Below are positions 1 to 64,000 of a stretch of 64,000 nucleotides of DNA, piece after piece. The stretch's first letter is position 1. Every line of letters starts with the position of its first letter. A program made the position numbers and the translations under genes. Source of the DNA: Poseidonibacter antarcticus (GTDB taxonomy: Bacteria; Campylobacterota; Campylobacteria; Campylobacterales; Arcobacteraceae); contig NZ_RCWF01000001.1 in the NCBI RefSeq assembly GCF_003667345.1, positions 124,001 through 188,000 on the forward strand, in the 5' to 3' direction. The notes beneath the pieces were generated by a model that was given only the letters and a program-made list of their open reading frames with translations, made no database searches and had not been told where the DNA came from.

Positions 1-1392
1 ATATATAATATTCCCGATAGCTTTGATATAAAAAATATAGTACAACACTTTAGATTTAACCGAGACTTTATACCTGATAAGAATATCCGTATATTTATAC
101 TTGCATCAAATAAAACACTTGATGTTTTCAGTGAAAAAGCTTATGATTTTGTGACATTTAATAATTTTTATGGAAAATTCAAAGATAATAAATTTGACTT
201 TAATTATAAAGTTAATAGTGAAAAGTTAGATAAACTAATAAAAGAATACAAAGATTTAAAACCAAATACAGCTAAAAAAATTCAAATAGATAAAATGATA
301 AAAATTGCAAAAGAAGCTGAAAATATTGCAAAAAATGATATTTCTCTTAAATATCTGAATATGGCATTACCAAAAGCAAAGAAAATTAAAAATAATTCTA
401 TCCTTGGTTTACTATATACAGCATTTGGAAATATTTATTTTCAAAGTGTAAAATATGATTTAGCTTTGAGATATTATAATTATGCTTTAAAAATTGCACA
501 AGAAATAAATGACAGTTTAAATAAAGCTACGCTTTTATCTAATATTGGGAATATTTATCTTAAATATAATATTGAAGATAAATCACTTCTTTATTATAAA
601 AAAGCAGAAAAAATTAATAAAAAATTAAATAATAAATATGGATTATCAAATAATTATATATCTATTTCAGAAATATATATAAATTATAAAGACTATGATA
701 AAGCATTTGAATATTTGGAAAAATCATTTGAATTGGCTGTTTTAGTAAATGATAATTTCAATATTTCTAAATATTATAATAATAAAGGAGTTATTTATTT
801 AGAATGTTATGATTTAAATAAAGCTTTAGAATTATTCCAAAAAGGTTTAACTATGGCTAAAAATTATTTATATCATAGTCTTATAATAGCTTTTTTAATG
901 AATATAGCTCGTGTTTATAAATTATTATTAAATTTTGACTTATCTTTAAAATATTTTCATAAAGCTTTAGTTTTAAATAAAGAATCGAAGTATATAGAAG
1001 ATACTAAAGAATGTGAAATGAATATCAATGAAATAGAAAATATCCTAAATGGTGTAGATACTCATAACTATTTTAATACTCTAGTAAATAAAGATAGTAA
1101 AGCCAAAGATGATATTATAAAGTATCTTATCTATGAAGCAAATATTTTAAAAGAAAAGAAAAACTACAATGAAGCAAAAGAAAAACTACAAGAATCAGAA
1201 AAAATTGCAAATGAAATAAATCTAAAAGGTTTATTATGTGAAGTTTATATGTCGTCTTATGATTTTTATAAAACTATAAATGATAGCAAAATAGCAAATA
1301 AGTATTATAATAAAGCAAAATACATTATAAAAAATTCAGGTCATAAACTTTTTGAAAAAAGACTAAGTGAGATAAAAAACTCTCACTTATAA
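1..1392 (+). CDS. TPR-repeat protein, 5' end outside window
   Basis: The frame is open from the first base to the stop at 1390-1392, so the gene enters the window already in progress; the GTG at 151 is internal. The visible 463 residues begin with a stretch (FNRDF, then RIFIL, then AYDFVTFNNF) resembling the segment that follows the NTPase core of STAND-type proteins (RD...PLVLWLP...APDFWSWRS). TPR-like helical repeats follow, with recurrent Tyr/Ala/Lys patterns such as YDLALRYYNYALKIA. It is very Lys/Asn/Ile rich. A role as a sensor or scaffold ATPase is inference from this partial view; the TPR part is clear. It converges on cbiA with a 6-bp overlap of the ends. Confidence 0.75.
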   Translation: MYNIPDSFDIKNIVQHFRFNRDFIPDKNIRIFILASNKTLDVFSEKAYDFVTFNNFYGKFKDNKFDFNYKVNSEKLDKLIKEYKDLKPNTAKKIQIDKMIKIAKEAENIAKNDISLKYLNMALPKAKKIKNNSILGLLYTAFGNIYFQSVKYDLALRYYNYALKIAQEINDSLNKATLLSNIGNIYLKYNIEDKSLLYYKKAEKINKKLNNKYGLSNNYISISEIYINYKDYDKAFEYLEKSFELAVLVNDNFNISKYYNNKGVIYLECYDLNKALELFQKGLTMAKNYLYHSLIIAFLMNIARVYKLLLNFDLSLKYFHKALVLNKESKYIEDTKECEMNINEIENILNGVDTHNYFNTLVNKDSKAKDDIIKYLIYEANILKEKKNYNEAKEKLQESEKIANEINLKGLLCEVYMSSYDFYKTINDSKIANKYYNKAKYIIKNSGHKLFEKRLSEIKNSHL

Positions 1393-2652
1393 ATCTAAAT
1401 ATCTTTTAATCTTAGAAAAGTTGTTTCTGTACATTGTATGAAGGTATGTTCCAAATACTTTCTTATTTTTAAATGCTCCGTAAACTTCATTTTGATTTTT
1501 CTTTTTGTATAAGGTATATTCACCTTTATTACTTCCTAAAACTTTTGTATAATGAAAAGCGTGTCCTGTCATTCCTAAATCATTTTGATAATACCCTAGC
1601 CTATTTGGACGAGATGTTAGTTCAAAATCTATTGCTAATAAGCCTAGCATTTTTTTATCATCTACTTTTTGTCCTAAAACTATAAGTCCAGCACATTCAC
1701 CATAAACTACTTTTGTTTTTGCGTGATTTATTAATGATTCTTGAAATATTTTTGAGTTTTTGAATCTATCATAGGCTTTTTGTGTTTCTATATATCCACC
1801 ACAGATAATGACAATATCACTATCGCTTGGAATTGCTTCATCTTTTATACTATTTACTATTGTAACTTTTTGAAAAGTTTCTTCTAAAAATTTCAAATTG
1901 TCATAATAAAGAAAAGTGAAGTTATCATCATATACAAGTGTTAAATGTTTATTATATTTTTTTATTGTTTCAAATGGATAGTTTTCTTTGTATTCATATT
2001 TAAAATTAGCTATTTCATCAAGCTTTTTTAGATCAATATTACAAAGAACTTCTTTTGAAATATCTTCAAGTTTATCTTTATCATTATTACTTAAATCTAA
2101 TCCTAAATGAACAGATTCTAAAGTATCAAGTTTACTTTTTATCCATCCTAGAACTACAATATCATCAAAATCTTTTTCTACTTGTTTTTTTATAAGTTCA
2201 AAATGCATAGAAGATGAAATGTGATTAAAAACAACTGCTTTGATTGTATTACCTTTTTGATACTCTTTTAGTCCTTTTATTATGGCACTTAATGTTATAT
2301 ATGAACCACTTGCATCAAGTATCATAATAGTTGGTATATTTAAAAGCTTTGTAACGTCATAAGCTGATGAGCCTTTGTCCATTCCATCATAAAAGCCCAT
2401 AACTCCTTCTAATATTGAAATATCTTTATTTGCGTAGTTATTAAACATCCACCTAACTTGATTTTCATTCATAATACAAGTGTCTAAATTTACACTAGGT
2501 GTATTACAAATCTTTTTATGAAATAGTGGGTCAATAAAATCTGGACCTATTTTAAAAGGTCTTACTGAATTTTTATAATGATAAAGCAAGGCTGTTGTTA
2601 ATATCGTTTTACCCTGATTTGATGCTGTTGCACTTATACATAAAGCTTTTAT
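1387..2652 (-). CDS. cbiA: Cobyrinate a,c-diamide synthase (CbiA/CobB family)
   Basis: Amidates cobyrinate at positions a and c with ATP and glutamine in corrin synthesis or salvage. The N-terminal half carries the dethiobiotin-synthetase-like P-loop (SATASNQGKT), FKIGPDFIDP, NLD and EGVMGFYDG. The C-terminal half is a glutamine amidotransferase with the nucleophilic Cys in YGECAGL and the His in GTYLHTMY. The first ordinary start (TTG at 2589) would delete the P-loop. The frame continues to a stop at 2656-2658 and offers only ATA (2652) or ATC (2655). An AAGGA at 2659-2663 lies 6 nt before the ATA, so I place the start there. About 421 aa. It lies near the btu uptake genes. Confidence 0.88.
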   Translation of the reverse strand: MKALCISATASNQGKTILTTALLYHYKNSVRPFKIGPDFIDPLFHKKICNTPSVNLDTCIMNENQVRWMFNNYANKDISILEGVMGFYDGMDKGSSAYDVTKLLNIPTIMILDASGSYITLSAIIKGLKEYQKGNTIKAVVFNHISSSMHFELIKKQVEKDFDDIVVLGWIKSKLDTLESVHLGLDLSNNDKDKLEDISKEVLCNIDLKKLDEIANFKYEYKENYPFETIKKYNKHLTLVYDDNFTFLYYDNLKFLEETFQKVTIVNSIKDEAIPSDSDIVIICGGYIETQKAYDRFKNSKIFQESLINHAKTKVVYGECAGLIVLGQKVDDKKMLGLLAIDFELTSRPNRLGYYQNDLGMTGHAFHYTKVLGSNKGEYTLYKKKNQNEVYGAFKNKKVFGTYLHTMYRNNFSKIKRYLDL

Positions 2653-2745
2653 GATTTATCCTTCTAATTGTTATATTTTGTATTTTATCCTAACTTGCTA
2701 TAATTCCTAAATAATAAATATAAAGTTAAAAAAATAAGGAAAAAA

Positions 2746-3489
2746 ATGAAAATCGCTATTTTATCTGATATAAAATCAAATGTTTACGCACTAAAAGAAG
2801 TTTTAATGGATGCAAAAAATAATGATGTTGATGTATTATTAAATCTTGGAGATTCTTTTTATGGACCTATTGCTCCAAAAGCTACTTATGATTTAATAAG
2901 ACAAAATGAATTTATTACACTTTTAGGTGACGAAGATAGAAAAATTTTAGAAGCATCATTAGATCAGTTAGAAAATAACGATACATTAAGATACGTTTAT
3001 AATGATTTAGGAGATGAAGTTTTATATTGGATTCAAGAACTACCATTTGAAAAACTAATTGGTGATGATTTTTATATGATTCATGGAACTTATCAAGATG
3101 ACTCTTTATATATGTTAGAAGATATTTCAAGTGGAAAAGCAGTTTTAAGAGATGATAATAAAATATTAGAGATTCTTGATGATATTAAATCAAAATTTGT
3201 ATTTTGCGGAAACTCTTGTACTCCAAGATGCGTAAACTTAAGTTCAGGACAAGTAGTAATAAATCCAGGTTCCGTAGGAATACAAGCTTTAAGTAAAGAA
3301 GAACCAAATAAACATATTATAGAAAATAACTCTATTGAAGCTTCTTATGTGATTTTGACAATTGATGATGAAAAATATGATATTGAATTAAGAAAAGTTG
3401 CTTATGATTTTGAAAGTGCTGCATTAAAAGCAAGTGCAAATAATAGAGAAGATTGGGCAAATGTTTTAAGAACAGGAAAAGTTAACTAG
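2746..3489 (+). CDS. Metallophosphoesterase-fold protein with degraded metal site
   Basis: 247 aa with the layout of the YfcE/MJ0936 phosphodiesterase family: SDIKSNVYAL near the start, NLGDSFYGP, LLGDEDRKI, MIHGTYQD, FCGNSCTPRC and INPGSVGI. Family members normally have SDxHGN, GDxxGYGP, GNHD, SHG and GHTH. Here the first His is Lys10, GNHD is GDED and GHTH is GNSC, so several ligands of the two-metal site are missing, while structural parts (GD, HG, NPGSVG) remain. It may be a non-catalytic relative; that is inference. An AAGGAAAAAA ribosome site precedes the ATG. It converges on btuC with an 8-bp overlap. Confidence 0.72.
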   Translation: MKIAILSDIKSNVYALKEVLMDAKNNDVDVLLNLGDSFYGPIAPKATYDLIRQNEFITLLGDEDRKILEASLDQLENNDTLRYVYNDLGDEVLYWIQELPFEKLIGDDFYMIHGTYQDDSLYMLEDISSGKAVLRDDNKILEILDDIKSKFVFCGNSCTPRCVNLSSGQVVINPGSVGIQALSKEEPNKHIIENNSIEASYVILTIDDEKYDIELRKVAYDFESAALKASANNREDWANVLRTGKVN

Positions 3490-4441
3490 ACCTGTTTCTT
3501 TTAATCAATAAATATACAAAAAATGGCGCACCTATAAATGCAGTTACAACACCAATTGGTAAACTTGAAGCTGTGTTTAGGTTTCGTGCAATTAAATCAG
3601 AAATTACTAAAAATATTCCACCATAAAAAAATACAGGAAAAATTAACTGATCAGCACTTTTTTTGTAAATCAACTTAACAATATGAGGAATAACAAGCCC
3701 AATAAAACCAATGGGACCAACAAAACTAATACTAACACCTACACAAATAGAAATAACTACAAGAAGTAAAAGATTTAATTTATGTACATTTAAACCTTTT
3801 AAAAATGCTGTATCATTTGAGATTAGAAGTAGTTTTATTTTTGCTTTATTAGAATAAATAGTAAAATACATAATTAAAGCCATTACAAAAATAATAGCTG
3901 GACTTTCAAAACCAACTGTATCTAAGCTACCTAATGTAAATCGTACAATTGAATAATTTTGTTCTAAATTACTCATATAAAAAACCAACATCAAAGCAGA
4001 TGAATAAAAGTATGATAAAGCAATACCAATTAAAAGTATTGAATTTGTTGATACTGCAACTGTATTTTTGTTTATATTCTTAGAAATATAATAAAGAATA
4101 GTGATTGTAATTAGTGAGCCAAAAGCAGATGAAATAGATAAAATCATCGCAGGGAAAAATACAATCGAAATTGCTGTAAAAAGCGTAGTTCCACTTGCAA
4201 TTCCTAAGGTATAAGGTGTTATAAGTGCATTTTTAAATATAATTTGAAAAATTAAACCACTTAAAGCAAGTATTCCACCAACTAAAAAAGCTAATAAAAC
4301 TCTTGAAACTCTTAAATCCCAAAATACTTTGTAAGTAATTGTTGAGGTATCTAAAATTTCATTTAGATTTAATATAATTTCACCTAAAAATGGAGATATT
4401 ATAAGAATAATTGCTGAGATAATATATAAGCCAAGTTTCAT
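3482..4441 (-). CDS. btuC: Cobalamin/iron ABC permease (FecCD/BtuC family)
   Basis: 319 aa, very hydrophobic, with about nine to ten membrane helices typical of FecCD permeases. Family marks are LRVSRVLLAFLVGGILALSG near residues 45-65 and a C-terminal GPIGFIGLVIPHIVK, the cytoplasmic coupling region that contacts the ATPase. Last gene of the btuB-F-D-C operon, overlapping the ATPase gene by 4 bp (ATGA). Pairing with a BtuB-like receptor and nearby cbiA favours cobalamin as substrate; a ferric siderophore cannot be excluded from the permease alone. Confidence 0.88.
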   Translation of the reverse strand: MKLGLYIISAIILIISPFLGEIILNLNEILDTSTITYKVFWDLRVSRVLLAFLVGGILALSGLIFQIIFKNALITPYTLGIASGTTLFTAISIVFFPAMILSISSAFGSLITITILYYISKNINKNTVAVSTNSILLIGIALSYFYSSALMLVFYMSNLEQNYSIVRFTLGSLDTVGFESPAIIFVMALIMYFTIYSNKAKIKLLLISNDTAFLKGLNVHKLNLLLLVVISICVGVSISFVGPIGFIGLVIPHIVKLIYKKSADQLIFPVFFYGGIFLVISDLIARNLNTASSLPIGVVTAFIGAPFFVYLLIKRNRSS

Positions 4442-5136
4442 AAGTTTACCACCAAATGCTCATTTACTTTTTGTATTGAATTATTATAAAATCTTTTTAG
4501 GTTTTCTGTTGAAAAGAATTCATCATTTTCTCCAAAAAACAGTATTTTCCCATCTTTCATATATAAAACTTTATACTTTAAAGCATAAGCTAAATCAAGA
4601 TTATGAGTGATTACTATTTTTTGTTGTAGGTAATTGGCTTTAAAAATATCAAAAACTTCTTTTAGTCTTGAAATATCTAAGTTTGCAGTTAACTCATCAA
4701 AAATAGTGATTTTTGCATTGTGCATAATACTTGAACCTAAAAGTAAAAGTTGTTTTTCACCTGAACTAAAGGCTTTACAGTGCTTGTGTTCTAGTTTTTC
4801 TAAGTTTAAAATATTTATTAAATCATCGATTTTTTTATTATCAATTTGATTAATACACGCTAATTCAAAAAATTCTCTTAAAGTTATGTACTCATCAAAT
4901 ATTGATAGTTTTGGTGGAATATAGTTTATATATTCACTTCTTTTATTATCACTTAAATCTGAAATATTTTGATTAAAAACATTTACATTATTGTTTTCAA
5001 TTAAATTAGATAAAACCTTTGCAAGAGTTGACTTCCCTGCTCCATTTTCACCTAAAATAATTAAGTTTTCATTTGTCTTTAAAGAAAATGTAATATCTGA
5101 TAGAATATTGCTATTATAGTTATTTATTTCTAACAT
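4438..5136 (-). CDS. btuD: ABC transporter ATPase (BtuD-like)
   Basis: 232 aa ABC ATPase that powers the adjacent permease. Walker A is GENGAGKST, the signature is FSSGEKQLLLLG and Walker B ends ITIFDELTAN. The usual signature LSGGE is FSSGE here, and the catalytic Glu follows the Walker B Asp. The switch His is in VITHNLD. Slightly shorter than typical FecE/BtuD proteins (about 250 aa). It overlaps the btuF-like gene upstream by 17 bp and btuC downstream by 4 bp, so translation is probably coupled. Confidence 0.88.
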   Translation of the reverse strand: MLEINNYNSNILSDITFSLKTNENLIILGENGAGKSTLAKVLSNLIENNNVNVFNQNISDLSDNKRSEYINYIPPKLSIFDEYITLREFFELACINQIDNKKIDDLINILNLEKLEHKHCKAFSSGEKQLLLLGSSIMHNAKITIFDELTANLDISRLKEVFDIFKANYLQQKIVITHNLDLAYALKYKVLYMKDGKILFFGENDEFFSTENLKRFYNNSIQKVNEHLVVNL

Positions 5137-5947
5137 TTTCTAATATCTTTTTAAAATCTTTCATAAAATAAATCACTCTTTGACTTGGAATTCCTGCGTA
5201 TAGTTTATCTACAACATAAATATTTTTCTTTACACTTGCATTTATAGGAAGTGTTTGCCAAAGTTTTATCAACTCTTTTTGCTCTTTTTCTTTTCCATCT
5301 AAAAATGGTGAAATCATTACGATAATATCTGGATTCATATTTATAATCTTTTCACTATTTACAACTGGTTGATTTGTACTCGTTGAAAAATAAGCATTTT
5401 TATTTCCTGAAGCTTTTATAATATCTTCAAAATATAAGTTGTTACCTGTAATATATATTTGATTATTCAAATTTTTTCGTGGACCAATTACAATTAATAT
5501 TTTTTTGTCAAGTACAATATTTTCTAATGATTTTAAAGAAGTATCAATCTTAGAAATTAGTTCATTTGCTTTTTTCTGCTTTCCAAAATATTCACCTAAA
5601 GTTTTGATAGTATTTTTAATAGAATCTAAGGTATCAGTTTTAAAAACCATAGTTTTAATATTTAGATTTTTAAGATTTCCTAGCATTTTTGCATCATAAT
5701 TTTGTGCAATTACTACTGTTGGTTTTGCTTCAAGGATTTTTTCTAAGGAAATAGTAGAATATCCACCAACTTTTTTCACTTTTTTAGACTCAAGAGGAAA
5801 ATCACAATATTTTGTATTTGCAACTACATTTTTTCCCATTCCAAGAGCGTAAACTATTTCATTTATTGAAGGAGTCAGAGTTACAATTCTGCTCTCCCCC
5901 ATTAAATTTATACAGAAAAATAAAAGTATAAATATATATTTATTCAT
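5120..5947 (-). CDS. btuF: Periplasmic cobalamin-binding protein (BtuF-like)
   Basis: 275 aa. An N-terminal signal peptide (about residues 1-18, hydrophobic after MNKY) is followed by the class III binding-protein fold: RIVTLTPSINEIVYALG, the YCDFP region, a VGGYSTISLEKILEAKPTVVIA segment and the central helical linker. No lipobox Cys is evident after the hydrophobic core, so it is probably soluble. It would pass ligand from the BtuB-like receptor to BtuCD. It follows btuB by a single base. Confidence 0.85.
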   Translation of the reverse strand: MNKYIFILLFFCINLMGESRIVTLTPSINEIVYALGMGKNVVANTKYCDFPLESKKVKKVGGYSTISLEKILEAKPTVVIAQNYDAKMLGNLKNLNIKTMVFKTDTLDSIKNTIKTLGEYFGKQKKANELISKIDTSLKSLENIVLDKKILIVIGPRKNLNNQIYITGNNLYFEDIIKASGNKNAYFSTSTNQPVVNSEKIINMNPDIIVMISPFLDGKEKEQKELIKLWQTLPINASVKKNIYVVDKLYAGIPSQRVIYFMKDFKKILENVRNK

Positions 5948-5948
5948 A

Positions 5949-7778
5949 TTAGAATGTAGCCTTTAAACCTATGTATGCACTTCTCTCAGCTGTTGCGTAA
6001 CCATCAACTGTTTGATAATATTTATCAAATAAGTTATCAACTTTTAAGTAAGTTGAGAAAGTTTTGTTGATTTCATAGTTAATTACTGAATTCCAAACTG
6101 TGTATCTTCCCGTTTGAGCACCTGCTTTATTTGCACTATTATATCTAGTTCCTACGTATGAACCATTAACATTTAAATGTAATTTATCAATTCCATAATA
6201 ATCAACTCCAAATCCAACTTGTCTTTTTGCACGTCTTGCTAAGTCTTCTCCATCACTATCTTGTGCGCTTAAATGAGTATAGTTTAAACTTAATAATGCA
6301 TCTGCACCTAAATTATGTTTATAAGCAAATTCATAACCTTTTAATGTTGATGTTCCATCTATATTATTGTATTTAGATGTAGCAAAATCATAATCAATCA
6401 TATCTTTTATTTTACTATTAAAATATGTTACAGAGAAACCTTGATATTCAACTTGGAAATCATAATTTTTTGTCTCTTCTGGATTTAAGTCTTCATTTCC
6501 ATAATATGAATATAAATTATATAAAGTTGGAACATTATAAGCAGTACCATAATTTGCACTTACATTTAAATCCTTCCAAATATATTGTTTTATTCCTATT
6601 TTAGCAGTTGTTTTATCATCAAATTTTGTATATGAATCAAATCGTAAAGATTCTGTTATGATTGTTTTATTATCATTAAATTTATTGCTATTCGTTATAA
6701 AAACAGCTTTATTATTATATTTTTCATTTAAATCATTTTTATGTTCAAATGATTTATAATCTGCTCCTAAAACTAAAAAAGAACTATCATTTAAATATGC
6801 AATATTTGTTTTTACTCCATACTCTTTTACAACACCATCATACTCTGATAGTGAACCGTATGCAGGGTAGTAGTATTCTCTATCAAATTCAGATCTTTTT
6901 GCATAAATATCTGTTGTTGCAAAATCATTTTTATTTTCATAAGAAATTGTTGAAAATTTATCTTTTGTACTTGATGTATTATACGCATCAGCACTTGAAC
7001 TATCAAAATTACTATCTGCATCAATAATTGTGTGTGATACATCAATTTTATTTGAATCATCAATATTATAACCAGCTTTTAAATTTACAGTTAAGTTTTC
7101 ATATCCATCATCTTCTAAACCTAATTTATCGCCTCTTTTTCCATAATCAGCAGAAGACTTCTTTGCAACAAAAGAAGAATAACCATCTGTATCTATTTTA
7201 TGAATAGAACCTTTTACATAATATTTATCTGTTTTATGTGATAAATTCATACCGTATTTTTTAGTATCAAATGATCCATACTCTACATTTATATCACCAT
7301 GAGTACCTGATTTTGCAGTTTTTGTAATAATATTAATTACACCCGCACTAGCATCAGCACCCCAAACACCACTTTGTGCGCCTTTTACAACTTCTATTTG
7401 CTCAATATCTTCTATCATTAAATGCTCAAAAGGAGCGCCACTTAATCCTGTAATATCGTTGTATCTAATTCCATCAATTAGAACTAAAGTTCTTTTTGAA
7501 TCATTACCTCTTACATAAACAGATGATGAATTACCTAATCCACCATTACTAGTAAATGATATTCCAGGAAGTGTATTTAAAGCTTCTGTAACACTACTAA
7601 AGTGTCTTTCTTCTATTTCTTCACTTGTAATAACATCTATATTTGATGTAACATCTTTGATTGACTGAGCTGTTTTTGTAGCACTTGTAACTGTGATTGG
7701 AGCTAATTCTTCTGTAGCGTAGATATTTGTTGCAATAAGTAAGCTTGCAACTATACTTGTAGATATTTTCTTATTCAT
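5949..7778 (-). CDS. btuB: TonB-dependent cobalamin receptor (BtuB-like)
   Basis: 609 aa outer membrane receptor. Signal peptide about residues 1-21, then a TonB box-like ITVTSATK, a plug domain (about 40-155) with VYVRGNDSKRTLVLIDGIRYND and EVVKGAQSGVWGADASAGVINI, then a 22-strand-type barrel ending in an aromatic residue (GLKATF), as outer membrane assembly requires. The short length and plug motifs match BtuB better than siderophore receptors. The ribosome site AGGAAAATAAAG precedes the ATG. The neighbouring btuFDC and cbiA genes support cobalamin. TonB-ExbBD is encoded about 3 kb away. Confidence 0.87.
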   Translation of the reverse strand: MNKKISTSIVASLLIATNIYATEELAPITVTSATKTAQSIKDVTSNIDVITSEEIEERHFSSVTEALNTLPGISFTSNGGLGNSSSVYVRGNDSKRTLVLIDGIRYNDITGLSGAPFEHLMIEDIEQIEVVKGAQSGVWGADASAGVINIITKTAKSGTHGDINVEYGSFDTKKYGMNLSHKTDKYYVKGSIHKIDTDGYSSFVAKKSSADYGKRGDKLGLEDDGYENLTVNLKAGYNIDDSNKIDVSHTIIDADSNFDSSSADAYNTSSTKDKFSTISYENKNDFATTDIYAKRSEFDREYYYPAYGSLSEYDGVVKEYGVKTNIAYLNDSSFLVLGADYKSFEHKNDLNEKYNNKAVFITNSNKFNDNKTIITESLRFDSYTKFDDKTTAKIGIKQYIWKDLNVSANYGTAYNVPTLYNLYSYYGNEDLNPEETKNYDFQVEYQGFSVTYFNSKIKDMIDYDFATSKYNNIDGTSTLKGYEFAYKHNLGADALLSLNYTHLSAQDSDGEDLARRAKRQVGFGVDYYGIDKLHLNVNGSYVGTRYNSANKAGAQTGRYTVWNSVINYEINKTFSTYLKVDNLFDKYYQTVDGYATAERSAYIGLKATF

Positions 7779-7797
7779 TCTTTATTTTCCTAATTTT

Positions 7798-7983
7798 TTA
7801 TATTTTATTTGTTGAATCTAAGTTTATGGGTTTTAATTGTTTTGCTAGTAATATTTTCATTGTTTCTGGTAAAGTACTATGTAAAATTGCATCAATTGTG
7901 CAGTAAAAAGATTGCATTTTTTTATCAACAGTAGCTGCTAATAGTCCAAAAATTGTAAAATATTTTTTTGATTTACTAATCAT
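7798..7983 (-). CDS. Small protein of unknown function heading the btu operon
   Basis: 61 aa, not recognised. It has one of the strongest Shine-Dalgarno sequences in the window (AAAGGAGGG at 7988-7996, 4 nt before the ATG) and ends 19 bp before btuB on the same strand. The sequence starts with a basic stretch (MISKSKKYF), then a moderately hydrophobic part with a single Cys (QSFYCTIDAIL) and a C-terminal LAKQLKP. A -10 box at 8024-8029 lies just upstream, so it is probably the first gene of the btu transcript. It could be a cytosolic partner or a leader peptide; nothing in the sequence decides this. Confidence 0.55.
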   Translation of the reverse strand: MISKSKKYFTIFGLLAATVDKKMQSFYCTIDAILHSTLPETMKILLAKQLKPINLDSTNKI

Positions 7984-8023
7984 ATATCCCTCCTTTAAAA
8001 AGTTTTTGAATTTAAGTGAAGGG

Positions 8024-8029
8024 ATTATA
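8024..8029 (-). promoter_or_regulatory. -10 box of btu operon
   Basis: On the minus strand this reads TATAAT, about 40 bp upstream of the ATG of the 61-aa protein that heads the btu genes. No convincing -35 box is visible, as is usual in Campylobacterota. The leader is short and I see no B12-box of a cobalamin riboswitch. Confidence 0.5.
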
Positions 8030-8062
8030 TAGAAAAGTTGATAAAACTATTGAATTAATAAT

Positions 8063-8773
8063 TTATATATGACAGCTTAATATAGATTTTGTAGGATCAA
8101 TGATATATTCATAACCGTGATAAACTATATAAAAACCAAAGGCTATTACTAATATAGAAGCTAGTTTTATAAATAATCCTCTTAAATTTGATTGTTTAAA
8201 TAAGCCTACGAAAAAACCTAAAGAAAATAAAGCAGGTATAGTGCTAAGTCCAAATATCAACATTACAAAAGCACCCCAAAAAGCACTTCCTGTACTTGCA
8301 GCTGTTATTGCAAAGACATATACAAAACCACATGGAAGTAAGCCATTTAACATTCCTAATAAATAAAAACTAAATAGTGAATCTGAACCTAAAAGTGATT
8401 TGAATGTATTTTGATAAAGTGGAGATTTTGAACATGAGTGTTCTAAGATTGTTAAAAATTTGATTTTTCCCATTAGTGAGAGTCCAACTAAGACCATCAT
8501 TAAGCCTGTAATTACTAAAAATATTCCACTTGTCATATTATCGAAAGTTACAACGCCACCTACTAAACCAAATAATGCTCCTAGAATCATATATGTTGTA
8601 ACTCTACCAAACGAGTAAAGAAGATGGGCTATTGCTTGTACTTTTTTTGACCATTCATCTCTAATTTTGGTACTTGAATAGGCGATTACAATTCCCCCAC
8701 ACATACCAACACAGTGTCCAAAAGAACCTAAAAATGCAATTGTTATTATTGATATTATACTTATCGTTTCCAT
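8063..8773 (-). CDS. Six-helix membrane protein with HCxGMCGG motif (DsbD_2/SafE type)
   Basis: 236 aa integral membrane protein with about six helices. The first helix carries H20-C21-V-G-M24-C25-G-G, characteristic of the 'sulfite exporter TauE/SafE' proteins with a DsbD_2-like domain that accompany cytochrome oxidase and copper genes. A second conserved helix has LLPCGFVYVFAITAA. It ends in SCHI. A role in metal (copper) handling is known or suspected for relatives; here it is inference supported by the upstream NosL-like gene, which it overlaps by one base. Confidence 0.75.
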   Translation of the reverse strand: METISIISIITIAFLGSFGHCVGMCGGIVIAYSSTKIRDEWSKKVQAIAHLLYSFGRVTTYMILGALFGLVGGVVTFDNMTSGIFLVITGLMMVLVGLSLMGKIKFLTILEHSCSKSPLYQNTFKSLLGSDSLFSFYLLGMLNGLLPCGFVYVFAITAASTGSAFWGAFVMLIFGLSTIPALFSLGFFVGLFKQSNLRGLFIKLASILVIAFGFYIVYHGYEYIIDPTKSILSCHI

Positions 8774-9276
8774 TATTTACTCATTAATTCTTTTTTAATA
8801 TATGGGTTAGTTAGGTTTTCACCACGAAGCATCATTAAAATCATAGCTTCAAAATCTACATATCCCTCTTGTTTTACTTTATTAGCACCAAAACCATAGT
8901 TCATAGGAGTTGTATCTGTTCTCATATACCAAGCATCCCTTGCATTTATATATTCATTTGTATCATTTGTATATACCCAAAGAGTTGCTTCTTTTTGGAA
9001 TTTTATATTGTGATACCACAAAGACATACATCCAACATCATCAAAAAACCAAGTTCTTCCATCAGGGGCAACTGCTTGTGCTGAATGTCTTTTATTTACT
9101 ATTGTCATACCACATTGTGAATCTTGAAAATGATTTAATTTTATATCTACTGGTTGATGTGTATGATTTCCTTCATGAATAACAACCATTTGTTTTTTAT
9201 TAGACATTGATAAAAATATTATGACAATTACGGCTATTATTATGATTATTGTTAAAAAAGGTAAGATCTTTTTCAT
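8773..9276 (-). CDS. NosL-like membrane-anchored copper-binding protein
   Basis: 167 aa. An uncleaved N-terminal membrane anchor (about residues 5-24, mostly Ile/Val) replaces the lipobox seen in classical NosL. The domain keeps the family marks SQCGMTI (Cys55, Met57), a processed NKRHSAQAV segment, DDVGCMSLW (Cys83, Met84) and a C-terminal MNYGFGA. NosL binds Cu(I) for nitrous oxide reductase; no nos genes are present here, so it may serve another copper enzyme together with the HCxGMCGG protein. A GGAG lies 9 nt before the ATG. Confidence 0.75.
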   Translation of the reverse strand: MKKILPFLTIIIIIAVIVIIFLSMSNKKQMVVIHEGNHTHQPVDIKLNHFQDSQCGMTIVNKRHSAQAVAPDGRTWFFDDVGCMSLWYHNIKFQKEATLWVYTNDTNEYINARDAWYMRTDTTPMNYGFGANKVKQEGYVDFEAMILMMLRGENLTNPYIKKELMSK

Positions 9277-9304
9277 TTATTAAACTCCAAGGTTTGTATT
9301 ATAC

Positions 9305-9335
9305 AAAAAAAAAGCTTCACAAAGATTTGTGAAGC
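9305..9335 (-). terminator. Rho-independent terminator of candidate sRNA
   Basis: A near-perfect hairpin (arms 9314-9322 and 9327-9335, stem GCTTCACAA) is followed on the minus strand by nine Ts (9305-9313). No minus-strand protein gene lies upstream before the converging tonB end at 10183, so the terminator must serve a transcript starting between about 9336 and 9566. Confidence 0.85.
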
Positions 9336-9426
9336 CGCATTCAAATTTATTATATTAATTATAGGATACTAATCTTGTATATAATCAGTTTAGTAGGAGG
9401 ATTAAACTAGTAAATATCCTAAGTTG
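9305..9426 (-). ncRNA. Candidate small RNA with CCUCC loop, about 120 nt
   Basis: Read on the minus strand: a TATACT -10 box (9433-9438), then a transcript from about 9426. An outer stem pairs TAGGATA (9415-9421) with TATCCTA (9362-9368). Inside it an AGTTTA/TAAACT stem (9403-9408 with 9387-9392) displays a ten-base loop containing UCCUCC (9393-9402). A strong terminator ends the RNA. A C/U-rich loop able to pair with Shine-Dalgarno sequences is a known design of regulatory RNAs. No ORF is evident. Boundaries are estimates from the promoter and terminator; I do not recognise a named RNA family. Confidence 0.6.
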
Positions 9427-9432
9427 TGTGAA

Positions 9433-9464
9433 AGTATAACGATTAAATGTTAATTAATTGTTAA
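9433..9464 (-). promoter_or_regulatory. sRNA promoter with two 11-bp-spaced TTAAC repeats
   Basis: The minus strand reads TTAAC, six bases, TTAAC, ten bases, then TATACT (9433-9438). In plus coordinates the repeats start at 9449 and 9460, exactly 11 bp apart. The same repeat-to--10 distance occurs at 15315-15368. This geometry fits an OmpR-family activator overlapping the -35 region. Only two repeats exist and the region is AT-rich, so support is moderate. Confidence 0.45.
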
Positions 9465-9566
9465 ATGAAGATATCTTTTGTCCTATATATTGTTTTTGTC
9501 TAAATTTAATCTTCCTTTATAGTTTTAATCATATAATACAAAAAATATTTACCTTAGGAAAAATTT

Positions 9567-10190
9567 ATGCGTTTAATTATGTTTGATATGGATGGAACTT
9601 TAATAAATAGTGGCTTTGCTATCACAAATAGTATTAATTATGTAAGAGAAAATTTAGGACTTGAAGAATTAGAAAGAAATTATATTTTAGAAAAATTAAA
9701 TGAGCCAGATATAAATTCAGCTGAGTTTTTTTATGGTACAAAAGAGTTTACTCCTAAACAAACAAAGCTTTTTGAAGAATACTATGATAAACATTGTTTA
9801 AGTGATTTAGTACTTTATGATGGTATTGCAAAGTTAATTAATGATTTAAAAGGTGATTTCAAACTTGCTGTTGCAACAAATGCTAATTCTTTATATGCAA
9901 GAAGAATGTTAAATCACGTGGGAATTGGAGAGAATTTTTCTACAATTCTAGGTTATGATAGTGTGAAAAATCCTAAACCACATCCTGAAATGGTAAATAA
10001 AATCTTAAATAAATACAGTGTTTCAAATACAAATGCGCAAATGATTGGCGATTCTCACAAAGACATAATAGCAGCTACAAAAGCTGGTGTTGATTCAGTT
10101 TTAGTAAATTGGGGATTTTCAAATCATGAAAAAGATGCAATTGAAACAATAGAACAATTAGAAGAAAAGATATATAAAAAATTTAGATAA
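9567..10190 (+). CDS. HAD-superfamily hydrolase (phosphoglycolate phosphatase-like)
   Basis: 207 aa. The catalytic motif FDMDGT gives the nucleophile Asp6 and the acid/base Asp8. Motif II is VATNAN, the motif III Lys lies in NPKPHPEM and motif IV is MIGDSHKDIIAA. The helical cap between motifs I and II matches subclass I, as in phosphoglycolate and beta-phosphoglucomutase-like phosphatases. The substrate cannot be read from sequence. TTAGGAAAAA lies before the ATG. The 3' end overlaps tonB by 8 bp in convergent orientation. Confidence 0.82.
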   Translation: MRLIMFDMDGTLINSGFAITNSINYVRENLGLEELERNYILEKLNEPDINSAEFFYGTKEFTPKQTKLFEEYYDKHCLSDLVLYDGIAKLINDLKGDFKLAVATNANSLYARRMLNHVGIGENFSTILGYDSVKNPKPHPEMVNKILNKYSVSNTNAQMIGDSHKDIIAATKAGVDSVLVNWGFSNHEKDAIETIEQLEEKIYKKFR

Positions 10191-10962
10191 GTTTATATTC
10201 AATTGGTATTATAATTACAATATCTTTTGATACTCTAGGGAAAAAAGAAGAAGCATTTTCAACTGCTTGAATTGTTGCTTTTTGCAAATGTCTACTTCCA
10301 CTTAATATCGTGATATTAGTAACTTCACCATTTTTAAGTAAAGTAAATTTCACTCTTACTACATCTTGGATATGCATTATTCTTGCACGTTTAGGATACT
10401 TTACATTTTTATTAATGTAGCTTCTAATTTGCGCAAGATGTTGATTTAGATAATTTTCTCTTACATCAACTTCTTTAGGTGTTGAAACTACTTTTTTAGC
10501 TACATTTGAAACTTTACTCTCACTAGGTGCTTTTTTTTCTACAACTTTTTCTATTTTTTGATTTTTAGGCTTTGTAACTTCTCGTTTTTTAATTTCTTTT
10601 GTTTTTTTAGCTTTAACTACTTTTTCTACTTTTTTCTTAACTATCTTCTTTTTTACTATTTTTTTTGGTTTTGGTTTTGGTTTCTTAGCTTCTACTTTTT
10701 TTATGACTTTCTTTTTTTCTATTTTTTTAGGCTCAACTTTTTTAGCTTCTACTTTCTTAGGTTTTACATCTTCTTGTTTTTCTTCTACTGGTTTTTTCTT
10801 TATAACTTCTTTTTCTAATTTAATATGATTTAGAGATATTATTTTTGAAGATTCTGATTTCTTCGCTTTGATTTTTTCATCTGCAAACATTGCAAATAAT
10901 GCAAAAGCGATAATTAGATATAAAGCTAATGTAATAAAAAATGAGTTTAAATATCGTTTCAT
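10183..10962 (-). CDS. tonB: Energy transducer TonB
   Basis: 259 aa. One N-terminal membrane helix (about 9-27), a long Lys/Pro/Val-rich periplasmic spacer (about 45-165, runs of KK, KPKPKP and VEAKK) and a C-terminal TonB domain (about 175-259) with YPKRARIMHIQDVVRVKFTL and ITILSGS. It transmits the proton-motive force from ExbBD to outer membrane receptors. It overlaps exbD by 4 bp and closes the receptor - polyferredoxin - exbB - exbD - tonB operon. It may also serve the BtuB-like and heme-type receptors encoded elsewhere in the window. Confidence 0.92.
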   Translation of the reverse strand: MKRYLNSFFITLALYLIIAFALFAMFADEKIKAKKSESSKIISLNHIKLEKEVIKKKPVEEKQEDVKPKKVEAKKVEPKKIEKKKVIKKVEAKKPKPKPKKIVKKKIVKKKVEKVVKAKKTKEIKKREVTKPKNQKIEKVVEKKAPSESKVSNVAKKVVSTPKEVDVRENYLNQHLAQIRSYINKNVKYPKRARIMHIQDVVRVKFTLLKNGEVTNITILSGSRHLQKATIQAVENASSFFPRVSKDIVIIIPIEYKLI

Positions 10963-11336
10963 TTCTTCGTCACAATAGAAATATTTGAATACTCGTGTTC
11001 TTTTAACATATCTAAAACTTGTACAAAAGTTTCAAACTTTGAGTCTTTATCACTATTTATATGAATTGGCGTATCTTTTGGCAAAAGTAATATATGTTTT
11101 TTTATATCTTCTAGTCCACTTATATTTTTACCTGCGAATATTGTATTATCTTTTTTAATTGTAATTATAATTTCTTTTTTCTCTTTTATATTACTAGCAC
11201 TTTTAGCATCAGGTAAAGATACAGGAATAATACCTTTTGAAATAAAAGTGGAAGTGAGTAAAACAATTGTTAATAATACTAATAATACATCTATAAAAGG
11301 TATTACGTTTATTGAATCAAACTTCTTCAGTTTCAT
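10959..11336 (-). CDS. exbD: Biopolymer transporter ExbD
   Basis: 125 aa with one N-terminal membrane helix preceded by MKLKKFDSINVIPFIDVLLVLL. The Asp of IDVLLVLL is the conserved proton-path residue. The periplasmic domain follows, with INSDKDSKFETFVQVLDMLKE. It forms the TonB motor with ExbB. It overlaps exbB by 20 bp and tonB by 4 bp. Confidence 0.92.
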   Translation of the reverse strand: MKLKKFDSINVIPFIDVLLVLLTIVLLTSTFISKGIIPVSLPDAKSASNIKEKKEIIITIKKDNTIFAGKNISGLEDIKKHILLLPKDTPIHINSDKDSKFETFVQVLDMLKEHEYSNISIVTKK

Positions 11337-11742
11337 AAGAACTCTCTAAAACTTCAGCATATCTTCCTAAAATATTATAAAAAATTTGAGATATAATAGC
11401 AACAACTAATCCAGCTGCTGTTGCTTTTAATGCAAGTGCAAGTGAACTCATAATTTTAGCAGCTTCAATATCACCACTTCCCATAGTAATAAATGTAAGC
11501 ATAATAGCTAATACAGTACCTAATAAGCCTATATATGGTGAATTTGAGGCAATTGTACCTATAATTGTTAGATTACGTGTAAGAGCTACATCTAAGGTCT
11601 TCTTATTTTTAAATACTTTTACATCTAGTTTTCTATAAAAGAATATTCTTTCAATAAAAAACCAAACTGATATAAAACTCATAAAAATCAATAGAGCAAT
11701 AACTCCGTAATCAACTAAGTTCTTTAAAAATTCTATATCCAT
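11317..11742 (-). CDS. exbB: MotA/TolQ/ExbB proton channel protein
   Basis: 141 aa, three membrane helices. The C-terminal half carries the family block (NSPYIGLLGTVLAIMLTF, then LALALKATAAGLVVAI). The ATG at 11742 lies 32 bp inside the end of the polyferredoxin gene and has an AAGGAAATAAATA ribosome site, so translation starts within the upstream gene. Shorter than E. coli ExbB (244 aa), as usual for Campylobacterota forms. Confidence 0.92.
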   Translation of the reverse strand: MDIEFLKNLVDYGVIALLIFMSFISVWFFIERIFFYRKLDVKVFKNKKTLDVALTRNLTIIGTIASNSPYIGLLGTVLAIMLTFITMGSGDIEAAKIMSSLALALKATAAGLVVAIISQIFYNILGRYAEVLESSYETEEV

Positions 11743-13180
11743 TATTTATTTCCTTAATTATTTTTAGTTCTAAACTAGAATGATTATGTCCACTCTTTTT
11801 AGCTCCATAAGTTTTAAACACATATCCTGTATAAAAATTTAATGCCATATAAAAAATGATTAAAAGCGATGCAAAAGGGAATGCTATAAACTTTAAATGC
11901 TTTTTTGCATCAATAAGTTTTAATCTTTTTACCATTAAAACAAAAGCCCAAATATAACCTAAATGTGAAAATAAAGCAAATATATGAACCCATGAATCTC
12001 TTCTCGTTGCTAATGGTTTAATATTCTCATATCCAAGTGCAAAAGCTTGATTAAACCCATTGAATATATTTGAAGCATATGAATAAAAGAAAAACTCACC
12101 AATATGAGATAATCCCCCAATTATAAATAGAGGGGCAAAAGCATAACCTAACGTATAAAATACTTTTTCATAAGGAACATTCATAATTTTAGAAGCAATA
12201 AACATACCAATAGTACTCAATATTATAGCTATTAAAACAGCATATAAAACAGCAAAAAAGCCAATAGCGTCAATTGTACCAAAATTTATAAATGATTCAA
12301 AATATCTTGCAGTTTTTACCCAAAAAAAGTCTTCAACAATTGCACTTCTACCCAAAGCATGATGAAAACTCATTGTTAAACTAATTACTGCAGTAATTAA
12401 AATAATAGCCCATACTTCAACCTTCTTTGTTTTAAAATTTTTAAAAGATTTACTTGAAGGTTTTATAATTTTAAAACTAATAGCATCACAAGCTTTTGTA
12501 CAATCCATACATAAAGTACAATCATCCATTGAATTCTTCTTAGCAAAAGTAAAAGGTTTCAAGTTATAACTACAGGCACTAGCACACTCAAATGTCTTAC
12601 ATGATTTACAATTATCTGTGTAAGTCTCAAGTTTTGTAAAACTTACTATGGAAAAAGCTTTTGTCATAGTTCCAATTGGACAAATATTTTTACAATAAGC
12701 CATTTCATCATAAATAAAATAAAATAAAATAGCAACAAGTGTTAATACTAGAAAAAATACAGCTGACATATATGGTGTTTTAAATAATCCAGGATATAAA
12801 TAATAAGTCAACCACCAGCCAATAACTAATAAAAATACACCTATAAATGGATTTGCTAAGTTTTTTGGCATTTTCTTTTTTAAGCCAATTTTTGTGATAA
12901 ATTTTCCTATAAAAGCATGAGGACATATTCCACAAAAGATTCTTCCAAAGGTTGATAAAGAAACAACCATAAAAAATGGCCAAAATAAACTCCAAAAAAC
13001 TGCAGTTGTAAACAAATTATCTTTTTTTTCTGGATTTATAAAACCAAAAGTAATTGCATAAATAAAAAGACCAAAAGTTAAAACTTGAACCGTTTTTATA
13101 AATATTTGGTTTTTAAAAATTGTTTTTAGAATAAACATCGAAAAAATGTCATTTTTATCTCTATTAATATTTTTTACCAT
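11711..13180 (-). CDS. Membrane polyferredoxin (NapH/CcoG/FtrD-like)
   Basis: 489 aa with about eight to nine membrane helices. The first half has two CxxxCP-type motifs in membrane loops (C83-x2-C86-P and C163-x3-C167-P) as in NapH/NosR/CcoG proteins, then two [4Fe-4S] sites: C191, C194, C199, C203 and C221, C224, C227, C231. The C-terminal third adds further helices with His and Tyr residues. Such proteins move electrons across the inner membrane. Its place between a TonB receptor and exbBD-tonB suggests reduction of an imported metal or chelate, like FtrD or CcoG; that is inference. It starts 9 bp after the receptor. Confidence 0.8.
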   Translation of the reverse strand: MVKNINRDKNDIFSMFILKTIFKNQIFIKTVQVLTFGLFIYAITFGFINPEKKDNLFTTAVFWSLFWPFFMVVSLSTFGRIFCGICPHAFIGKFITKIGLKKKMPKNLANPFIGVFLLVIGWWLTYYLYPGLFKTPYMSAVFFLVLTLVAILFYFIYDEMAYCKNICPIGTMTKAFSIVSFTKLETYTDNCKSCKTFECASACSYNLKPFTFAKKNSMDDCTLCMDCTKACDAISFKIIKPSSKSFKNFKTKKVEVWAIILITAVISLTMSFHHALGRSAIVEDFFWVKTARYFESFINFGTIDAIGFFAVLYAVLIAIILSTIGMFIASKIMNVPYEKVFYTLGYAFAPLFIIGGLSHIGEFFFYSYASNIFNGFNQAFALGYENIKPLATRRDSWVHIFALFSHLGYIWAFVLMVKRLKLIDAKKHLKFIAFPFASLLIIFYMALNFYTGYVFKTYGAKKSGHNHSSLELKIIKEINNGYRIFKELS

Positions 13181-13189
13181 TCTTTCTCC

Positions 13190-15289
13190 CTAAAAACTAT
13201 AACTATACGTAAGCATAAGACTTCTAGGTGCTGCTGCTTTATATGATTCACTTCCATATACATCTTTAGAAGCCTCTAATGCATAGAATTTATCAAAAAC
13301 ATTATTTACATTCAATTGAATATTATGTTCTTTCTTTTCATAACCAATCATAAAATCAGTAATTAAAGAATAACCTTCATATTTTGAAGTATTTGCATTA
13401 TCCATATAATAACTTCCATAAGATTTTGTAGTTATTCTTGATTTTAAACCATTAACTAAATGCATTGAAACAAATAAAGAATATTGATTTTTAGGAATAT
13501 AAGGTAAATAATTCCCATCTCTTGAAACTAAATTTCCACTAACAGATTCATTAAAAGTTTTAAATTTGTAATTACTATATGAATAAGCACCTCCTACTTG
13601 AAAGTTTTTGTTCAAATTATAAGCTATATTAAATTCTAAACCTTTTTTACTAGTTTCTCCAGCATTATCATATATTGAATTTCCATTTGCATCCAAAATC
13701 TGAATTATTTCATCTTTCACATCATTTTGATAAATAGCTAAATCTGATGATAAGTTTTCATTTCTTGTTTTTAAACCAATTTCATAATTAATACTATTAG
13801 TTTTTCTTAATGATTCTTTATCACCTAATTCACTTGTTGTAGGTGCTTGATTAGCTTTTGCAAAAGAAATATAAATATTTGAACTATCATTTAAAGCATA
13901 ACTAGCTCCAAGTTTTGCAGAGAATAAAGTAAAGTCTTTATTTATATCATAATCTCCAATTCCATTTTCATAACTCTTTGTTGAATAATTATAACTAGTA
14001 GCTTCATTCCCTGAAATATCAAAATCTAATTTATCAATTCTCGTACTAATATCAATCGACAAGTTTTTAGTAGGCTTAAAAGACTCCATTGCATATATAC
14101 CATACAAAGTCGTATTTGTATCTTCAACTGAAGCAAGACTTCCTTTATTATTTGATAAGGTATTATTTATTTGAGTAACACTTCCTGCCCAAGATGAAAT
14201 TGTCGAAGTATTTAAATCTCTATAAGTATATTTTTTTGCATTATTTGTTACATCTTTTTTCCATGTAAATCCTGTTACAAAACTTGCATCATTTGAAAAT
14301 AGCTTATGAGTATTATTTAATTCTAAATCTGTTCCAAATACATTATTATCACTACTATCATTAATCATTCCTGTTACTGGATGATAATGATCCCATGTAT
14401 TAAAATATACTCTAGGTTTAAAAGTAAAATTTTCAAATTCTTTTTCATATTTTGTATTTAAAGAATATATTTCAGAATTTCTTGCACTATTTTGCCATTG
14501 ATATGAAGTATCATGCTGTTTTCCTGTTTGTTTATATTCCTCAAACTCAGCTTTAGTCATTGAAGTAGGAAGATTTAAATCTGACTTGGTATAAGCAAAT
14601 TCAGATTCAAGAATTGAATCATCATTAAAAATATGACCATATTTTATACTAGCTTGTGTAGAATCAAATTCATTATTATCTCTCCATTTATTATCAAGCG
14701 TTCTTTTACTAAAAGAAAAAGAGGTAAAGTCATTTTCACTTAAAGCTTGTGATAATTTTAGATTTATATTTTTTTGACCATCATTCCCCATTCCAACTTT
14801 TATTCTATTAGAAGAATCATCAAAAACTGACTTTGTAATAAGCTGAATTACTCCACCCGTTGCATTAGCAGCATTAATAGAACCTGGCCCTTTTTGTACT
14901 TCTATACTTGAAACATCTTGCATATCAATATAATCAAATCTAGTAAATGAATCAGGATCTGTCATAGGAACGCCATCTTTAATAACCATAATTTCTCGTA
15001 CTCCATATCTAGCTTTTAGCCCTGCTCCTCTAATTATAAGTTTAGGACTTGAAGAATTTGAAGAAGATTGTGCAATAACACCTGGAATATTTTCTATTGC
15101 TTGTTGAATATTCAATATATTTTTATCTTCAATAGTTTTATTATCAACAACAGCAATACTTTGTGTTACTTCTTTTGTAGGAGTTTTAATTTTAGTTGCA
15201 GTTACAGACATTTGTTCTAAAACTACTTCGCGAGAAAAAGATGTAGAAGTTAATGTAAGAAGTGCAAATAAAGAGTGTTTAATTCTCAT
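13190..15289 (-). CDS. TonB-dependent outer membrane receptor, metal uptake type
   Basis: 699 aa. Signal peptide about 1-19; TonB box-like MSVTATK; plug with IIRGAGLKARYGVREIMVIK, DGVPMTDPDSFTRFDYID and VQKGPGSINAANATGG; barrel ending in LMLTYSYSF. The plug is of the FecA/ferric siderophore class. The substrate is not defined by sequence; neighbours (polyferredoxin, TonB, ExbBD) suggest iron or copper. First gene of a five-gene operon. A TATAAT and four 11-bp repeats precede it. Confidence 0.87.
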   Translation of the reverse strand: MRIKHSLFALLTLTSTSFSREVVLEQMSVTATKIKTPTKEVTQSIAVVDNKTIEDKNILNIQQAIENIPGVIAQSSSNSSSPKLIIRGAGLKARYGVREIMVIKDGVPMTDPDSFTRFDYIDMQDVSSIEVQKGPGSINAANATGGVIQLITKSVFDDSSNRIKVGMGNDGQKNINLKLSQALSENDFTSFSFSKRTLDNKWRDNNEFDSTQASIKYGHIFNDDSILESEFAYTKSDLNLPTSMTKAEFEEYKQTGKQHDTSYQWQNSARNSEIYSLNTKYEKEFENFTFKPRVYFNTWDHYHPVTGMINDSSDNNVFGTDLELNNTHKLFSNDASFVTGFTWKKDVTNNAKKYTYRDLNTSTISSWAGSVTQINNTLSNNKGSLASVEDTNTTLYGIYAMESFKPTKNLSIDISTRIDKLDFDISGNEATSYNYSTKSYENGIGDYDINKDFTLFSAKLGASYALNDSSNIYISFAKANQAPTTSELGDKESLRKTNSINYEIGLKTRNENLSSDLAIYQNDVKDEIIQILDANGNSIYDNAGETSKKGLEFNIAYNLNKNFQVGGAYSYSNYKFKTFNESVSGNLVSRDGNYLPYIPKNQYSLFVSMHLVNGLKSRITTKSYGSYYMDNANTSKYEGYSLITDFMIGYEKKEHNIQLNVNNVFDKFYALEASKDVYGSESYKAAAPRSLMLTYSYSF

Positions 15290-15314
15290 TTTATACCTTA
15301 AAATAATTTTTAAT

Positions 15315-15368
15315 ATTATAAGGTTGCTTTGTTAACTTTTCATTAATTATTTGTTAATTATTTGTTAA
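15315..15368 (-). promoter_or_regulatory. Promoter with four 11-bp iterons (TTAAC) before TonB operon
   Basis: The plus strand carries GTTAA, ATTAA, GTTAA and GTTAA starting at 15331, 15342, 15353 and 15364, a strict 11-bp period. On the minus strand these are TTAAC/TTAAT repeats. The last is followed by 10 nt and a perfect TATAAT (15315-15320). One-turn direct repeats overlapping the -35 region are the binding pattern of OmpR/PhoB-family regulators. An OmpR-type regulator is encoded 2.3 kb upstream, but the link is inference. Confidence 0.65.
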
Positions 15369-15380
15369 GTTTTAGAATAA

Positions 15381-15405
15381 AAGAAACTAAAAAAGTTAGT
15401 TTCTT
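15381..15405 (-). terminator. Hairpin after nfeD-like gene
   Basis: Perfect 10-bp stem (AAGAAACTAA at 15381-15390 with 15396-15405) with a 5-nt loop, 6 bp past the stop of the NfeD gene. On the minus strand only TTATTCT follows, so the U-tract is weak; it separates the SPFH genes from the TonB operon promoter. Confidence 0.5.
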
Positions 15406-15411
15406 AAAGAT

Positions 15412-15837
15412 TTATTTTTTACTTATAGTTGCAGAATTTTTATGAGTTTTAGTTACGATTACTTTTTCGCCTTCGTTAAATTTTGATTCATCAATTGAAC
15501 CATCAATTTGCCAATACGTTCCCTTGTAATAAACTTTTTGATTTTTGATTTCACCAAAGCCTTTTTCATCCAAAAAATTATCACTTATATTCTCATCTGA
15601 TTCCAAAAACTTTTCAAAAGCTTTTTTTCGTAATAAAACAAGTAATAAAACAGAGATAAAAGATGCAATTGCTAATTGCCAAACTCCGTCACTAAAAGGA
15701 TAAAAATAAGAGATTAATGCAGTTATTATAAAACCTATCCCAAACCAAATAAGAATAAATGATGTAATAATTGCTTCAAAAGCAATTAAAATCACACCAA
15801 TTCCAAGTAAAATATATGGGTTAAATACTTCAAGCAT
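15412..15837 (-). CDS. NfeD-family membrane protein
   Basis: About 141 aa. Two to three membrane helices (residues 10-80) and a C-terminal OB-fold-like domain (GEIKNQKVYYKGTYWQIDG, then EGEKVIVTK). NfeD proteins work with SPFH/stomatin proteins, here the gene just upstream. I place the start at the ATG at 15837 (MLEVFNPYILLG), overlapping the stomatin stop by 8 bp. An ATG at 15879 in the same frame would add 14 residues lying wholly inside the upstream gene. Confidence 0.8.
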   Translation of the reverse strand: MLEVFNPYILLGIGVILIAFEAIITSFILIWFGIGFIITALISYFYPFSDGVWQLAIASFISVLLLVLLRKKAFEKFLESDENISDNFLDEKGFGEIKNQKVYYKGTYWQIDGSIDESKFNEGEKVIVTKTHKNSATISKK

Positions 15838-16765
15838 TATTTTTACTTTCGTTGCTAACACCCTTGAAGAAAGCATCACCTAAAACACTTGTACTTCCAA
15901 TCATTTGTGTTACGTCATAAGGTAAAATCATTTTATCATTTGATGGACTCTCCGCCAAGGCTTTAAATGCTGCAACTCTATCTTTTGCAAGTAAAAATTC
16001 TGCACCTTTTTCATTTTGAGACATTGATTCATTTAGTAAAATCATTGCTTCTTTTTGACCAGCTGCTACTTGTTCTTGTTCATATCTTTTTGCATCTGCC
16101 ATTCGCTCAATTGCTTCTGCTTTTAAAAATTGTTCTTGTCTAAAACCTTCAGCTTTTAATATCACAGATTCTTTATCAGCTCTTGCTTTTGTTTCTATAG
16201 CTCTTTTTTCTCGCTCAGCTTCCATTTGCATATTCATAGCACGTTCAATTTCACTTGGAACTGAAATATCAGATATTTCAACTCTTGTAACTTTAATTCC
16301 CCAGTTTGCTGCTGCACTTCCTAATTCATTTTGTAGTTTTGCATTTAAAGTTTCTCTATTTGATAAAGTATCATCTAAATCCATTCCTCCAATTTCAGCT
16401 CGAAGGGTTGTCATTGCTAAATTTGCAATAGCATTTTTAAAATCTACTACATTATATGTAGCTTCTTTTGCATCATCAACCTTACAAAATACTATTCCAT
16501 CAATAGAAATATTTACATTATCTCTTGTAATCACAGATTGTTTTGCAATATCTACTAACTGCTCTCTTGAAGTTAAAACTATTCTAATAGAATCTACAAT
16601 AGGAATAATTAAATGAAAACCACCATGAAGTATTTTATAATATTTTCCTAATCTTTCTACAACATAAAGATCAGATTGAGGAACAATACGAACTCCTTTT
16701 AAAGTTATAACTAATGCAAAAATTATAATTGCAACAGCAAAAACTACATTTTCTTCTATTACCAT
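15830..16765 (-). CDS. SPFH/Band 7 (stomatin, QmcA-like) protein
   Basis: 311 aa. N-terminal membrane helix (about 8-24), then the SPFH domain (ERLGKYYKILHGGFHLIIP, ITRDNVNISIDGIV) and a charged coiled-coil stretch (about 180-235, EREKRAIETKARADKESVI). It forms oligomers in the inner membrane that organise or guard membrane proteases. Paired with the NfeD partner gene downstream, the usual two-gene unit. Confidence 0.9.
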   Translation of the reverse strand: MVIEENVVFAVAIIIFALVITLKGVRIVPQSDLYVVERLGKYYKILHGGFHLIIPIVDSIRIVLTSREQLVDIAKQSVITRDNVNISIDGIVFCKVDDAKEATYNVVDFKNAIANLAMTTLRAEIGGMDLDDTLSNRETLNAKLQNELGSAAANWGIKVTRVEISDISVPSEIERAMNMQMEAEREKRAIETKARADKESVILKAEGFRQEQFLKAEAIERMADAKRYEQEQVAAGQKEAMILLNESMSQNEKGAEFLLAKDRVAAFKALAESPSNDKMILPYDVTQMIGSTSVLGDAFFKGVSNESKNNA

Positions 16766-16793
16766 AGTAATCCTTTTTTATCTTATTTCTTAT

Positions 16794-17657
16794 TTAAGCG
16801 ATTATATTTTTAATATTTAAATTAAATGTATTACCATTTGGATGTGTATCTATTTTAATAATAATCTTATTTTTATCACAAAACTCTTTTACAATATTTA
16901 ATCCTAAACCAAAACCTTCATGTGAAGGGTCTGTTTGATAATATCTATCAAAAATTATAAGTAAATTTTTTGTATCAATTTTTTCACCCTTATTAAATAT
17001 TGATAATATATTATCATTAAAGCTAATATCAATTTCAGGATCTTGCTTTGTATTATATTTTATTGCATTTAGTATAAGATTATCAATTACTTTTAAAAAA
17101 CCATTTGTATCAGTTAAAAGTTTTATATCAGGAACGTTTGATTTAATAATAGTATCTTTTTTAATATCATCAAATTTATTTATAGAATTTGCAATAACTT
17201 CATCTAAAAAACAGTTTTGCTTTTCAATTTTATCTATTTCTTTTTTGATATTATATTCCATATCTTCATATAATTTAATAAGATTATTAGAAGCTTCTTT
17301 GATACGATTAAGACGTTTTAAACTCTTTTCATCTGTAATTTTCTTTTCTAAAAGCTGCGTATTCATTTTGATAGTTGAAACTGGGATATTTAGTTCGTGG
17401 ATAGTTTCTTTTAAATTCTTTTGTAAATTATCATCACTTGTAAATAAAGGTTTTAAAATACTTGAAGTAAAACTAAGAAAAATAATAATCCCAAGAACTA
17501 ATAAAGGAATTATTATATATATGAAATTATCTTGATTTAAACCAAATACTGAGATTAAAACATAATTAACATATAAAATTATAACAAGAGAAAAAGTAAA
17601 TATAATAGAAATAGAAATTAAAAAATCTTTTTTCTTAGAATTCAATTTTATATCCAA
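16794..17657 (-). CDS. Sensor histidine kinase
   Basis: 287 aa. Two membrane helices (about 12-36 and 45-66) with a very short periplasmic loop, so it probably senses within the membrane or via a partner. The phosphoacceptor is His87 in ETIHELNIPVSTI. The ATP-binding domain has the N box DNLILNAIKYN, a weak G1 box (LSIFNKGEKI instead of DxGxG) and a clear G2 box GFGLGLNIVKEF. It overlaps the response regulator gene by 23 bp. The signal is unknown. Confidence 0.85.
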   Translation of the reverse strand: MDIKLNSKKKDFLISISIIFTFSLVIILYVNYVLISVFGLNQDNFIYIIIPLLVLGIIIFLSFTSSILKPLFTSDDNLQKNLKETIHELNIPVSTIKMNTQLLEKKITDEKSLKRLNRIKEASNNLIKLYEDMEYNIKKEIDKIEKQNCFLDEVIANSINKFDDIKKDTIIKSNVPDIKLLTDTNGFLKVIDNLILNAIKYNTKQDPEIDISFNDNILSIFNKGEKIDTKNLLIIFDRYYQTDPSHEGFGLGLNIVKEFCDKNKIIIKIDTHPNGNTFNLNIKNIIA

Positions 17658-18294
17658 TACCTTTAATATTATGAATAGACTCTTTTCCTAAAAGTTTCTT
17701 AACTTGATTTATATAAACTCGTATTGAACCTTCACTATAGTCTTCATCAATATTCCAAAGCTTTGAAATAATCATCTCTTTTGTAACAATTGAACCTCTA
17801 TTCTCAATAAATAATTCTATTAGCTCTGAAATTTTTATAGGAAGATTTAAATCTTTATTATCATCTAAAATCCTTTTTGTTGTAGGATTAAATGTTAAAT
17901 GTGAATTTAATTCAACAATATCAAATTGCTTTTTATTTCTTTTTAATAAAGCTTTTATTCGTAAAATAAGTTCATCTAAATCAACGGGTTTTTTTATATA
18001 ATCATCACAACCATTTAAAAAACCCTCGTGCAAAGTATCTTTATCTTTATATGATGTTAAAAATATAGATGGAGTTTCATCTCCTGCACTACGTAATTGT
18101 TTTAATAAATCTAATCCATTGATTTTAGGTACATTTATATCAAAAATATACAAATCATAATTTTTTTCATAATTTAAATTAAGACATTCCTCACCATCAA
18201 AAGCTAAATCCACACTAAAACCTTCTTCACAAAGAAAGTCTTCTAGCGTATTTGCAAATAGTTCGTCATCTTCTAAAACCAATATATTAAACAT
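17635..18294 (-). CDS. OmpR-family response regulator
   Basis: 219 aa. Receiver domain with acidic residues at 9-10, phosphoacceptor Asp52 (YIFDINVPKINGLDLL), Thr80 and Lys102 (IKKP), then a C-terminal winged helix (about 125-219) with the recognition region EGSIRVYINQVKKLLG and GIGYKIEF. Its partner kinase follows directly. Regulators of this family bind tandem repeats with about 11-bp spacing, as found upstream of the TonB operon, hemP and the sRNA; whether this regulator binds them is untested. Confidence 0.88.
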   Translation of the reverse strand: MFNILVLEDDELFANTLEDFLCEEGFSVDLAFDGEECLNLNYEKNYDLYIFDINVPKINGLDLLKQLRSAGDETPSIFLTSYKDKDTLHEGFLNGCDDYIKKPVDLDELILRIKALLKRNKKQFDIVELNSHLTFNPTTKRILDDNKDLNLPIKISELIELFIENRGSIVTKEMIISKLWNIDEDYSEGSIRVYINQVKKLLGKESIHNIKGIGYKIEF

Positions 18295-18303
18295 TATTTA
18301 TCT

Positions 18304-18768
18304 TTACTTGAAATCTTTATAATTTTGTCTTAATGCTTCATAAGCAATAATTGAAACTGAGTTAGCCATATTTAAACTTCTAGCTTCATTTGTCATAGGA
18401 ATTGTAATACAACCCTCTTCTCTTTTTTCTAAAACTTCAATAGGTAAACCTGCATCTTCGCGTCCAAAATAAAAGTAATCCCCTACTTCAAATTTTGCTT
18501 CAAAGTAATTTCTTTTTGTTTTTGTAGTTGCGAAGAAGTGTCTAGGAGAAAATGGATTTTTTGCCCAAAAATCTTCAATATTATCATATTCTCTTACATC
18601 TAATTCAAACCAATAATCAAGTCCAGCACGTCTAACTTCTTTTTCTGTAATTGCACCAAAACCATAAGGTTTTATAAGGTGCAAAGTACAATCCATTGCA
18701 AAAGCTAGTCTTCCAATAGTTCCAACATTTCCAGGTATTCTAGGTTCTAATAAAACAAGATTAAACAT
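18304..18768 (-). CDS. trmL: tRNA (cytidine/uridine(34)-2'-O)-methyltransferase TrmL
   Basis: 154 aa SPOUT-class methyltransferase that 2'-O-methylates the wobble base of tRNA-Leu. Motifs: EPRIPGNVGTIGRLAFAM at the N-terminus, LIKPYGF, FGREDAGLP and the knot-forming C-terminal IPMTNEARSLNMANSVSI. Length matches TrmL (about 157 aa). Its ATG overlaps the purU stop region by one base. Confidence 0.92.
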   Translation of the reverse strand: MFNLVLLEPRIPGNVGTIGRLAFAMDCTLHLIKPYGFGAITEKEVRRAGLDYWFELDVREYDNIEDFWAKNPFSPRHFFATTKTKRNYFEAKFEVGDYFYFGREDAGLPIEVLEKREEGCITIPMTNEARSLNMANSVSIIAYEALRQNYKDFK

Positions 18769-19601
18769 TATAAAATCACCGTTTTATTTCCATGTACGAA
18801 AACCCTATCATCTAGTAACATTTGAAAAGCATTTGATAATACAATTTTTTCTACATTACGTCCTGCTTTTCTCATATCTTGCCAAGAATATGTATGATCG
18901 ATTCTTACTACATCTTGAGCAATAATTGGACCTTCATCTAAATCATTTGTAACATAATGAGCCGTTGCACCAATAATCTTAACACCTCTTTGATGAGCTT
19001 GTTTATATGGATTTGCACCTATAAATGCAGGTAAGAAAGAGTGATGTATATTTAATACTTGCTTAGGAAAAGTTTCAACAAAATTAGGAGTTAAAATTCT
19101 CATATATTTTGCAAGAACAATAAGTTCAGGTTCATATTCTTTAACTTTTTCAATAATCTTTCCCTCATGTTCTTCTCTTGTTAAACCTTCAGCATCTATA
19201 TGTATAAAAGGAATATCAAAGTTTTCAACTAAACCTTTTAGGTTATCATGATTTGCAATAACAGCTTTGATATTTGCATTTAATTCACCATCTATATATC
19301 TGATTAATAAATCACCTAAAACATGAAATTCTTTAGTTGCAAGAATAACTACATTTTTTTTAGCTTTTTTATTTAACTTTATCTCTGAATTTGGAGGTAA
19401 TACCTCTTGTAATTCTTTTAATAATAATTTCTGAGAAATTTTCCCAGAAATTATTGTTCTCATAAAAAACTTATTTGTATTTTTATCAACATATTCAGTA
19501 TTTTGTTCTATATTTAAGTGGTTAGCAAAAAGTACTTTTGAAATATTGTATACCAAACCTTTTGCGTCTTCTGTATCAATTAAAAGTATGTATTCGTCCA
19601 T
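18768..19601 (-). CDS. purU: Formyltetrahydrofolate deformylase
   Basis: 277 aa. N-terminal ACT domain (about 1-80: DTEDAKGLVYNISKVLF) and a formyltransferase-fold domain (about 90-277) with the catalytic block LNIHHSFLPAFIGANPYKQA and TAHYVTNDLDEGPIIAQ (Asn, His and Asp of the hydrolase). It releases formate from 10-formyl-THF for purine synthesis and C1 balance. Length matches the E. coli enzyme (280 aa). Confidence 0.93.
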   Translation of the reverse strand: MDEYILLIDTEDAKGLVYNISKVLFANHLNIEQNTEYVDKNTNKFFMRTIISGKISQKLLLKELQEVLPPNSEIKLNKKAKKNVVILATKEFHVLGDLLIRYIDGELNANIKAVIANHDNLKGLVENFDIPFIHIDAEGLTREEHEGKIIEKVKEYEPELIVLAKYMRILTPNFVETFPKQVLNIHHSFLPAFIGANPYKQAHQRGVKIIGATAHYVTNDLDEGPIIAQDVVRIDHTYSWQDMRKAGRNVEKIVLSNAFQMLLDDRVFVHGNKTVIL

Positions 19602-19673
19602 GGATGTCCTGTATTCTTCTCATTTAAAAATTTTCTCGAATCATAGCATTTTATTGATTAATAGATAATTTAC

Positions 19674-20930
19674 CTATAGCATATGAGAAAGTTTTTCTCT
19701 ATACTCTTCCAAGTTAAACTCTTTAACTCTTGCAACTCCTGTTTCTACAGCTGCATTTGCAACAGCTGATGATACTTCAACTATAAGTCTTTTATCAAAT
19801 GGTGTTGGAATAATATATTCTCTCCCATAAGATAAATCTCCAAATAAAGCTTTTAATTCAGAAGGGAAAGGCTCTTTTGCTAAATTAGCAATTGCTTTTG
19901 CTGCTGCTATTTTCATAGTCATATTAATTTTTCTAGTTTTAACATCTAATGCACCTCTAAAAATATAAGGGAAACCAAGTACATTATTTACTTGATTAGG
20001 AAAATCAGATCGTCCTGTACCAATAATTGCTTTTGGCTTAACTTCACTTATCTCTTCTGGAAATAATTCAGGAGTAGGATTTGCCAATGTAAATACAATT
20101 GGCTCTTCAGCCATTAAAGAAACAAGCTCTTTGGTAAAACTTCCTGGACGCGAAAGTCCTAGAACCATATCAGCGTTGCTAAAGGCTTCTTCCATAGTTG
20201 TAGCCTTGTCTGTTACAAACTCTAATTTGTATTTATTTAAGTCATTTCTTTTTGAATGTACAACACCTTTAGAATCACACATAATTAGATTCTTAATTCC
20301 TGCACCCTTGTACATAGTAGAACAAGCAATAGCAGCAGCACCAGCTCCTACAACTACTACTTTCATATCTTCTAATTTTTTACCCATCATTTCACAAGCA
20401 TTCATAAGTGCCGCAGTTGTAATAATAGCAGTTCCGTGTTGATCATCATGCATAACAGGAATATCAAGTTCTTCTACAAGTCTTTTTTCAATTTCAAAAC
20501 ATTCAGGAGCTTTAATATCTTCTAAATTAATCCCACCAAATGTTGGAGAAATTGCTTTTACAACTTCACAAAATTTATCAATATTTGTTTCATCAACTTC
20601 AATATCAAAAGAATCAACAGCTGCAAACTTTTTAAATAAAACAGCTTTACCCTCCATAACAGGTTTTGAAGCTATTGCGCCAATATTTCCTAATCCTAAT
20701 ACTGCTGTACCATTAGAAATAACTGCAACTAAATTTCTTTTTGCTGTATATTCATACGCTAATTCTGGATTTGCTTGTATTTCTTCACATGGAAATGCAA
20801 CACCTGGAGTATAAGCTAAAGCTAAATCTCTTTGTGATTCTAATCTTGTTGTAGTAGCAATTTCGATTTTTCCTGGTTTTGGAACTCTATGATAATCTAA
20901 TGCTTCACTTTTTGTTACTTTATTACTCAT
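19674..20930 (-). CDS. Malic enzyme, NAD(P)-dependent
   Basis: 418 aa. Oxidatively decarboxylates malate to pyruvate. Motifs: TPGVAFPCEEI, NGTAVLGLGNIGA, GKAVLFKKFAAVD (catalytic Lys), HDDQHGTAIITTAAL and the Rossmann VVVGAGAAAIACSTMY, then LANPTPE. It corresponds to the catalytic part of MaeB; the C-terminal phosphotransacetylase-like domain of long MaeB is absent. Coenzyme preference is not readable with confidence. Confidence 0.9.
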   Translation of the reverse strand: MSNKVTKSEALDYHRVPKPGKIEIATTTRLESQRDLALAYTPGVAFPCEEIQANPELAYEYTAKRNLVAVISNGTAVLGLGNIGAIASKPVMEGKAVLFKKFAAVDSFDIEVDETNIDKFCEVVKAISPTFGGINLEDIKAPECFEIEKRLVEELDIPVMHDDQHGTAIITTAALMNACEMMGKKLEDMKVVVVGAGAAAIACSTMYKGAGIKNLIMCDSKGVVHSKRNDLNKYKLEFVTDKATTMEEAFSNADMVLGLSRPGSFTKELVSLMAEEPIVFTLANPTPELFPEEISEVKPKAIIGTGRSDFPNQVNNVLGFPYIFRGALDVKTRKINMTMKIAAAKAIANLAKEPFPSELKALFGDLSYGREYIIPTPFDKRLIVEVSSAVANAAVETGVARVKEFNLEEYREKLSHML

Positions 20931-21050
20931 AATAATCCTTTAAATTTATGATATTAAATCTATTTATCAAATTGTAACAAAAAGAAACTTATATAAAATA
21001 AATATTTGAATTACTTTATAAATAAATTTTAATTTAAGTTTACTACATAA

Positions 21051-21719
21051 TTACAACTTTATAAGACCTGCAAACCTTCCAGTTTTAGGATTTTTTCTAT
21101 ATGAATAATATTTGTCACTACCACATTTGGTGCAAATATCACTAATAGTAATATTTGCAACACCATTTTTTAATAAAATTGATTTGTTTATTGCTTGTAA
21201 ATCTATATTTCTTCCATCTACAAACTCTTTTCCAAAAGATGTTTTAACAATATTCGCTAAATCTTCACTTACCTCATAACAACACTTTTGAATACTTGGA
21301 CCTAAAGTAGCTTTTATATCCAAAGGGTTACAAGAAAATTCTTCTTTCATTTTATTTATAGCAACTTTTGCAATTTTTAAAAAAGTTGAGTTTCTTCCTG
21401 CGTGAAGTGCAGATATTACGCCTTTTTTTTCATCGTGCAATAATATTGGAATACAATCAGCAACCATTACTAATAAAGGTAAATCTTTTTCATTTGTAAT
21501 TAAACCATCACAATCATCAATTATTTTAGGTGATTTGGAACTTACTATTTGAACATTGTTTCCATGCGTTTGATTCATTGAAACAAGTTCTTTATAATCA
21601 TAATTATATTTTAATGCTAAAGCTTTTCTATTATTATCTACGTTTGATCTTTCATCTCCTACGTGATAAGCTAAATTTCCATCGTTTGTATTGGTAAAGA
21701 TAGATAATATTTCATTCAT
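21051..21719 (-). CDS. pgeF: Peptidoglycan editing factor PgeF (YfiH/DUF152 family)
   Basis: 222 aa. Metal-binding amidase-type domain with NQTHGNNVQIV, VADCIPILLHD, ISALHAGRNST and LGPSIQKCCYEVSEDL; the conserved His and Cys residues of the active site are present. It removes misincorporated residues such as L-Ser from peptidoglycan precursors in E. coli; older annotation is polyphenol oxidase or laccase. The C-terminal YYSYRKNPKTGRFAGLI is characteristic. It is slightly shorter than the 243-aa E. coli protein. Confidence 0.88.
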   Translation of the reverse strand: MNEILSIFTNTNDGNLAYHVGDERSNVDNNRKALALKYNYDYKELVSMNQTHGNNVQIVSSKSPKIIDDCDGLITNEKDLPLLVMVADCIPILLHDEKKGVISALHAGRNSTFLKIAKVAINKMKEEFSCNPLDIKATLGPSIQKCCYEVSEDLANIVKTSFGKEFVDGRNIDLQAINKSILLKNGVANITISDICTKCGSDKYYSYRKNPKTGRFAGLIKL

Positions 21720-21809
21720 TTTTTTATCCTGTTTTTAGTAATCGTTAAGTTTTTTAACTGTAAAGTCAAAATATTATATAATAAAAGTTAAAAAATTTGG
21801 AGAAAGTAT

Positions 21810-22418
21810 TTGAATAGATTTGATAAAGCAGCTAAAACATGGGATTCAAAGCCATCAAGTGTCGCAATTGCAAAAGCGTGTGTTAAAAATATACAAAAAT
21901 TTATAGATATTGAAAAAAATATTAATATCTTAGATTATGGATGTGGTACAGGTCTTGTGTCAATTGCTTTAAGTAATGAAAAAAATCAAGTTTTAGGTAT
22001 GGATTATTCAAAAGGAATGGTTGATACATTTAATGAAAAAATTCAAAAACTCGGATTTGATAATATCAAAGCAATAAAACACGATATTCATAATGAAGAT
22101 TTCAAAGAAAACTCTAATGATTTAATCACTATAAATATGGCTCTTCATCATTTAGAAGATACTTCAATTTTTATAAAAGAATGTAAAAAATCACTTAAAA
22201 AAGATGGTTTTTTATGTATAAATGATTTGGATAAAGAAGATGGGAGCTTTCATAGTAAACATAAAAATGAAGGAGTTTTTCATTTTGGTTTTTCAAAAGA
22301 TGAATTATGCAATTTATTAATAAAAAATGGATTTGAAATAATCGATTATACAATAGTATTAATAGATAAAAGAAATGAAAAAGAATACCCAATATTTAAT
22401 CTAATAGCAAAACTTTAA
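21810..22418 (+). CDS. Class I SAM-dependent methyltransferase
   Basis: 202 aa, TTG start preceded by TTTGGAGAAAG. Motif I is ILDYGCGTGLVSIAL (about 39-53); motif II region MDYSKGMVDTFNEK; then ITINMALHHLED and an LKKDGFLCINDLDKED segment typical of the UbiE/Methyltransf_11 group. The substrate cannot be deduced. It is 24 bp upstream of aroE on the same strand. Confidence 0.8.
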   Translation: MNRFDKAAKTWDSKPSSVAIAKACVKNIQKFIDIEKNINILDYGCGTGLVSIALSNEKNQVLGMDYSKGMVDTFNEKIQKLGFDNIKAIKHDIHNEDFKENSNDLITINMALHHLEDTSIFIKECKKSLKKDGFLCINDLDKEDGSFHSKHKNEGVFHFGFSKDELCNLLIKNGFEIIDYTIVLIDKRNEKEYPIFNLIAKL

Positions 22419-22442
22419 CATAAATTTAAAAAGGTAATATAA

Positions 22443-23258
22443 ATGTCAAAAGAACAAGAAAAATTCGTAATTTTTGGAAACCCAGTAGCTCACTCAAAAT
22501 CACCACAAATGCAAAATGCAGGATTTGAAAGCTTGGATTATAATGGTATATATGAAAAACATCAATTACTAGATGGGAACACAATAAAAGAGACTTTTTT
22601 ACAAAACAATTATGAAGGTGCAAATATCACAGTACCACATAAAGAGTTTGCATATAAAAATGCAGATGAAGTAAGAGGCTTAGCACAAAGAATAAAAGCA
22701 GTAAATACATATATAAATGAAAATGGAAAAGTAATCGCCTACAATACAGATGCTCCAGGATTTTTAAAAGCAATAGAATCTTTTGGAAAAGTTAAATCAG
22801 TTTTATTACTTGGTGCGGGTGGTACTGCAAAAGCAATTGCCCTTGCCTTACAAGAAAATAATATCGAAGTAACAGTTTTAAATAGAAGCGAAGGCAAACT
22901 AGAGTTTTTCAAAAATGAAGGAATTAATTGTTATTCGTGGGAAGATTTTGAAAAAGAAGTAAAAGAAAAAGAATTCGACTTAATCGTAAACTCAACAAGC
23001 GCAGGACTTAAAGATGAATATTTGCCATGTGATAAAGAACTTTTACAAACATTATTTAAAAGTGCAAAATACGCTTTTGATTGTGTATATGGAAAAATAA
23101 CACCATTTTTAGCACTAGCAAAAGAAAATGGACTTGAAATAAAAGACGGTGAAGATATGCTACTTTATCAAGGTGTTTTAGCTTTTGAGTATTTTACTAA
23201 GCAAAAAGTAGATGAAAAAGTTAGTGAAGCTATGAGAAAGGGATTAAAGAAAGAATAA
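22443..23258 (+). CDS. aroE: Shikimate dehydrogenase
   Basis: 271 aa. Reduces 3-dehydroshikimate with NADPH. Substrate-binding domain with FGNPVAHSKSPQMQNAGF and GANITVPHKEFAY (catalytic Lys), then a Rossmann domain with LLLGAGGTAKAIALAL and NRSEGK; the C-terminal DGEDMLLYQGVLAFEYF closes the site. Length matches AroE (about 270 aa). A hairpin follows the stop. Confidence 0.93.
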   Translation: MSKEQEKFVIFGNPVAHSKSPQMQNAGFESLDYNGIYEKHQLLDGNTIKETFLQNNYEGANITVPHKEFAYKNADEVRGLAQRIKAVNTYINENGKVIAYNTDAPGFLKAIESFGKVKSVLLLGAGGTAKAIALALQENNIEVTVLNRSEGKLEFFKNEGINCYSWEDFEKEVKEKEFDLIVNSTSAGLKDEYLPCDKELLQTLFKSAKYAFDCVYGKITPFLALAKENGLEIKDGEDMLLYQGVLAFEYFTKQKVDEKVSEAMRKGLKKE

Positions 23259-23268
23259 AAACTTAAAT

Positions 23269-23306
23269 ACTTACAAATGAAAATAAGAGATATTTCATTT
23301 GTAAGT
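23269..23306. terminator. Bidirectional hairpin terminator
   Basis: Perfect 14-bp inverted repeat (ACTTACAAATGAAA at 23269-23282, partner 23293-23306), 10-nt loop, between the converging aroE and AEC-transporter genes. No long U-tract on either side. Confidence 0.7.
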
Positions 23307-23312
23307 CTAGTA

Positions 23313-24227
23313 TTAAATACCAAATATCCAAAGAACAAAAGAGATTGTAAATATCGATAAAACAACTTGTATCGATATAATTGAAGATATTAGTTTTAAA
23401 TCTCCACCTAATTGACGTGCTAAAACATACGAAGCAGAGCCTGTTGGCATAGCTGCAAAAAGAATCATTAACATTGTAATATCTTTATTAATTTCAAATA
23501 GTAAGCATAAAATATACATAATAATTGGTAGTAAAATTAGCTTTGAAAATGAAGAAATAAATAATAACATTTTTGTATCTTTTAAAGCAGATAAATGTAG
23601 TCCTACACCTATTGACAAGAGTCCCATTGGTAATGATGCTGAGCTAACTATAGATAATGCATTTTCTAAAATAGTTGGTAGAGAAAATCCAGATATATTA
23701 ATACTTACACCTAATACACAAGAAACAATTAATGGATTTTTCATTATAGATTTTAAAAATGATACTATTGATATTTTATTTTTTGGTATATATAAAGAAA
23801 AAATTGATATACACAGTATATTGATGAATGGAGTGACAAAAGCCATAAGTAACATACCCATTACAAAACTTTCATTACTTAGTAATGTACTAGAAAGTGC
23901 TATAAAAACATATACATTAAATCGTATTGCACCTTGATAAATAGAAGTAAAAGAACTGTTTTCTACTCTCATAAATTTATTTAAAATAATTAAAAAAATA
24001 GAAGTTGTTGCTATTGCTACAAGACCTATTAGAATAAAATCAAAAGTTAAAATATTCTTAATATTTGCAGTAGAAAGTTTATAGAATAAAAGAGATGGAA
24101 ACAAAACAAAATAGTTAAATTTATCTAAATGTTTCCAGAAACTTTCATCTGGAAATTGTATCTTTTTAAAAAAGTATCCTACGATGATTAAACAAAAAAT
24201 TGGAATAAGAGTATTGATAATGAGCAT
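23313..24227 (-). CDS. AEC-family (auxin efflux carrier-type) transporter
   Basis: 304 aa with about ten membrane helices in two inverted halves. Features of the Mem_trans family: the N-terminal NTLIPIFCLIIVGYFFKKI, a central NPLIVSCVLGVSINISG and C-terminal AAMPTGSASYVLARQLGGD. Bacterial members export or import organic acids such as malate; the substrate here is unknown. Two palindromes lie directly upstream. Confidence 0.85.
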   Translation of the reverse strand: MLIINTLIPIFCLIIVGYFFKKIQFPDESFWKHLDKFNYFVLFPSLLFYKLSTANIKNILTFDFILIGLVAIATTSIFLIILNKFMRVENSSFTSIYQGAIRFNVYVFIALSSTLLSNESFVMGMLLMAFVTPFINILCISIFSLYIPKNKISIVSFLKSIMKNPLIVSCVLGVSINISGFSLPTILENALSIVSSASLPMGLLSIGVGLHLSALKDTKMLLFISSFSKLILLPIIMYILCLLFEINKDITMLMILFAAMPTGSASYVLARQLGGDLKLISSIISIQVVLSIFTISFVLWIFGI

Positions 24228-24238
24228 AAATTGATTTA

Positions 24239-24289
24239 ATATGAACTTTTGTTCATATATTCCTTTCTAAATAGTTTATATAAAACTAT
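24239..24289. promoter_or_regulatory. Two palindromes upstream of AEC transporter
   Basis: ATATGAAC-TTTT-GTTCATAT at 24239-24258 and ATAGTTT / AAACTAT at 24271-24277 and 24283-24289. They lie 12-62 bp upstream of the ATG at 24227, where a repressor operator would be expected. Which protein binds is unknown. Confidence 0.4.
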
Positions 24290-24382
24290 CTAATATACAA
24301 AAAAATAAGTAATTAAACAAATAAAATTTATTTATTATTTTCATAAATTTATTTTATCTCAGATACTGTAATCATACTCATT

Positions 24383-25075
24383 TTACCCTTCCAAATTCCT
24401 CTGAGTAAAGATTTTCATACTTGGAAATTCCAAAGCACACAATCTTGGGTTTTTTACTTTATCATGTGTTTTATAGCATCCTAAATCGATTGCTGCACTA
24501 TATTTATTTAGTACTGGTTCATCAAATATTGTATGTCCATAAACATTGAATATTTTATTGTTATTATGATTTTTATATCTACTCCAAAGTACTTGTGCTT
24601 CAAATTTATTTTTTTCGTCTTTATTTTTACTGTTTCGTAGTTCCCATGCTTTTCCTAGGGATGAATGGCTAACTACTAAATATCTTCCATCTTTTGTTTT
24701 ATAGTTTTTATATTCTTTATATAATGGCAGAGATTTCAAAAAATCTAATTGTTTATGAAACTCTTTTTTTGAACTATATGAACTTAAAGTTTCTTCTCCT
24801 CCACAATTAAAAAGCCAGTGTTTTAAGGAATCATTTTTTCTATCATTTTCAAGCATAGAAGAGTATTCTAAGAACATTTTTTCGTGATTACCTAAAACTA
24901 GGTCATAATTATTATCCATTATAAACTTGATTACATCATAAGAGTTATCTCCTCTATCAACTAAATCACCTACAAAACATATTTTAGATTTCTTTTTATT
25001 TGGTAATTTATCAATCAATGCTAATAAGCTTTTATAACAACCATGAACATCACTTATGATATAAATATTTTCCAA
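24383..25075 (-). CDS. Calcineurin-like phosphoesterase (PrpA/ApaH type)
   Basis: 230 aa. All metal-ligand motifs are intact: SDVHGCY, FVGDLVDRGDNS, LGNHEKMF, VVSHSSLG and YGHTIFDEPVL. These define bacterial serine/threonine phosphatases and Ap4A-hydrolase-like enzymes; the target cannot be told. It contrasts with the degenerate phosphoesterase at 2746-3489. Upstream is the UPF0323 lipoprotein gene, divergent. Confidence 0.85.
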   Translation of the reverse strand: MENIYIISDVHGCYKSLLALIDKLPNKKKSKICFVGDLVDRGDNSYDVIKFIMDNNYDLVLGNHEKMFLEYSSMLENDRKNDSLKHWLFNCGGEETLSSYSSKKEFHKQLDFLKSLPLYKEYKNYKTKDGRYLVVSHSSLGKAWELRNSKNKDEKNKFEAQVLWSRYKNHNNNKIFNVYGHTIFDEPVLNKYSAAIDLGCYKTHDKVKNPRLCALEFPSMKIFTQRNLEG

Positions 25076-25212
25076 ATATAGCCTTTATTAAAAAATTCAG
25101 AAAATATAATAGCTAATTATTATTGAAATATCTCTTCATCTAATTTATAGCAAGAATTTAGTAATATATCTCAACTTAATAAAGAACAAAAAGTAAAAAA
25201 GGATTATTAGTT

Positions 25213-25854
25213 TTGAAAAAGAATAATAATATTAAAAAAATATCAAATTATGCGGTAGTTGGTGGATTAGGTGCAATTTTAGTATCAGGGTTAATTGGTT
25301 GTGAAGATAAATCAAATAATCAACAAGGTTTTCAAGAAAGTGATGCGTTTGCAAATGCTAGTCAAAGACAAGCAGCTTTTGTAGTTATTGAAGAATCAAC
25401 AGATGGGAAATATGCAATTGTTGATGAGTTCCCTGCATCAAAAACAACAATCGTTTTAAGAAAACCAGATGGAACAGAAAGAATTCTAACTCAAGAAGAA
25501 ATTCAAGCTCTTGTAAAAGAGGAAGAAAGAAAAATTGATAATGGTACATCAGGTTTAACAAACCCAAATTCAGAGGAAGCAAGTTCTGGACTAGGGCTTG
25601 GTGGAATTTTAATGTCATCAATAGCAGGAGCAATGTTAGGTTCATTTATTGGTAATAAGTTATTTGGAAACCAAAACTACCAAAATCAAAGAAAAGCACA
25701 ATATAAATCTCCTTCAACATATAGTAAATCACAAAGTTCTTTTAGTAAAGCAAATAGTTCAGCTGGAAAATCTTCCTCTGCTACTAAAAAAAGTGGCTTC
25801 TTTGGAAGTAATAATTCTAGTTCAAAAACTAGATCATCATCTTTTGGAGGATAA
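25213..25854 (+). CDS. UPF0323 family lipoprotein
   Basis: 213 aa, TTG start after AAAAAAGGATTATTAG. A hydrophobic segment (about 13-28) ends in VSGLIGCE, a lipobox with Cys29. The central part (FVVIEESTDGKYAIVDEFPASKT) is highly characteristic of the UPF0323 proteins (Helicobacter HP0232, Campylobacter Cj0371). A glycine-rich hydrophobic segment (about 125-150) and a Ser/Lys-rich tail follow. The function is unknown. It lies 2 bp upstream of the GspS-like ligase, an order kept in Helicobacter and Campylobacter. Confidence 0.88.
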   Translation: MKKNNNIKKISNYAVVGGLGAILVSGLIGCEDKSNNQQGFQESDAFANASQRQAAFVVIEESTDGKYAIVDEFPASKTTIVLRKPDGTERILTQEEIQALVKEEERKIDNGTSGLTNPNSEEASSGLGLGGILMSSIAGAMLGSFIGNKLFGNQNYQNQRKAQYKSPSTYSKSQSSFSKANSSAGKSSSATKKSGFFGSNNSSSKTRSSSFGG

Positions 25855-25856
25855 AA

Positions 25857-27056
25857 ATGAATTTATTAAAATTAGAGCCATTAACAGATGAGTATTTAGA
25901 ATCAATTGGTTTTGTATGGCATACGGATGAAGATAATTCATCATATATTGCAAATGAAGTTGTGCAACTTAGTGAAGATGAAGCAAATGCATATTATGAG
26001 GCTACAAATGAGCTTTATGATATGTTTTGTGAAGCTGGTGAATATGTAATAGAAAATGATTTATTTCATGAAATAAATATCCCTTTTAATTTAGTTGAAA
26101 CTATAAAAGAATCATGGGAAAATGATGTTCATTGGCATTTATATTCAAGATTTGATTTAGCAGGGGGACTTGATGGTGCACCTATTAAACTAATTGAATT
26201 TAATGCAGATACTCCTACTTCACTTTTTGAAACTGCTATTATTCAATGGGCTTTATTAAAAGCAAATGGCTTAAATGAAGCTAGTCAATTCAACAATCTT
26301 TATGATGCACTAAAAGATAATTTTAAAAGAATTATAACTTTAGATTCAGATATTGAAAATTTTGAAGAGTATTATAAAGATTTAGGTTGGAAAATGCTAT
26401 TTTCTTCAATTTCAAGCTCACAAGAAGATGAAAACACAACTAAACTTTTACAACATATTGCTACAGAAGCTGGATTTAATACTGATTTTGAATATATTGA
26501 TAAAGTCGAGTTTAATGATGAAGGTATATTTAAAGATGATGAAAGTTTTGAATTTTGGTTCAAACTAATTCCTTGGGAAGATATAGCTATTGATGAGAGT
26601 GAATTAGCACTTATTTTAGCAGAAATTATTAAAGAGAAAAAAGCGATTATTTTTAATCCTGCTTATACTTTGATGTTCCAATCAAAAGGTTTTATGAAAA
26701 TTCTTTGGGATTTGTATCCAAATCACCCTCTTTTACTTGAAACTTCTTTTGAACCTTTAGAAGGAAAAAAACAAGTTGAAAAAAGATGTTTTGGACGAGA
26801 AGGTGCAAATACAAAAATCATTAATGAAGATGGTAGTATTGATGTAGAAACTTCTGGCGAATATGAAGGTCATAAAGCGATTTATCAAGAGTATGTAGAG
26901 TTAAACACTGATAGTAATGGTGTTACATACCAAGCTGGTGTATTTTACGCTTATGAAGCTTGTGGTTTAGGATTTAGACGTGGTGAGAAAATTTTAAATA
27001 ATATGTCTAAATTTGTAGGTCATATAGTAAAAGAAGATCAAGCACTTCTAACTTGA
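25857..27056 (+). CDS. Glutathionylspermidine synthase-like ATP-grasp ligase
   Basis: 399 aa. ATP-grasp ligase of the GSP_synth family, the C-terminal-type domain of E. coli Gss. Motifs: LYSRFDLAGGLDGAPIKLIE, FNADTPTSLFE, NPAYTLMFQSKGFM, KRCFGREGANTKII. Orthologues are HP0233/Cj0372. No amidase domain is present and polyamine-glutathione chemistry is not established for these short forms; a peptide or amine ligation is probable. Its end overlaps the convergent gene at 27038 by 19 bp. Confidence 0.85.
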   Translation: MNLLKLEPLTDEYLESIGFVWHTDEDNSSYIANEVVQLSEDEANAYYEATNELYDMFCEAGEYVIENDLFHEINIPFNLVETIKESWENDVHWHLYSRFDLAGGLDGAPIKLIEFNADTPTSLFETAIIQWALLKANGLNEASQFNNLYDALKDNFKRIITLDSDIENFEEYYKDLGWKMLFSSISSSQEDENTTKLLQHIATEAGFNTDFEYIDKVEFNDEGIFKDDESFEFWFKLIPWEDIAIDESELALILAEIIKEKKAIIFNPAYTLMFQSKGFMKILWDLYPNHPLLLETSFEPLEGKKQVEKRCFGREGANTKIINEDGSIDVETSGEYEGHKAIYQEYVELNTDSNGVTYQAGVFYAYEACGLGFRRGEKILNNMSKFVGHIVKEDQALLT

Positions 27057-27496
27057 TCTAATAATAACTCAAAACACAATTCTAAGACTTTTAAATTTTT
27101 TAAAAGTAACATAGGATTGTGTTTTAGTACTTTTTTATCCTCATTCATTTCTACATTTCTAATATCAATTTCACCATCAATTAAGACAAGATCAAATCTT
27201 ACTTTATCATTTGAAAAACTTAAAGATATTGGGATAAAAAGTTCTTTATCATTTTCATCTAAATACCAATTTGAACCTTTTTGTACCATTATATTTGGTA
27301 AAGGTGCATTAAAAGTAGCACTATCAATTAAATTTTTATTAAAAATAATTTCTTTTAAAGTTTGAATATTTATTAGCTCTTTATTTAGATTTCTTTTTAC
27401 TCTTTTGTACATAATTTTCCATAAAAAAGAGTTAGTTTTTTTCGTTGAATCCAAATGAAATAAAGCTTCTTCATCTATGTAATATATTTTATTCAT
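27038..27496 (-). CDS. Conserved-looking hypothetical protein
   Basis: 152 aa, not recognised. No signal peptide or membrane helix. It has a mixed alpha/beta look, with MVQKGSNWYLDENDKEL and a beta-rich FIPISLSFSNDKVRFDLVLIDGEI, ending in Leu-rich helices (LKNLKVLELCFELLLD). The last gene of the lpxK-nadE operon; the ATG overlaps the lpxK stop by 8 bp, implying coupling. Confidence 0.65.
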   Translation of the reverse strand: MNKIYYIDEEALFHLDSTKKTNSFLWKIMYKRVKRNLNKELINIQTLKEIIFNKNLIDSATFNAPLPNIMVQKGSNWYLDENDKELFIPISLSFSNDKVRFDLVLIDGEIDIRNVEMNEDKKVLKHNPMLLLKNLKVLELCFELLLDQVRSA

Positions 27497-28445
27497 ATGT
27501 TTTTATATACTCTTTCATGGTAGAAAAATCTACACTTTTATCTAATTTTATATCTAAATCCATCAGGTATAAATTTTTTATATTAAAAGTTTCAAGTTTT
27601 ACTAAATCTTTCCCTGTAGTTATTATTTGATAGTTTTTATATTTTTCTTTTATTTCTTCTATTTCAGTAGCCAAAAAAGTATGATGGTCAGGATAAGCTA
27701 ATAGCTCTGTATCTTTTGGCAAAAATTCTAAAAGTCTTTTAGGTTTCGAAATGGCAGTTAAAACAATAGTTTTACCATTTAACTTAACTTCTTTAGTAAC
27801 TTCATCACCAACTTTTTTAATAGTTATAATTCTATTAAAATCCCTACCCTCTTTTAATTCTAAATCTGCATATGCATACAAGCCTTTGGGTTCTCTATAT
27901 CCACCACTTGGGAGACAATAAAAGTTTGTTGGTTCTTTTTTTGGACGAAGAAGAATATTGTATTTTTTAATATTGTATTTTGAAAATCCATCATCTAAAA
28001 ATACAATTTTACAGCCTAATTCTTTTGCTTTTTTAATTGCTTCAATTCTATTTTCACTTACAATTACAGAAGAGTTTGGTAAAGACTTTGCTAAAAGCAT
28101 TGCTTCATCACCACTAATGCTTATATCTTCTAAAATATTACCATTATGAGATATTACATATAAACCTTTTGAATCTCTTCCGTAACCTCTTAATATTACA
28201 CAAGAGTTTTCATATGAAGTTGCTATTTTTATTGCAATTGGTGTTTTACCACTTCCACCTACAATTATATTTCCAATAGAAATAACAGGTATTCCAAAAT
28301 CAATCTCTTTTGCAAATGCACGTTTTATAAGAATAATAAGCATATAAATAAAAGTAAGTGGTAATAATAAATAAGCAATAACCTGCTGCAAGGTATTTGG
28401 AAAGAAGAGATAATCTTCAATCCATAAGTATAATTTTTGTTTCAA
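27489..28445 (-). CDS. lpxK: Tetraacyldisaccharide 4'-kinase
   Basis: 318 aa, apparent TTG start. Phosphorylates the 4' position of the lipid A precursor. An N-terminal membrane-associated helix (about 17-40) precedes the P-loop IGNIIVGGSGKTPIAIK; then SVIVSENRIEAIKKA, IVFLDDGFSKYNIKK (the DDGF motif) and a C-terminal AYPDHHTF. Length matches LpxK (about 310-328 aa). Clusters with nadE as in other Campylobacterota. Confidence 0.92.
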   Translation of the reverse strand: MKQKLYLWIEDYLFFPNTLQQVIAYLLLPLTFIYMLIILIKRAFAKEIDFGIPVISIGNIIVGGSGKTPIAIKIATSYENSCVILRGYGRDSKGLYVISHNGNILEDISISGDEAMLLAKSLPNSSVIVSENRIEAIKKAKELGCKIVFLDDGFSKYNIKKYNILLRPKKEPTNFYCLPSGGYREPKGLYAYADLELKEGRDFNRIITIKKVGDEVTKEVKLNGKTIVLTAISKPKRLLEFLPKDTELLAYPDHHTFLATEIEEIKEKYKNYQIITTGKDLVKLETFNIKNLYLMDLDIKLDKSVDFSTMKEYIKTYE

Positions 28446-28451
28446 GTTAAA

Positions 28452-29591
28452 TTAAATCCACTCAGAAGCTACATCAATTACTTGATCACATACATAATTA
28501 ACTTCTTCATCTGTTAAACCTGCATACATTGGCAATGAAAGTATTTGTTGATAATTATTTAAAGCATTTGAAAATGCTGTAATTTTTATAGAATATTTTG
28601 TTTTATAATAAGATAAAAGATGTAAAGGAATATAGTTAAGTCCAGTAGCTACTCCTCTCTCTTTTAAAGCTCTTGCAAATGCATCTCTATTTCTAGAAAC
28701 TTTTACTATAAATTGTGTAAATATATGCTCATCTTTATATGGAGGAATTGTAATATGCTTAACCCCTGTTAATCTTTTTTCATATAACTTTGCAATTTCT
28801 TTTCTTCTTTTAATAAATTTTTGTGTTTTATTAAGTTGTGCTAAAGCATACGCTGCATCTAATTCTGATAAATCATATTTATGTCCAATATCAACTACAT
28901 CATATACATAATCTAAGTTTCCATAACTATCATAAGTAGTTGTAAGTGCGTGTGTTCTTAATAGTTTTGCTCTATTTGCAATGGCTTCATTATTTGTAAT
29001 AATAATACCAGATCTTGAAATCGCATATTTACTATTAGAAGGATTTGTAGAAAAAATCGTCATATCTGCTCTTAAATTACCTACTCTTTTCCCTTTATAT
29101 GTAACCCCAAGAGCAGATCGGCAATCTTCGATTAATATAATCCCATATTTTTGTGCAATATCATAAATTCTATCTAGATCAGGAGTTTGCCCTGCAACAA
29201 AAGTAATAATTGCACCTCTTAATTTTTTTGATTCATTTTGGGCTAAAGCTTTTTCAAACTTATCAACATCAATATTCATATCTTCCATATTAATATCAAT
29301 AAATACAGGTTCTGCATCGAAGTGTCTTACAACTTCAGGTAAATTTACAAAAGAGTTTACAGACATCAGAATCTTATCACCTCTTTTAAGTTTTATTGCA
29401 CTTAAAGCAAGATGAATAGCAGCAGTCGATGTAGCTGTAGCAACAGCATACTTAGAACCAATAAATTTAATCATATTTTCTTCAAATTCAATAGCTTTTG
29501 ATAAGTCATCTTTTGATTCTAATACGCTTCTAATTTGGGTTAATTCTTCATTATCTAAAGATGCTTTGTAAATAGCAATATCTCTCTTCAT
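28452..29591 (-). CDS. DegT/DnrJ/EryC1-family PLP aminotransferase
   Basis: About 379 aa. I choose the ATG at 29591 (MKRDIAIYK): GGAG lies 6 nt upstream and it follows nadE by 2 nt; a GTG four codons earlier is less likely. The fold I aminotransferase layout is clear: ATATSTAAIHLALSAIKL, the PLP-N1 Asp in LIEDCRSALG (Asp156), and the likely Schiff-base Lys188 in NPSNSKYAISRSGI. The usual TTGEGG after the Lys is ISRSGI, so the active-site loop is atypical. Probably transfers an amino group to a nucleotide sugar; the product is unknown. Confidence 0.85.
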   Translation of the reverse strand: MKRDIAIYKASLDNEELTQIRSVLESKDDLSKAIEFEENMIKFIGSKYAVATATSTAAIHLALSAIKLKRGDKILMSVNSFVNLPEVVRHFDAEPVFIDINMEDMNIDVDKFEKALAQNESKKLRGAIITFVAGQTPDLDRIYDIAQKYGIILIEDCRSALGVTYKGKRVGNLRADMTIFSTNPSNSKYAISRSGIIITNNEAIANRAKLLRTHALTTTYDSYGNLDYVYDVVDIGHKYDLSELDAAYALAQLNKTQKFIKRRKEIAKLYEKRLTGVKHITIPPYKDEHIFTQFIVKVSRNRDAFARALKERGVATGLNYIPLHLLSYYKTKYSIKITAFSNALNNYQQILSLPMYAGLTDEEVNYVCDQVIDVASEWI

Positions 29592-29593
29592 TC

Positions 29594-30355
29594 CTAACTC
29601 CACTTAATATTTGCAATAATTGGTAATTTACCTTTAAAAGCATTTGATTTAATTTTATAATCAATCATATCAATTAGTTTTTTCTCAAATCCTGAAGAAA
29701 TTAATTCATTTTTTGTTTTTTTCTCATCTACAAATAATTTTAACACTTCATCTAATTGTTTATATGTATAACCAAGTTCATCCTCATCGCTTTGACCTTC
29801 CCAAAGATCAGCACTAGGAGCTTTTGTTAAAATAGAATCAACAACACCTAATGATTTTGCAAACTCAAACTCATCACTTTTATACATTTGTCCAATTGGA
29901 TTAATAGCACAAGCAATATCACCAAAAATTGTTCCATATCCTAGTAATAATTCACTTTTATTTGAAGTTCCAACTACCAAAGATTTTTCACGTGAAGATA
30001 CATCATATAATACTGCCATCCTCATTCTTGCTGAAAAATTACCAATTCTTAATTTATCACCATCCATGTTATTTATAAAAGATTCAACCATAGGTGCGAT
30101 TGAAATAATCTCATATTTAATATCAAACTTTTCACAAATTTCAATAGCATGTTCACTTGAACTTTGTGATGAAAATTGAGAAGGCATTAGAACACAGTTT
30201 ACCTTATCACCAAAAGCTTCCTTACAAAGTATTGCTACTACAGCTGAATCTAATCCACCTGATAATCCAACCGTAACTTTTTCTAAACCTGACTTATTCA
30301 CTTCATCTTTTAAAAAATCTATTAATTGAGTTTTTACATTTTGCCAATTTATCAC
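29594..30355 (-). CDS. nadE: NAD+ synthetase, ammonia-dependent
   Basis: 253 aa. Adenylates and amidates deamido-NAD. PP-loop VGLSGGLDSAVVAIL (about 28-42), then LVVGTSNKSELLLGYGT and a C-terminal SADLWEGQSDEDELGYTY that closes the active site. No nitrilase (glutaminase) domain, so ammonia is the nitrogen donor. Length matches short NadE proteins (about 246-275 aa). Confidence 0.93.
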   Translation of the reverse strand: MINWQNVKTQLIDFLKDEVNKSGLEKVTVGLSGGLDSAVVAILCKEAFGDKVNCVLMPSQFSSQSSSEHAIEICEKFDIKYEIISIAPMVESFINNMDGDKLRIGNFSARMRMAVLYDVSSREKSLVVGTSNKSELLLGYGTIFGDIACAINPIGQMYKSDEFEFAKSLGVVDSILTKAPSADLWEGQSDEDELGYTYKQLDEVLKLFVDEKKTKNELISSGFEKKLIDMIDYKIKSNAFKGKLPIIANIKWS

Positions 30356-30376
30356 TTGTAATCCTTTATATAATAA

Positions 30377-30589
30377 TTATATCTCATCTTTTTTTGTTTT
30401 TTCATAAATTTCATCTAAATAACTCGATGTAATTGACGATATACTTTCTTTTCTATCATTTAATTGTTTTATAATATCTTCTAATTCTTCTATTTGAAAA
30501 TATTCAAGATAATTAGGATTAATATCAATTGTTTCATTTTTATTAATCTTAATTAACTCTTTTATTTGCTCTATTAATTCATTTTTCAT
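30377..30589 (-). CDS. Small acidic hypothetical protein
   Basis: 70 aa, unrecognised. Predicted all-helical and acidic, with Glu/Lys/Ile-rich stretches (ELIEQIKELIKINKNE and EELEDIIKQLNDRKES). It lies 21 bp upstream of nadE and 9 bp after a BFD-like gene in a tight operon, which supports it being real; no strong ribosome site is visible. Confidence 0.55.
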   Translation of the reverse strand: MKNELIEQIKELIKINKNETIDINPNYLEYFQIEELEDIIKQLNDRKESISSITSSYLDEIYEKTKKDEI

Positions 30590-30598
30590 ATTTTGTAA

Positions 30599-30829
30599 CT
30601 ACTTCTTTTCAAATTTTTTTAATATCTCATCTAAATAAAGTTCCATTTTTTTAACACCATGATCTTGCTCCTTACAAACACAAGATTTACAACATGTACC
30701 TGCATCTGTTAATTCACCTATTTTTATAAGAGAAGATGCATTTCTATCTTTTATTGCATGAATAATTTCACCAAGTGTAACTTGTTTACAAGTACATACT
30801 TCATATGAGTGTTGAAATTTTCTAGCCAT
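30599..30829 (-). CDS. BFD-like [2Fe-2S]-binding protein, copy 1
   Basis: 76 aa. Matches bacterioferritin-associated ferredoxin-type domains: C12-x-C14 (VCTCKQVTLGEI) and C47-x2-C50 (GTCCKSCVC) spaced to hold one [2Fe-2S] cluster, with a short helix-loop between (IGELTDAGT). Extra Cys46 and Cys52 flank the second pair. It overlaps copy 2 by 8 bp. Role in electron transfer or iron mobilisation is inferred from the family. Confidence 0.8.
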   Translation of the reverse strand: MARKFQHSYEVCTCKQVTLGEIIHAIKDRNASSLIKIGELTDAGTCCKSCVCKEQDHGVKKMELYLDEILKKFEKK

Positions 30830-31061
30830 TTATTCGCTCATTTTTAATTTTATTTAATACATCTTTACAATATATATTTTTCTTCATTTTACCATTATCT
30901 CCTTCTTTAAAAATACAGTATCTACATTCAGTTCCAGCACCTGTTAAATCCTGTATATCACTTAAAGTTGGATTTTGTTCTTTTTCTAAAGCCACTATTA
31001 TTTCTTCAATTGAAACTTTTTTACAACTACAAATTTCATAGGACTCATCAAATCCTAACAT
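30822..31061 (-). CDS. BFD-like [2Fe-2S]-binding protein, copy 2
   Basis: 79 aa. C11-x-C13 (ICSCKKVSIEEI) and C46-x2-C49 (GTECRYCI) give the BFD-type cluster site. It is similar in layout to the downstream copy (DLTGAGT against ELTDAGT) but diverged, so the pair looks like an old tandem duplication. It shares one base with the TerB/J-domain gene upstream. Confidence 0.78.
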   Translation of the reverse strand: MLGFDESYEICSCKKVSIEEIIVALEKEQNPTLSDIQDLTGAGTECRYCIFKEGDNGKMKKNIYCKDVLNKIKNERING

Positions 31062-31816
31062 TAAATCCCTCTATCTTTTTTAACTATTTCATAAGCTTCA
31101 TTAATTTCTTGAAGTTTTTTTGTAGCTTCATCAATAATACTTTGAGATTCACCACGTCCTGACATAATATCAGGGTGATGTTGTTTTACAAGTTTTCTGT
31201 AGTTTTTCTTTAATGTAGCATTATCATCAGTACTATTTGATTTTAAAATCGAATATGCTTTTTCTAATGAAAGTGCATTTGATGAAGCTTGATTTGAATA
31301 AAAGGCTTTAAAAGTACTAATTAGATTCTCAAAATCTTGAATTTTTATTTTTAAGGCATTTGAAATATCTTCTGTAATCATTCTTTCAGTATCTGAAAAT
31401 TCTTTATCAATAAATGCAAGGTTTAATAAATATTCCATAATTTTAACACGTTTAGAATACTCAAATTTTGTAAGGCTGTATAATCTTTGACATATTTCAA
31501 GAGTATTATCAAAACTTTCTTTTTCTTTTTTATATAAAACTTTCAGTTGTTCTCTTACTTCTTCATTATTTTCAAAATGACTTGAAATATCATTAAAAGT
31601 GTGTTTTAAAAGCTCTGCTTCTAACTCACAAACTTTTCCATCCGCTTTTGCAACTTTTGCCATTAAAGCAATTAATAATCCGGCTTCGTGATTCATTAAA
31701 TCACCATTAAAGTTTTCTTTTACTTTTAAATTTATATTTTTAAATTCTTCTGTTTTATAATTTTTTGCAATTAAATATAATACAAAACCTACTATTATTA
31801 ATACTACATAGCTCAT
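31061..31816 (-). CDS. TerB-like/DnaJ-domain membrane protein (DjlA-like)
   Basis: 251 aa. One N-terminal membrane helix (about 2-16), a TerB-like helical domain (about 40-165: GLLIALMAKVAKADGKVCELEAELL, FIDKEFSDTERMI) and a C-terminal J domain (about 183-250) with the HPD motif in LVKQHHPDIMSG. This order is that of DjlA, a membrane-bound DnaK co-chaperone. First gene of the operon running down to 27038. Confidence 0.87.
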   Translation of the reverse strand: MSYVVLIIVGFVLYLIAKNYKTEEFKNINLKVKENFNGDLMNHEAGLLIALMAKVAKADGKVCELEAELLKHTFNDISSHFENNEEVREQLKVLYKKEKESFDNTLEICQRLYSLTKFEYSKRVKIMEYLLNLAFIDKEFSDTERMITEDISNALKIKIQDFENLISTFKAFYSNQASSNALSLEKAYSILKSNSTDDNATLKKNYRKLVKQHHPDIMSGRGESQSIIDEATKKLQEINEAYEIVKKDRGI

Positions 31817-31920
31817 TTTTTTCCTTAATTTTTTTAACTAAATATTTATTTTCAGTGATTTTATCAAAAAGTAGGTAAAACAATGACTAATATAAGGAAA
31901 GAAGAGTGGAAATTTAAGAT

Positions 31921-32406
31921 TTATTTCTTATCTGCAAGCTTTTCAAAAATTATTAACAATGTACTTTTTTCTACATCAGTTAAATTAATAAAATAACTTC
32001 CTTCTATTTTTAATACATCATTTAATGCATCAATTGCTAAACTTTCACCAACTGATGTTATTTTAACAAGTTTACTACGCTTATCTTCAGGATTTTCAAT
32101 TCTTGTAATATAATCTTTCATTTCAAGCTTTTTTAAAAGTTTTGTCATTCCACCTGATGAGAATACTAAATCTTCATAAAGTTTTGTAGGAGCTAAAGTT
32201 TTATTTTCAGTTGTACTCAAAGTAACTAATAAATTTAGTTCACTTTTATTAAGTTCATATTTTTTTTCTAGAAATACCTTTACTTCTTGCATCATATTTT
32301 TATAATAAACATGTAAGGGAATAACAAGATCCACTGTATCTTTTAAAGCAGGAGTAAGTATATTTTTTAATTGTACTTTTTTTTCTTTATAATTTAGATT
32401 TTTCAT
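31921..32406 (-). CDS. MarR-family transcriptional regulator
   Basis: 161 aa. Central winged helix (about 58-125): ELNLLVTLSTTENKTLAPTKLYEDLVFSSGGMTKLLKKLEMKDYI, then the wing with PEDKRSKLVKIT. Divergent from the KefB-type antiporter gene, with a pair of similar sequence elements in the gap, so it may control both genes. Confidence 0.85.
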   Translation of the reverse strand: MKNLNYKEKKVQLKNILTPALKDTVDLVIPLHVYYKNMMQEVKVFLEKKYELNKSELNLLVTLSTTENKTLAPTKLYEDLVFSSGGMTKLLKKLEMKDYITRIENPEDKRSKLVKITSVGESLAIDALNDVLKIEGSYFINLTDVEKSTLLIIFEKLADKK

Positions 32407-32467
32407 AGAAAATTATAACAAGTCAAAACTAAATTATATCTTTCTAAAAAGTATAAACAATCAGTTT

Positions 32468-32514
32468 TAATATTTGAGCTAAAAATATGATAAAATATAT
32501 AATATTTAGACTAA
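32468..32514. promoter_or_regulatory. Repeated element in marR-antiporter gap
   Basis: TAATATTTGAGCTAA at 32468-32482 and TAATATTTAGACTAA at 32500-32514: 12 of 15 bases agree, 32 bp (three helical turns) apart. Placed between divergent genes, they are candidate operators of the adjacent MarR protein. The second lies just before the antiporter start. Confidence 0.4.
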
Positions 32515-32528
32515 TTACAAGGATTTTT

Positions 32529-34247
32529 ATGTCAAATGCTCATTTATTGAATTCTATGCTTTATCTTTTTGTTGTTGCTGCTGTTTTAGTAACACTTTCA
32601 AAAAAATTAGGATTAGGCAGTATTTTAGGTTTATTACTTGCAGGAGTTATTGTAGGTCCCTACTCTCCTGGTCCTATCCTTACAAAAGAAGTAGAATCGC
32701 TTAGACATATAACAGAATTTGGTGTAGTTTTACTTTTATTTGTAATTGGTCTTGAGATGCAACCTAAAAAACTTTGGAGTATGAGAAAAGAGGTTTTTGG
32801 TTTAGGAACTGCTCAAATTCTTATTTCAGGATTCTTTATATTTTTATACTCATCTTTATATGCTACTTCTTTACAAGTTGCTATTTTAGTTGGTCTAACA
32901 TTTGCACTTTCTTCAACTGCTTTTGTAATGCAAATTTTACAAGAAAAGGGAGAGATTTATTCTCCTATGGGAAAAAGTAGTTTTTCAATTCTTTTAATGC
33001 AAGATTTAGCAGTTGTTCCGCTTTTAGCTTTTGTTCCAATCTTAGCAGATAAAGGAAATTTAACTGATGGACATTCTATTTGGCAACAAATTTTGATTGC
33101 TATTAGTTTGATACTAATTTTACTAGCTTTTGGAAAATATATTATTCCTAAACTTCTTGATTATCTAGCATCAAATCAAAATAAAGAGGCTTTCTTTTTC
33201 TCTGTAATTTTATCTGTGGTTTTTGCAGCTTGGGCAATGGAATATGCTGGGCTTTCTATGGCTTTAGGTGCTTTTATTATGGGGATGATTTTATCAAGTT
33301 CTAAATATCATTATCAAATTCAAGCAAATGTAGAACCATATAAGGGTCTTCTTATGACTTTATTTTTTGTTGCTGTTGGAATGTCTGTTGATTTAAATGC
33401 AATGATGGAAAACCCTTTAATTTTGATTCAACATTTAGTTGTAATAATGGGAATAAAAATCTTAATACTGTTTTTAATAATGTTATTTATGGGATATACA
33501 CGATCAACTGCTATTTCAGTTTCATTTCTACTTGCTCAAAGTGGGGAGTTTGGATTTGTTCTTTTTGGAGCAGCAAAAGCTTTAGGTGTTATTAGTGATG
33601 AAACATTTGTTGCAGCTGTTACAATTATCTCTTTTAGTATGCTTTTAACTCCACTTTTTGTAAAAATAAGTGAAAAATTCAGTATTAAATTTGATAATAC
33701 ACCAATAGAAATAAAATCTGCTTATGTTCCTCAAGAAGAATGGAATGGTGTATTCATAGTAGGATATGGTAGTGTTGGTAGATTTGTTGCAACTATGCTA
33801 GAGCATGCAAATGTACCTTTTGTAGCTTTTGATATTGATACAAAGAGAGTAGAAATTGGTCAAAAAGAAGGAAGAGCTGTTTATTATGGAGAATTAAGTA
33901 ACTTAGAGTTTTTAGCTCATATTGGACTTTCAAGAGCAAGAAGTGTTATTGTTACTGTTGATAGTCATCATACATCAGCAAAAATTGTTTCACATATTAG
34001 AAATATTTCACCGAAAATAAAGATTTTAGCTAGAACAGAAAATATGAAAACTAGAGATGCTTTATTAATACATGGTGCTTCATGGGCAATACCTGAAGTT
34101 TTAGAGGGAAGTTTAAGACTTGGTGAAGAGACTTTATTAGGTCTTGGAATGATGAAAGAAGATGTAAATGAAGTTCTAACTTTCTTTAGAAAAGATGATT
34201 ATGAATCTATAAAAAAGCTTTATAAAAGTTTTGATAGTGATATTTAA
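32529..34247 (+). CDS. KefB-type monovalent cation:proton antiporter
   Basis: About 572 aa. The ATG at 32529 (MSNAHLLNSM) has AAGG 5 nt upstream; an in-frame ATG at 32487 has no ribosome site and is rejected. An N-terminal Na+/H+ exchanger domain with about 12 helices (GSILGLLLAGVIVGPYSPGP, FGVVLLLFVIGLEMQP, LLMQDLAVVPLLA) is followed by a cytosolic TrkA-N domain (about 415-540) with FIVGYGSVGRFVATML and FDIDTKRVE. Probably potassium efflux under stress; the ion is not provable. Confidence 0.88.
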   Translation: MSNAHLLNSMLYLFVVAAVLVTLSKKLGLGSILGLLLAGVIVGPYSPGPILTKEVESLRHITEFGVVLLLFVIGLEMQPKKLWSMRKEVFGLGTAQILISGFFIFLYSSLYATSLQVAILVGLTFALSSTAFVMQILQEKGEIYSPMGKSSFSILLMQDLAVVPLLAFVPILADKGNLTDGHSIWQQILIAISLILILLAFGKYIIPKLLDYLASNQNKEAFFFSVILSVVFAAWAMEYAGLSMALGAFIMGMILSSSKYHYQIQANVEPYKGLLMTLFFVAVGMSVDLNAMMENPLILIQHLVVIMGIKILILFLIMLFMGYTRSTAISVSFLLAQSGEFGFVLFGAAKALGVISDETFVAAVTIISFSMLLTPLFVKISEKFSIKFDNTPIEIKSAYVPQEEWNGVFIVGYGSVGRFVATMLEHANVPFVAFDIDTKRVEIGQKEGRAVYYGELSNLEFLAHIGLSRARSVIVTVDSHHTSAKIVSHIRNISPKIKILARTENMKTRDALLIHGASWAIPEVLEGSLRLGEETLLGLGMMKEDVNEVLTFFRKDDYESIKKLYKSFDSDI

Positions 34248-34327
34248 CTATCACCAAATAAAAACTTTTGTAAATAATTATGACATTTTTATTTGTTATA
34301 ATACGCAAAAAATATAAAAGGCTTTTT

Positions 34328-34726
34328 ATGGAAATAGAAATTTCAACACCAGCATTGTTATTCCCTGCTATCTCATTGCTTCTTTTGGCATATACAAATA
34401 GATTTTTAACTACAGGACAACTTATTCGTTCAATCAGTCGTCAGGCAAAAGAAAACACAAATCAAGATCTTTCAGGACAAATTCAAAATTTGAAAAAAAG
34501 ATTAGAACTTACTAAATGGATGCAATTTTTTGGAGTGGTATCTATACTTATGTGTACGGTTTCTATGTTTGCACTTTTCTTAGGTTTTCATACTATTGGA
34601 AAAAACGTTTTTGGTGTGAGTTTAATAATAATGTGTCTATCTTTACTTCTTTCTTTATGGGAAGTTTATATCTCTTCTAATGCTTTAAATTTGGAATTAA
34701 AAGACTTATTCAATAAATGTAAATAA
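34328..34726 (+). CDS. DUF2721 family membrane protein
   Basis: 132 aa from the ATG at 34328, preceded by AAAAGG; an earlier in-frame start (34280) lacks a ribosome site. Three membrane helices: one near the N-terminus (STPALLFPAISLLLLAYTNR) and two in the C-terminal half (about 60-110). A polar stretch, LIRSISRQAKENTNQDL, matches the DUF2721 signature. Function unknown. Confidence 0.78.
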   Translation: MEIEISTPALLFPAISLLLLAYTNRFLTTGQLIRSISRQAKENTNQDLSGQIQNLKKRLELTKWMQFFGVVSILMCTVSMFALFLGFHTIGKNVFGVSLIIMCLSLLLSLWEVYISSNALNLELKDLFNKCK

Positions 34727-34728
34727 AA

Positions 34729-34764
34729 TTCATTTAGAATTCATTTATATAAATATGCTATGAT
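34729..34764 (+). promoter_or_regulatory. TTCAT-N6-TTCAT direct repeat and -10 box
   Basis: TTCAT at 34729-34733 and 34740-34744, 11 bp apart within a longer ATTCATTTA repeat, followed by TATGAT at 34759-34764 upstream of the secreted protein gene at 34792. The spacing resembles the DccR box reported for Campylobacter jejuni (TTCAC-N6-TTCAC). It differs from the TTAAC repeats elsewhere in the window. Confidence 0.5.
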
Positions 34765-34791
34765 TTCTACAATTAATACAAAGGATTGATT

Positions 34792-35424
34792 ATGAAAAAA
34801 CTACTCATTATTTCATTACTGATATTAAGCTCTTCACTTTTTGCTGATGCTAATATTGGTGTTAGAATTGGTGTTCCAATTGGAAACAATGCAAGTATAG
34901 ATGTAGGTTTTAAATCTGATGACCATAGATATGATAATAGATACAAAAAATTTAATTATAAAAAAAATGGCTATTATGATAATTATGGATACTATTTTGG
35001 ATTTTTTGATAGAAGAGGATATTTTTATAATAATATATTCTTCACTTATGATAGTAGATACACATATAATGATAGATTAAGACATAGAGGAAACTTCGCT
35101 CCAAGACATGTTCATTATAGACCTTATAAATATCACAAGGTGAATAATTGGAATAAATCTAGAAATTATAGAAAGCCAAATCAAACTATTTATGGTAAAT
35201 ATTATGATAAAAAACAACATAGAAAAAAAGTAAATAATATTTATATAGATAAGAGAAAAACTGTTATTAAACAAAATAATAAAATAAAAGTAAATAATAA
35301 ACATAATGATCATAAACAGTATAATAGAGAAAAAACAAATAATAGACACTATGAAAAGAAACAAAATAATAGTAGACAAAACAATAATAAACAAGATAGA
35401 ATGTATGAAGATAAAAGAAGATAA
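34792..35424 (+). CDS. Secreted Tyr/Asn/Lys/Arg-rich protein
   Basis: 210 aa from the ATG at 34792 (AAGGA 6 nt upstream; a TTG two codons earlier is unlikely). A cleavable signal peptide (about 1-19, ending SSSLFADA) is followed by a basic, low-complexity chain: Tyr/Gly/Phe-rich in the middle (GYYDNYGYYFGFF) and Asn/Lys/Gln/Arg-rich at the end. The early GVRIGVPIGNNASIDVGF suggests a short beta segment. Not recognised. Probably periplasmic or surface-exposed; the promoter carries a regulator-type repeat. Confidence 0.7.
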   Translation: MKKLLIISLLILSSSLFADANIGVRIGVPIGNNASIDVGFKSDDHRYDNRYKKFNYKKNGYYDNYGYYFGFFDRRGYFYNNIFFTYDSRYTYNDRLRHRGNFAPRHVHYRPYKYHKVNNWNKSRNYRKPNQTIYGKYYDKKQHRKKVNNIYIDKRKTVIKQNNKIKVNNKHNDHKQYNREKTNNRHYEKKQNNSRQNNNKQDRMYEDKRR

Positions 35425-35454
35425 TAAAAATCTATACAAGTGTATAATTTTTAT
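35424..35454 (+). terminator. Terminator of secreted protein gene
   Basis: Hairpin with arms ATAAAAAT-C-TATACA (35424-35438) and TGTATA-ATTTTTAT (35441-35454), overlapping the stop codon; the T-rich arm acts as tail. Confidence 0.55.
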
Positions 35455-35529
35455 TCAAAAAGATTGTTAACTTTGTTTTTAATCCCGATATACTACTAAT
35501 CTTCAAAAGATAATACTTTAAGGATTAGT

Positions 35530-35913
35530 ATGGGATTATTCGATATATCAATAAGAAAAGAAATAACTTCAAAAAAAACTAAAGAAGATTTTTTAAATTC
35601 TTTAGAAAAAAAATTAAAAAGTTTCTCAAATGAAACTCCAATCAACAAAGATGGAACACTTCTTTTAAATAGTTTCAAAACTTCAATATTAAAATATGAC
35701 TTATCTGTTAATTTAGAAAAATCATCTAAAGGTTTCAATATATCAATAGATGGTGAGCTTCAACAATTTTATGTATTAATTCTAGTTTTCTTAGTGATTT
35801 TAGGTATTGCTGTAACAATGGGGATTGGTGTTATTGTTGTAATTGTTTTTGCTTACTTACAAAAACATTATACTACAAAATCAATTAATTCATTAATAGA
35901 ATATATTTCCTAA
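35530..35913 (+). CDS. Hypothetical membrane protein
   Basis: 127 aa, not recognised. A charged N-terminal half (SIRKEITSKKTKEDFLNSL, EKKLKSFSNE) with a possible beta domain (LLLNSFKTSILKYDLSVNL, FNISIDGEL) is followed by a hydrophobic hairpin (about 82-112: VLILVFLVILGIAVTMG, IGVIVVIVFAYLQ). AAGGATTAGT precedes the ATG. It stands alone between the secreted protein and a marR gene. Confidence 0.65.
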   Translation: MGLFDISIRKEITSKKTKEDFLNSLEKKLKSFSNETPINKDGTLLLNSFKTSILKYDLSVNLEKSSKGFNISIDGELQQFYVLILVFLVILGIAVTMGIGVIVVIVFAYLQKHYTTKSINSLIEYIS

Positions 35914-35954
35914 AAAGCTTTAATAGTGAAGATTAATTTAATCTTTTTAAAAGG

Positions 35955-35980
35955 TTGTATATGCAATAGTTGTATATACA
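35955..35980. promoter_or_regulatory. Two palindromic operators before marR-MFS pair
   Basis: TTGTATATGCAA (35955-35966) and TTGTATATACA (35970-35980), each near-palindromic and starting 15 bp apart, end 16 bp before the marR ATG. Likely binding sites for the MarR protein on its own promoter. Confidence 0.5.
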
Positions 35981-35995
35981 TTTAAAGGATTCTAA

Positions 35996-36424
35996 ATGCA
36001 CACTGATTTAAAACAATCTATAGGATTTAATATTAATAAAACAGCTAACTTATTAAATAGCTCATTTAATCATAAATTAAAACAACATAGTATTGCATTA
36101 GAACAAAGAGCTACTTTGGAGATTTTAGAATTTGAAGAAAATGTTACCCAAACAAAAATTGCAGAAATTTTAGGAAAAGATAAAACAACAATTAGTAGAA
36201 CGCTAAAAACTTTAGAAAAAAAAGGTTTTATTAAAAAAGAAGAATTAGATAAAAGAACTTATTTGATAAAACTTACAAAACTTGGAGAAAACGTATTAAA
36301 AGAAAGTACTCAAACAGTACAAGATTTTAGAGCTAGTGTTGCTTCAAAACTAAGTCAAGATGAAATCGATCAATTTTTTTCTACACTTGAAAAAGTTCTT
36401 ATCTCACTAAATGAGCAAAAATGA
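35996..36424 (+). CDS. MarR-family transcriptional regulator
   Basis: 142 aa. Winged helix (about 40-105): EQRATLEILEFEENVTQTKIAEILGKDKTTISRTLKTLEKKGFI, then the wing KEELDKRTYLIKLT. It overlaps the downstream drug-efflux gene by 4 bp (ATGA), the usual arrangement for a local repressor of an efflux pump. Palindromes at 35955-35980 are its likely sites. Confidence 0.87.
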   Translation: MHTDLKQSIGFNINKTANLLNSSFNHKLKQHSIALEQRATLEILEFEENVTQTKIAEILGKDKTTISRTLKTLEKKGFIKKEELDKRTYLIKLTKLGENVLKESTQTVQDFRASVASKLSQDEIDQFFSTLEKVLISLNEQK

Positions 36425-37572
36425 AAAAACCAATAAATCATATATACTTAATCGTATTATTATCTGTTTTATCATCAGTTGCTCCAATGGGAACAGATAC
36501 TTATATCCCCTCTATTCCTGATATAGCAAAATATTTTAGTGTGGGAATTGAAAAAATTGAACTTACTTTATCTATTTTCTTAATTGGATTTTCCATTGGT
36601 CAAATTTTTGGTGGACCAATTTCTGATAAATATGGTAGAAGAAAAGGTTCCATTGTTGGACTTTTAGGATATGCATTTTTTAGTTTTCTAATTATTTTTA
36701 GTACAAATATCTATGAACTTTGGGTATATAGATTCTTAGAAGCATTCTTTGGTGGAATTGTAGTAGTAAATGCAGCAGCTTCTGTTAGAGATAGATTCAA
36801 AGGTGCAGAAGCTGCAAAAGTATTTTCATTAATTGGAACGATTAGAAGTTTAGCTCCTCTAATTGCACCTGCTATTGGTGCTTTTATCATACACTTTTTT
36901 TCATGGGAAGCTGTATTTGTATTTTTAACAGTTTATTCATTGTTAGTTGCCCTTTGGGTTTACAAAGATTTAGATGAAAGTTTTACTTATATAGAGCAAA
37001 ATGTTATCGAATCTTTTAAAATAGTTTTAACTCATAAAAAAGCTATGAAAGCAATGTTGACCTTAGCTTTAGGTTTTTCTGGATTTTTTATCTTTATTTC
37101 AAAATCTTCATTTATTTATATTGAACATTATGGAATTTCAACTGATATGTTTCCTTTATTCTTTGGATTTAATTTTATTATCTTAATTTCAATGATTAGA
37201 GTAAATTTAATATTTTTAAAAAAATATACCCCTATAGAATTAATTAAATTTGCAATATTTATTCAAGTAATAGCTGCTATTTTAATGATGATAAATTATG
37301 AGGGAAATTCACTTATTATAACTATGATTTTAATGGCTAGTTATATGAGTATGATGGCTTTTATTTTTGGAAATTGTATGGCTTTAGCTCTAGAACATTT
37401 TTCTAAAAATGCTGGTGTCGCTTCTAGTGTTATTGGAGTTTTACAGTTTGGATTAGGTGCAATTATTTCATCAATCGCCCTATCTTTTCATAATGAAACT
37501 TTTTTACCAATTGCGATTAGTGTTACAATTATTTCTTTTACATCATACTTGATTATTAGAACTTATAAATAA
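36421..37572 (+). CDS. Bcr/CflA-type MFS drug efflux transporter
   Basis: 383 aa, 12 predicted helices. The N-terminal half has MGTDTYIPSIPDIAKYF (motif D1-type) and GGPISDKYGRRKGSIVG (MFS motif A), then motif C-like GTIRSLAPLIAPAIGAFI, as in Bcr/CflA. Probably exports a toxic small molecule sensed by the coupled MarR protein; the substrate is unknown. Confidence 0.88.
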   Translation: MKKPINHIYLIVLLSVLSSVAPMGTDTYIPSIPDIAKYFSVGIEKIELTLSIFLIGFSIGQIFGGPISDKYGRRKGSIVGLLGYAFFSFLIIFSTNIYELWVYRFLEAFFGGIVVVNAAASVRDRFKGAEAAKVFSLIGTIRSLAPLIAPAIGAFIIHFFSWEAVFVFLTVYSLLVALWVYKDLDESFTYIEQNVIESFKIVLTHKKAMKAMLTLALGFSGFFIFISKSSFIYIEHYGISTDMFPLFFGFNFIILISMIRVNLIFLKKYTPIELIKFAIFIQVIAAILMMINYEGNSLIITMILMASYMSMMAFIFGNCMALALEHFSKNAGVASSVIGVLQFGLGAIISSIALSFHNETFLPIAISVTIISFTSYLIIRTYK

Positions 37573-37581
37573 GGAATTCAC

Positions 37582-38949
37582 ATGTTTAAATATTTGATTA
37601 GTATTGTTGGTTTTTCAATATGTTTGTTTGCAAACGAATTTGAAAATCCTAATCTTACGTATACTTGGGTTGGTTTTGCAACACTTATTATTTTTATAGT
37701 AGGTTATTATTTCGTTGCAAATGAAGAAAAATATAATCTTGATAAGTCTGTACCTGCACTTTTTATTGGTATTTTTTCTTTTTTATTAATTGCTGTTTAT
37801 TATTATACAAATGGTTTAGATATTCATTTAGTTCATAATGAAGCTGAAAAAGTTATATTAGAAATTGCTGAAATATTTTTCTTCTTATTTGTTGCTATGA
37901 CGTATATTGAATCTTTATTACATATGCGTGTATTTGATGCTTTAAAATACAACCTTGTTTCAAGAGGATATAGTTATAGAAAATTATTCTGGTTAACAGG
38001 ATTAATTGCATTTTTCCTTTCACCTATTGCTGATAACTTAACAACTGCGTTGATTTTAGCAACTGTTTTAATTACAATCGAAAAAAATAATAAAGAGTTT
38101 TTAGTTCCAAGTGCAATAAATATTGTAGTTGCAGCAAATGCGGGAGGTGCTTGGTCACCTTTTGGAGATATTACAACGCTTATGACATGGACAGCAGGAA
38201 AAGGAGATTTTACTGATTTCTTATATTTATTCCCTGCTTCAACAGTGGGATATTTAATTACAGCTTTTTTACTATCTAGATTTGTTCCTAAATCACAACC
38301 TATTTTTAATGTAGAAGAAGAAGTAAAACCAAAAATGGCAATTGGTGCTAGAATGGTTATAGCCTTAGGTTTTATAACTTTATTATCAGCTATTATTTCA
38401 CATCAAATTCTTGATTTTCCTGCGATGTGGGGAATGATGTTTGGTTTAACTTTATTAAAAATTTATTCTCATCGTCTTACAAGAAAATATGGAGATGACC
38501 AATTAAATGTATTTAGAGCAATGGCAAAAATTGAAAACAATACATTAATGTTTTTCTTTGGTATTTTAGCAGTTGTAGGAGCTTTATATTTTGTAGGATG
38601 GTTAACTTTATTATCAGTAGTTTATAATCCTGATGTTCTTGGTCCTACTTGGTCAAATATTTGTGTTGGTTTCTTATCTGCAATTGTTGATAATGTTCCT
38701 GTAATGTCTGCTGTTTTAAAAGCAAATCCAGATATGAATACTTCACAATGGATGTTAGTTGCACTTACAGCTGGTATTGGTGGTTCTCTTATTTCTTTTG
38801 GGAGTGCAGCTGGAGTTGGAGTTATGGGGAAATTAAGAGGAATTTACACTTTTAGTTCACATATGAGATATGCATGGGCCATATTACTTGGATATATTAC
38901 ATCAATTGCAATATGGTATTTTCAATTTATCTTTTTAAATATCCACTAG
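37582..38949 (+). CDS. nhaD: Sodium:proton antiporter NhaD
   Basis: 455 aa. An N-terminal hydrophobic segment, then about 12 helices of the ion transporter superfamily. NhaD-type motifs: FFLSPIADNLTTALILATVLI, NAGGAWSPFGDITTLMTW and the C-terminal VDNVPVMSAVL and GIGGSLISFGSAAGVGVMG. Expels sodium in exchange for protons, common in marine or salt-tolerant Campylobacterota. It starts 9 bp after the MFS gene, so all three genes from 35996 may be one transcript. Confidence 0.9.
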   Translation: MFKYLISIVGFSICLFANEFENPNLTYTWVGFATLIIFIVGYYFVANEEKYNLDKSVPALFIGIFSFLLIAVYYYTNGLDIHLVHNEAEKVILEIAEIFFFLFVAMTYIESLLHMRVFDALKYNLVSRGYSYRKLFWLTGLIAFFLSPIADNLTTALILATVLITIEKNNKEFLVPSAINIVVAANAGGAWSPFGDITTLMTWTAGKGDFTDFLYLFPASTVGYLITAFLLSRFVPKSQPIFNVEEEVKPKMAIGARMVIALGFITLLSAIISHQILDFPAMWGMMFGLTLLKIYSHRLTRKYGDDQLNVFRAMAKIENNTLMFFFGILAVVGALYFVGWLTLLSVVYNPDVLGPTWSNICVGFLSAIVDNVPVMSAVLKANPDMNTSQWMLVALTAGIGGSLISFGSAAGVGVMGKLRGIYTFSSHMRYAWAILLGYITSIAIWYFQFIFLNIH

Positions 38950-39017
38950 CCTAATACTTTTGTATTAAGCTAGCATAAAGCCCAAGGTTAAAAGATTTTT
39001 AATAATTAAAAATCTTT
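38946..39017 (+). terminator. Tandem hairpins after nhaD
   Basis: First hairpin CTAGC-c-TAATAC / GTATTA-a-GCTAG (38946-38973), overlapping the stop codon; second, nearly perfect, AAAGATTTTTAAT / ATTAAAAATCTTT (38991-39017). Together a probable terminator before tatB. Confidence 0.6.
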
Positions 39018-39090
39018 ATATAAATATTAATTAATATTTTTGTTCAAATTAGATAAAATCTCTATCTTAAATATGCACTGGAGATATACA

Positions 39091-39516
39091 ATGTTTGGAA
39101 TGGGCTTTATGGAAATCTTTCTAATTGCAATTGTCGCAATTATCGCACTTGGACCTGATAAATTACCTACTGCTATGGTTGAAGTAGCTAAGTTTTTAAA
39201 AAAATTTAAATCAGGTGTTGAAGATGCAAAATCAACATTTAATAATGAATTAAATATTGATGAAATCAAAGAAGAAGCTAATAAATTCAAAACTCAAATA
39301 GAAGATACAAAACTATCAATGACTATGGATTCAAGAGTTGATTTAGGACTTGATAATATCATGAAAGATGATTCAAATCAAAAAAGAGAAAAACCTAAAA
39401 ATGAAAAAATATCTTTAAAAAAGAAAGATAAAAAGAAAACTCCTGAAGTTGAAGAAAATCCAACAAATAAATTCAAAGTAAATTTTGACAATGAAAAAAA
39501 AGAGGATAATGTTTAA
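39091..39516 (+). CDS. tatB: Sec-independent translocase protein TatB
   Basis: 141 aa from the ATG at 39091 (MFGMGFMEIF), with GGAGATATACA upstream; an in-frame start at 39040 would add 17 residues before the essential N-terminal helix. Family features: N-terminal membrane helix, the hinge ALGPDKLPTAMVEVAKFLKKF (amphipathic helix) and a charged Lys/Glu-rich C-terminus. Works with TatC in twin-arginine export. Stop and tatC start overlap by one base. Confidence 0.92.
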   Translation: MFGMGFMEIFLIAIVAIIALGPDKLPTAMVEVAKFLKKFKSGVEDAKSTFNNELNIDEIKEEANKFKTQIEDTKLSMTMDSRVDLGLDNIMKDDSNQKREKPKNEKISLKKKDKKKTPEVEENPTNKFKVNFDNEKKEDNV

Positions 39517-40295
39517 TGTTTGATGATTTAAAACCTCATATAGCCGATTTACGAAAAAGATTAGTAATATCAGGATTATCACTAATAGTGATGTTTTTTG
39601 TATGTTTTTTCTTTTATGAACCAATATTAACATGGATGATGGTTCCTGTTGAAGCTGTATTACCTCCTGATTCAAAAATGGTTGCTGTTGAAATTCAAGA
39701 AACATTTTTCACTGCACTTAAAGTTGCTTTTTTCTCTGGATTTATAGTTTCATTACCAATAATATTTTGGCAATTATGGTTGTTTTTAGCTCCAGGACTT
39801 TATGAACATGAAAAGAAACTTGTAGTTCCTTTTGTATTTTTTGCAACATTAATGTTTTTGATTGGTTCATCATTTGCTTATTATGTAGTTGTACCTTATG
39901 GATTTGAATTCTTAGTTAATTTTGGTTCTGCTGTTGTTACAATATTACCTAGTATTGGTAAATATGTTGGATTTTTTACAAAACTATTATTTGGGTTTGG
40001 TGTTGCTTTTGAATTACCTGTAATTACATTTTTCCTTGCAAAAATTGGTCTTGTTGATGATAAAATGCTAAAAGATTTCTTTAAATATGCAGTTGTTTTA
40101 ATCTTTATTTTAGCATCACTTTTAACACCTCCTGATGTATTAACACAGTTTTTAATGGCAGGTCCTTTAATAATTCTTTATGGTGTGTCAATTTATATTG
40201 CAAAAGTTTTCAATCCTGCTCATGTAGATGAAGACGAAGAAGATTTTGACGATGATGAAGACGATGAAAAAATAGATGAAGAAGAGAGAAAATAA
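39516..40295 (+). CDS. tatC: Sec-independent translocase protein TatC
   Basis: 259 aa, six helices. Starts with HIADLRKRLVISG, then VEIQETFFTALKVAFFSGF (conserved periplasmic loop and Glu), FWQLWLFLAPGLYEHEKK and FGVAFELPVITFFLAK. The C-terminal tail is unusually acidic (Asp/Glu repeats from about 235). It recognises twin-arginine signal peptides. No tatA in the window. Confidence 0.94.
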   Translation: MFDDLKPHIADLRKRLVISGLSLIVMFFVCFFFYEPILTWMMVPVEAVLPPDSKMVAVEIQETFFTALKVAFFSGFIVSLPIIFWQLWLFLAPGLYEHEKKLVVPFVFFATLMFLIGSSFAYYVVVPYGFEFLVNFGSAVVTILPSIGKYVGFFTKLLFGFGVAFELPVITFFLAKIGLVDDKMLKDFFKYAVVLIFILASLLTPPDVLTQFLMAGPLIILYGVSIYIAKVFNPAHVDEDEEDFDDDEDDEKIDEEERK

Positions 40296-40300
40296 ACTTT

Positions 40301-41323
40301 ATGTTAGACCCTTTAAAAACTTCAAGCTATGACTATTCTTTACCAAAAGAACTCATAGCTTCAAAACCAGTATTCCCAGCAGATAGTGCAAAACTTTTAG
40401 TTTACAATACAAAAACAGACACAATCACTCATACAACTTTCAAAAAATTAATGGATTTTTTACCTGATGATATTTCAGTATTTTTAAATGATACAAAAGT
40501 TATCAAAGCTAGAATATTTGGTAAAAAACCATCAGGTGGAAAAGTTGAATTACTTTTAAATAAACCTCTTTTTATGGATAGATATTTAGTAATGATTCGA
40601 GGAAAAGTTCATGAGGGATTAGAACTTGAATTTGATGAAGGATTAGTAGTAAAAGTTTTAGAATTAAATGATGATGGAACAAGAGTAGTTGAATTTTATA
40701 AAAATAAAGAAAAACTAGACTTTTTAACATTAGTTGATATTTTAAATAAAATTGGACATTTACCACTTCCACATTATATGAATAGAGAAGATAATGAAGA
40801 AGATAATACAAATTATCAAACATTATTTGCAAAAAACTATGGAGCAGTTGCAGCACCTACTGCATCTTTGCATTTTACAGAAGAGTTATTACAAAAAATA
40901 AATGATAAATTTGATGTAAATTATTTAACACTACACGTAGGAGCAGGAACTTTTAAACCTGTTGATGCTGATGATATTTTGGATCACCCAATGCATAGTG
41001 AATATTTTGAAATAGGTCGAGAAGCTAAAGAATCACTTGATAAAGCTTCAAAAGTTTTAGCAGTTGGAACTACGGTTACGCGTACAATTGAATATTATGC
41101 TAGAAAAAATATGATTTCAGGAGAATGTGATTTATTTTTAAATCCTGCTAATAAACCTATTAAAGTTGATTATTTACTTACAAATTTTCACCTTCCAAAA
41201 TCAACACTAATTATGCTAATTGCAGCATTTGTAGGCTTAGAAAAAACACTAGAAATTTATGAAGAAGCTGTAAAAGAAAAATATAGATTTTTTTCTTATG
41301 GTGATGGAATGCTAATTATATAA
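40301..41323 (+). CDS. queA: S-adenosylmethionine:tRNA ribosyltransferase-isomerase
   Basis: 340 aa. Adds the cyclopentene precursor to 7-aminomethyl-7-deazaguanine in tRNA on the way to queuosine. Motifs: YDYSLPKELIASKPVFPADSA, FLNDTKVIKARIFGKK, GHLPLPHYM, NYGAVAAPTASLHFTEELL, LHVGAGTFKPV and NFHLPKSTLIMLI. Length equals typical QueA. 5 bp after tatC. Confidence 0.95.
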   Translation: MLDPLKTSSYDYSLPKELIASKPVFPADSAKLLVYNTKTDTITHTTFKKLMDFLPDDISVFLNDTKVIKARIFGKKPSGGKVELLLNKPLFMDRYLVMIRGKVHEGLELEFDEGLVVKVLELNDDGTRVVEFYKNKEKLDFLTLVDILNKIGHLPLPHYMNREDNEEDNTNYQTLFAKNYGAVAAPTASLHFTEELLQKINDKFDVNYLTLHVGAGTFKPVDADDILDHPMHSEYFEIGREAKESLDKASKVLAVGTTVTRTIEYYARKNMISGECDLFLNPANKPIKVDYLLTNFHLPKSTLIMLIAAFVGLEKTLEIYEEAVKEKYRFFSYGDGMLII

Positions 41324-41339
41324 AGAGGAAATAATACCT

Positions 41340-42092
41340 ATGGCACATTATGTACTATTTGATACAGAAACAACAGGAAATCAAGAAGAAGATAGAGTTA
41401 TCCAATTTGGAGCAATGATACTTGACCAAAAAGGAAAAGTTGAGGCTTTTGATGAATTATGTACAACAGATATTGATATAAAAATTGAAGCAATGGAAGT
41501 TCACAATATAACACCTGATTTAATTGTAGGAAAACCAAAAGCTACTGAAACTTCTTTTTATAAAAGATTAGAAGAATTAAATACAAATGAAAACTATATA
41601 ATAGCTCATAATATCTCTTTTGATATGGGAATGATTCAAAAAGAAGGTTTTGTAAATCAATATAAACAAATAGATACATTAAGATGTGCGAAACATTTAT
41701 TTTCTGATCTTCCTTATCATAGATTACAATATTTAAGATATGCTCTTGAATTATATAAAACAGAAGCTAATGAAGCTGCTAAACACAATATTACAATCAA
41801 AGCTCATGATGCAATTGGTGATGTTTTAGTTATGAAACTATTTCTTTCAAAATTAGTTGCAAAATGTAGAGAGATTTACCCAGATTATAATCCAATAGAA
41901 AAACTTGTAGAACTTACTTTAACTCCAGTATTTATTAAAACTTTTAAGTTTGGTAAACATAAAGGCAAAGAAATAGCAGATGTTGCAAAAGAAGATTCAG
42001 GTTATTTAAATTGGATGAGATCAAATATGGATTTGGATGAAGATTTAAAGTATACTCTTGATAAAGTATTAGGCTCAACAAATAACTATTAA
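41340..42092 (+). CDS. 3'-5' exonuclease (DnaQ/DEDDh type) with DUF3820 tail
   Basis: 250 aa. Exonuclease domain (about 1-190): FDTETTGNQ (Asp, Glu), HNISFDMGMI (Asp) and HDAIGDVLVM (His, Asp) give the DEDDh set. The C-terminal part (about 205-245), FKFGKHKGKEIADVAKEDSGY, is a DUF3820 element seen in exonucleases outside Pol III. A repair or RNA-trimming role is more likely than replication proofreading; not certain. Confidence 0.85.
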   Translation: MAHYVLFDTETTGNQEEDRVIQFGAMILDQKGKVEAFDELCTTDIDIKIEAMEVHNITPDLIVGKPKATETSFYKRLEELNTNENYIIAHNISFDMGMIQKEGFVNQYKQIDTLRCAKHLFSDLPYHRLQYLRYALELYKTEANEAAKHNITIKAHDAIGDVLVMKLFLSKLVAKCREIYPDYNPIEKLVELTLTPVFIKTFKFGKHKGKEIADVAKEDSGYLNWMRSNMDLDEDLKYTLDKVLGSTNNY

Positions 42093-42247
42093 ATATGTAT
42101 ATTTTGAATAGAAACGCTACAAAATTAATATAAATTATGTAGTGTTCTAATATTAAACTATTATTTAACTACTTTCTTTATTTTTAACTTTCCAATAACT
42201 TATATTTCATATTAATTTTATTATAATTACGCCAAAAAGGTACATAT

Positions 42248-43585
42248 GTGAATAAATTTACAAGATTAGGGTTTATTCTTACTGCGGCAGGTTCAGCAGT
42301 TGGATTAGGCAATATATGGAAATTTCCTTATATTGCAGGAGAATATGGGGGAGGAGCATTTGTTATAATATATTTGCTAGCTATTTTATTTATTGGATTA
42401 GTTGTTTTTCTTGCAGAAGCAGTAATTGGACAAACAGCCCAAGCAAATGTTGCTACATCGTTTATACAAACATCTAAATCTAAAAATGAGAAATGGAAAT
42501 TTGCAGGTTTGATAATAATTACAGGTTTACTAATATTATCTTTTTATTCAGTTGTTTTAGGTTGGATATTAAACTATGTAATTACTTCATTTTCATCTCT
42601 TCCTAAAGATACTCAAACTGCTGGTTTAATTTTTGAGACATTAATATCAAAAGACATAGCTTTACAGCTATTTTATCACTCATTAATTGCTGGAACTGTT
42701 ATCTTTATTGTATTAAAGGGAATAAAAGATGGTATAGAAAAAATAAATTTAATTCTAATGCCTTTATTAGGAATAATTTTATTTGGACTACTTTTATATG
42801 CCTTAACTTTAGATAGTTTCTCTACTGCTGTTAGTTTTATGTTTAAACCTGATTTCTCAAAAATTGATGAAAATGCATTACTTGCAGCTTTAGGTCAAGC
42901 ATTTTTTACACTTTCATTAGGTGTTGGTACAATTATGACTTATTCAGCTTCATTAGATAAAAATGCAAATTTTGTAAAATCTTCTATTATGGTTGCAATT
43001 ATTGATACAACAATTGCAATTATTGCAGGATTAATAATCTTCTCCTTTTTATTTGAAGCAGGTGCCAAAAGTACATCGGGACCAGGACTTGTGTTTATTT
43101 CATTACCTGTAATTTTCTCAGGATGGGGAATTTTAGGTCAAGTTATTGCTGTTTCATTCTTCTTAGCTTTAGTATTTGCAGGAATCACTTCTGCTGTTTC
43201 AATGATTGAACCATCATTAATGTATTTTATCGAAAGATATAATATGACAAGAAAAAAAGCAACAATATTGTGTGGAGGTATTTTTTATAGTTTAGGAGTA
43301 GTAGCCCTGCTTTCAATGTCTACTAAATATGGAAATGATTTAACTTTCTTTGGAAAAAATGCTTTTGATTTAATGGATTTTATTACATCATCTATAATGA
43401 TGCCAATTGCAGCAATTGTAACTTGTCTATTCTTAGGATATTTTGTTGATAAAAAATTACTTGAAGAAAAGTTCTTAAAACATACATCAAAAAGTTTATT
43501 TAATATTTGGTATGTATTAGTTAAATATATAGTTCCATTTATAATATTGATACTATTTTTAAATAAGTTAGGGATTTTAAAATAA
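42248..43585 (+). CDS. Sodium-dependent amino acid transporter (SNF/NSS family)
   Basis: 445 aa, GTG start with AAAAAGG upstream (the ATG two bases earlier hits an immediate stop). About 11-12 helices. LeuT-fold motifs: LTAAGSAVGLGNIWKFPYIAGEYGGGAF in helix 1, GQAFFTLSLGVGTIMTYSASL in helix 6 region. Imports a neutral amino acid with sodium; the exact substrate is open. Confidence 0.88.
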   Translation: MNKFTRLGFILTAAGSAVGLGNIWKFPYIAGEYGGGAFVIIYLLAILFIGLVVFLAEAVIGQTAQANVATSFIQTSKSKNEKWKFAGLIIITGLLILSFYSVVLGWILNYVITSFSSLPKDTQTAGLIFETLISKDIALQLFYHSLIAGTVIFIVLKGIKDGIEKINLILMPLLGIILFGLLLYALTLDSFSTAVSFMFKPDFSKIDENALLAALGQAFFTLSLGVGTIMTYSASLDKNANFVKSSIMVAIIDTTIAIIAGLIIFSFLFEAGAKSTSGPGLVFISLPVIFSGWGILGQVIAVSFFLALVFAGITSAVSMIEPSLMYFIERYNMTRKKATILCGGIFYSLGVVALLSMSTKYGNDLTFFGKNAFDLMDFITSSIMMPIAAIVTCLFLGYFVDKKLLEEKFLKHTSKSLFNIWYVLVKYIVPFIILILFLNKLGILK

Positions 43586-43596
43586 AAGAAGAAAAT

Positions 43597-43624
43597 CAGT
43601 AAGTAGATTAAAATCTACTTACTG
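43597..43624. terminator. Bidirectional terminator
   Basis: Perfect 13-bp stem (CAGTAAGTAGATT with 43612-43624) between the converging transporter and cold-shock genes. On the minus strand it is followed by TTTTCTTCTTTTATT, a good U-rich tail for the cold-shock gene. Confidence 0.8.
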
Positions 43625-43632
43625 AGAAAAGA

Positions 43633-43851
43633 TTACAGAATTGTAACGTTTTGTGCTTGAGGACCTTTTTCGCCTTCACCAATTTCGAAAGACACTCTTT
43701 GTCCTTCTTCAAGAGAAACTCTACCATAACCTGGGTTATTGATTTGTCTAAAGTGAACAAATACATCATTTCCACCATTCTCTTGTTGGATGAATCCAAA
43801 ACCTTTTTCACTATTGAACCATTTTACAGTTCCGTTAACTTGATCTGCCAT
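43633..43851 (-). CDS. Cold-shock protein (CspA family)
   Basis: 72 aa. One cold-shock OB-fold: [18 protein letters not shown] (RNP1 KGFGFI) and DVFVHFRQI (RNP2 VFVHF). RNA chaperone. The ATG has AAAAGGAATTTGC upstream and an approximately 85-nt leader runs from a TATACT (43939-43944); the leader holds a short hairpin (ACTCT / AGGGTG), which could take part in cold control. Confidence 0.95.
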
Positions 43852-43938
43852 TGCAAATTCCTTTTAAATGTAATACACCCTATTTCTAGAGTGGTCGAAA
43901 ATATAAAGTAAATACTTTTCTATGTTTCTGTTGGCGAT

Positions 43939-43944
43939 AGTATA
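43939..43944 (-). promoter_or_regulatory. -10 box of cold-shock gene
   Basis: TATACT on the minus strand, about 90 bp upstream of the csp ATG. It implies a long 5' leader, as for many cold-shock genes. Confidence 0.45.
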
Positions 43945-44132
43945 TCAAATTATCTTAGTAATAACAAGTATTTTCTTAGTTAAAGCCATTTTTTTACTAA
44001 AAATTACATTAAATCAACATATAAATTACAAAATATATAATAAATTGTAAGAGATCTTTGTATGAATTTTTATTATTTATTCATAAAATTAGATATACTC
44101 TTTCCTCAATAATTAAATAAAATGGAATGTTA

Positions 44133-45434
44133 ATGTTAAGAAAAAATAAAAAATCACTAGGTATTTTTGAACTAATTGCTATTGCTCTTGGAGGAATGGT
44201 TGGAGGTGGGATATTTACAGTTTTAGGTATTTCTGTTTCAATGGTAGGAGTATATACTCCCATTGCTATAATAATAGGTGGAATTATTGCAACATTTGCT
44301 GCTTATTCTTATATTAAATTAGGTGTTTATTACAAAGATGAAGGAGCTACCTACTCTTTTTATAAAAAAACATTTCCAAATACACCATTTGCAGCATCAT
44401 TAATAGGATGGTGGGTTATTTTTGGATATATAAGTACTTTGGCTTTATATGCTTATACTTTTTCTGCTTATGCAATTAGTAATTTTTCATTTGGTGATAA
44501 TGAATTAATTAGAAAATTAGTAGCAGGTCTAATAATTTTAATCTTTACACTTATAAATATTTGGAGTGTAAAAGGAATGGGTAAAATTGAAGATATTATG
44601 GTTTATACAAAACTAACTATACTTTTGATAATTTCATTTACACTTATGAACCATTCAAATACTACTCTTCCCATATTAATAGAACAAAATAATAGTAATA
44701 TAACTATAATATCAATACTAATAGTTTCATCTTTAACTTTTGTAGCATATGAAGGTTTTCAACTTGTAATAAATGCAGTTAATGAGATGAATAAACCAGA
44801 AATAAATATTCCAAGAGCAATATACACTGCCCTATTTTTAGCAATTTCATTATATGTTATTATATCAATTGGAGCTATTATATCAATTCCTTTCCCCGAT
44901 ATTATTGAAAATAAAGAATATGCATTAGCTGCTGGTGCAAATAAAGTATTAGGACATTGGGGAACAGATTTGGTAATATTGGGAGCATTACTTGCAACAA
45001 GTAGTGCTATAAATGGAACATTATTTGGGGCATCAAGACAAATATCTACTATTGCAGAAGATGGATATTTCCCAAGTTTTTTACAAAAAAGGAAAAATAA
45101 TATTCCAATTTATGCTGTAATTATAATGGCTTCATTTTCTTTTACTATGATATTACTTGGGAATCTAAAAGTAATATTAGAATTTGGGAGCGTTACATTT
45201 TTATTAGTTTCATTCTTAATGGCATATGCGAATTTTAGAATATATAAAAAAACAAATTCATCGATAATTATTACTATAATTTCATTAATTGTATTAGCTT
45301 TTGGTACTATTTTAATAATATATTATGAGATTACAACTCAAGTAGAACAATTGTATTTTATTGGAGGATTATATTTCTTATTAACTTTAGCAGCTTGGAT
45401 ATTTGCTAAAATTAATAATAAAACTATTAATTAA
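44133..45434 (+). CDS. APC-family amino acid permease
   Basis: About 433 aa. I choose the second ATG (44133) because the GGA at 44124-44126 is then 6 nt away; the ATG at 44127 directly abuts it. About 12 helices. N-terminal GIFELIAIALGGMVGGGIFTVLG is the APC substrate-site helix 1; VKGMGKIEDIMVYTKLTIL and FVAYEGFQLVINAVNEM match helix 5-6 regions. Substrate unknown. Confidence 0.87.
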   Translation: MLRKNKKSLGIFELIAIALGGMVGGGIFTVLGISVSMVGVYTPIAIIIGGIIATFAAYSYIKLGVYYKDEGATYSFYKKTFPNTPFAASLIGWWVIFGYISTLALYAYTFSAYAISNFSFGDNELIRKLVAGLIILIFTLINIWSVKGMGKIEDIMVYTKLTILLIISFTLMNHSNTTLPILIEQNNSNITIISILIVSSLTFVAYEGFQLVINAVNEMNKPEINIPRAIYTALFLAISLYVIISIGAIISIPFPDIIENKEYALAAGANKVLGHWGTDLVILGALLATSSAINGTLFGASRQISTIAEDGYFPSFLQKRKNNIPIYAVIIMASFSFTMILLGNLKVILEFGSVTFLLVSFLMAYANFRIYKKTNSSIIITIISLIVLAFGTILIIYYEITTQVEQLYFIGGLYFLLTLAAWIFAKINNKTIN

Positions 45435-45437
45435 GAT

Positions 45438-46280
45438 TTAAAATTCTTCTAATAACTTTTTATAATGATTATTATCATATTTTTCTTGAAACCAAGAAGG
45501 AAGAATTTCTGATAAAAAAGGATAGTTTATTAGCATAGTACAAAAAACATCATATACACAAGATGCATCTTCACTAGCATATTTAACTTGTGTGTCTGAT
45601 AATTTTATATTTTCCCAATTTGATCTTGATACCCTTTTAGATTTTTGTAAGTTCTGATTCAAAAATAAAAGTACACTTCTTTTAGCCCCAATATCATTAG
45701 GAAAAGACATCTTTGTTTTAAATAAAGAACCAAAATCTATACAGCATCTAAGTCTAATTCTAAATTCTTTATATAAAGCATCTGTATCACCATTTAATCC
45801 GATTCCTACTTTAATTAAATCTTTACTTGTTAATATATCTAATAATGGTTTTATATTTCTTATTAGATGAACTTGAAATAAATAACAATTTTTATCATCA
45901 GATATTTGAATAACTGCAATTTTACTAGGTGGAACACCTTTTTGGAAGATTGGTTTTTGTTCTGTGTCAAAGCCTAAAATTTTTGAATCTAGTAACTTTA
46001 AAACAGCTTCATTTAAATCTTTTTCAGTTTTAATAATATGAACTTTTTTATTTTTTAATGTATAATTAGGTAAATTATCATCCGTAATTTTATTTATATT
46101 ATCAAGTTTTGATATAAAATCTATTAATTTATATGTTCTGTCATCTAGTGTTGTTACCACATCACTAAAAGCATTTGAAACTGCTTTTTCTAATTCTTCA
46201 CCAGTTTTATTTCCACAAATCTTTTTAATTAAGCTAATTCTATTTTTATTTATAAAGGACTCTGATATATCTATTTTCAA
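45438..46280 (-). CDS. RNase D-like 3'-5' exonuclease domain protein
   Basis: 280 aa. The DEDDy exonuclease fold occupies about residues 85-265: LGFDTEQKP (Asp105, Glu107), KVGIGLNGDTDAL (Asp) and YASEDASCVYDVF (Tyr, Asp). The first 80 residues are a helical extension without a known domain. No HRDC domain, so closer to short DNA_pol_A_exo1 proteins. A structured RNA with a terminator lies 93 bp upstream of the ATG and could act as its leader. Confidence 0.82.
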   Translation of the reverse strand: MKIDISESFINKNRISLIKKICGNKTGEELEKAVSNAFSDVVTTLDDRTYKLIDFISKLDNINKITDDNLPNYTLKNKKVHIIKTEKDLNEAVLKLLDSKILGFDTEQKPIFQKGVPPSKIAVIQISDDKNCYLFQVHLIRNIKPLLDILTSKDLIKVGIGLNGDTDALYKEFRIRLRCCIDFGSLFKTKMSFPNDIGAKRSVLLFLNQNLQKSKRVSRSNWENIKLSDTQVKYASEDASCVYDVFCTMLINYPFLSEILPSWFQEKYDNNHYKKLLEEF

Positions 46281-46372
46281 AAAAATTCTCCAGGAAATAT
46301 GTTTTAAGTAAAGAATAGTATCTAAAACTATTTAAATTTTAAGCGTATAATCAATATTAAGTTTTTTGACAT

Positions 46373-46405
46373 AAAAAAAAGGGAGTTAACATTTGTTAAA
46401 CTCCC
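46373..46405 (-). terminator. Terminator/attenuator hairpin
   Basis: GGGAGTTTAAC / GTTAACTCCC stem (46381-46390 with 46395-46405, one bulge) followed on the minus strand by eight Ts (46373-46380). It ends the structured RNA above the exonuclease gene. Confidence 0.85.
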
Positions 46406-46491
46406 TTCTTAAATATTACAGTTAAATAAAACATTTACTTAACCTATTCACTACACAGTGAATCAAATTATTATATTAGTTTGTAACAATA

Positions 46492-46515
46492 CTAAAAATG
46501 TAAAACCTCTATCAT
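46492..46515 (-). CDS. Seven-codon micro-ORF in structured RNA
   Basis: ATG at 46515 encodes MIEVLHF and stops at TAG. GGAGG (46521-46525) lies 5 nt upstream, a far better ribosome site than most genes here. Codon content does not suggest a simple amino-acid attenuator. Coding by such a short frame is uncertain. Confidence 0.4.
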   Translation of the reverse strand: MIEVLHF

Positions 46516-46544
46516 CTTCACCTCCGTATTATTTGCTTACTGAC

Positions 46545-46550
46545 ATTATA
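46545..46550 (-). promoter_or_regulatory. Extended -10 promoter of structured RNA
   Basis: TGTTATAAT on the minus strand, a perfect -10 with extended TG. Upstream (46568-46591) lies an AACT...AGTT-type inverted repeat around TTAATTTTAG, possibly an operator. Confidence 0.6.
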
Positions 46551-46626
46551 ACATCTTTTTAAATTAAAACTAACTTAATTTTAGTTAAGTTTATATAAAA
46601 TGACTACAATATAATAAAGGAATACA

Positions 46627-46797
46627 ATGTTTTTAGAAATTATACGAACTATATTTAAAAAAGAAAAGACTTTCGAGTGTATTATCTGGGATGGGAAAAC
46701 TATGAAATATCAAGATTTAACGCAAAAAGAAATAGATGAAATTAAGAATAATCCAGAATACAAAGATTGGAGTGTTACATTAAAAGATGAATGTTAA
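46627..46797 (+). CDS. Small hypothetical protein, 56 aa
   Basis: The ATG at 46627 is preceded by AAAGGAATACA. The product begins MFLEIIRTIFKKEKTFECII, continues with WDGKTMKYQDLTQKEIDEIK and ends NNPEYKDWSVTLKDEC. It has a short hydrophobic start, a beta-hairpin-like TFECIIWDGKTMKY and a helix. Not recognised. It lies 22 bp before aat on the same strand and may share its transcript. Confidence 0.6.
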   Translation: MFLEIIRTIFKKEKTFECIIWDGKTMKYQDLTQKEIDEIKNNPEYKDWSVTLKDEC

Positions 46798-46819
46798 TTC
46801 TATTTAGATAAAATAACTT

Positions 46820-47485
46820 ATGAGAATATTAGATAATAAAGAAAAAATATACCTTTTAGAGGAAAATGACTTTATTTTTCCAAGTTTAGAAATGATGAAT
46901 AATGATTTAGTAGCAATTGGTGGTGATTTCCACCCACAAAGACTGATAAATGCATATAAAAATGGTTTATTTCCTTGGTTTATTGATGAAGATAATTATA
47001 TACATTGGTTTAGCCCAAATAAAAGAATGGTTTTATATCCTGAAGAATTTAAAGTTTCTAAAAGCTTAAAAAAGAGTATTAAGAATAAAGGTTTTATTAT
47101 AAAATCAAATGAAAATTTTGATGAGATAATAAAAAATTGTGCTAATATAAAAAGAAAACATGAAGATGATACTTGGATTAGTCAAGAGTTTATCCAAGCT
47201 TACACTAAACTCTTTGAGTTAGGTTATGTATTTTCAATTGAATGTTATTTAGATGATAAATTAGTAGGTGGATTATATGGTCTATTAATAGATGATATTT
47301 TCTGTGGTGAAAGTATGTTTGCAAAAGTAAGTGATGCTTCTAAAGTAGCTTTTTATTATTTATGTAAACAAGCAAAAGAAAATGGAATTAAGCTTATTGA
47401 TTGTCAAGTTTATAATGATCATTTAGCATCTCTTGGGGCAAAAGAAATAAGTAGAAAAGATTTTTTTAATATCTTAAAGGCTTAA
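46820..47485 (+). CDS. aat: Leucyl/phenylalanyl-tRNA--protein transferase
   Basis: 221 aa. Transfers Leu or Phe to N-terminal Arg/Lys, marking proteins for ClpSA (N-end rule). Motifs: FPSLEMMNNDLVAIGGDFHPQRL, AYKNGLFPWF, HWFSPNKRMVLYPEE, GGLYGLLIDDIFCGESMFAK and LIDCQVYNDHLASLGAKEI. Length close to E. coli Aat (234 aa). No clear ribosome site, consistent with coupling to an upstream gene. Confidence 0.93.
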   Translation: MRILDNKEKIYLLEENDFIFPSLEMMNNDLVAIGGDFHPQRLINAYKNGLFPWFIDEDNYIHWFSPNKRMVLYPEEFKVSKSLKKSIKNKGFIIKSNENFDEIIKNCANIKRKHEDDTWISQEFIQAYTKLFELGYVFSIECYLDDKLVGGLYGLLIDDIFCGESMFAKVSDASKVAFYYLCKQAKENGIKLIDCQVYNDHLASLGAKEISRKDFFNILKA

Positions 47486-47486
47486 G

Positions 47487-49901
47487 ATGAAAACTAAACA
47501 CAATCTGAAAGAATTACATAATTTTATTGAACTTATATCAGATTTAGTATTCGTAAAAAATTTCAACGGTCAATATACCCATTGTAATAAGATTTTTTTA
47601 GATTTCTTCGATAAAAAAAGAGAAGATGTAATTTTTAAAACAGATTATGATTTATTTTCTAAAGAAAATGCTGATTTATTTAGAAAAAGTGATACTGAAA
47701 TATTTAAAACAAAAGAAGATAAATTTAATTATAAAGAACAGATTATTCATAAAAATGGAATTACTTCATATTTTACTGCTTCTAAACAGATTCTTTATGA
47801 CTTAAATAATAATGAAGTTGGATTGTTTTGTATAATAAAAGATGTAACTATTGAAAAAGAATATGAATTAATATATAAAGATAATAAGCTTTTATTAGAA
47901 TATATTGCTATTGAAAATAATCTAAAAAAAATATTAGATAAAATTGTATTATTAGCAGAACATAGAAATAAAAAGAGTACATGTTCAATACTTTTATTAG
48001 ATAAAGAAAAAAAACATTTATTAACTTTTTCTGCACCTAATTTACCTTCATTTTTTAATATTGCTATTCATGGTATTAAAATAGGAGAAAAAATAGGTTC
48101 TTGTGGAAGTGCTGCATATAAAAAGAAAAGAGTAATTGTTGAAAATATTAATACCCATGAAAACTGGCAGAATTATTTAGAGTTAACAAAGAAAGCTAAT
48201 CTACACTCATGTTGGTCCGAACCTATAATTTCTTCAAGTAATGAAATACTTGGAACTTTTGCAATATATAATGATAGACCAAAAAAACCTTCTGATTTTG
48301 AACTTAAATTTATTTCTGCATATTCTAATCTTGCAGCAACTGCGATTGAAAAAGACAAAAATTACAAAATAATTTTAGAAAATGAATATGAACTATCCTT
48401 ATTATTTGATAATGCTCAAAGTGGTTTAATTTATGTTAATAATAAAATGGAAATACTAAAAGTAAATAAACGTTTTATAAATATATTTGGTTATGAGACT
48501 ACAAAAGAGCTAATAGGAAGTAATATTCTTAAATTACACTTGTCAAAAGATAATTATAATAAAATAAAAAAGAATACATCCCTTTTATTAAAAGCTCAAG
48601 AAACATTTTATATAGAATGCCAATTTAAGAAAAAAGATGGAACAATTATTTATTGTGAACTTTCAGGGAAAACCTTGAATAAACAGTATGTTAATAAATT
48701 ATCAAAAGGTATTTTATGGACAATAAATGATATTACAAAGAGAAAAGAAGATTTACAAAAAGTAGAAAATCTAAATAAACTTGCTACATCATTAACACAA
48801 TCACAAGCAACATTATTGTCAATATTTGATAAAGGTGATTCTGTTCTTTTTAAGTGGAAGAATAATCCTACATGGGATGTTGAATATGTTTCTTCAAGTG
48901 TGTCTAAGCTATTAGGATATAGTAAAGAAGACTTTCTTTCAAAACATATTACGTATACTCATTGCATTCATAAAGACGACATAAAAGATGTTATTAATCA
49001 AGCTAATTATGCTAAAGAAAATAATTTAAGTCATTTTAAATATGAACCATATAGAATTATTGATAAAAATAATAAAATAAAATGGATTTTAGAACATTCT
49101 GTTATACAAAGAGATGCAAGTAATAATATTTTATATTTCATTGGGTATATTACTGATATTACAGAACAACTAAAACAACAAGAAATAATTTTTCAACAAT
49201 CTAAATTAGTATCAATGGGAGAAATGATTGGTAATATTGCGCATCAATGGAGACAACCTCTATCTATTATTTCTTCTATAGCAACTGCTTCAAAACTTGA
49301 AAAACAATTAAACACTTTAGATGAAAAAGTTTTTTTAAAGAATATGGAAATAATAAATACAAATGCACAATATTTATCTCATACAATTGATGATTTTAGA
49401 GAATTTATAAAAGCAGATAGAGAATTAAATGATTTTAATCTATCTAGTACAATAAAAAGTTTTTTAAACGTAGTAGAAACTTCAGTTACAAAGAATACAA
49501 TTCAAGTGATTTTAGATTTAGAAGACGATATTATCATGAATAATTATCAAAATGATATGATTCAATCTTTTATCAATATTATCAATAACTCAATAGATGC
49601 ATTCTTAGAAAAAAACATTAAAGAGCGATATTTCTTTATAACAACAAAAAAATTAGGCAAAAAAATCTATATTAAACTCAAAGATAATGCAGGAGGGATT
49701 AATAAAGATTTACTTAATAAAGTTTTTGAACCATACACAACAAGTAAACATAAAAGTAAAGGAACTGGCTTGGGTCTTAACATTACATACAATTTTATTG
49801 TTCTTGGAATGAAAGGAAATATATCAGTAAATAATACTACTTATATTTATAAAAATAAGGAACTTTTAGGTTGTGAATTTTTAGTAACTTTTGATAATTA
49901 A
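47487..49901 (+). CDS. PAS/GAF-domain sensor histidine kinase
   Basis: 804 aa, no membrane helix, so probably cytosolic. Domain order: PAS (about 8-125), GAF (about 140-290, with SEPIISSSNEILGTFAIY), PAS (about 300-415), PAS with PAC (about 450-560), HisKA-type helix with His586 in GNIAHQWRQPL, and HATPase with NSIDAFLEKN, LKDNAGGINKDLL and GTGLGLNIT. The AHQWRQPL type is common in Campylobacterota. No receiver or regulator gene is adjacent. It follows aat by one base. Confidence 0.88.
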   Translation: MKTKHNLKELHNFIELISDLVFVKNFNGQYTHCNKIFLDFFDKKREDVIFKTDYDLFSKENADLFRKSDTEIFKTKEDKFNYKEQIIHKNGITSYFTASKQILYDLNNNEVGLFCIIKDVTIEKEYELIYKDNKLLLEYIAIENNLKKILDKIVLLAEHRNKKSTCSILLLDKEKKHLLTFSAPNLPSFFNIAIHGIKIGEKIGSCGSAAYKKKRVIVENINTHENWQNYLELTKKANLHSCWSEPIISSSNEILGTFAIYNDRPKKPSDFELKFISAYSNLAATAIEKDKNYKIILENEYELSLLFDNAQSGLIYVNNKMEILKVNKRFINIFGYETTKELIGSNILKLHLSKDNYNKIKKNTSLLLKAQETFYIECQFKKKDGTIIYCELSGKTLNKQYVNKLSKGILWTINDITKRKEDLQKVENLNKLATSLTQSQATLLSIFDKGDSVLFKWKNNPTWDVEYVSSSVSKLLGYSKEDFLSKHITYTHCIHKDDIKDVINQANYAKENNLSHFKYEPYRIIDKNNKIKWILEHSVIQRDASNNILYFIGYITDITEQLKQQEIIFQQSKLVSMGEMIGNIAHQWRQPLSIISSIATASKLEKQLNTLDEKVFLKNMEIINTNAQYLSHTIDDFREFIKADRELNDFNLSSTIKSFLNVVETSVTKNTIQVILDLEDDIIMNNYQNDMIQSFINIINNSIDAFLEKNIKERYFFITTKKLGKKIYIKLKDNAGGINKDLLNKVFEPYTTSKHKSKGTGLGLNITYNFIVLGMKGNISVNNTTYIYKNKELLGCEFLVTFDN

Positions 49902-50527
49902 TTTCGATAATTAACTTTTATCTTTTTACCTAAGACCTTTGCTTTGGTCATTAAAATATGAAGATCTAAGAAAGCTTTTATTTGTGCTAAAGATTCTCTA
50001 TCTTGCATTTTCTTTGCAGCTTCTGTCCCTTTTATATCATATGCTGCAAAGCCAATGGCTTTTTGACCTTTCCCATGTGCAATATATAAGGCACGGTTTA
50101 GATGAAACTTTTGTGATACAATAATATAATAATCTAAATCAAAAATTTCTTTTGCTCGTATAATAGAATCAAAAGTTCTATATCCTGCAAAATCTTTTGT
50201 AATATATTTTGCAGGAACACCCGCTTTTATTAAATCTTTATACATAGAAGTGACTTCATCATAATTAGCACTTTTATCTCCAGATACAACAATAGCATCT
50301 ATTTTTTTAGCTTTCCATAATTTAACTGCTGCTCTTATACGATAGGTATAAAAATAGTTTTGTTTTCCCTTTGATACATATTTTGCAGTTCCCAATACTA
50401 AGGCTGCTTTTTTATGTGGAACTTTTTTTATATCAGTAAAAATATATGGATTTTCTTTTTCATCTACGCAAAAAGCCGCACTTAAAGTAAAAGAAATTAA
50501 AAAGATTAATTTAAATGCAAAACTCAT
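49898..50527 (-). CDS. SanA/YdcF-like DUF218 protein
   Basis: 209 aa. Signal peptide or anchor at about 1-20 (LIFLISFTLSAAFC), then the DUF218 domain: AALVLGTAKYV, YRIRAAVKLWKAKKIDAIVVSGDK, DLIKAGVPAKYI, AGYRTFDSIIRAKEIF and IIVSQKFHLNRALYIA. This is the SanA branch, linked in E. coli to envelope barrier function; the reaction is unproven. Confidence 0.85.
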   Translation of the reverse strand: MSFAFKLIFLISFTLSAAFCVDEKENPYIFTDIKKVPHKKAALVLGTAKYVSKGKQNYFYTYRIRAAVKLWKAKKIDAIVVSGDKSANYDEVTSMYKDLIKAGVPAKYITKDFAGYRTFDSIIRAKEIFDLDYYIIVSQKFHLNRALYIAHGKGQKAIGFAAYDIKGTEAAKKMQDRESLAQIKAFLDLHILMTKAKVLGKKIKVNYRN

Positions 50528-50530
50528 ACA

Positions 50531-51481
50531 TTAAACATCCCAATTTTTTATCCATTCTTTTTGCTCTTCTTTTGTAAGAAAAGTCCAAATCACGATTCTA
50601 GATATTTTTTGTCCATGTTGCATATCAATAGTGTCATATTCTGCTGGTTTAATTTCATCTAAAACATCATAAATATAAGGAAGATTCCCTTTTTTTGAAA
50701 CAATAGTTGTAAACCAAAAACAATTTTTAGCATATTTTTTACTTTGTCTCATCATTGCTTTAATAAATGCAACTTCTCCACCTTTACACCATAACTCATT
50801 ACTTTTACCACCAAAGTTTAAAGATGCTTTATCAACAACTTGTTTTGTAAGGTTTGAAATCTTTCTTTTATTTCCTGCTATTGCTGCTTCTTGTGTTTTA
50901 TGAAAAGGAGGATTACATAATGTAAAATCAAATCTATCATCTTCTTTTATAATTCCTGTAAAAATACTATCGTGATTTAATTGTAATCTACACTCAACTT
51001 TTCCTTTTAAAGAAGCATTTGAATTCACAATATTTTGTGATGATTCTATAGATTCTTGTTCTATATCAGAACCTACAAACTCCCAACCATAAACACTATT
51101 TCCAATAATAGGATAAATACAGTTTGAACCAATACCAATATCTAAACCTTTTATTTTTGAACCTCTTGGAACTACGCCTTTTGTATTTTCTGCTAATAAA
51201 TCAGCAATATAATGAATATAATCAGCTCGTCCAGGAATTGGAGGGCAAAGATAACCTTCTGGAATTGAATATTCTTTAATCCCATAAAAATGAGCTAAAA
51301 GTGCTTTGTTTAAATTAAGAACAGCTTGTGCATTTGCAAAGTCGACTGATAAATCACCATGTTTATTTTCAAAAACATAATCGCCAAGTTGTGGAAAACT
51401 TTTAATTAGTTCAGGGAAATCATATCTATTGTTGTGAGGATTACGTTTATGTAAGCCTTTTTTATTTTCTTTTTGTGCCAT
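50531..51481 (-). CDS. rlmF: 23S rRNA (adenine(1618)-N(6))-methyltransferase
   Basis: 316 aa. Starts with a basic segment (KGLHKRNPHNNRYDFPEL), a SAM-binding LDIGIGSNCIYPIIG and the N6-adenine methyltransferase motif FTLCNPPFHKTQEAA. The family-typical NLTKQVVDKASLNFGGKSNELW and CFWFTTIVSKKGNL follow. Length matches RlmF (about 308 aa). Confidence 0.93.
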   Translation of the reverse strand: MAQKENKKGLHKRNPHNNRYDFPELIKSFPQLGDYVFENKHGDLSVDFANAQAVLNLNKALLAHFYGIKEYSIPEGYLCPPIPGRADYIHYIADLLAENTKGVVPRGSKIKGLDIGIGSNCIYPIIGNSVYGWEFVGSDIEQESIESSQNIVNSNASLKGKVECRLQLNHDSIFTGIIKEDDRFDFTLCNPPFHKTQEAAIAGNKRKISNLTKQVVDKASLNFGGKSNELWCKGGEVAFIKAMMRQSKKYAKNCFWFTTIVSKKGNLPYIYDVLDEIKPAEYDTIDMQHGQKISRIVIWTFLTKEEQKEWIKNWDV

Positions 51482-51603
51482 AATATTATCTTAGTGTATA
51501 AATTTTTTTGTATTGTACAATGATATTACTAATTTTAAGAAAATTTATTCTTAATCTAATAGGAATTAGGTACAATAATAAATATTTAAATAAAAGAGGA
51601 AAT

Positions 51604-52089
51604 GTGCCAAGAGCAAAATTAAGAAAAGTTTTACCTACACATGAAAAAATAAAAGAGCAAAAACTATTAAAGGTTTTTGGTAAATTGTTAAATAAAAGAG
51701 AAATTTGGAGTCTTTCAAGAAGAAAGATTTTAGGTGGTGTTTTTATAGGCGTGTTTGTTGCTTTTATTCCTATGCCTTTTCAAATGCTATTAGTAGCTTT
51801 TTTAGCAATACTATTTAAGGTTAATTTTCCAGTAACCCTACCCTTAGTTTGGATTTCTAATCCTTTAACAATGCCTTTTATCTACTATTTTGAGTATGAA
51901 GTAGGTAATTTCATTTTAAATGTAAAAGACCCAATAGAATTCAGTTTTGAAACAATGAATGATAATATAAGTGAAATTGCATTATCTTTATATATGGGAA
52001 CTGCATTAGTTTCAACGGTACTTTCTTTTGGTACTGTATTTATATTAAATCTTTTATGGATAAAAGATGTTAGGGATAGAAGAAAGTAA
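51604..52089 (+). CDS. DUF2062 membrane protein
   Basis: About 161 aa. I choose GTG at 51604 (MPRAKLRKVLPTHEKIKEQK) because DUF2062 proteins begin MPRK/MPRA and an AAGAGGA lies just upstream; an ATG at 51508 in frame would add 32 untypical residues. Core motif: SRRKILGGVFIGVFVAFIP, MPFQMLLVAFLAILF and NFPVTLPLVWISNPLTMPF, with two to three membrane helices. Function unknown; glycosyltransferase association in some bacteria. Confidence 0.78.
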   Translation: MPRAKLRKVLPTHEKIKEQKLLKVFGKLLNKREIWSLSRRKILGGVFIGVFVAFIPMPFQMLLVAFLAILFKVNFPVTLPLVWISNPLTMPFIYYFEYEVGNFILNVKDPIEFSFETMNDNISEIALSLYMGTALVSTVLSFGTVFILNLLWIKDVRDRRK

Positions 52090-52108
52090 ATTATTCTATT
52101 CTCTTTTT

Positions 52109-53590
52109 CTAAATCTTTAAATTCTTTAATAAATCATCTATAGCATCAAATTCATCCGCAACATTTATTAATGCTTTTTTATTAGTAACTTCAAATCTAG
52201 GCATAAATATTTTTATATCTTCACTAGCTCTTGTAATAGAAACATACGTTAATCTATATTTTTCATCATCACTCATATATCTATTATCTGATAAAGAAAA
52301 AAGATCAATATATGCAACATCGTGAGTACTTCCTTGTAGTTTATGAATAGTTGAAGCATGTACATATTGAACATCTGCAAACATATCTCTTACTGAATAA
52401 AATGTTTTCCATAACTCTTTTTTACTAGGATGTTGAGCTTTTTTAGCTGTTGAAACTATTAATTTTAGTTTATCATTAAAAACTTTTATACTTGCAGGTT
52501 CTATTACTCTAAATATTTGTTGATCTAAAGAGCCAACTTCTCTACATTCCCAAAAATTTATATCTAAAGTTTCGTGATATTTAAGTATTGCACTTTGTAG
52601 TTCTACTATTTGTCCATTATGATATAAAGAAATATCATTTACACTATAAGCTTCTTTAAAACGCAGGGTATCTCCTGTACGAAATGTAGGAGGATTTAAG
52701 ACATTTTTTTGTTCCCAAAACTTAGTTCTAATTAGATTATTAAAAGAATCTACATCTTTATTTTTATATGTTGCAATAATTTTATCTTCATTATACCATT
52801 GTTCATTTTTATAAAAATCTGCCAAAAAATCTCTATGATTATTAAAAAATGTTAATTCTTCATGATAATTTTCACTAAAAAATTGTCTTAAAGGAATAAA
52901 ATTCTTTGTTTCTATACTTTCTCTAAGTTTTGTAGCTATTTTAATAATATAACTATCTTCAGCTTGTCTTACAACTTCTTTTAAAACAAATTTATTTCTT
53001 AATTTATATATTTGATTTTCACTATTATCTACAGGTAATAACTGAAAAGGGTCACCTATAAAAAATACAAATTTTACTCTTTCTTCTTCTAGAGCTTCTT
53101 TTATATATTCAAATAATTCTGATCCAATCATTGAACTTTCATCTACTATTAGTATAGATGCACTATCATGAGTTTTTTTTGTTTTATCTACTTTAAAAGT
53201 TTCAATACCCTTATCAAAATCACGAAATGGTTTTATTCCTAAAAAAGAGTGTATTGTTTTACAACTTGCTTGTATTTTATTTTTTCTTAACATCTCTGAT
53301 ATTACACCAACTGCTTTATGTGTTGGTGCAGTTATTGTAAAGCTAAAATCTGTATCTTTTTTATCTCTAAAATATTTAGCAATTTGTGCTGTTAAAAATG
53401 TCTTTCCTGTCCCAGCAGCTCCTGTTAGAGAAATCATATAATCATATATATTTTCTGTTTTTAGAATACTTTTTATTCTTATATCAATTAAACCTGTAAT
53501 ATTGTTAAATATTTCTTTTTGGTGTTCTGTTAGTTTAGATGTGTTTTTCTCTTCATTTAAATCTACATTTTGCTTAGTTATATTGTTCAT
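52109..53590 (-). CDS. ATP-dependent DNA helicase (RecD2/Dda-like, SF1)
   Basis: 493 aa. Walker A LTGAAGTGKTFLTAQIA, motif Ia TAPTHKAVGVI, motif II LIVDESSMIGSELF, motif III FFIGDPFQLLPV and a C-terminal UvrD_C_2-type STIHKLQGSTHDVAYID plus YVSITRASEDI. This is the SF1B organisation of phage Dda and RecD-like helicases; no nuclease or N-terminal RecD2 domains. Role in repair or replication restart is inference. Confidence 0.85.
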   Translation of the reverse strand: MNNITKQNVDLNEEKNTSKLTEHQKEIFNNITGLIDIRIKSILKTENIYDYMISLTGAAGTGKTFLTAQIAKYFRDKKDTDFSFTITAPTHKAVGVISEMLRKNKIQASCKTIHSFLGIKPFRDFDKGIETFKVDKTKKTHDSASILIVDESSMIGSELFEYIKEALEEERVKFVFFIGDPFQLLPVDNSENQIYKLRNKFVLKEVVRQAEDSYIIKIATKLRESIETKNFIPLRQFFSENYHEELTFFNNHRDFLADFYKNEQWYNEDKIIATYKNKDVDSFNNLIRTKFWEQKNVLNPPTFRTGDTLRFKEAYSVNDISLYHNGQIVELQSAILKYHETLDINFWECREVGSLDQQIFRVIEPASIKVFNDKLKLIVSTAKKAQHPSKKELWKTFYSVRDMFADVQYVHASTIHKLQGSTHDVAYIDLFSLSDNRYMSDDEKYRLTYVSITRASEDIKIFMPRFEVTNKKALINVADEFDAIDDLLKNLKI

Positions 53591-53729
53591 TTATACTCAT
53601 TTTAAAAAATTATGATTTGGATATGGACTATTTGGAAGTTGTATTTTATAGTTAATATACTTTAGAAAAGTATATCTCAAATTAGATAATAACGCTCTTT
53701 AAATAAAGGTATTTGAAGAGAAGGAATAT

Positions 53730-53757
53730 AAAAGAAGTGAAATAATTCACTTCTTTT
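53730..53757 (-). terminator. Terminator of heme-type receptor gene
   Basis: Perfect 12-bp stem (AAAAGAAGTGAA with 53746-53757), 4-nt loop, 5 bp past the receptor stop; the minus-strand arm ends in TTTT followed by ATATT. Confidence 0.75.
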
Positions 53758-53761
53758 TATT

Positions 53762-55930
53762 TTAGAATGTTACATTCATACTTAACCAAAATTCTCTTCT
53801 TTTTTGAGCTAAGTTATAAGAATAATCTTCTACAAGTTCACCATCATCTGAGTAGATTTTAGTACCTGTAAAATCTTTATCAAATAAATTGTTAATTGCA
53901 CCATTAAAAGTTACATTTTTAGATAATTTATAAGAACCACCTAAATTAAATACTTGGAAATCATCGTAGTAATCATCATAGTCATCATACCATCTACCTT
54001 TTTCACCAGACATTTTGATAAATGTATTCCATTTAGGATTAATTTGCCAATCAACTATTACATTATATAAATGCTCTGCACTTGATCCCAAAGGATTTCC
54101 TGTATCATCTCTTTGTGAATCTGTATAAGTATAATTACCTTTAAGTGATACAGCATTTGTAATATTATACTTCCCTGCAATTTCAATACCTTTTATTGTA
54201 GCATCACCAATATTTTGCATTTGTCCAGCAATTACACCAAAATCAGCCCATTCTTCTGGAATATCAATATTTTCATCACTTCTTTCAATTTTATCTCTAA
54301 AATCATTTTGGAATAATGTTATATTAAAATTATGCCCATTTTCATGAGTATAATATGCTGCAAGTTCTTTATTTAAACTTTTTTCTGGTTTTAAATCAGG
54401 ATTTCCAAACCAAGGTTTAGTACCTTGTCCACCAAAACCTGTAACTCCATCAAATAAATCACTTGTTTTAGGTGTTTTATAACCTGTAGAAACTCCACCT
54501 TTAAAAGTCCAGTTTTCATTTAAACTATAAATAGCATATCCCCTTGGACTTATATTACTTCCAAATGAATCATGATTATCATATCTAAGACCTGTAGTAA
54601 ATGAAAAATCATCAGTAGTCATCCACGTATCTTCTGCGAATAAAGCCCATTGTTTATAATCTAATGTAATTCCAGATTCAGTAACAGAATTAGCAGTCAT
54701 TCCAAATACACCATCTTCCATTTCACCCTCTACATATTGTCCACCAACAACAATTAGGTGATTATCTAAAGGCATTTCAAACTTTGCATCATAAGTAGTA
54801 TTTTGCGATTTTAAAGTTCTCCCTGGTCTTGGCATAAGTGCAGCAAATTCTGAATTTTGAAGTGCTTCATCAACACTTTGCCAATTTTCTCCATTTCCAT
54901 TTGTATTATTTGCAATAAATTGTCTTTGTGATGCATTTAATGGTAAACTTCTTCCAAAGTTTTCAGAACTAATATGATGTACCCCTATTGTACTCTTCCC
55001 TAAATCCCAATTTCCTTCATGTGAAATTGAATATTGTTCCCTTTCCATTCTTTGAATTTCATCATATCCAACTCTTTGTGTATCAAAAATAGTATCATAT
55101 GAATCTATTGTTCCAATTTGTCCTTCACTATTATCATATTTTTGTTTTGAAATATCATAATCAACTTTAATTGTATGATTATCATTTGGTGTAAAAGTTA
55201 AACCTGTTCCAAATGACCAGTTTTGATTATCCATAGTTTGCCCAGAACCACCAAAAGTACTTCCACTGCTTGTTTCAGGATTTGATTCTTCTTTATCGTA
55301 ATAACTTCCTCTTAAACTTAAACCTAATTTATTTTCAATAAGTGGACCTGAAATTGCAATATCACTTGTAGTATCATTTCCAAATTGACTATCTGATTGA
55401 AATGTTTTACTTTGAGTAAATGAACCTGTCCATTTTTTAGATATCTTTTTTGTAATAATATTTACAACACCACCCATAGCATCTGCACCATAAAGTGTAG
55501 ACATTGGACCTCTAATTATCTCAATTCTTTCAATCATTTCAAGTGGTGGTAAGTTTGCACTTTGGAATCCACCAAAACTATTTGGATAAATATCACCATT
55601 ATTATTTTGTTTTTTACCATCAATCATAATAAGCGTATAATCAGAACCCATACCTCTTATACTAATACTACCTTGACCTGATTTATCTCTAGTTTCACCA
55701 ATATCAACACCTTCAATATCTCTTACAGCATCAAGTAAATTTGTATATGGTTTTTTTTGTAAATCAGCTTTTGATACAACAGAAATACTAGCTGGTGCAT
55801 CTGCTAATTTCTGTTCATATCCAGAAGCAGTACTTACTGTAATATCATCTATTGTAGTAGTTTCATTCGCAGTTAATGAACTTTGAGATAATAATAGTGC
55901 AGCAAGAGAACTTGCAATTTTAAATTTCAT
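53762..55930 (-). CDS. TonB-dependent receptor, heme/iron type
   Basis: 722 aa. Signal peptide about 1-21; TonB box-like DDITVSTAS; plug (about 35-155) with SIRGMGSDYTLIMIDGKKQ and RIEIIRGPMSTLYGADAMGG; barrel ending WLSMNVTF. The plug matches the CirA/FepA/heme receptor group. The hemP gene just upstream and the Fur-like box favour heme or another iron source; sequence alone does not fix the ligand. AAGGAAAATAA precedes the ATG. Confidence 0.87.
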   Translation of the reverse strand: MKFKIASSLAALLLSQSSLTANETTTIDDITVSTASGYEQKLADAPASISVVSKADLQKKPYTNLLDAVRDIEGVDIGETRDKSGQGSISIRGMGSDYTLIMIDGKKQNNNGDIYPNSFGGFQSANLPPLEMIERIEIIRGPMSTLYGADAMGGVVNIITKKISKKWTGSFTQSKTFQSDSQFGNDTTSDIAISGPLIENKLGLSLRGSYYDKEESNPETSSGSTFGGSGQTMDNQNWSFGTGLTFTPNDNHTIKVDYDISKQKYDNSEGQIGTIDSYDTIFDTQRVGYDEIQRMEREQYSISHEGNWDLGKSTIGVHHISSENFGRSLPLNASQRQFIANNTNGNGENWQSVDEALQNSEFAALMPRPGRTLKSQNTTYDAKFEMPLDNHLIVVGGQYVEGEMEDGVFGMTANSVTESGITLDYKQWALFAEDTWMTTDDFSFTTGLRYDNHDSFGSNISPRGYAIYSLNENWTFKGGVSTGYKTPKTSDLFDGVTGFGGQGTKPWFGNPDLKPEKSLNKELAAYYTHENGHNFNITLFQNDFRDKIERSDENIDIPEEWADFGVIAGQMQNIGDATIKGIEIAGKYNITNAVSLKGNYTYTDSQRDDTGNPLGSSAEHLYNVIVDWQINPKWNTFIKMSGEKGRWYDDYDDYYDDFQVFNLGGSYKLSKNVTFNGAINNLFDKDFTGTKIYSDDGELVEDYSYNLAQKRREFWLSMNVTF

Positions 55931-56020
55931 TTATTTTCCTTATAAAGTATATTGTAATATTTGGCTGGCTATTTATTTAGAAGAATACTTAAAATTTTTG
56001 CTTGCTATTTTATTTTTTGT

Positions 56021-56152
56021 TATTTTGTTAAGATTAGTTTATTCGCTTTTGTAATTCTCAATTGATATTCTTGATTATCATGAATTATTGTTATAATATT
56101 TGAGTGAATAAAGATTTCTTCAGTATTAATTTTCTTTTCTTTTTTTTCCATA
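56021..56152 (-). CDS. hemP: Hemin uptake protein HemP
   Basis: 43 aa from the ATG at 56152 with GGAGAG upstream. The product starts MEKKEKKINTEEIF and ends YQLRITKANKLILTK, the conserved C-terminal signature of HemP (LxxxxxxKLILTK). HemP genes lie next to heme receptors in many proteobacteria and are needed for their expression in some. Here it precedes the TonB receptor by 90 bp, same strand, below a Fur-like box. Confidence 0.85.
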
Positions 56153-56182
56153 ACTCTCCAATTAAATCTTTTAAATTATTTA

Positions 56183-56209
56183 TTAACAAAATGTTAATGG
56201 GATGTTAAC
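56183..56209 (-). promoter_or_regulatory. Three 11-bp-spaced TTAAC repeats upstream of hemP
   Basis: Plus-strand ATTAA, GTTAA and GTTAA start at 56183, 56194 and 56205 (11-bp period); on the minus strand TTAAC, TTAAC, TTAAT approach hemP. A poor -10 (AAAGAT, 56167-56172) sits at the same 10-nt distance as in the two other promoters with this motif. Confidence 0.5.
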
Positions 56210-56236
56210 AAAGGTAGTCTTAAATTCTTATAAAAG

Positions 56237-56251
56237 TGATAATTAGTATCA
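56237..56251. promoter_or_regulatory. Fur-box-like palindrome
   Basis: TGATAATTAGTATCA, flanked by further A/T, is an inverted TGATA-N5-TATCA as in Fur boxes (GATAATGATAATCATTATC). Located about 85 bp upstream of the hemP ATG, it suggests iron-repressed transcription of hemP and the receptor. Confidence 0.65.
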
Positions 56252-56266
56252 TTACTGATTAGAAGT

Positions 56267-56302
56267 GTAAACCTTAAAATATTAAATTATTTTAAGGTTT
56301 AC
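56267..56302. terminator. 15-bp perfect inverted repeat after lpd
   Basis: GTAAACCTTAAAATA (56267-56281) and its exact complement (56288-56302), 6-nt loop, 28 bp past the lpd stop. It probably ends the aceEF-lpd transcript, though no U-tract follows on the minus strand. Confidence 0.5.
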
Positions 56303-56329
56303 TTTGTAGTTTTTGTTAGTTTAAAAGAA

Positions 56330-57760
56330 TTATTTTTTCTTTACAGCTTTTGCATTTGGTAAATCTGTAATAGAACCATCATAAATCTCAGCAGCCATTC
56401 CTATTGACTCATGAAGAGTAGGATGAGCATGAATCGTTAGCGCAATATCTTCAGCATCACAATCCATTTCTAAAGCTAGCGAAATTTCACCTAAAAGTTC
56501 TCCCGCATTTTCTCCAACTAAAGCACCACCTAAAAGTTGGTTAGTGTCTTTGTTGAATATTAATTTAGTCATACCTGTAGTTGAAACATCACTTGCTAAT
56601 GCACGTCCTGATGCACTCCATGGGAAAGATGAAACTTCATAGTTTATACCACTTTCTTTTGCTTCATTTTCAGTCATACCAGCCCATGCAATCTCAGGGA
56701 ATGTATAAGCTATTGATGGTATTTGTTTAGGTTCAAAGAATACATTGTGTCCTGCTATTACTTCAGCTGCTACGTGACCTTCATGAACAGCTTTATGTGC
56801 TAGCATTGGTTGACCTATAATATCTCCAATTGCAAAGATATGATTTACTTTTGTTCTAAGTTGGCTATCAACTTTGATTAAACCTTTTTCATCAACTTCA
56901 ACACCTGTATTTTCAAGTCCAATTTTGTTTCCATTTGCACTTCTTCCAAGAGCAACTAAAACAGCATCGTATAAAATACCTTCTTTAGGAGCATTATCAC
57001 CCTTAAACTCTACATATACTCCATCACTTTTAGGAATAATAGATTCTGTTTGAGTTTTAGTCATAATATTAAATCTATCTTTATTTGCTTTTGTATAAAG
57101 TTTAATTAAATCTTTATCAGTTCCTGTCATTAGTTGTGTACCACGAATAGCAACATCTACTTGACTTCCAAGTGTTGAATAAACAGTACCCATTTCTAAA
57201 CCAATAATTCCACCACCTAAAACTAAAAGTTTTTTTGGAATTTCTTTTATTTCTAAAGCATCTGTTGAATCCCAAATTCTAGGATCTTCATGAGGAATAA
57301 ATGACATTTTACTACTTTGACTACCAGCTGCGATAATACAATTATCAAAAGTCACTTTTCTTTTTTCACCTGTTGATAAAACAACTTCAACACTATTATC
57401 ATCTAAAAATGAAGCATACCCTTGAAGAGTATTAACTTTTCTCATTTTTGACATAGCACCTAAACCATCAGTTAGTTTCTTTACAACACCACTTTTATAA
57501 GCAGCAATTTTTTCAATATCTATAGAAGGAGCAGAAAAACTAATTCCTGCTTTTTCTACATGCTTCGCTTCTTCTGCTACTTTGGCAATATGAAGTAATG
57601 CTTTTGAAGGAATACAACCAACATTTAAACAAACTCCACCAAGTGTTTCGTATCTTTCTACTAAAACAGTTTCTAAACCTAAATCAGCACATCTAAATGC
57701 AGCTGAATAACCACCAGGTCCAGCCCCTATTACTAAAACTTGAGTTTTAATTTCTTCCAT
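56330..57760 (-). CDS. lpd: Dihydrolipoyl dehydrogenase (E3)
   Basis: 476 aa. Reoxidises the lipoyl group of AceF with NAD+. FAD motif VLVIGAGPGGYSAAFRCA, redox Cys44/Cys49 in GGVCLNVGCIPSK, NAD motif VLGGGIIGLEMGTVYS, GRSANGNKIGL and the C-terminal His-Glu pair in HAHPTLHESIG. Third gene of the pyruvate dehydrogenase operon, 11 bp after aceF. Confidence 0.95.
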   Translation of the reverse strand: MEEIKTQVLVIGAGPGGYSAAFRCADLGLETVLVERYETLGGVCLNVGCIPSKALLHIAKVAEEAKHVEKAGISFSAPSIDIEKIAAYKSGVVKKLTDGLGAMSKMRKVNTLQGYASFLDDNSVEVVLSTGEKRKVTFDNCIIAAGSQSSKMSFIPHEDPRIWDSTDALEIKEIPKKLLVLGGGIIGLEMGTVYSTLGSQVDVAIRGTQLMTGTDKDLIKLYTKANKDRFNIMTKTQTESIIPKSDGVYVEFKGDNAPKEGILYDAVLVALGRSANGNKIGLENTGVEVDEKGLIKVDSQLRTKVNHIFAIGDIIGQPMLAHKAVHEGHVAAEVIAGHNVFFEPKQIPSIAYTFPEIAWAGMTENEAKESGINYEVSSFPWSASGRALASDVSTTGMTKLIFNKDTNQLLGGALVGENAGELLGEISLALEMDCDAEDIALTIHAHPTLHESIGMAAEIYDGSITDLPNAKAVKKK

Positions 57761-57771
57761 TTTCCAACTCC

Positions 57772-59442
57772 TTAAAGATTTAGTAATCTAATATCACTTA
57801 AAAGTTCTGCTAATGTTGTAGTAAATCTAGCACCATCTGCACCATCTATAACTTTATGGTTATAAGATAAACTTAAAGGTAAAATTAATCTTGGTTTGAA
57901 TTTCTTTCCATTAAACACAGGTTTAATTTGAGATTTTGAAATTCCTAAAATCGCAACTTCAGGTGCATTTATAATTGGAGTGAAATAAGTTCCACCAATT
58001 CCACCTAAACTTGAAATTGTAAAACAACCACCTTGCATATCAGCAGAAGTTAATTTTCCATCTCTTGCTTTTACTGAAAGTGCTGCTAATTCAATAGCAA
58101 TTTCTTTAAAGCCTTTTTTATGGGCATCTTTAATAACAGGAACTAATAATCCATTTGGTGTATCAACAGCAACACCAATATTAAAGTATTTTTTCATAAT
58201 TAACTCTTGACCATCTACACTTAGACTTGAGTTGAATTTTGGATGAATTTGTAAAGCTTTTACAACAGCCTTAATAATAAATACTAAAGGTGAAAGTTTG
58301 AAATCTTTTGCAATTGCATTTTGTTCTTTTCTAAACTTTTCAAGTTCTGTAATATCAGCTTCATCAAATTGTGCAACATGAGGCATAGCTAAATAGTTTT
58401 TATGTAAGAATGGACCTGAAACTTTTTGAACACGACTAAGTTCAACTTTTTGGATTTCTCCAAATGCTGAGAAATCAATCTCTTTTGCTTCAGGAAGATT
58501 AAATCCAACATCAATTCCTGTTCTACTTGATGGTTTATTTAATTGTTCTTTTACATATTCTCTAATATCTTCTTTAACAATTCTACCTTTTTTAGCACTT
58601 CCTTTTACAAAACCTAAGTCAACACCATATGCTCTTGCAATTTTACGTACACTAGGTGATGCATAAACTTTTGCAGCTTTTTTTGTTAAAACTTTACTTT
58701 CTTCGCTATGAGTACTAGCAGCTGCCACTTCTTGAACAGTAGGTCTTGAAGGAGTTGCTTTTTCAACTACAACAGGAGTACTTGAAGTATTTAAAGCTGG
58801 AGTTGGAACTTTATTTTCAATTACAACAGTTTTAATTATTTTTGCAATTAAATCACCACTATTTATTTTCATTCCAGTTTCTACAAATAGTTCAATGATT
58901 TCTCCACTAAAAGGTGCAGGTACATCCATCGATGCCTTTTCAGTTTCTAAAGTAATAAGACCATCATCAATTCTAATAATATCTCCTACTTTAACCATAA
59001 CATCAATTACATCAACATCTTTATCAGCCCCTAAGTCTGGAACTTTTACTTCTTCCACAACTGATTTTATTGATTGTTCTTTTACAAATTGAGTAGAAGT
59101 CTGTGAGACAGTAGTCTCTTCTGCTTGAGTTTCAACTTTTGGTGTTTCAACTTTTTTCTCTTCTTTTACTTCTACTTTTGGTTCTTCTTCTGAGACTTCA
59201 TCTTCTGCTTCAATTCTAGCAATCAAATCTCCACTATTTACTTTCATACCAACTTCTAATAAAATTTCTTTTATAACTCCTGCATGTTCTGTTGGAACAT
59301 CCATTGAAGCTTTTTCAGTTTCTAGTGTAATAAGTCCATCTTCAACTTCAACTTTATCCCCGATTTTAACCATAACATCGATTAAATCAACATCCTTATC
59401 AGCCCCTAAATCAGGAATAAAAATATCATATATTTTTGCCAT
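57772..59442 (-). CDS. aceF: Dihydrolipoyl acetyltransferase (E2)
   Basis: 556 aa. Two lipoyl domains with target Lys44 and Lys169 (each in ETEKASMDVP), flexible Glu/Val/Thr-rich linkers, an E3/E1-binding domain (about 260-298: SPSVRKIARAYGVDL) and the catalytic domain (about 325-556) with HKVIDGADGARF. Two lipoyl domains, against three in E. coli, explain the shorter length. The lipoyl groups could come from the LipM-like protein and LipA encoded nearby. Confidence 0.95.
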   Translation of the reverse strand: MAKIYDIFIPDLGADKDVDLIDVMVKIGDKVEVEDGLITLETEKASMDVPTEHAGVIKEILLEVGMKVNSGDLIARIEAEDEVSEEEPKVEVKEEKKVETPKVETQAEETTVSQTSTQFVKEQSIKSVVEEVKVPDLGADKDVDVIDVMVKVGDIIRIDDGLITLETEKASMDVPAPFSGEIIELFVETGMKINSGDLIAKIIKTVVIENKVPTPALNTSSTPVVVEKATPSRPTVQEVAAASTHSEESKVLTKKAAKVYASPSVRKIARAYGVDLGFVKGSAKKGRIVKEDIREYVKEQLNKPSSRTGIDVGFNLPEAKEIDFSAFGEIQKVELSRVQKVSGPFLHKNYLAMPHVAQFDEADITELEKFRKEQNAIAKDFKLSPLVFIIKAVVKALQIHPKFNSSLSVDGQELIMKKYFNIGVAVDTPNGLLVPVIKDAHKKGFKEIAIELAALSVKARDGKLTSADMQGGCFTISSLGGIGGTYFTPIINAPEVAILGISKSQIKPVFNGKKFKPRLILPLSLSYNHKVIDGADGARFTTTLAELLSDIRLLNL

Positions 59443-59452
59443 TTTTAACTCC

Positions 59453-62125
59453 TTATGATTTTAATGGATTGATTTTATTTGCATCAATTCCATATTTTTT
59501 CATAGCATCAGTAGCAACATCTTTTTTGATTTTACCATTTATTGCAAGTTGTGCTAAAACAGTATAAACAATAAAGTTAGTATCAACTTCAAAGAAACTT
59601 CTTAAGTTTGCTCTACTATCACTTCTACCATATCCATCTGTTCCTAAGGCTTTAAATGTTCCTTTTACAAATGGTGCTATTTGTTCTGAATATGTTTTTA
59701 CATAATCAGTTGCTGAAATAATGATATTTTCTTCATCATCTCCTAAAAGAGTATTTACATAAGAAGATTTTTGTTCTTTATCTAAATTTAAAAGATTATG
59801 TCTTTCTACATCTTGAGCTTCACGAGCTAATTCATTATAAGAAGTAGCAGAATAAATATCACTAGAAATTCCATACTCATCTTTTAAAATATCAGCAGCT
59901 TTTAGAATTTCTTGGAAAATAGAACCAGAACCTAATAATTTAACTTTAAAGTCATTTTTAGCTTCAACAGTTTTAAGTTTATAAATACCTTTAATAATAC
60001 CTTCAGCAGCATTTTCAGGCATTGCTGGTTGTTTATAATTTTCATTTAACGTTGTAATATAATAGAAAACATCTTCTTGTTTTTCACCATACATTCTTTC
60101 TATTCCATCTTGAATTACTACAGCAACTTCATATCCGTAAGTTGGATCATAAGTAACACAATTTGGAATTGTATTTGCTAAAATATGTGAATGACCATCT
60201 TCATGTTGAAGACCTTCACCATTTAATGTAGTTCTACCACTTGTACCACCAACTAGGAAACCTCTTGATCTTTGATCACCTGCTGCCCAACATAAATCAC
60301 CTGTTCTTTGGAATCCAAACATTGAGTAAAATACATAGAATGGAATCATAGGACAATCATTTACAGAATAAGAAGTAGCTGCTGCAATCCATGAACTCAT
60401 TGCACCTAATTCATTAATTCCTTCTTGTAAAACTTGACCTTTTATATCTTCTTTATAGTAAGCTACTTGTTCTTTATCTTGTGGAATATATTTTTGTCCA
60501 GCTGATGAATAAATACCAACTTGTCTAAACATACCTTCCATTCCAAAAGTTCTAGCTTCATCAGGAACAATAGGAACAATTTTTTTACCAATTTTTTTAT
60601 CTTTAATTAACACATTTAAGACTCTAACAAGTGCCATAGTTGTAGAAATCTCTCTATCACCACTACCTTTTGTTATCGAATCAAATGCGCTAAGTGCTGG
60701 AAGTTCAAGTTTTGTAGAGAATTTTTCTCTTCTTTGAGGAACAAATCCACCAAGATTTTCTCTTTTTTCTTTCATGTATTTAACTTCAGCTGAATCCTCT
60801 TCTGGTCTATAATAAGAGAATTTTTCTACTTCTTCATCTGAAATTGGAATATCAAATCTATCTCTAAACTTGATTAAGTCAGAAGAATTTACTTTTTTTA
60901 CACCATGAGCAATATTCATACCCTCAGCAGCAGCACCCATTCCATAACCTTTTACAGTTTTTGCTAATATAACTGATGGTCGTCCAACAGTTTCATTTGC
61001 TCTTTTAAATGCAGCATAAACTTTTACAGGATCATGTCCACCTCTATTTAATTTCCAAATCTGATCATCACTCATATTTTCTACAAGTTTTGCAGTTTCT
61101 GGATATTTATTAAAGAAGTTTTCTCTTGTATAAGCTCCACCTTTTTGTTTAAAGTTTTGATATTCACCATCAACAGTTTTTTCCATAAGTTCAAGAAGTT
61201 TTCCTGAAGTATCTTTTGCAAGAAGTTGATCCCAAAGGCTTCCCCAAATTACTTTTAATACTTCCCAACCAGCACCTCTGAACTCACCTTCAAGTTCTTG
61301 GATAATTTTTCCATTTCCACGAACTGGACCATCAAGTCTTTGTAAGTTACAATTTACAACAAATATTAAGTTGTCTAATCCTTCTCTACCTGCTAATCCA
61401 ATAGCTCCAAGAGATTCAGGTTCATCTGTTTCACCATCACCTAAGAAACAATAAACTTTTTGATCTGAACAATCTTTTATTCCTCTATGAGTAAGATATT
61501 TTAAGAATCTTGCTTGATAAATAGATTGTATTGGTCCAAGACCCATTGAAACAGTAGGGAATTGCCAATAGTTTGGCATAAGCATTGGATGTGGATATGA
61601 TGATAGTCCATCATTAAATGCTTCTTGTCTAAAGTTATCCATTTGATCTTCAGAGATTCTTCCTTCAATATAACTTCTTGCATAAATACCTGGAGAAATA
61701 TGACCTTGGAAATATATTAAATCTCCACCGTCTTTTTCAGTTGGTGCTTTAAAAAAGTGATTAAAAGCAACATCATATATTGTTGCTGATGATTGAAAAG
61801 ATGCAATATGACCACCAAGTTCTAAATTCTTTTTAGATGCTCTTAGTACCATAATTTGCGCATTCCACCTAATTATAGATCTGATTTTTCTTTCAATATC
61901 CATATTTGCAGGCATATTTGGCTCTTCATTTGGCGAAATAGTATTTATATAAGCTGTTGTTGCGTCATATGGCAAATGCCCACCACTTCTTCTTGACTTA
62001 TCAATTAACTTTTCAAGTAAAAAATGAACTCTTTGTATACCTTCTTCTTCAATAACTGCCTCTAAAGCCTCAATCCATTCTTGAGTCTCTAACGGGTTAA
62101 TATCTTCTAAATTTAACGATGACAT
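59453..62125 (-). CDS. aceE: Pyruvate dehydrogenase E1, homodimeric
   Basis: 890 aa, same length as E. coli AceE (887 aa). Motifs: GGHIASFQSSATIYDVAFNH, FQGHISPGIYARSY, the ThDP site FLGDGETDEPESLGAIGLAGREGLDNLIFVVNCNLQ, KGYGMGAAAEGMNIAHGVKK and GRTTLNGEGLQHEDGHSH. Decarboxylates pyruvate and acetylates E2. Many Campylobacterota use pyruvate:ferredoxin oxidoreductase instead, so a full PDH operon is notable. 10 bp before aceF. Confidence 0.96.
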   Translation of the reverse strand: MSSLNLEDINPLETQEWIEALEAVIEEEGIQRVHFLLEKLIDKSRRSGGHLPYDATTAYINTISPNEEPNMPANMDIERKIRSIIRWNAQIMVLRASKKNLELGGHIASFQSSATIYDVAFNHFFKAPTEKDGGDLIYFQGHISPGIYARSYIEGRISEDQMDNFRQEAFNDGLSSYPHPMLMPNYWQFPTVSMGLGPIQSIYQARFLKYLTHRGIKDCSDQKVYCFLGDGETDEPESLGAIGLAGREGLDNLIFVVNCNLQRLDGPVRGNGKIIQELEGEFRGAGWEVLKVIWGSLWDQLLAKDTSGKLLELMEKTVDGEYQNFKQKGGAYTRENFFNKYPETAKLVENMSDDQIWKLNRGGHDPVKVYAAFKRANETVGRPSVILAKTVKGYGMGAAAEGMNIAHGVKKVNSSDLIKFRDRFDIPISDEEVEKFSYYRPEEDSAEVKYMKEKRENLGGFVPQRREKFSTKLELPALSAFDSITKGSGDREISTTMALVRVLNVLIKDKKIGKKIVPIVPDEARTFGMEGMFRQVGIYSSAGQKYIPQDKEQVAYYKEDIKGQVLQEGINELGAMSSWIAAATSYSVNDCPMIPFYVFYSMFGFQRTGDLCWAAGDQRSRGFLVGGTSGRTTLNGEGLQHEDGHSHILANTIPNCVTYDPTYGYEVAVVIQDGIERMYGEKQEDVFYYITTLNENYKQPAMPENAAEGIIKGIYKLKTVEAKNDFKVKLLGSGSIFQEILKAADILKDEYGISSDIYSATSYNELAREAQDVERHNLLNLDKEQKSSYVNTLLGDDEENIIISATDYVKTYSEQIAPFVKGTFKALGTDGYGRSDSRANLRSFFEVDTNFIVYTVLAQLAINGKIKKDVATDAMKKYGIDANKINPLKS

Positions 62126-62306
62126 AAATCTCCTTTGAAAAATAATACTTAATTCTTAAAATTATATTAATTATTAATATTAGTTTTTTATTATAATTGA
62201 ATCTAAATTATAATAAACTTACACGTTTACTAAAATTCATAATTTTTTTAAACTCTTCTTAAATAGAAGTATTATAAAAATATATAAATTAAACTTAAGG
62301 CCTGAA

Positions 62307-63020
62307 ATGATTTTTAACAATAAATTTAGATTTATTATATCTCAAAATCTTGATGCAAAAGCTAACTCTAGTATAGATTCTGCATTATTTAAAGCTTTTA
62401 AAAAAGATAGTTTACCAGTTTTACGGCTATATTCGTGGCAAGATAGCGTTACTTTTGGGCTTTCTCAAAATCCAAGTGATTATGTAACACTATTAGAAGA
62501 GTATAAAAATAATTTTGCAAAAAGAATAACAGGAGGTGGAGTATTGTTTCATGGACATGATATTTCATATTCCTTAATAATTCCAACTAGTTATATACAA
62601 AACAAGGGAGTAAAAGAAACTTATGAGTTAATTTGTTCTTTTATTCTTGAATTTTATTCTAGTTTTGGTTTAAAAGCCAATTTTGCAAAAGATATAGAAG
62701 AGATAATTTTAAGCAAAAATGCATTTTGCCAAGTGGGATTTGAAGCTTATGATATTATAATCAATGGAAAAAAGATTGGTGGAAATGCACAAAAGAGATC
62801 AAAAAATGTGATTTTCCAACATGGTTCAATTCCTTTAAAAACTATTGAAAAAAACGAAAGATACGGCTCATCTTTGGAAGATTTCTCTATTAATATAGAT
62901 TTTAATCAAGCTAAAGAAGCTTTACAAAAAGCATTTATTAAAACATTTAATGCACAGTTAATAGATTCTAAATTAGATGAAAATGAACAAAAAATATATA
63001 ATGAATTATACGAAGGATAA
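62307..63020 (+). CDS. Lipoate-protein ligase family, LipM-like octanoyltransferase
   Basis: 237 aa of the BPL/LplA/LipB fold. RITGGGVLFHGHDISYSL (about 73-90) is the substrate loop; KKIGGNAQKRSKNVIFQHGSIPL (about 155-177) holds the conserved Lys156. Cys141 in AFCQVGFEAYDI lies where LipM enzymes carry their acyl-thioester Cys, before the KIxGxAQxR motif. The C-terminal accessory domain of LplA is absent. Octanoyl transfer from ACP, followed by LipA, would give lipoyl-AceF without external lipoate; this is inference. Confidence 0.75.
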   Translation: MIFNNKFRFIISQNLDAKANSSIDSALFKAFKKDSLPVLRLYSWQDSVTFGLSQNPSDYVTLLEEYKNNFAKRITGGGVLFHGHDISYSLIIPTSYIQNKGVKETYELICSFILEFYSSFGLKANFAKDIEEIILSKNAFCQVGFEAYDIIINGKKIGGNAQKRSKNVIFQHGSIPLKTIEKNERYGSSLEDFSINIDFNQAKEALQKAFIKTFNAQLIDSKLDENEQKIYNELYEG

Positions 63021-63025
63021 ATATT

Positions 63026-63928
63026 ATGACAAAAGAAATGACAAGTAACTTTACAACAAGAGAAGTAAAATATAAAAAACCAGAATGGTTAAGAAAAAAA
63101 TTAACACCACATACTCAAATAGAAATGGAAAATCTTTTAAAAGATGTTGGAGGACTTCATACAATATGTCAAGAAGCCAAATGTCCAAATATTAGTGAAT
63201 GTTTTGCAAATAAAAATGCAACTTTTTTAATCTTAGGGGCTATTTGTACAAGAAGATGTACATATTGTAATGTTAAAACAGGATTACCAAGTGGCGTTGA
63301 TGAAACAGAGATTCAAAAAGTTACAACTTCAGTTTTAAGACTTGGTCTTAAATTTGTAGTAATTACAAGCCCTGCTAGAGATGATTTAAAAGATGGTGGA
63401 GCTGAGCAGTTTTATAAAGTTACAAGAGATATTTTAGAAAAAGCACCTGGTACAAAAGTAGAGATTTTGATTCCTGATTTTAAAGGAAAAGAAGATAGTC
63501 TAAAAAGAGTCATTGAGTCAGGTGCAGTAATCATCGGACACAATGTCGAAACAGTTCCTAGTTTGTATAGAATAAGAAGAAATGCAAATTATGAAAGATC
63601 ATTAGAAGTTTTAAGAAAACTTAAAGAACTTGGTGGCGATAAAATAAAAACAAAAACAGCTTTAATGGTAGGACTTGGGGAAACTGAAGAAGAAATGATT
63701 CAAGTATTCAAGGATTTATTAGCAGTTGGTTGTAAATTTTTAAGTATCGGTCAATATTTAGCTCCTACAGGTGAGTATGAAAAAGTAATAGAATATGTAA
63801 AACCTGAACAGTTTAAAAGATATGAAGAATTAGCTTTGGAATTAGGTTTTGATTTTGTAAAAGCAAGCCCATACGCTAGAAGTTCATATATGGCACACGA
63901 ATATATACAAGAAGATTCAAAAATCTAG
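63026..63928 (+). CDS. lipA: Lipoyl synthase
   Basis: 300 aa radical SAM enzyme inserting two sulfurs into octanoyl groups. Auxiliary cluster ligands Cys48, Cys53, Cys59 (ICQEAKCPNISECF), radical SAM cluster Cys74, Cys78, Cys81 (CTRRCTYC), and the C-terminal RSSY motif in ARSSYMAHEY that binds the auxiliary cluster. Length as usual (about 300-320). It starts 5 bp after the LipM-like gene. Confidence 0.95.
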   Translation: MTKEMTSNFTTREVKYKKPEWLRKKLTPHTQIEMENLLKDVGGLHTICQEAKCPNISECFANKNATFLILGAICTRRCTYCNVKTGLPSGVDETEIQKVTTSVLRLGLKFVVITSPARDDLKDGGAEQFYKVTRDILEKAPGTKVEILIPDFKGKEDSLKRVIESGAVIIGHNVETVPSLYRIRRNANYERSLEVLRKLKELGGDKIKTKTALMVGLGETEEEMIQVFKDLLAVGCKFLSIGQYLAPTGEYEKVIEYVKPEQFKRYEELALELGFDFVKASPYARSSYMAHEYIQEDSKI

Positions 63929-63942
63929 GATAAAAAATAAAT

Positions 63943-64000
63943 ATGAAAAAAATAATTAAAGTTATACTTATGATAACGATGTTATCACAACTTAGTTTTC
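63943..64000 (+). CDS. Start of a secreted protein, cut by window end
   Basis: ATG at 63943 opens a frame reading MKKIIKVILMITMLSQLSF to the window edge: a basic start and hydrophobic core, as in a signal peptide. It lies 14 bp after lipA, same strand, with AGGATAAAAAATAAAT upstream. Product unknown. Confidence 0.5.
   Translation, partial: MKKIIKVILMITMLSQLSF

Follow-up and report, generated by a model that had tools for sequence, protein, structure and literature searches.

Upstream of a TonB-receptor operon of Poseidonibacter antarcticus, four short blocks recur at one-turn intervals ahead of a -10 box, which raises the question of which regulator reads this array, which other genes carry it and what signal they would answer. 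The question was approached in a window of 64,000 nucleotides (the whole stretch of DNA analysed), in the genome to which it belongs and in 100 related genomes. We consider it likely that the array marks a regulon for copper limitation, governed by an OmpR-type regulator and including a small RNA that spares copper and is directed against ccoN. The features of the window that bear on this are collected in the table below.

Features of the window discussed in the text, with window coordinates
Feature	Position	Strand	Basis or remark
DsbD_2 (PF13386) membrane protein, HCVGMCGG motif	8063..8773	-	Pfam
NosL-like protein, 3' of small RNA	8773..9276	-	CGM motif in sequence; no Pfam match
Predicted small RNA, ~120 nt	9305..~9427	-	start inferred from -10 box; end is the terminator
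Anti-ccoN segment ATCCTCCTACTAAACTGATTATATACAAG of small RNA	9374..9402	-	12+11 bp match to ccoN leader
-10 box TATACT of small RNA	9433..9438	-	N10 past box
Two-block box TTAACAATTAATTAAC of small RNA promoter	9449..9464	-	blocks kept in ten further genomes
TonB	10183..10962	-	PF03544
ExbD-like energizer	10959..11336	-	sequence, position
ExbB-like energizer	11317..11742	-	sequence; box-headed orthologues score as exbB2
Fer4_5/NapH-like membrane iron-sulfur protein	11711..13180	-	Pfam PF12801, operon position
TonB-dependent receptor, 699 aa	13190..15289	-	Pfam Plug + barrel
-10 box TATAAT	15315..15320	-	10 nt past nearest block
Four 11-bp blocks TTAAC/TTAAC/TTAAT/TTAAC	15331..15368	-	putative regulator-binding array, TonB operon
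Cognate histidine kinase (predicted)	16794..17657	-	two transmembrane stretches, very short periplasmic loop (topology from sequence)
OmpR/PhoB-family response regulator, proposed box owner	17635..18294	-	PF00072 + PF00486 above cutoff
Block-like element before hemP, judged outside regulon	56183..56208	-	no -10 in register

The repeat array and its candidate regulator

The minus strand reads TTAAC-AAATAA-TTAAC-AAATAA-TTAAT-GAAAAG-TTAAC-N10-TATAAT, with plus-strand xTTAA blocks starting at 15331, 15342, 15353 and 15364, a period of exactly 11 bp and a gap of exactly 10 nt between block and -10 box. The first-pass annotation had described four strict iterons; the coordinates, period, gap and TATAAT stand, except that one block is TTAAT. 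Its view that these are one-turn direct repeats laid out as OmpR/PhoB regulators use them is borne out by the 11-bp spacing and the N10 to the -10 box. The receptor itself is patchily distributed in the family, with orthologues of 59-71% identity in five other genera and none in the other genomes of its own genus, and TTAACA-N5 repeats stand at the same position before 5 of 5 orthologous receptor genes of other genera. A stomatin/NfeD-like gene pair (window 15412-16765) lies between the kinase and the iterons, as it does in several relatives.

The genome-wide motif search that the first-pass annotation had proposed as its check came out divided. In pattern searches of the own genome, enrichment was seen neither for the bare two-block pattern with a -10 box (5 matches versus 4 in the control) nor when the refined pattern was allowed one mismatch (19 versus 16), which leaves single weak sites there uncertain and made three-block and multi-genome tests necessary. 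The three-block pattern gave 3 matches in the same genome versus 0 for the reversed control. Across the 100 related genomes, TTAACA-N5-TTAAC-N10-TANNNT was found 205 times, with 166 matches within the family, versus 14 matches when the repeats were set 12 bp apart and 19 when the pattern was reversed, controls that leave some promoter periodicity unmodelled. These genomes are not independent of one another; regulator-linked sites occur in 11 genera. The box is strongly enriched across relatives. Further, among 11 TTAACA-N5-TTAACA arrays picked regardless of a -10 box, TANNNT lies at N10 in 7 and at any other spacing in at most 2, and the unconstrained positions of the -10 box prefer A (69% and 79%).

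The regulator encoded at 17635-18294 has orthologues throughout the genus and in much of the family, and its recognition-helix core, S/A-IRVYI/V, is nearly invariant in the family. Box sites lie within 10 kb of its best orthologue in 32 of 115 cases (0.87 expected), spread over 11 genera, and a box stands directly before the regulator gene itself in five genomes (G008, G009, G026, G027 and G047). Around named regulator loci, 8 box matches fall within 10 kb, versus 0 in the control. This linkage and the sites before its own gene support the earlier guess that this regulator controls the array, and make it the likely owner of the boxes. Under NCBIfam, the regulator, the kinase and the receptor are all without an equivalog above cutoff. 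The regulator scores below the cutoffs of the CusR/CopR models (TIGR01387, 134 bits versus 279; NF007346, 100 versus 420) and of the PhoB model (TIGR02154, 98.6 versus 296). The kinase appears to have almost no periplasmic domain, which suggests sensing inside the membrane or via a partner.

Genes headed by the box

At 110 places, a few of them drawn from the three-block list, the first gene past the box was taken; the box and not the identity of the gene guided the choice, and 101 proteins were scanned. A TonB plug domain is present in 23 of the 101, and 11 match TIGR01778 (TonB-copper), the best at 1e-194. The scan also returned 16 NosL, 13 PCuAC, 9 ExbB and 8 DsbD_2 proteins, followed by 7 FtsX permeases, 5 instances of the regulator itself, 3 DsbD, 3 PepSY_TM and 1 cytochrome bd; two box-headed genes have b561-type matches. 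In the own genome, boxes precede the TonB operon, the small RNA/nosL-like locus and a 367-aa NosL protein. If one mismatch is allowed, cydA, an FtsX permease gene and the genes for DsbD, a DsbC-like protein and a copper-receptor-like TonB protein are headed by a box as well. The copper-receptor-like TonB protein is partial (L352) and matches TIGR01778 with E=5e-41 and 141 bits, below the curated cutoff of 472. The receptor of the window is not among the TIGR01778 matches, and its substrate, judging from the regulon, would be copper or a copper chelate.

The common theme of these predicted products is copper acquisition together with a copper-free oxidase, and the trigger would be copper shortage. 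Haem, which the first-pass annotation had entertained as a theme, did not hold up: the downstream genes are copper-related and hemP fails. Its broader proposal of one regulon holding uptake genes plus a small RNA is supported by the same box layout before both. At hemP, the block letters are present as described, but no TANNNT lies 10 nt past the last block, and six orthologues do not keep the middle block as TTAAC. Upstream there is also a palindrome like a Fur box (TGATAACAATTATCA in relatives); for these reasons hemP is not counted in the regulon. A conserved GTTAATATCCCATT-ATTTTGTTAAY, probably within the 5' UTR, occurs 3' of that palindrome (window 56183-56290).

Some further boxes or box-like sequences were recorded. 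An FtsX-type permease operon, possibly copper-related, is box-headed at eight loci (L350, at G000:C13:47113, and L220, L247, L248, L253, L293, L296 and L299), sometimes with an anti-ccoN-like RNA in front. A near-identical box-like sequence, TTAACAAAG..TTAACT..AAGAGTAAGAT, precedes an NAD-glutamate dehydrogenase-like gene in the genus and in G026 (L343, L320, L323 and L303), and a TTAACA box precedes a Campylobacter-type major outer membrane porin gene in the own genome (L347) and in G011 (L238).

The small RNA and its match to the ccoN leader

The promoter of the predicted small RNA, TTAACAATTAATTAAC-N10-TATACT (9433-9464), has the two blocks and the 10-nt gap, identical to that of the TonB array, that had been ascribed to it. 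The RNA ends in an intrinsic terminator, GCTTCACAAATCTTTGTGAAGC-T9 (9314-9335 plus 9305-9313). Within the genus and outside it, a box-driven RNA of ~120 nt with a terminator is conserved; other genera have box-terminator RNAs of diverged sequence at the equivalent position, ahead of nosL, DsbD_2 or permease genes. A search of Rfam covariance models gave no match, neither to RyhB, PrrF or NrrF nor to any other family.

An addition to the first-pass annotation is the match of this RNA to the leader of ccoN, which encodes subunit I of the cbb3 copper oxidase. The complementarity covers the ribosome-binding site, and the predicted pairing comprises 12 plus 11 bp at -30 kcal/mol, equalled by 1 of 300 shuffles; the part outside the ribosome-binding site is the TTATATACAAG/CTTGTATATAA half. 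In the own genome, just 11 places carry AGTAGGAG with an ATG no more than 10 nt later; among these, the ccoN ribosome-binding site is the best match to the small RNA, and a FliD-like gene and others were rejected as targets on their weaker matches. When 78 leaders with a ribosome-binding site were ranked, the ccoN leader came first for the own small RNA and for 8 of 9 related ones; with the remaining RNA it came second.

The ccoN leaders carry CTTGATATATAAAAAATTAGTAGGAGG in another genus, g12 (G020 and G036), versus CTTGTATATAAAATTAGTAGGAGG in Poseidonibacter and G011. A g12 leader with CTTGATATATAAAA was predicted from the g12 RNAs, and the leaders were fetched afterwards by synteny. With leaders of their own genus, the g12 RNAs pair over 16-23 contiguous bp, versus 10-11 bp with those of Poseidonibacter; each of the eight Poseidonibacter RNAs scored pairs better with Poseidonibacter-type leaders than with g12 or g14 leaders. 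The g14 RNAs pair with their own leader only slightly better, or slightly worse, than with other leaders. The ccoN leader of G025 is unlike all the others and is not matched by the RNA downstream of the box there, and ccoN was not found in the synteny-chosen stretches of G002 and G018. The predicted small RNA-ccoN complementarity is conserved, and it co-varies with the leader change in g12.

Boxes also occur near ccoN itself. Inverted two-block boxes lie 94-127 bp before the gene in three genomes (L332 in G009, L330 in G026 and L389 in G011), so that direct control of ccoN by the same regulator is also possible. In G025, ccoN has a box 333 bp ahead of it in the normal orientation (L289, at G025:C98:53967).

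Proposed mechanism, rival readings and known systems

Sequence comparison establishes the box and its spacing, the linkage to the regulator, the gene content and the conserved, co-varying small RNA-ccoN complementarity. In the mechanism that we propose, the phosphorylated 17635-18294 regulator, paired with the kinase at 16794-17657, would bind the repeats, which replace a -35 box, and would activate, rather than repress, TTAACA-N5-TTAACA-N10--10 promoters under copper starvation. The activated set would comprise outer-membrane copper import (TonB receptors, ExbBD-TonB), thiol proteins and the periplasmic copper chaperones NosL and PCuAC; CydAB, an oxidase free of copper, would also be raised. 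The CU-rich segment of the small RNA would cover the ccoN ribosome-binding site and probably block cbb3 translation, so that copper is spared. The regulator box before copper-uptake genes and the ccoN-matching RNA imply that the cell probably rations copper as others ration iron. The fuller picture, an Arcobacteraceae copper-starvation two-component system whose small RNA shuts off CcoNOQP while the regulator raises copper import and CydAB, as a copper counterpart of RyhB/Fur, seems to us probable, although we hold it less firmly than the regulon itself.

The gene content could also be read as the response to a signal other than copper, such as oxygen, haem or redox, in which copper genes would be only a part and the RNA would serve as an oxidase switch and not in copper sparing. 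That the targets include two kinds of oxidase (cbb3 and bd), FtsX-type permeases, DsbD/DsbC-like proteins and two box-headed genes with b561-type matches is consistent with this, but copper receptors, NosL and PCuAC predominate and hemP, the sole haem gene proposed, did not hold up as a member, so we regard such a signal as unlikely. The small RNA, in turn, might be a cis-acting leader or attenuator of nosL and not act in trans, given that it lies directly upstream of nosL, a DsbD_2 gene or an FtsX-permease gene in most genomes examined. Within the genus, however, nosL keeps a conserved TATAAT of its own past the terminator, and the conserved, co-varying complementarity is to the distant ccoN; a cis-acting role is thus less probable than the foregoing reading, and we give it little weight.

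As for the reader of the box, ~40 OmpR-type regulators are encoded in the own genome and another of them could use it, in which case the linkage would merely reflect shared copper neighbourhoods. A homologue of CosR/HP1043 is one example: HP1043/HsrA of Helicobacter belongs to the same phylum and to the OmpR family and has one-turn direct repeats at its promoters, in the form TTTAAG-N5-TTTAAG near the -10 box (PMC5253667). Unlike the system proposed here, it is an orphan essential regulator with a regulon of disparate functions, whereas the box targets are copper genes, and the present half-site has C(A) at its end where that of HP1043 has G. Together with the boxes before the 17635-18294 gene and their linkage to it, this makes another reader doubtful, its chances falling between those of a different signal and those of a cis-acting leader. 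Campylobacter promoters have a periodic AT-rich ~11-bp signal in place of a -35 box, and with 27% GC in the window the repeats could be taken for such a general feature of Campylobacterota sigma-70 promoters that involves no specific regulator. The strict TTAACA letters, the strict 11-bp spacing (205 versus 14), the concentration on copper genes and the conservation across genera speak against it. We find this reading highly improbable and rejected it on spacing and gene content, which leaves the copper-limitation regulon as the preferred account.

RyhB is the iron-sparing small RNA of a metal-limitation regulon. The proposed system would resemble the RyhB/NrrF type in that a metal-limitation regulon yields a small RNA against metal-rich respiratory enzymes, but it would involve copper and a two-component regulator where the others involve iron and Fur. 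NrrF is reported to act against cytochrome bc1 (PMC5586341). The receptors NosA/OprC and CrtA tie TonB-dependent copper import to copper oxidases, and Bordetella requires CydAB for growth under copper limitation; OprC is regulated by CueR and CrtA by CruR/Rho, whereas a two-component system with a small RNA is proposed here (PMC7558416, PMC12914433).

How bacteria sense and respond to copper shortage is poorly known, and most described systems answer excess. CusRS and CopRS, which share with the present system an OmpR-type regulator, a histidine kinase and the copper theme, answer copper excess via efflux and detoxification genes, whereas the targets here are uptake and sparing genes. Neither a copper-sparing bacterial small RNA nor a copper-starvation two-component system in Campylobacterota was found in the open literature searched. 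The present analysis supplies a defined candidate regulator, a box, a target list and a small RNA across many genera, and its base-pairing prediction is testable by two complementary mutations. If true, it would extend the metal-sparing principle of small RNAs from iron to copper and tie it to the choice of terminal oxidase.

In architecture, the system is also like CiaRH and its csRNAs in streptococci (PMC3091779), where an OmpR-family regulator uses hexamer direct repeats with N5 spacing and 10 nt to the -10 box, and where intrinsically terminated small RNAs belong to the regulon. The CiaRH half-site is TTTAAG versus TTAACA here, its host is Gram-positive, and its regulon concerns competence, beta-lactam resistance and virulence, where that proposed here concerns copper.
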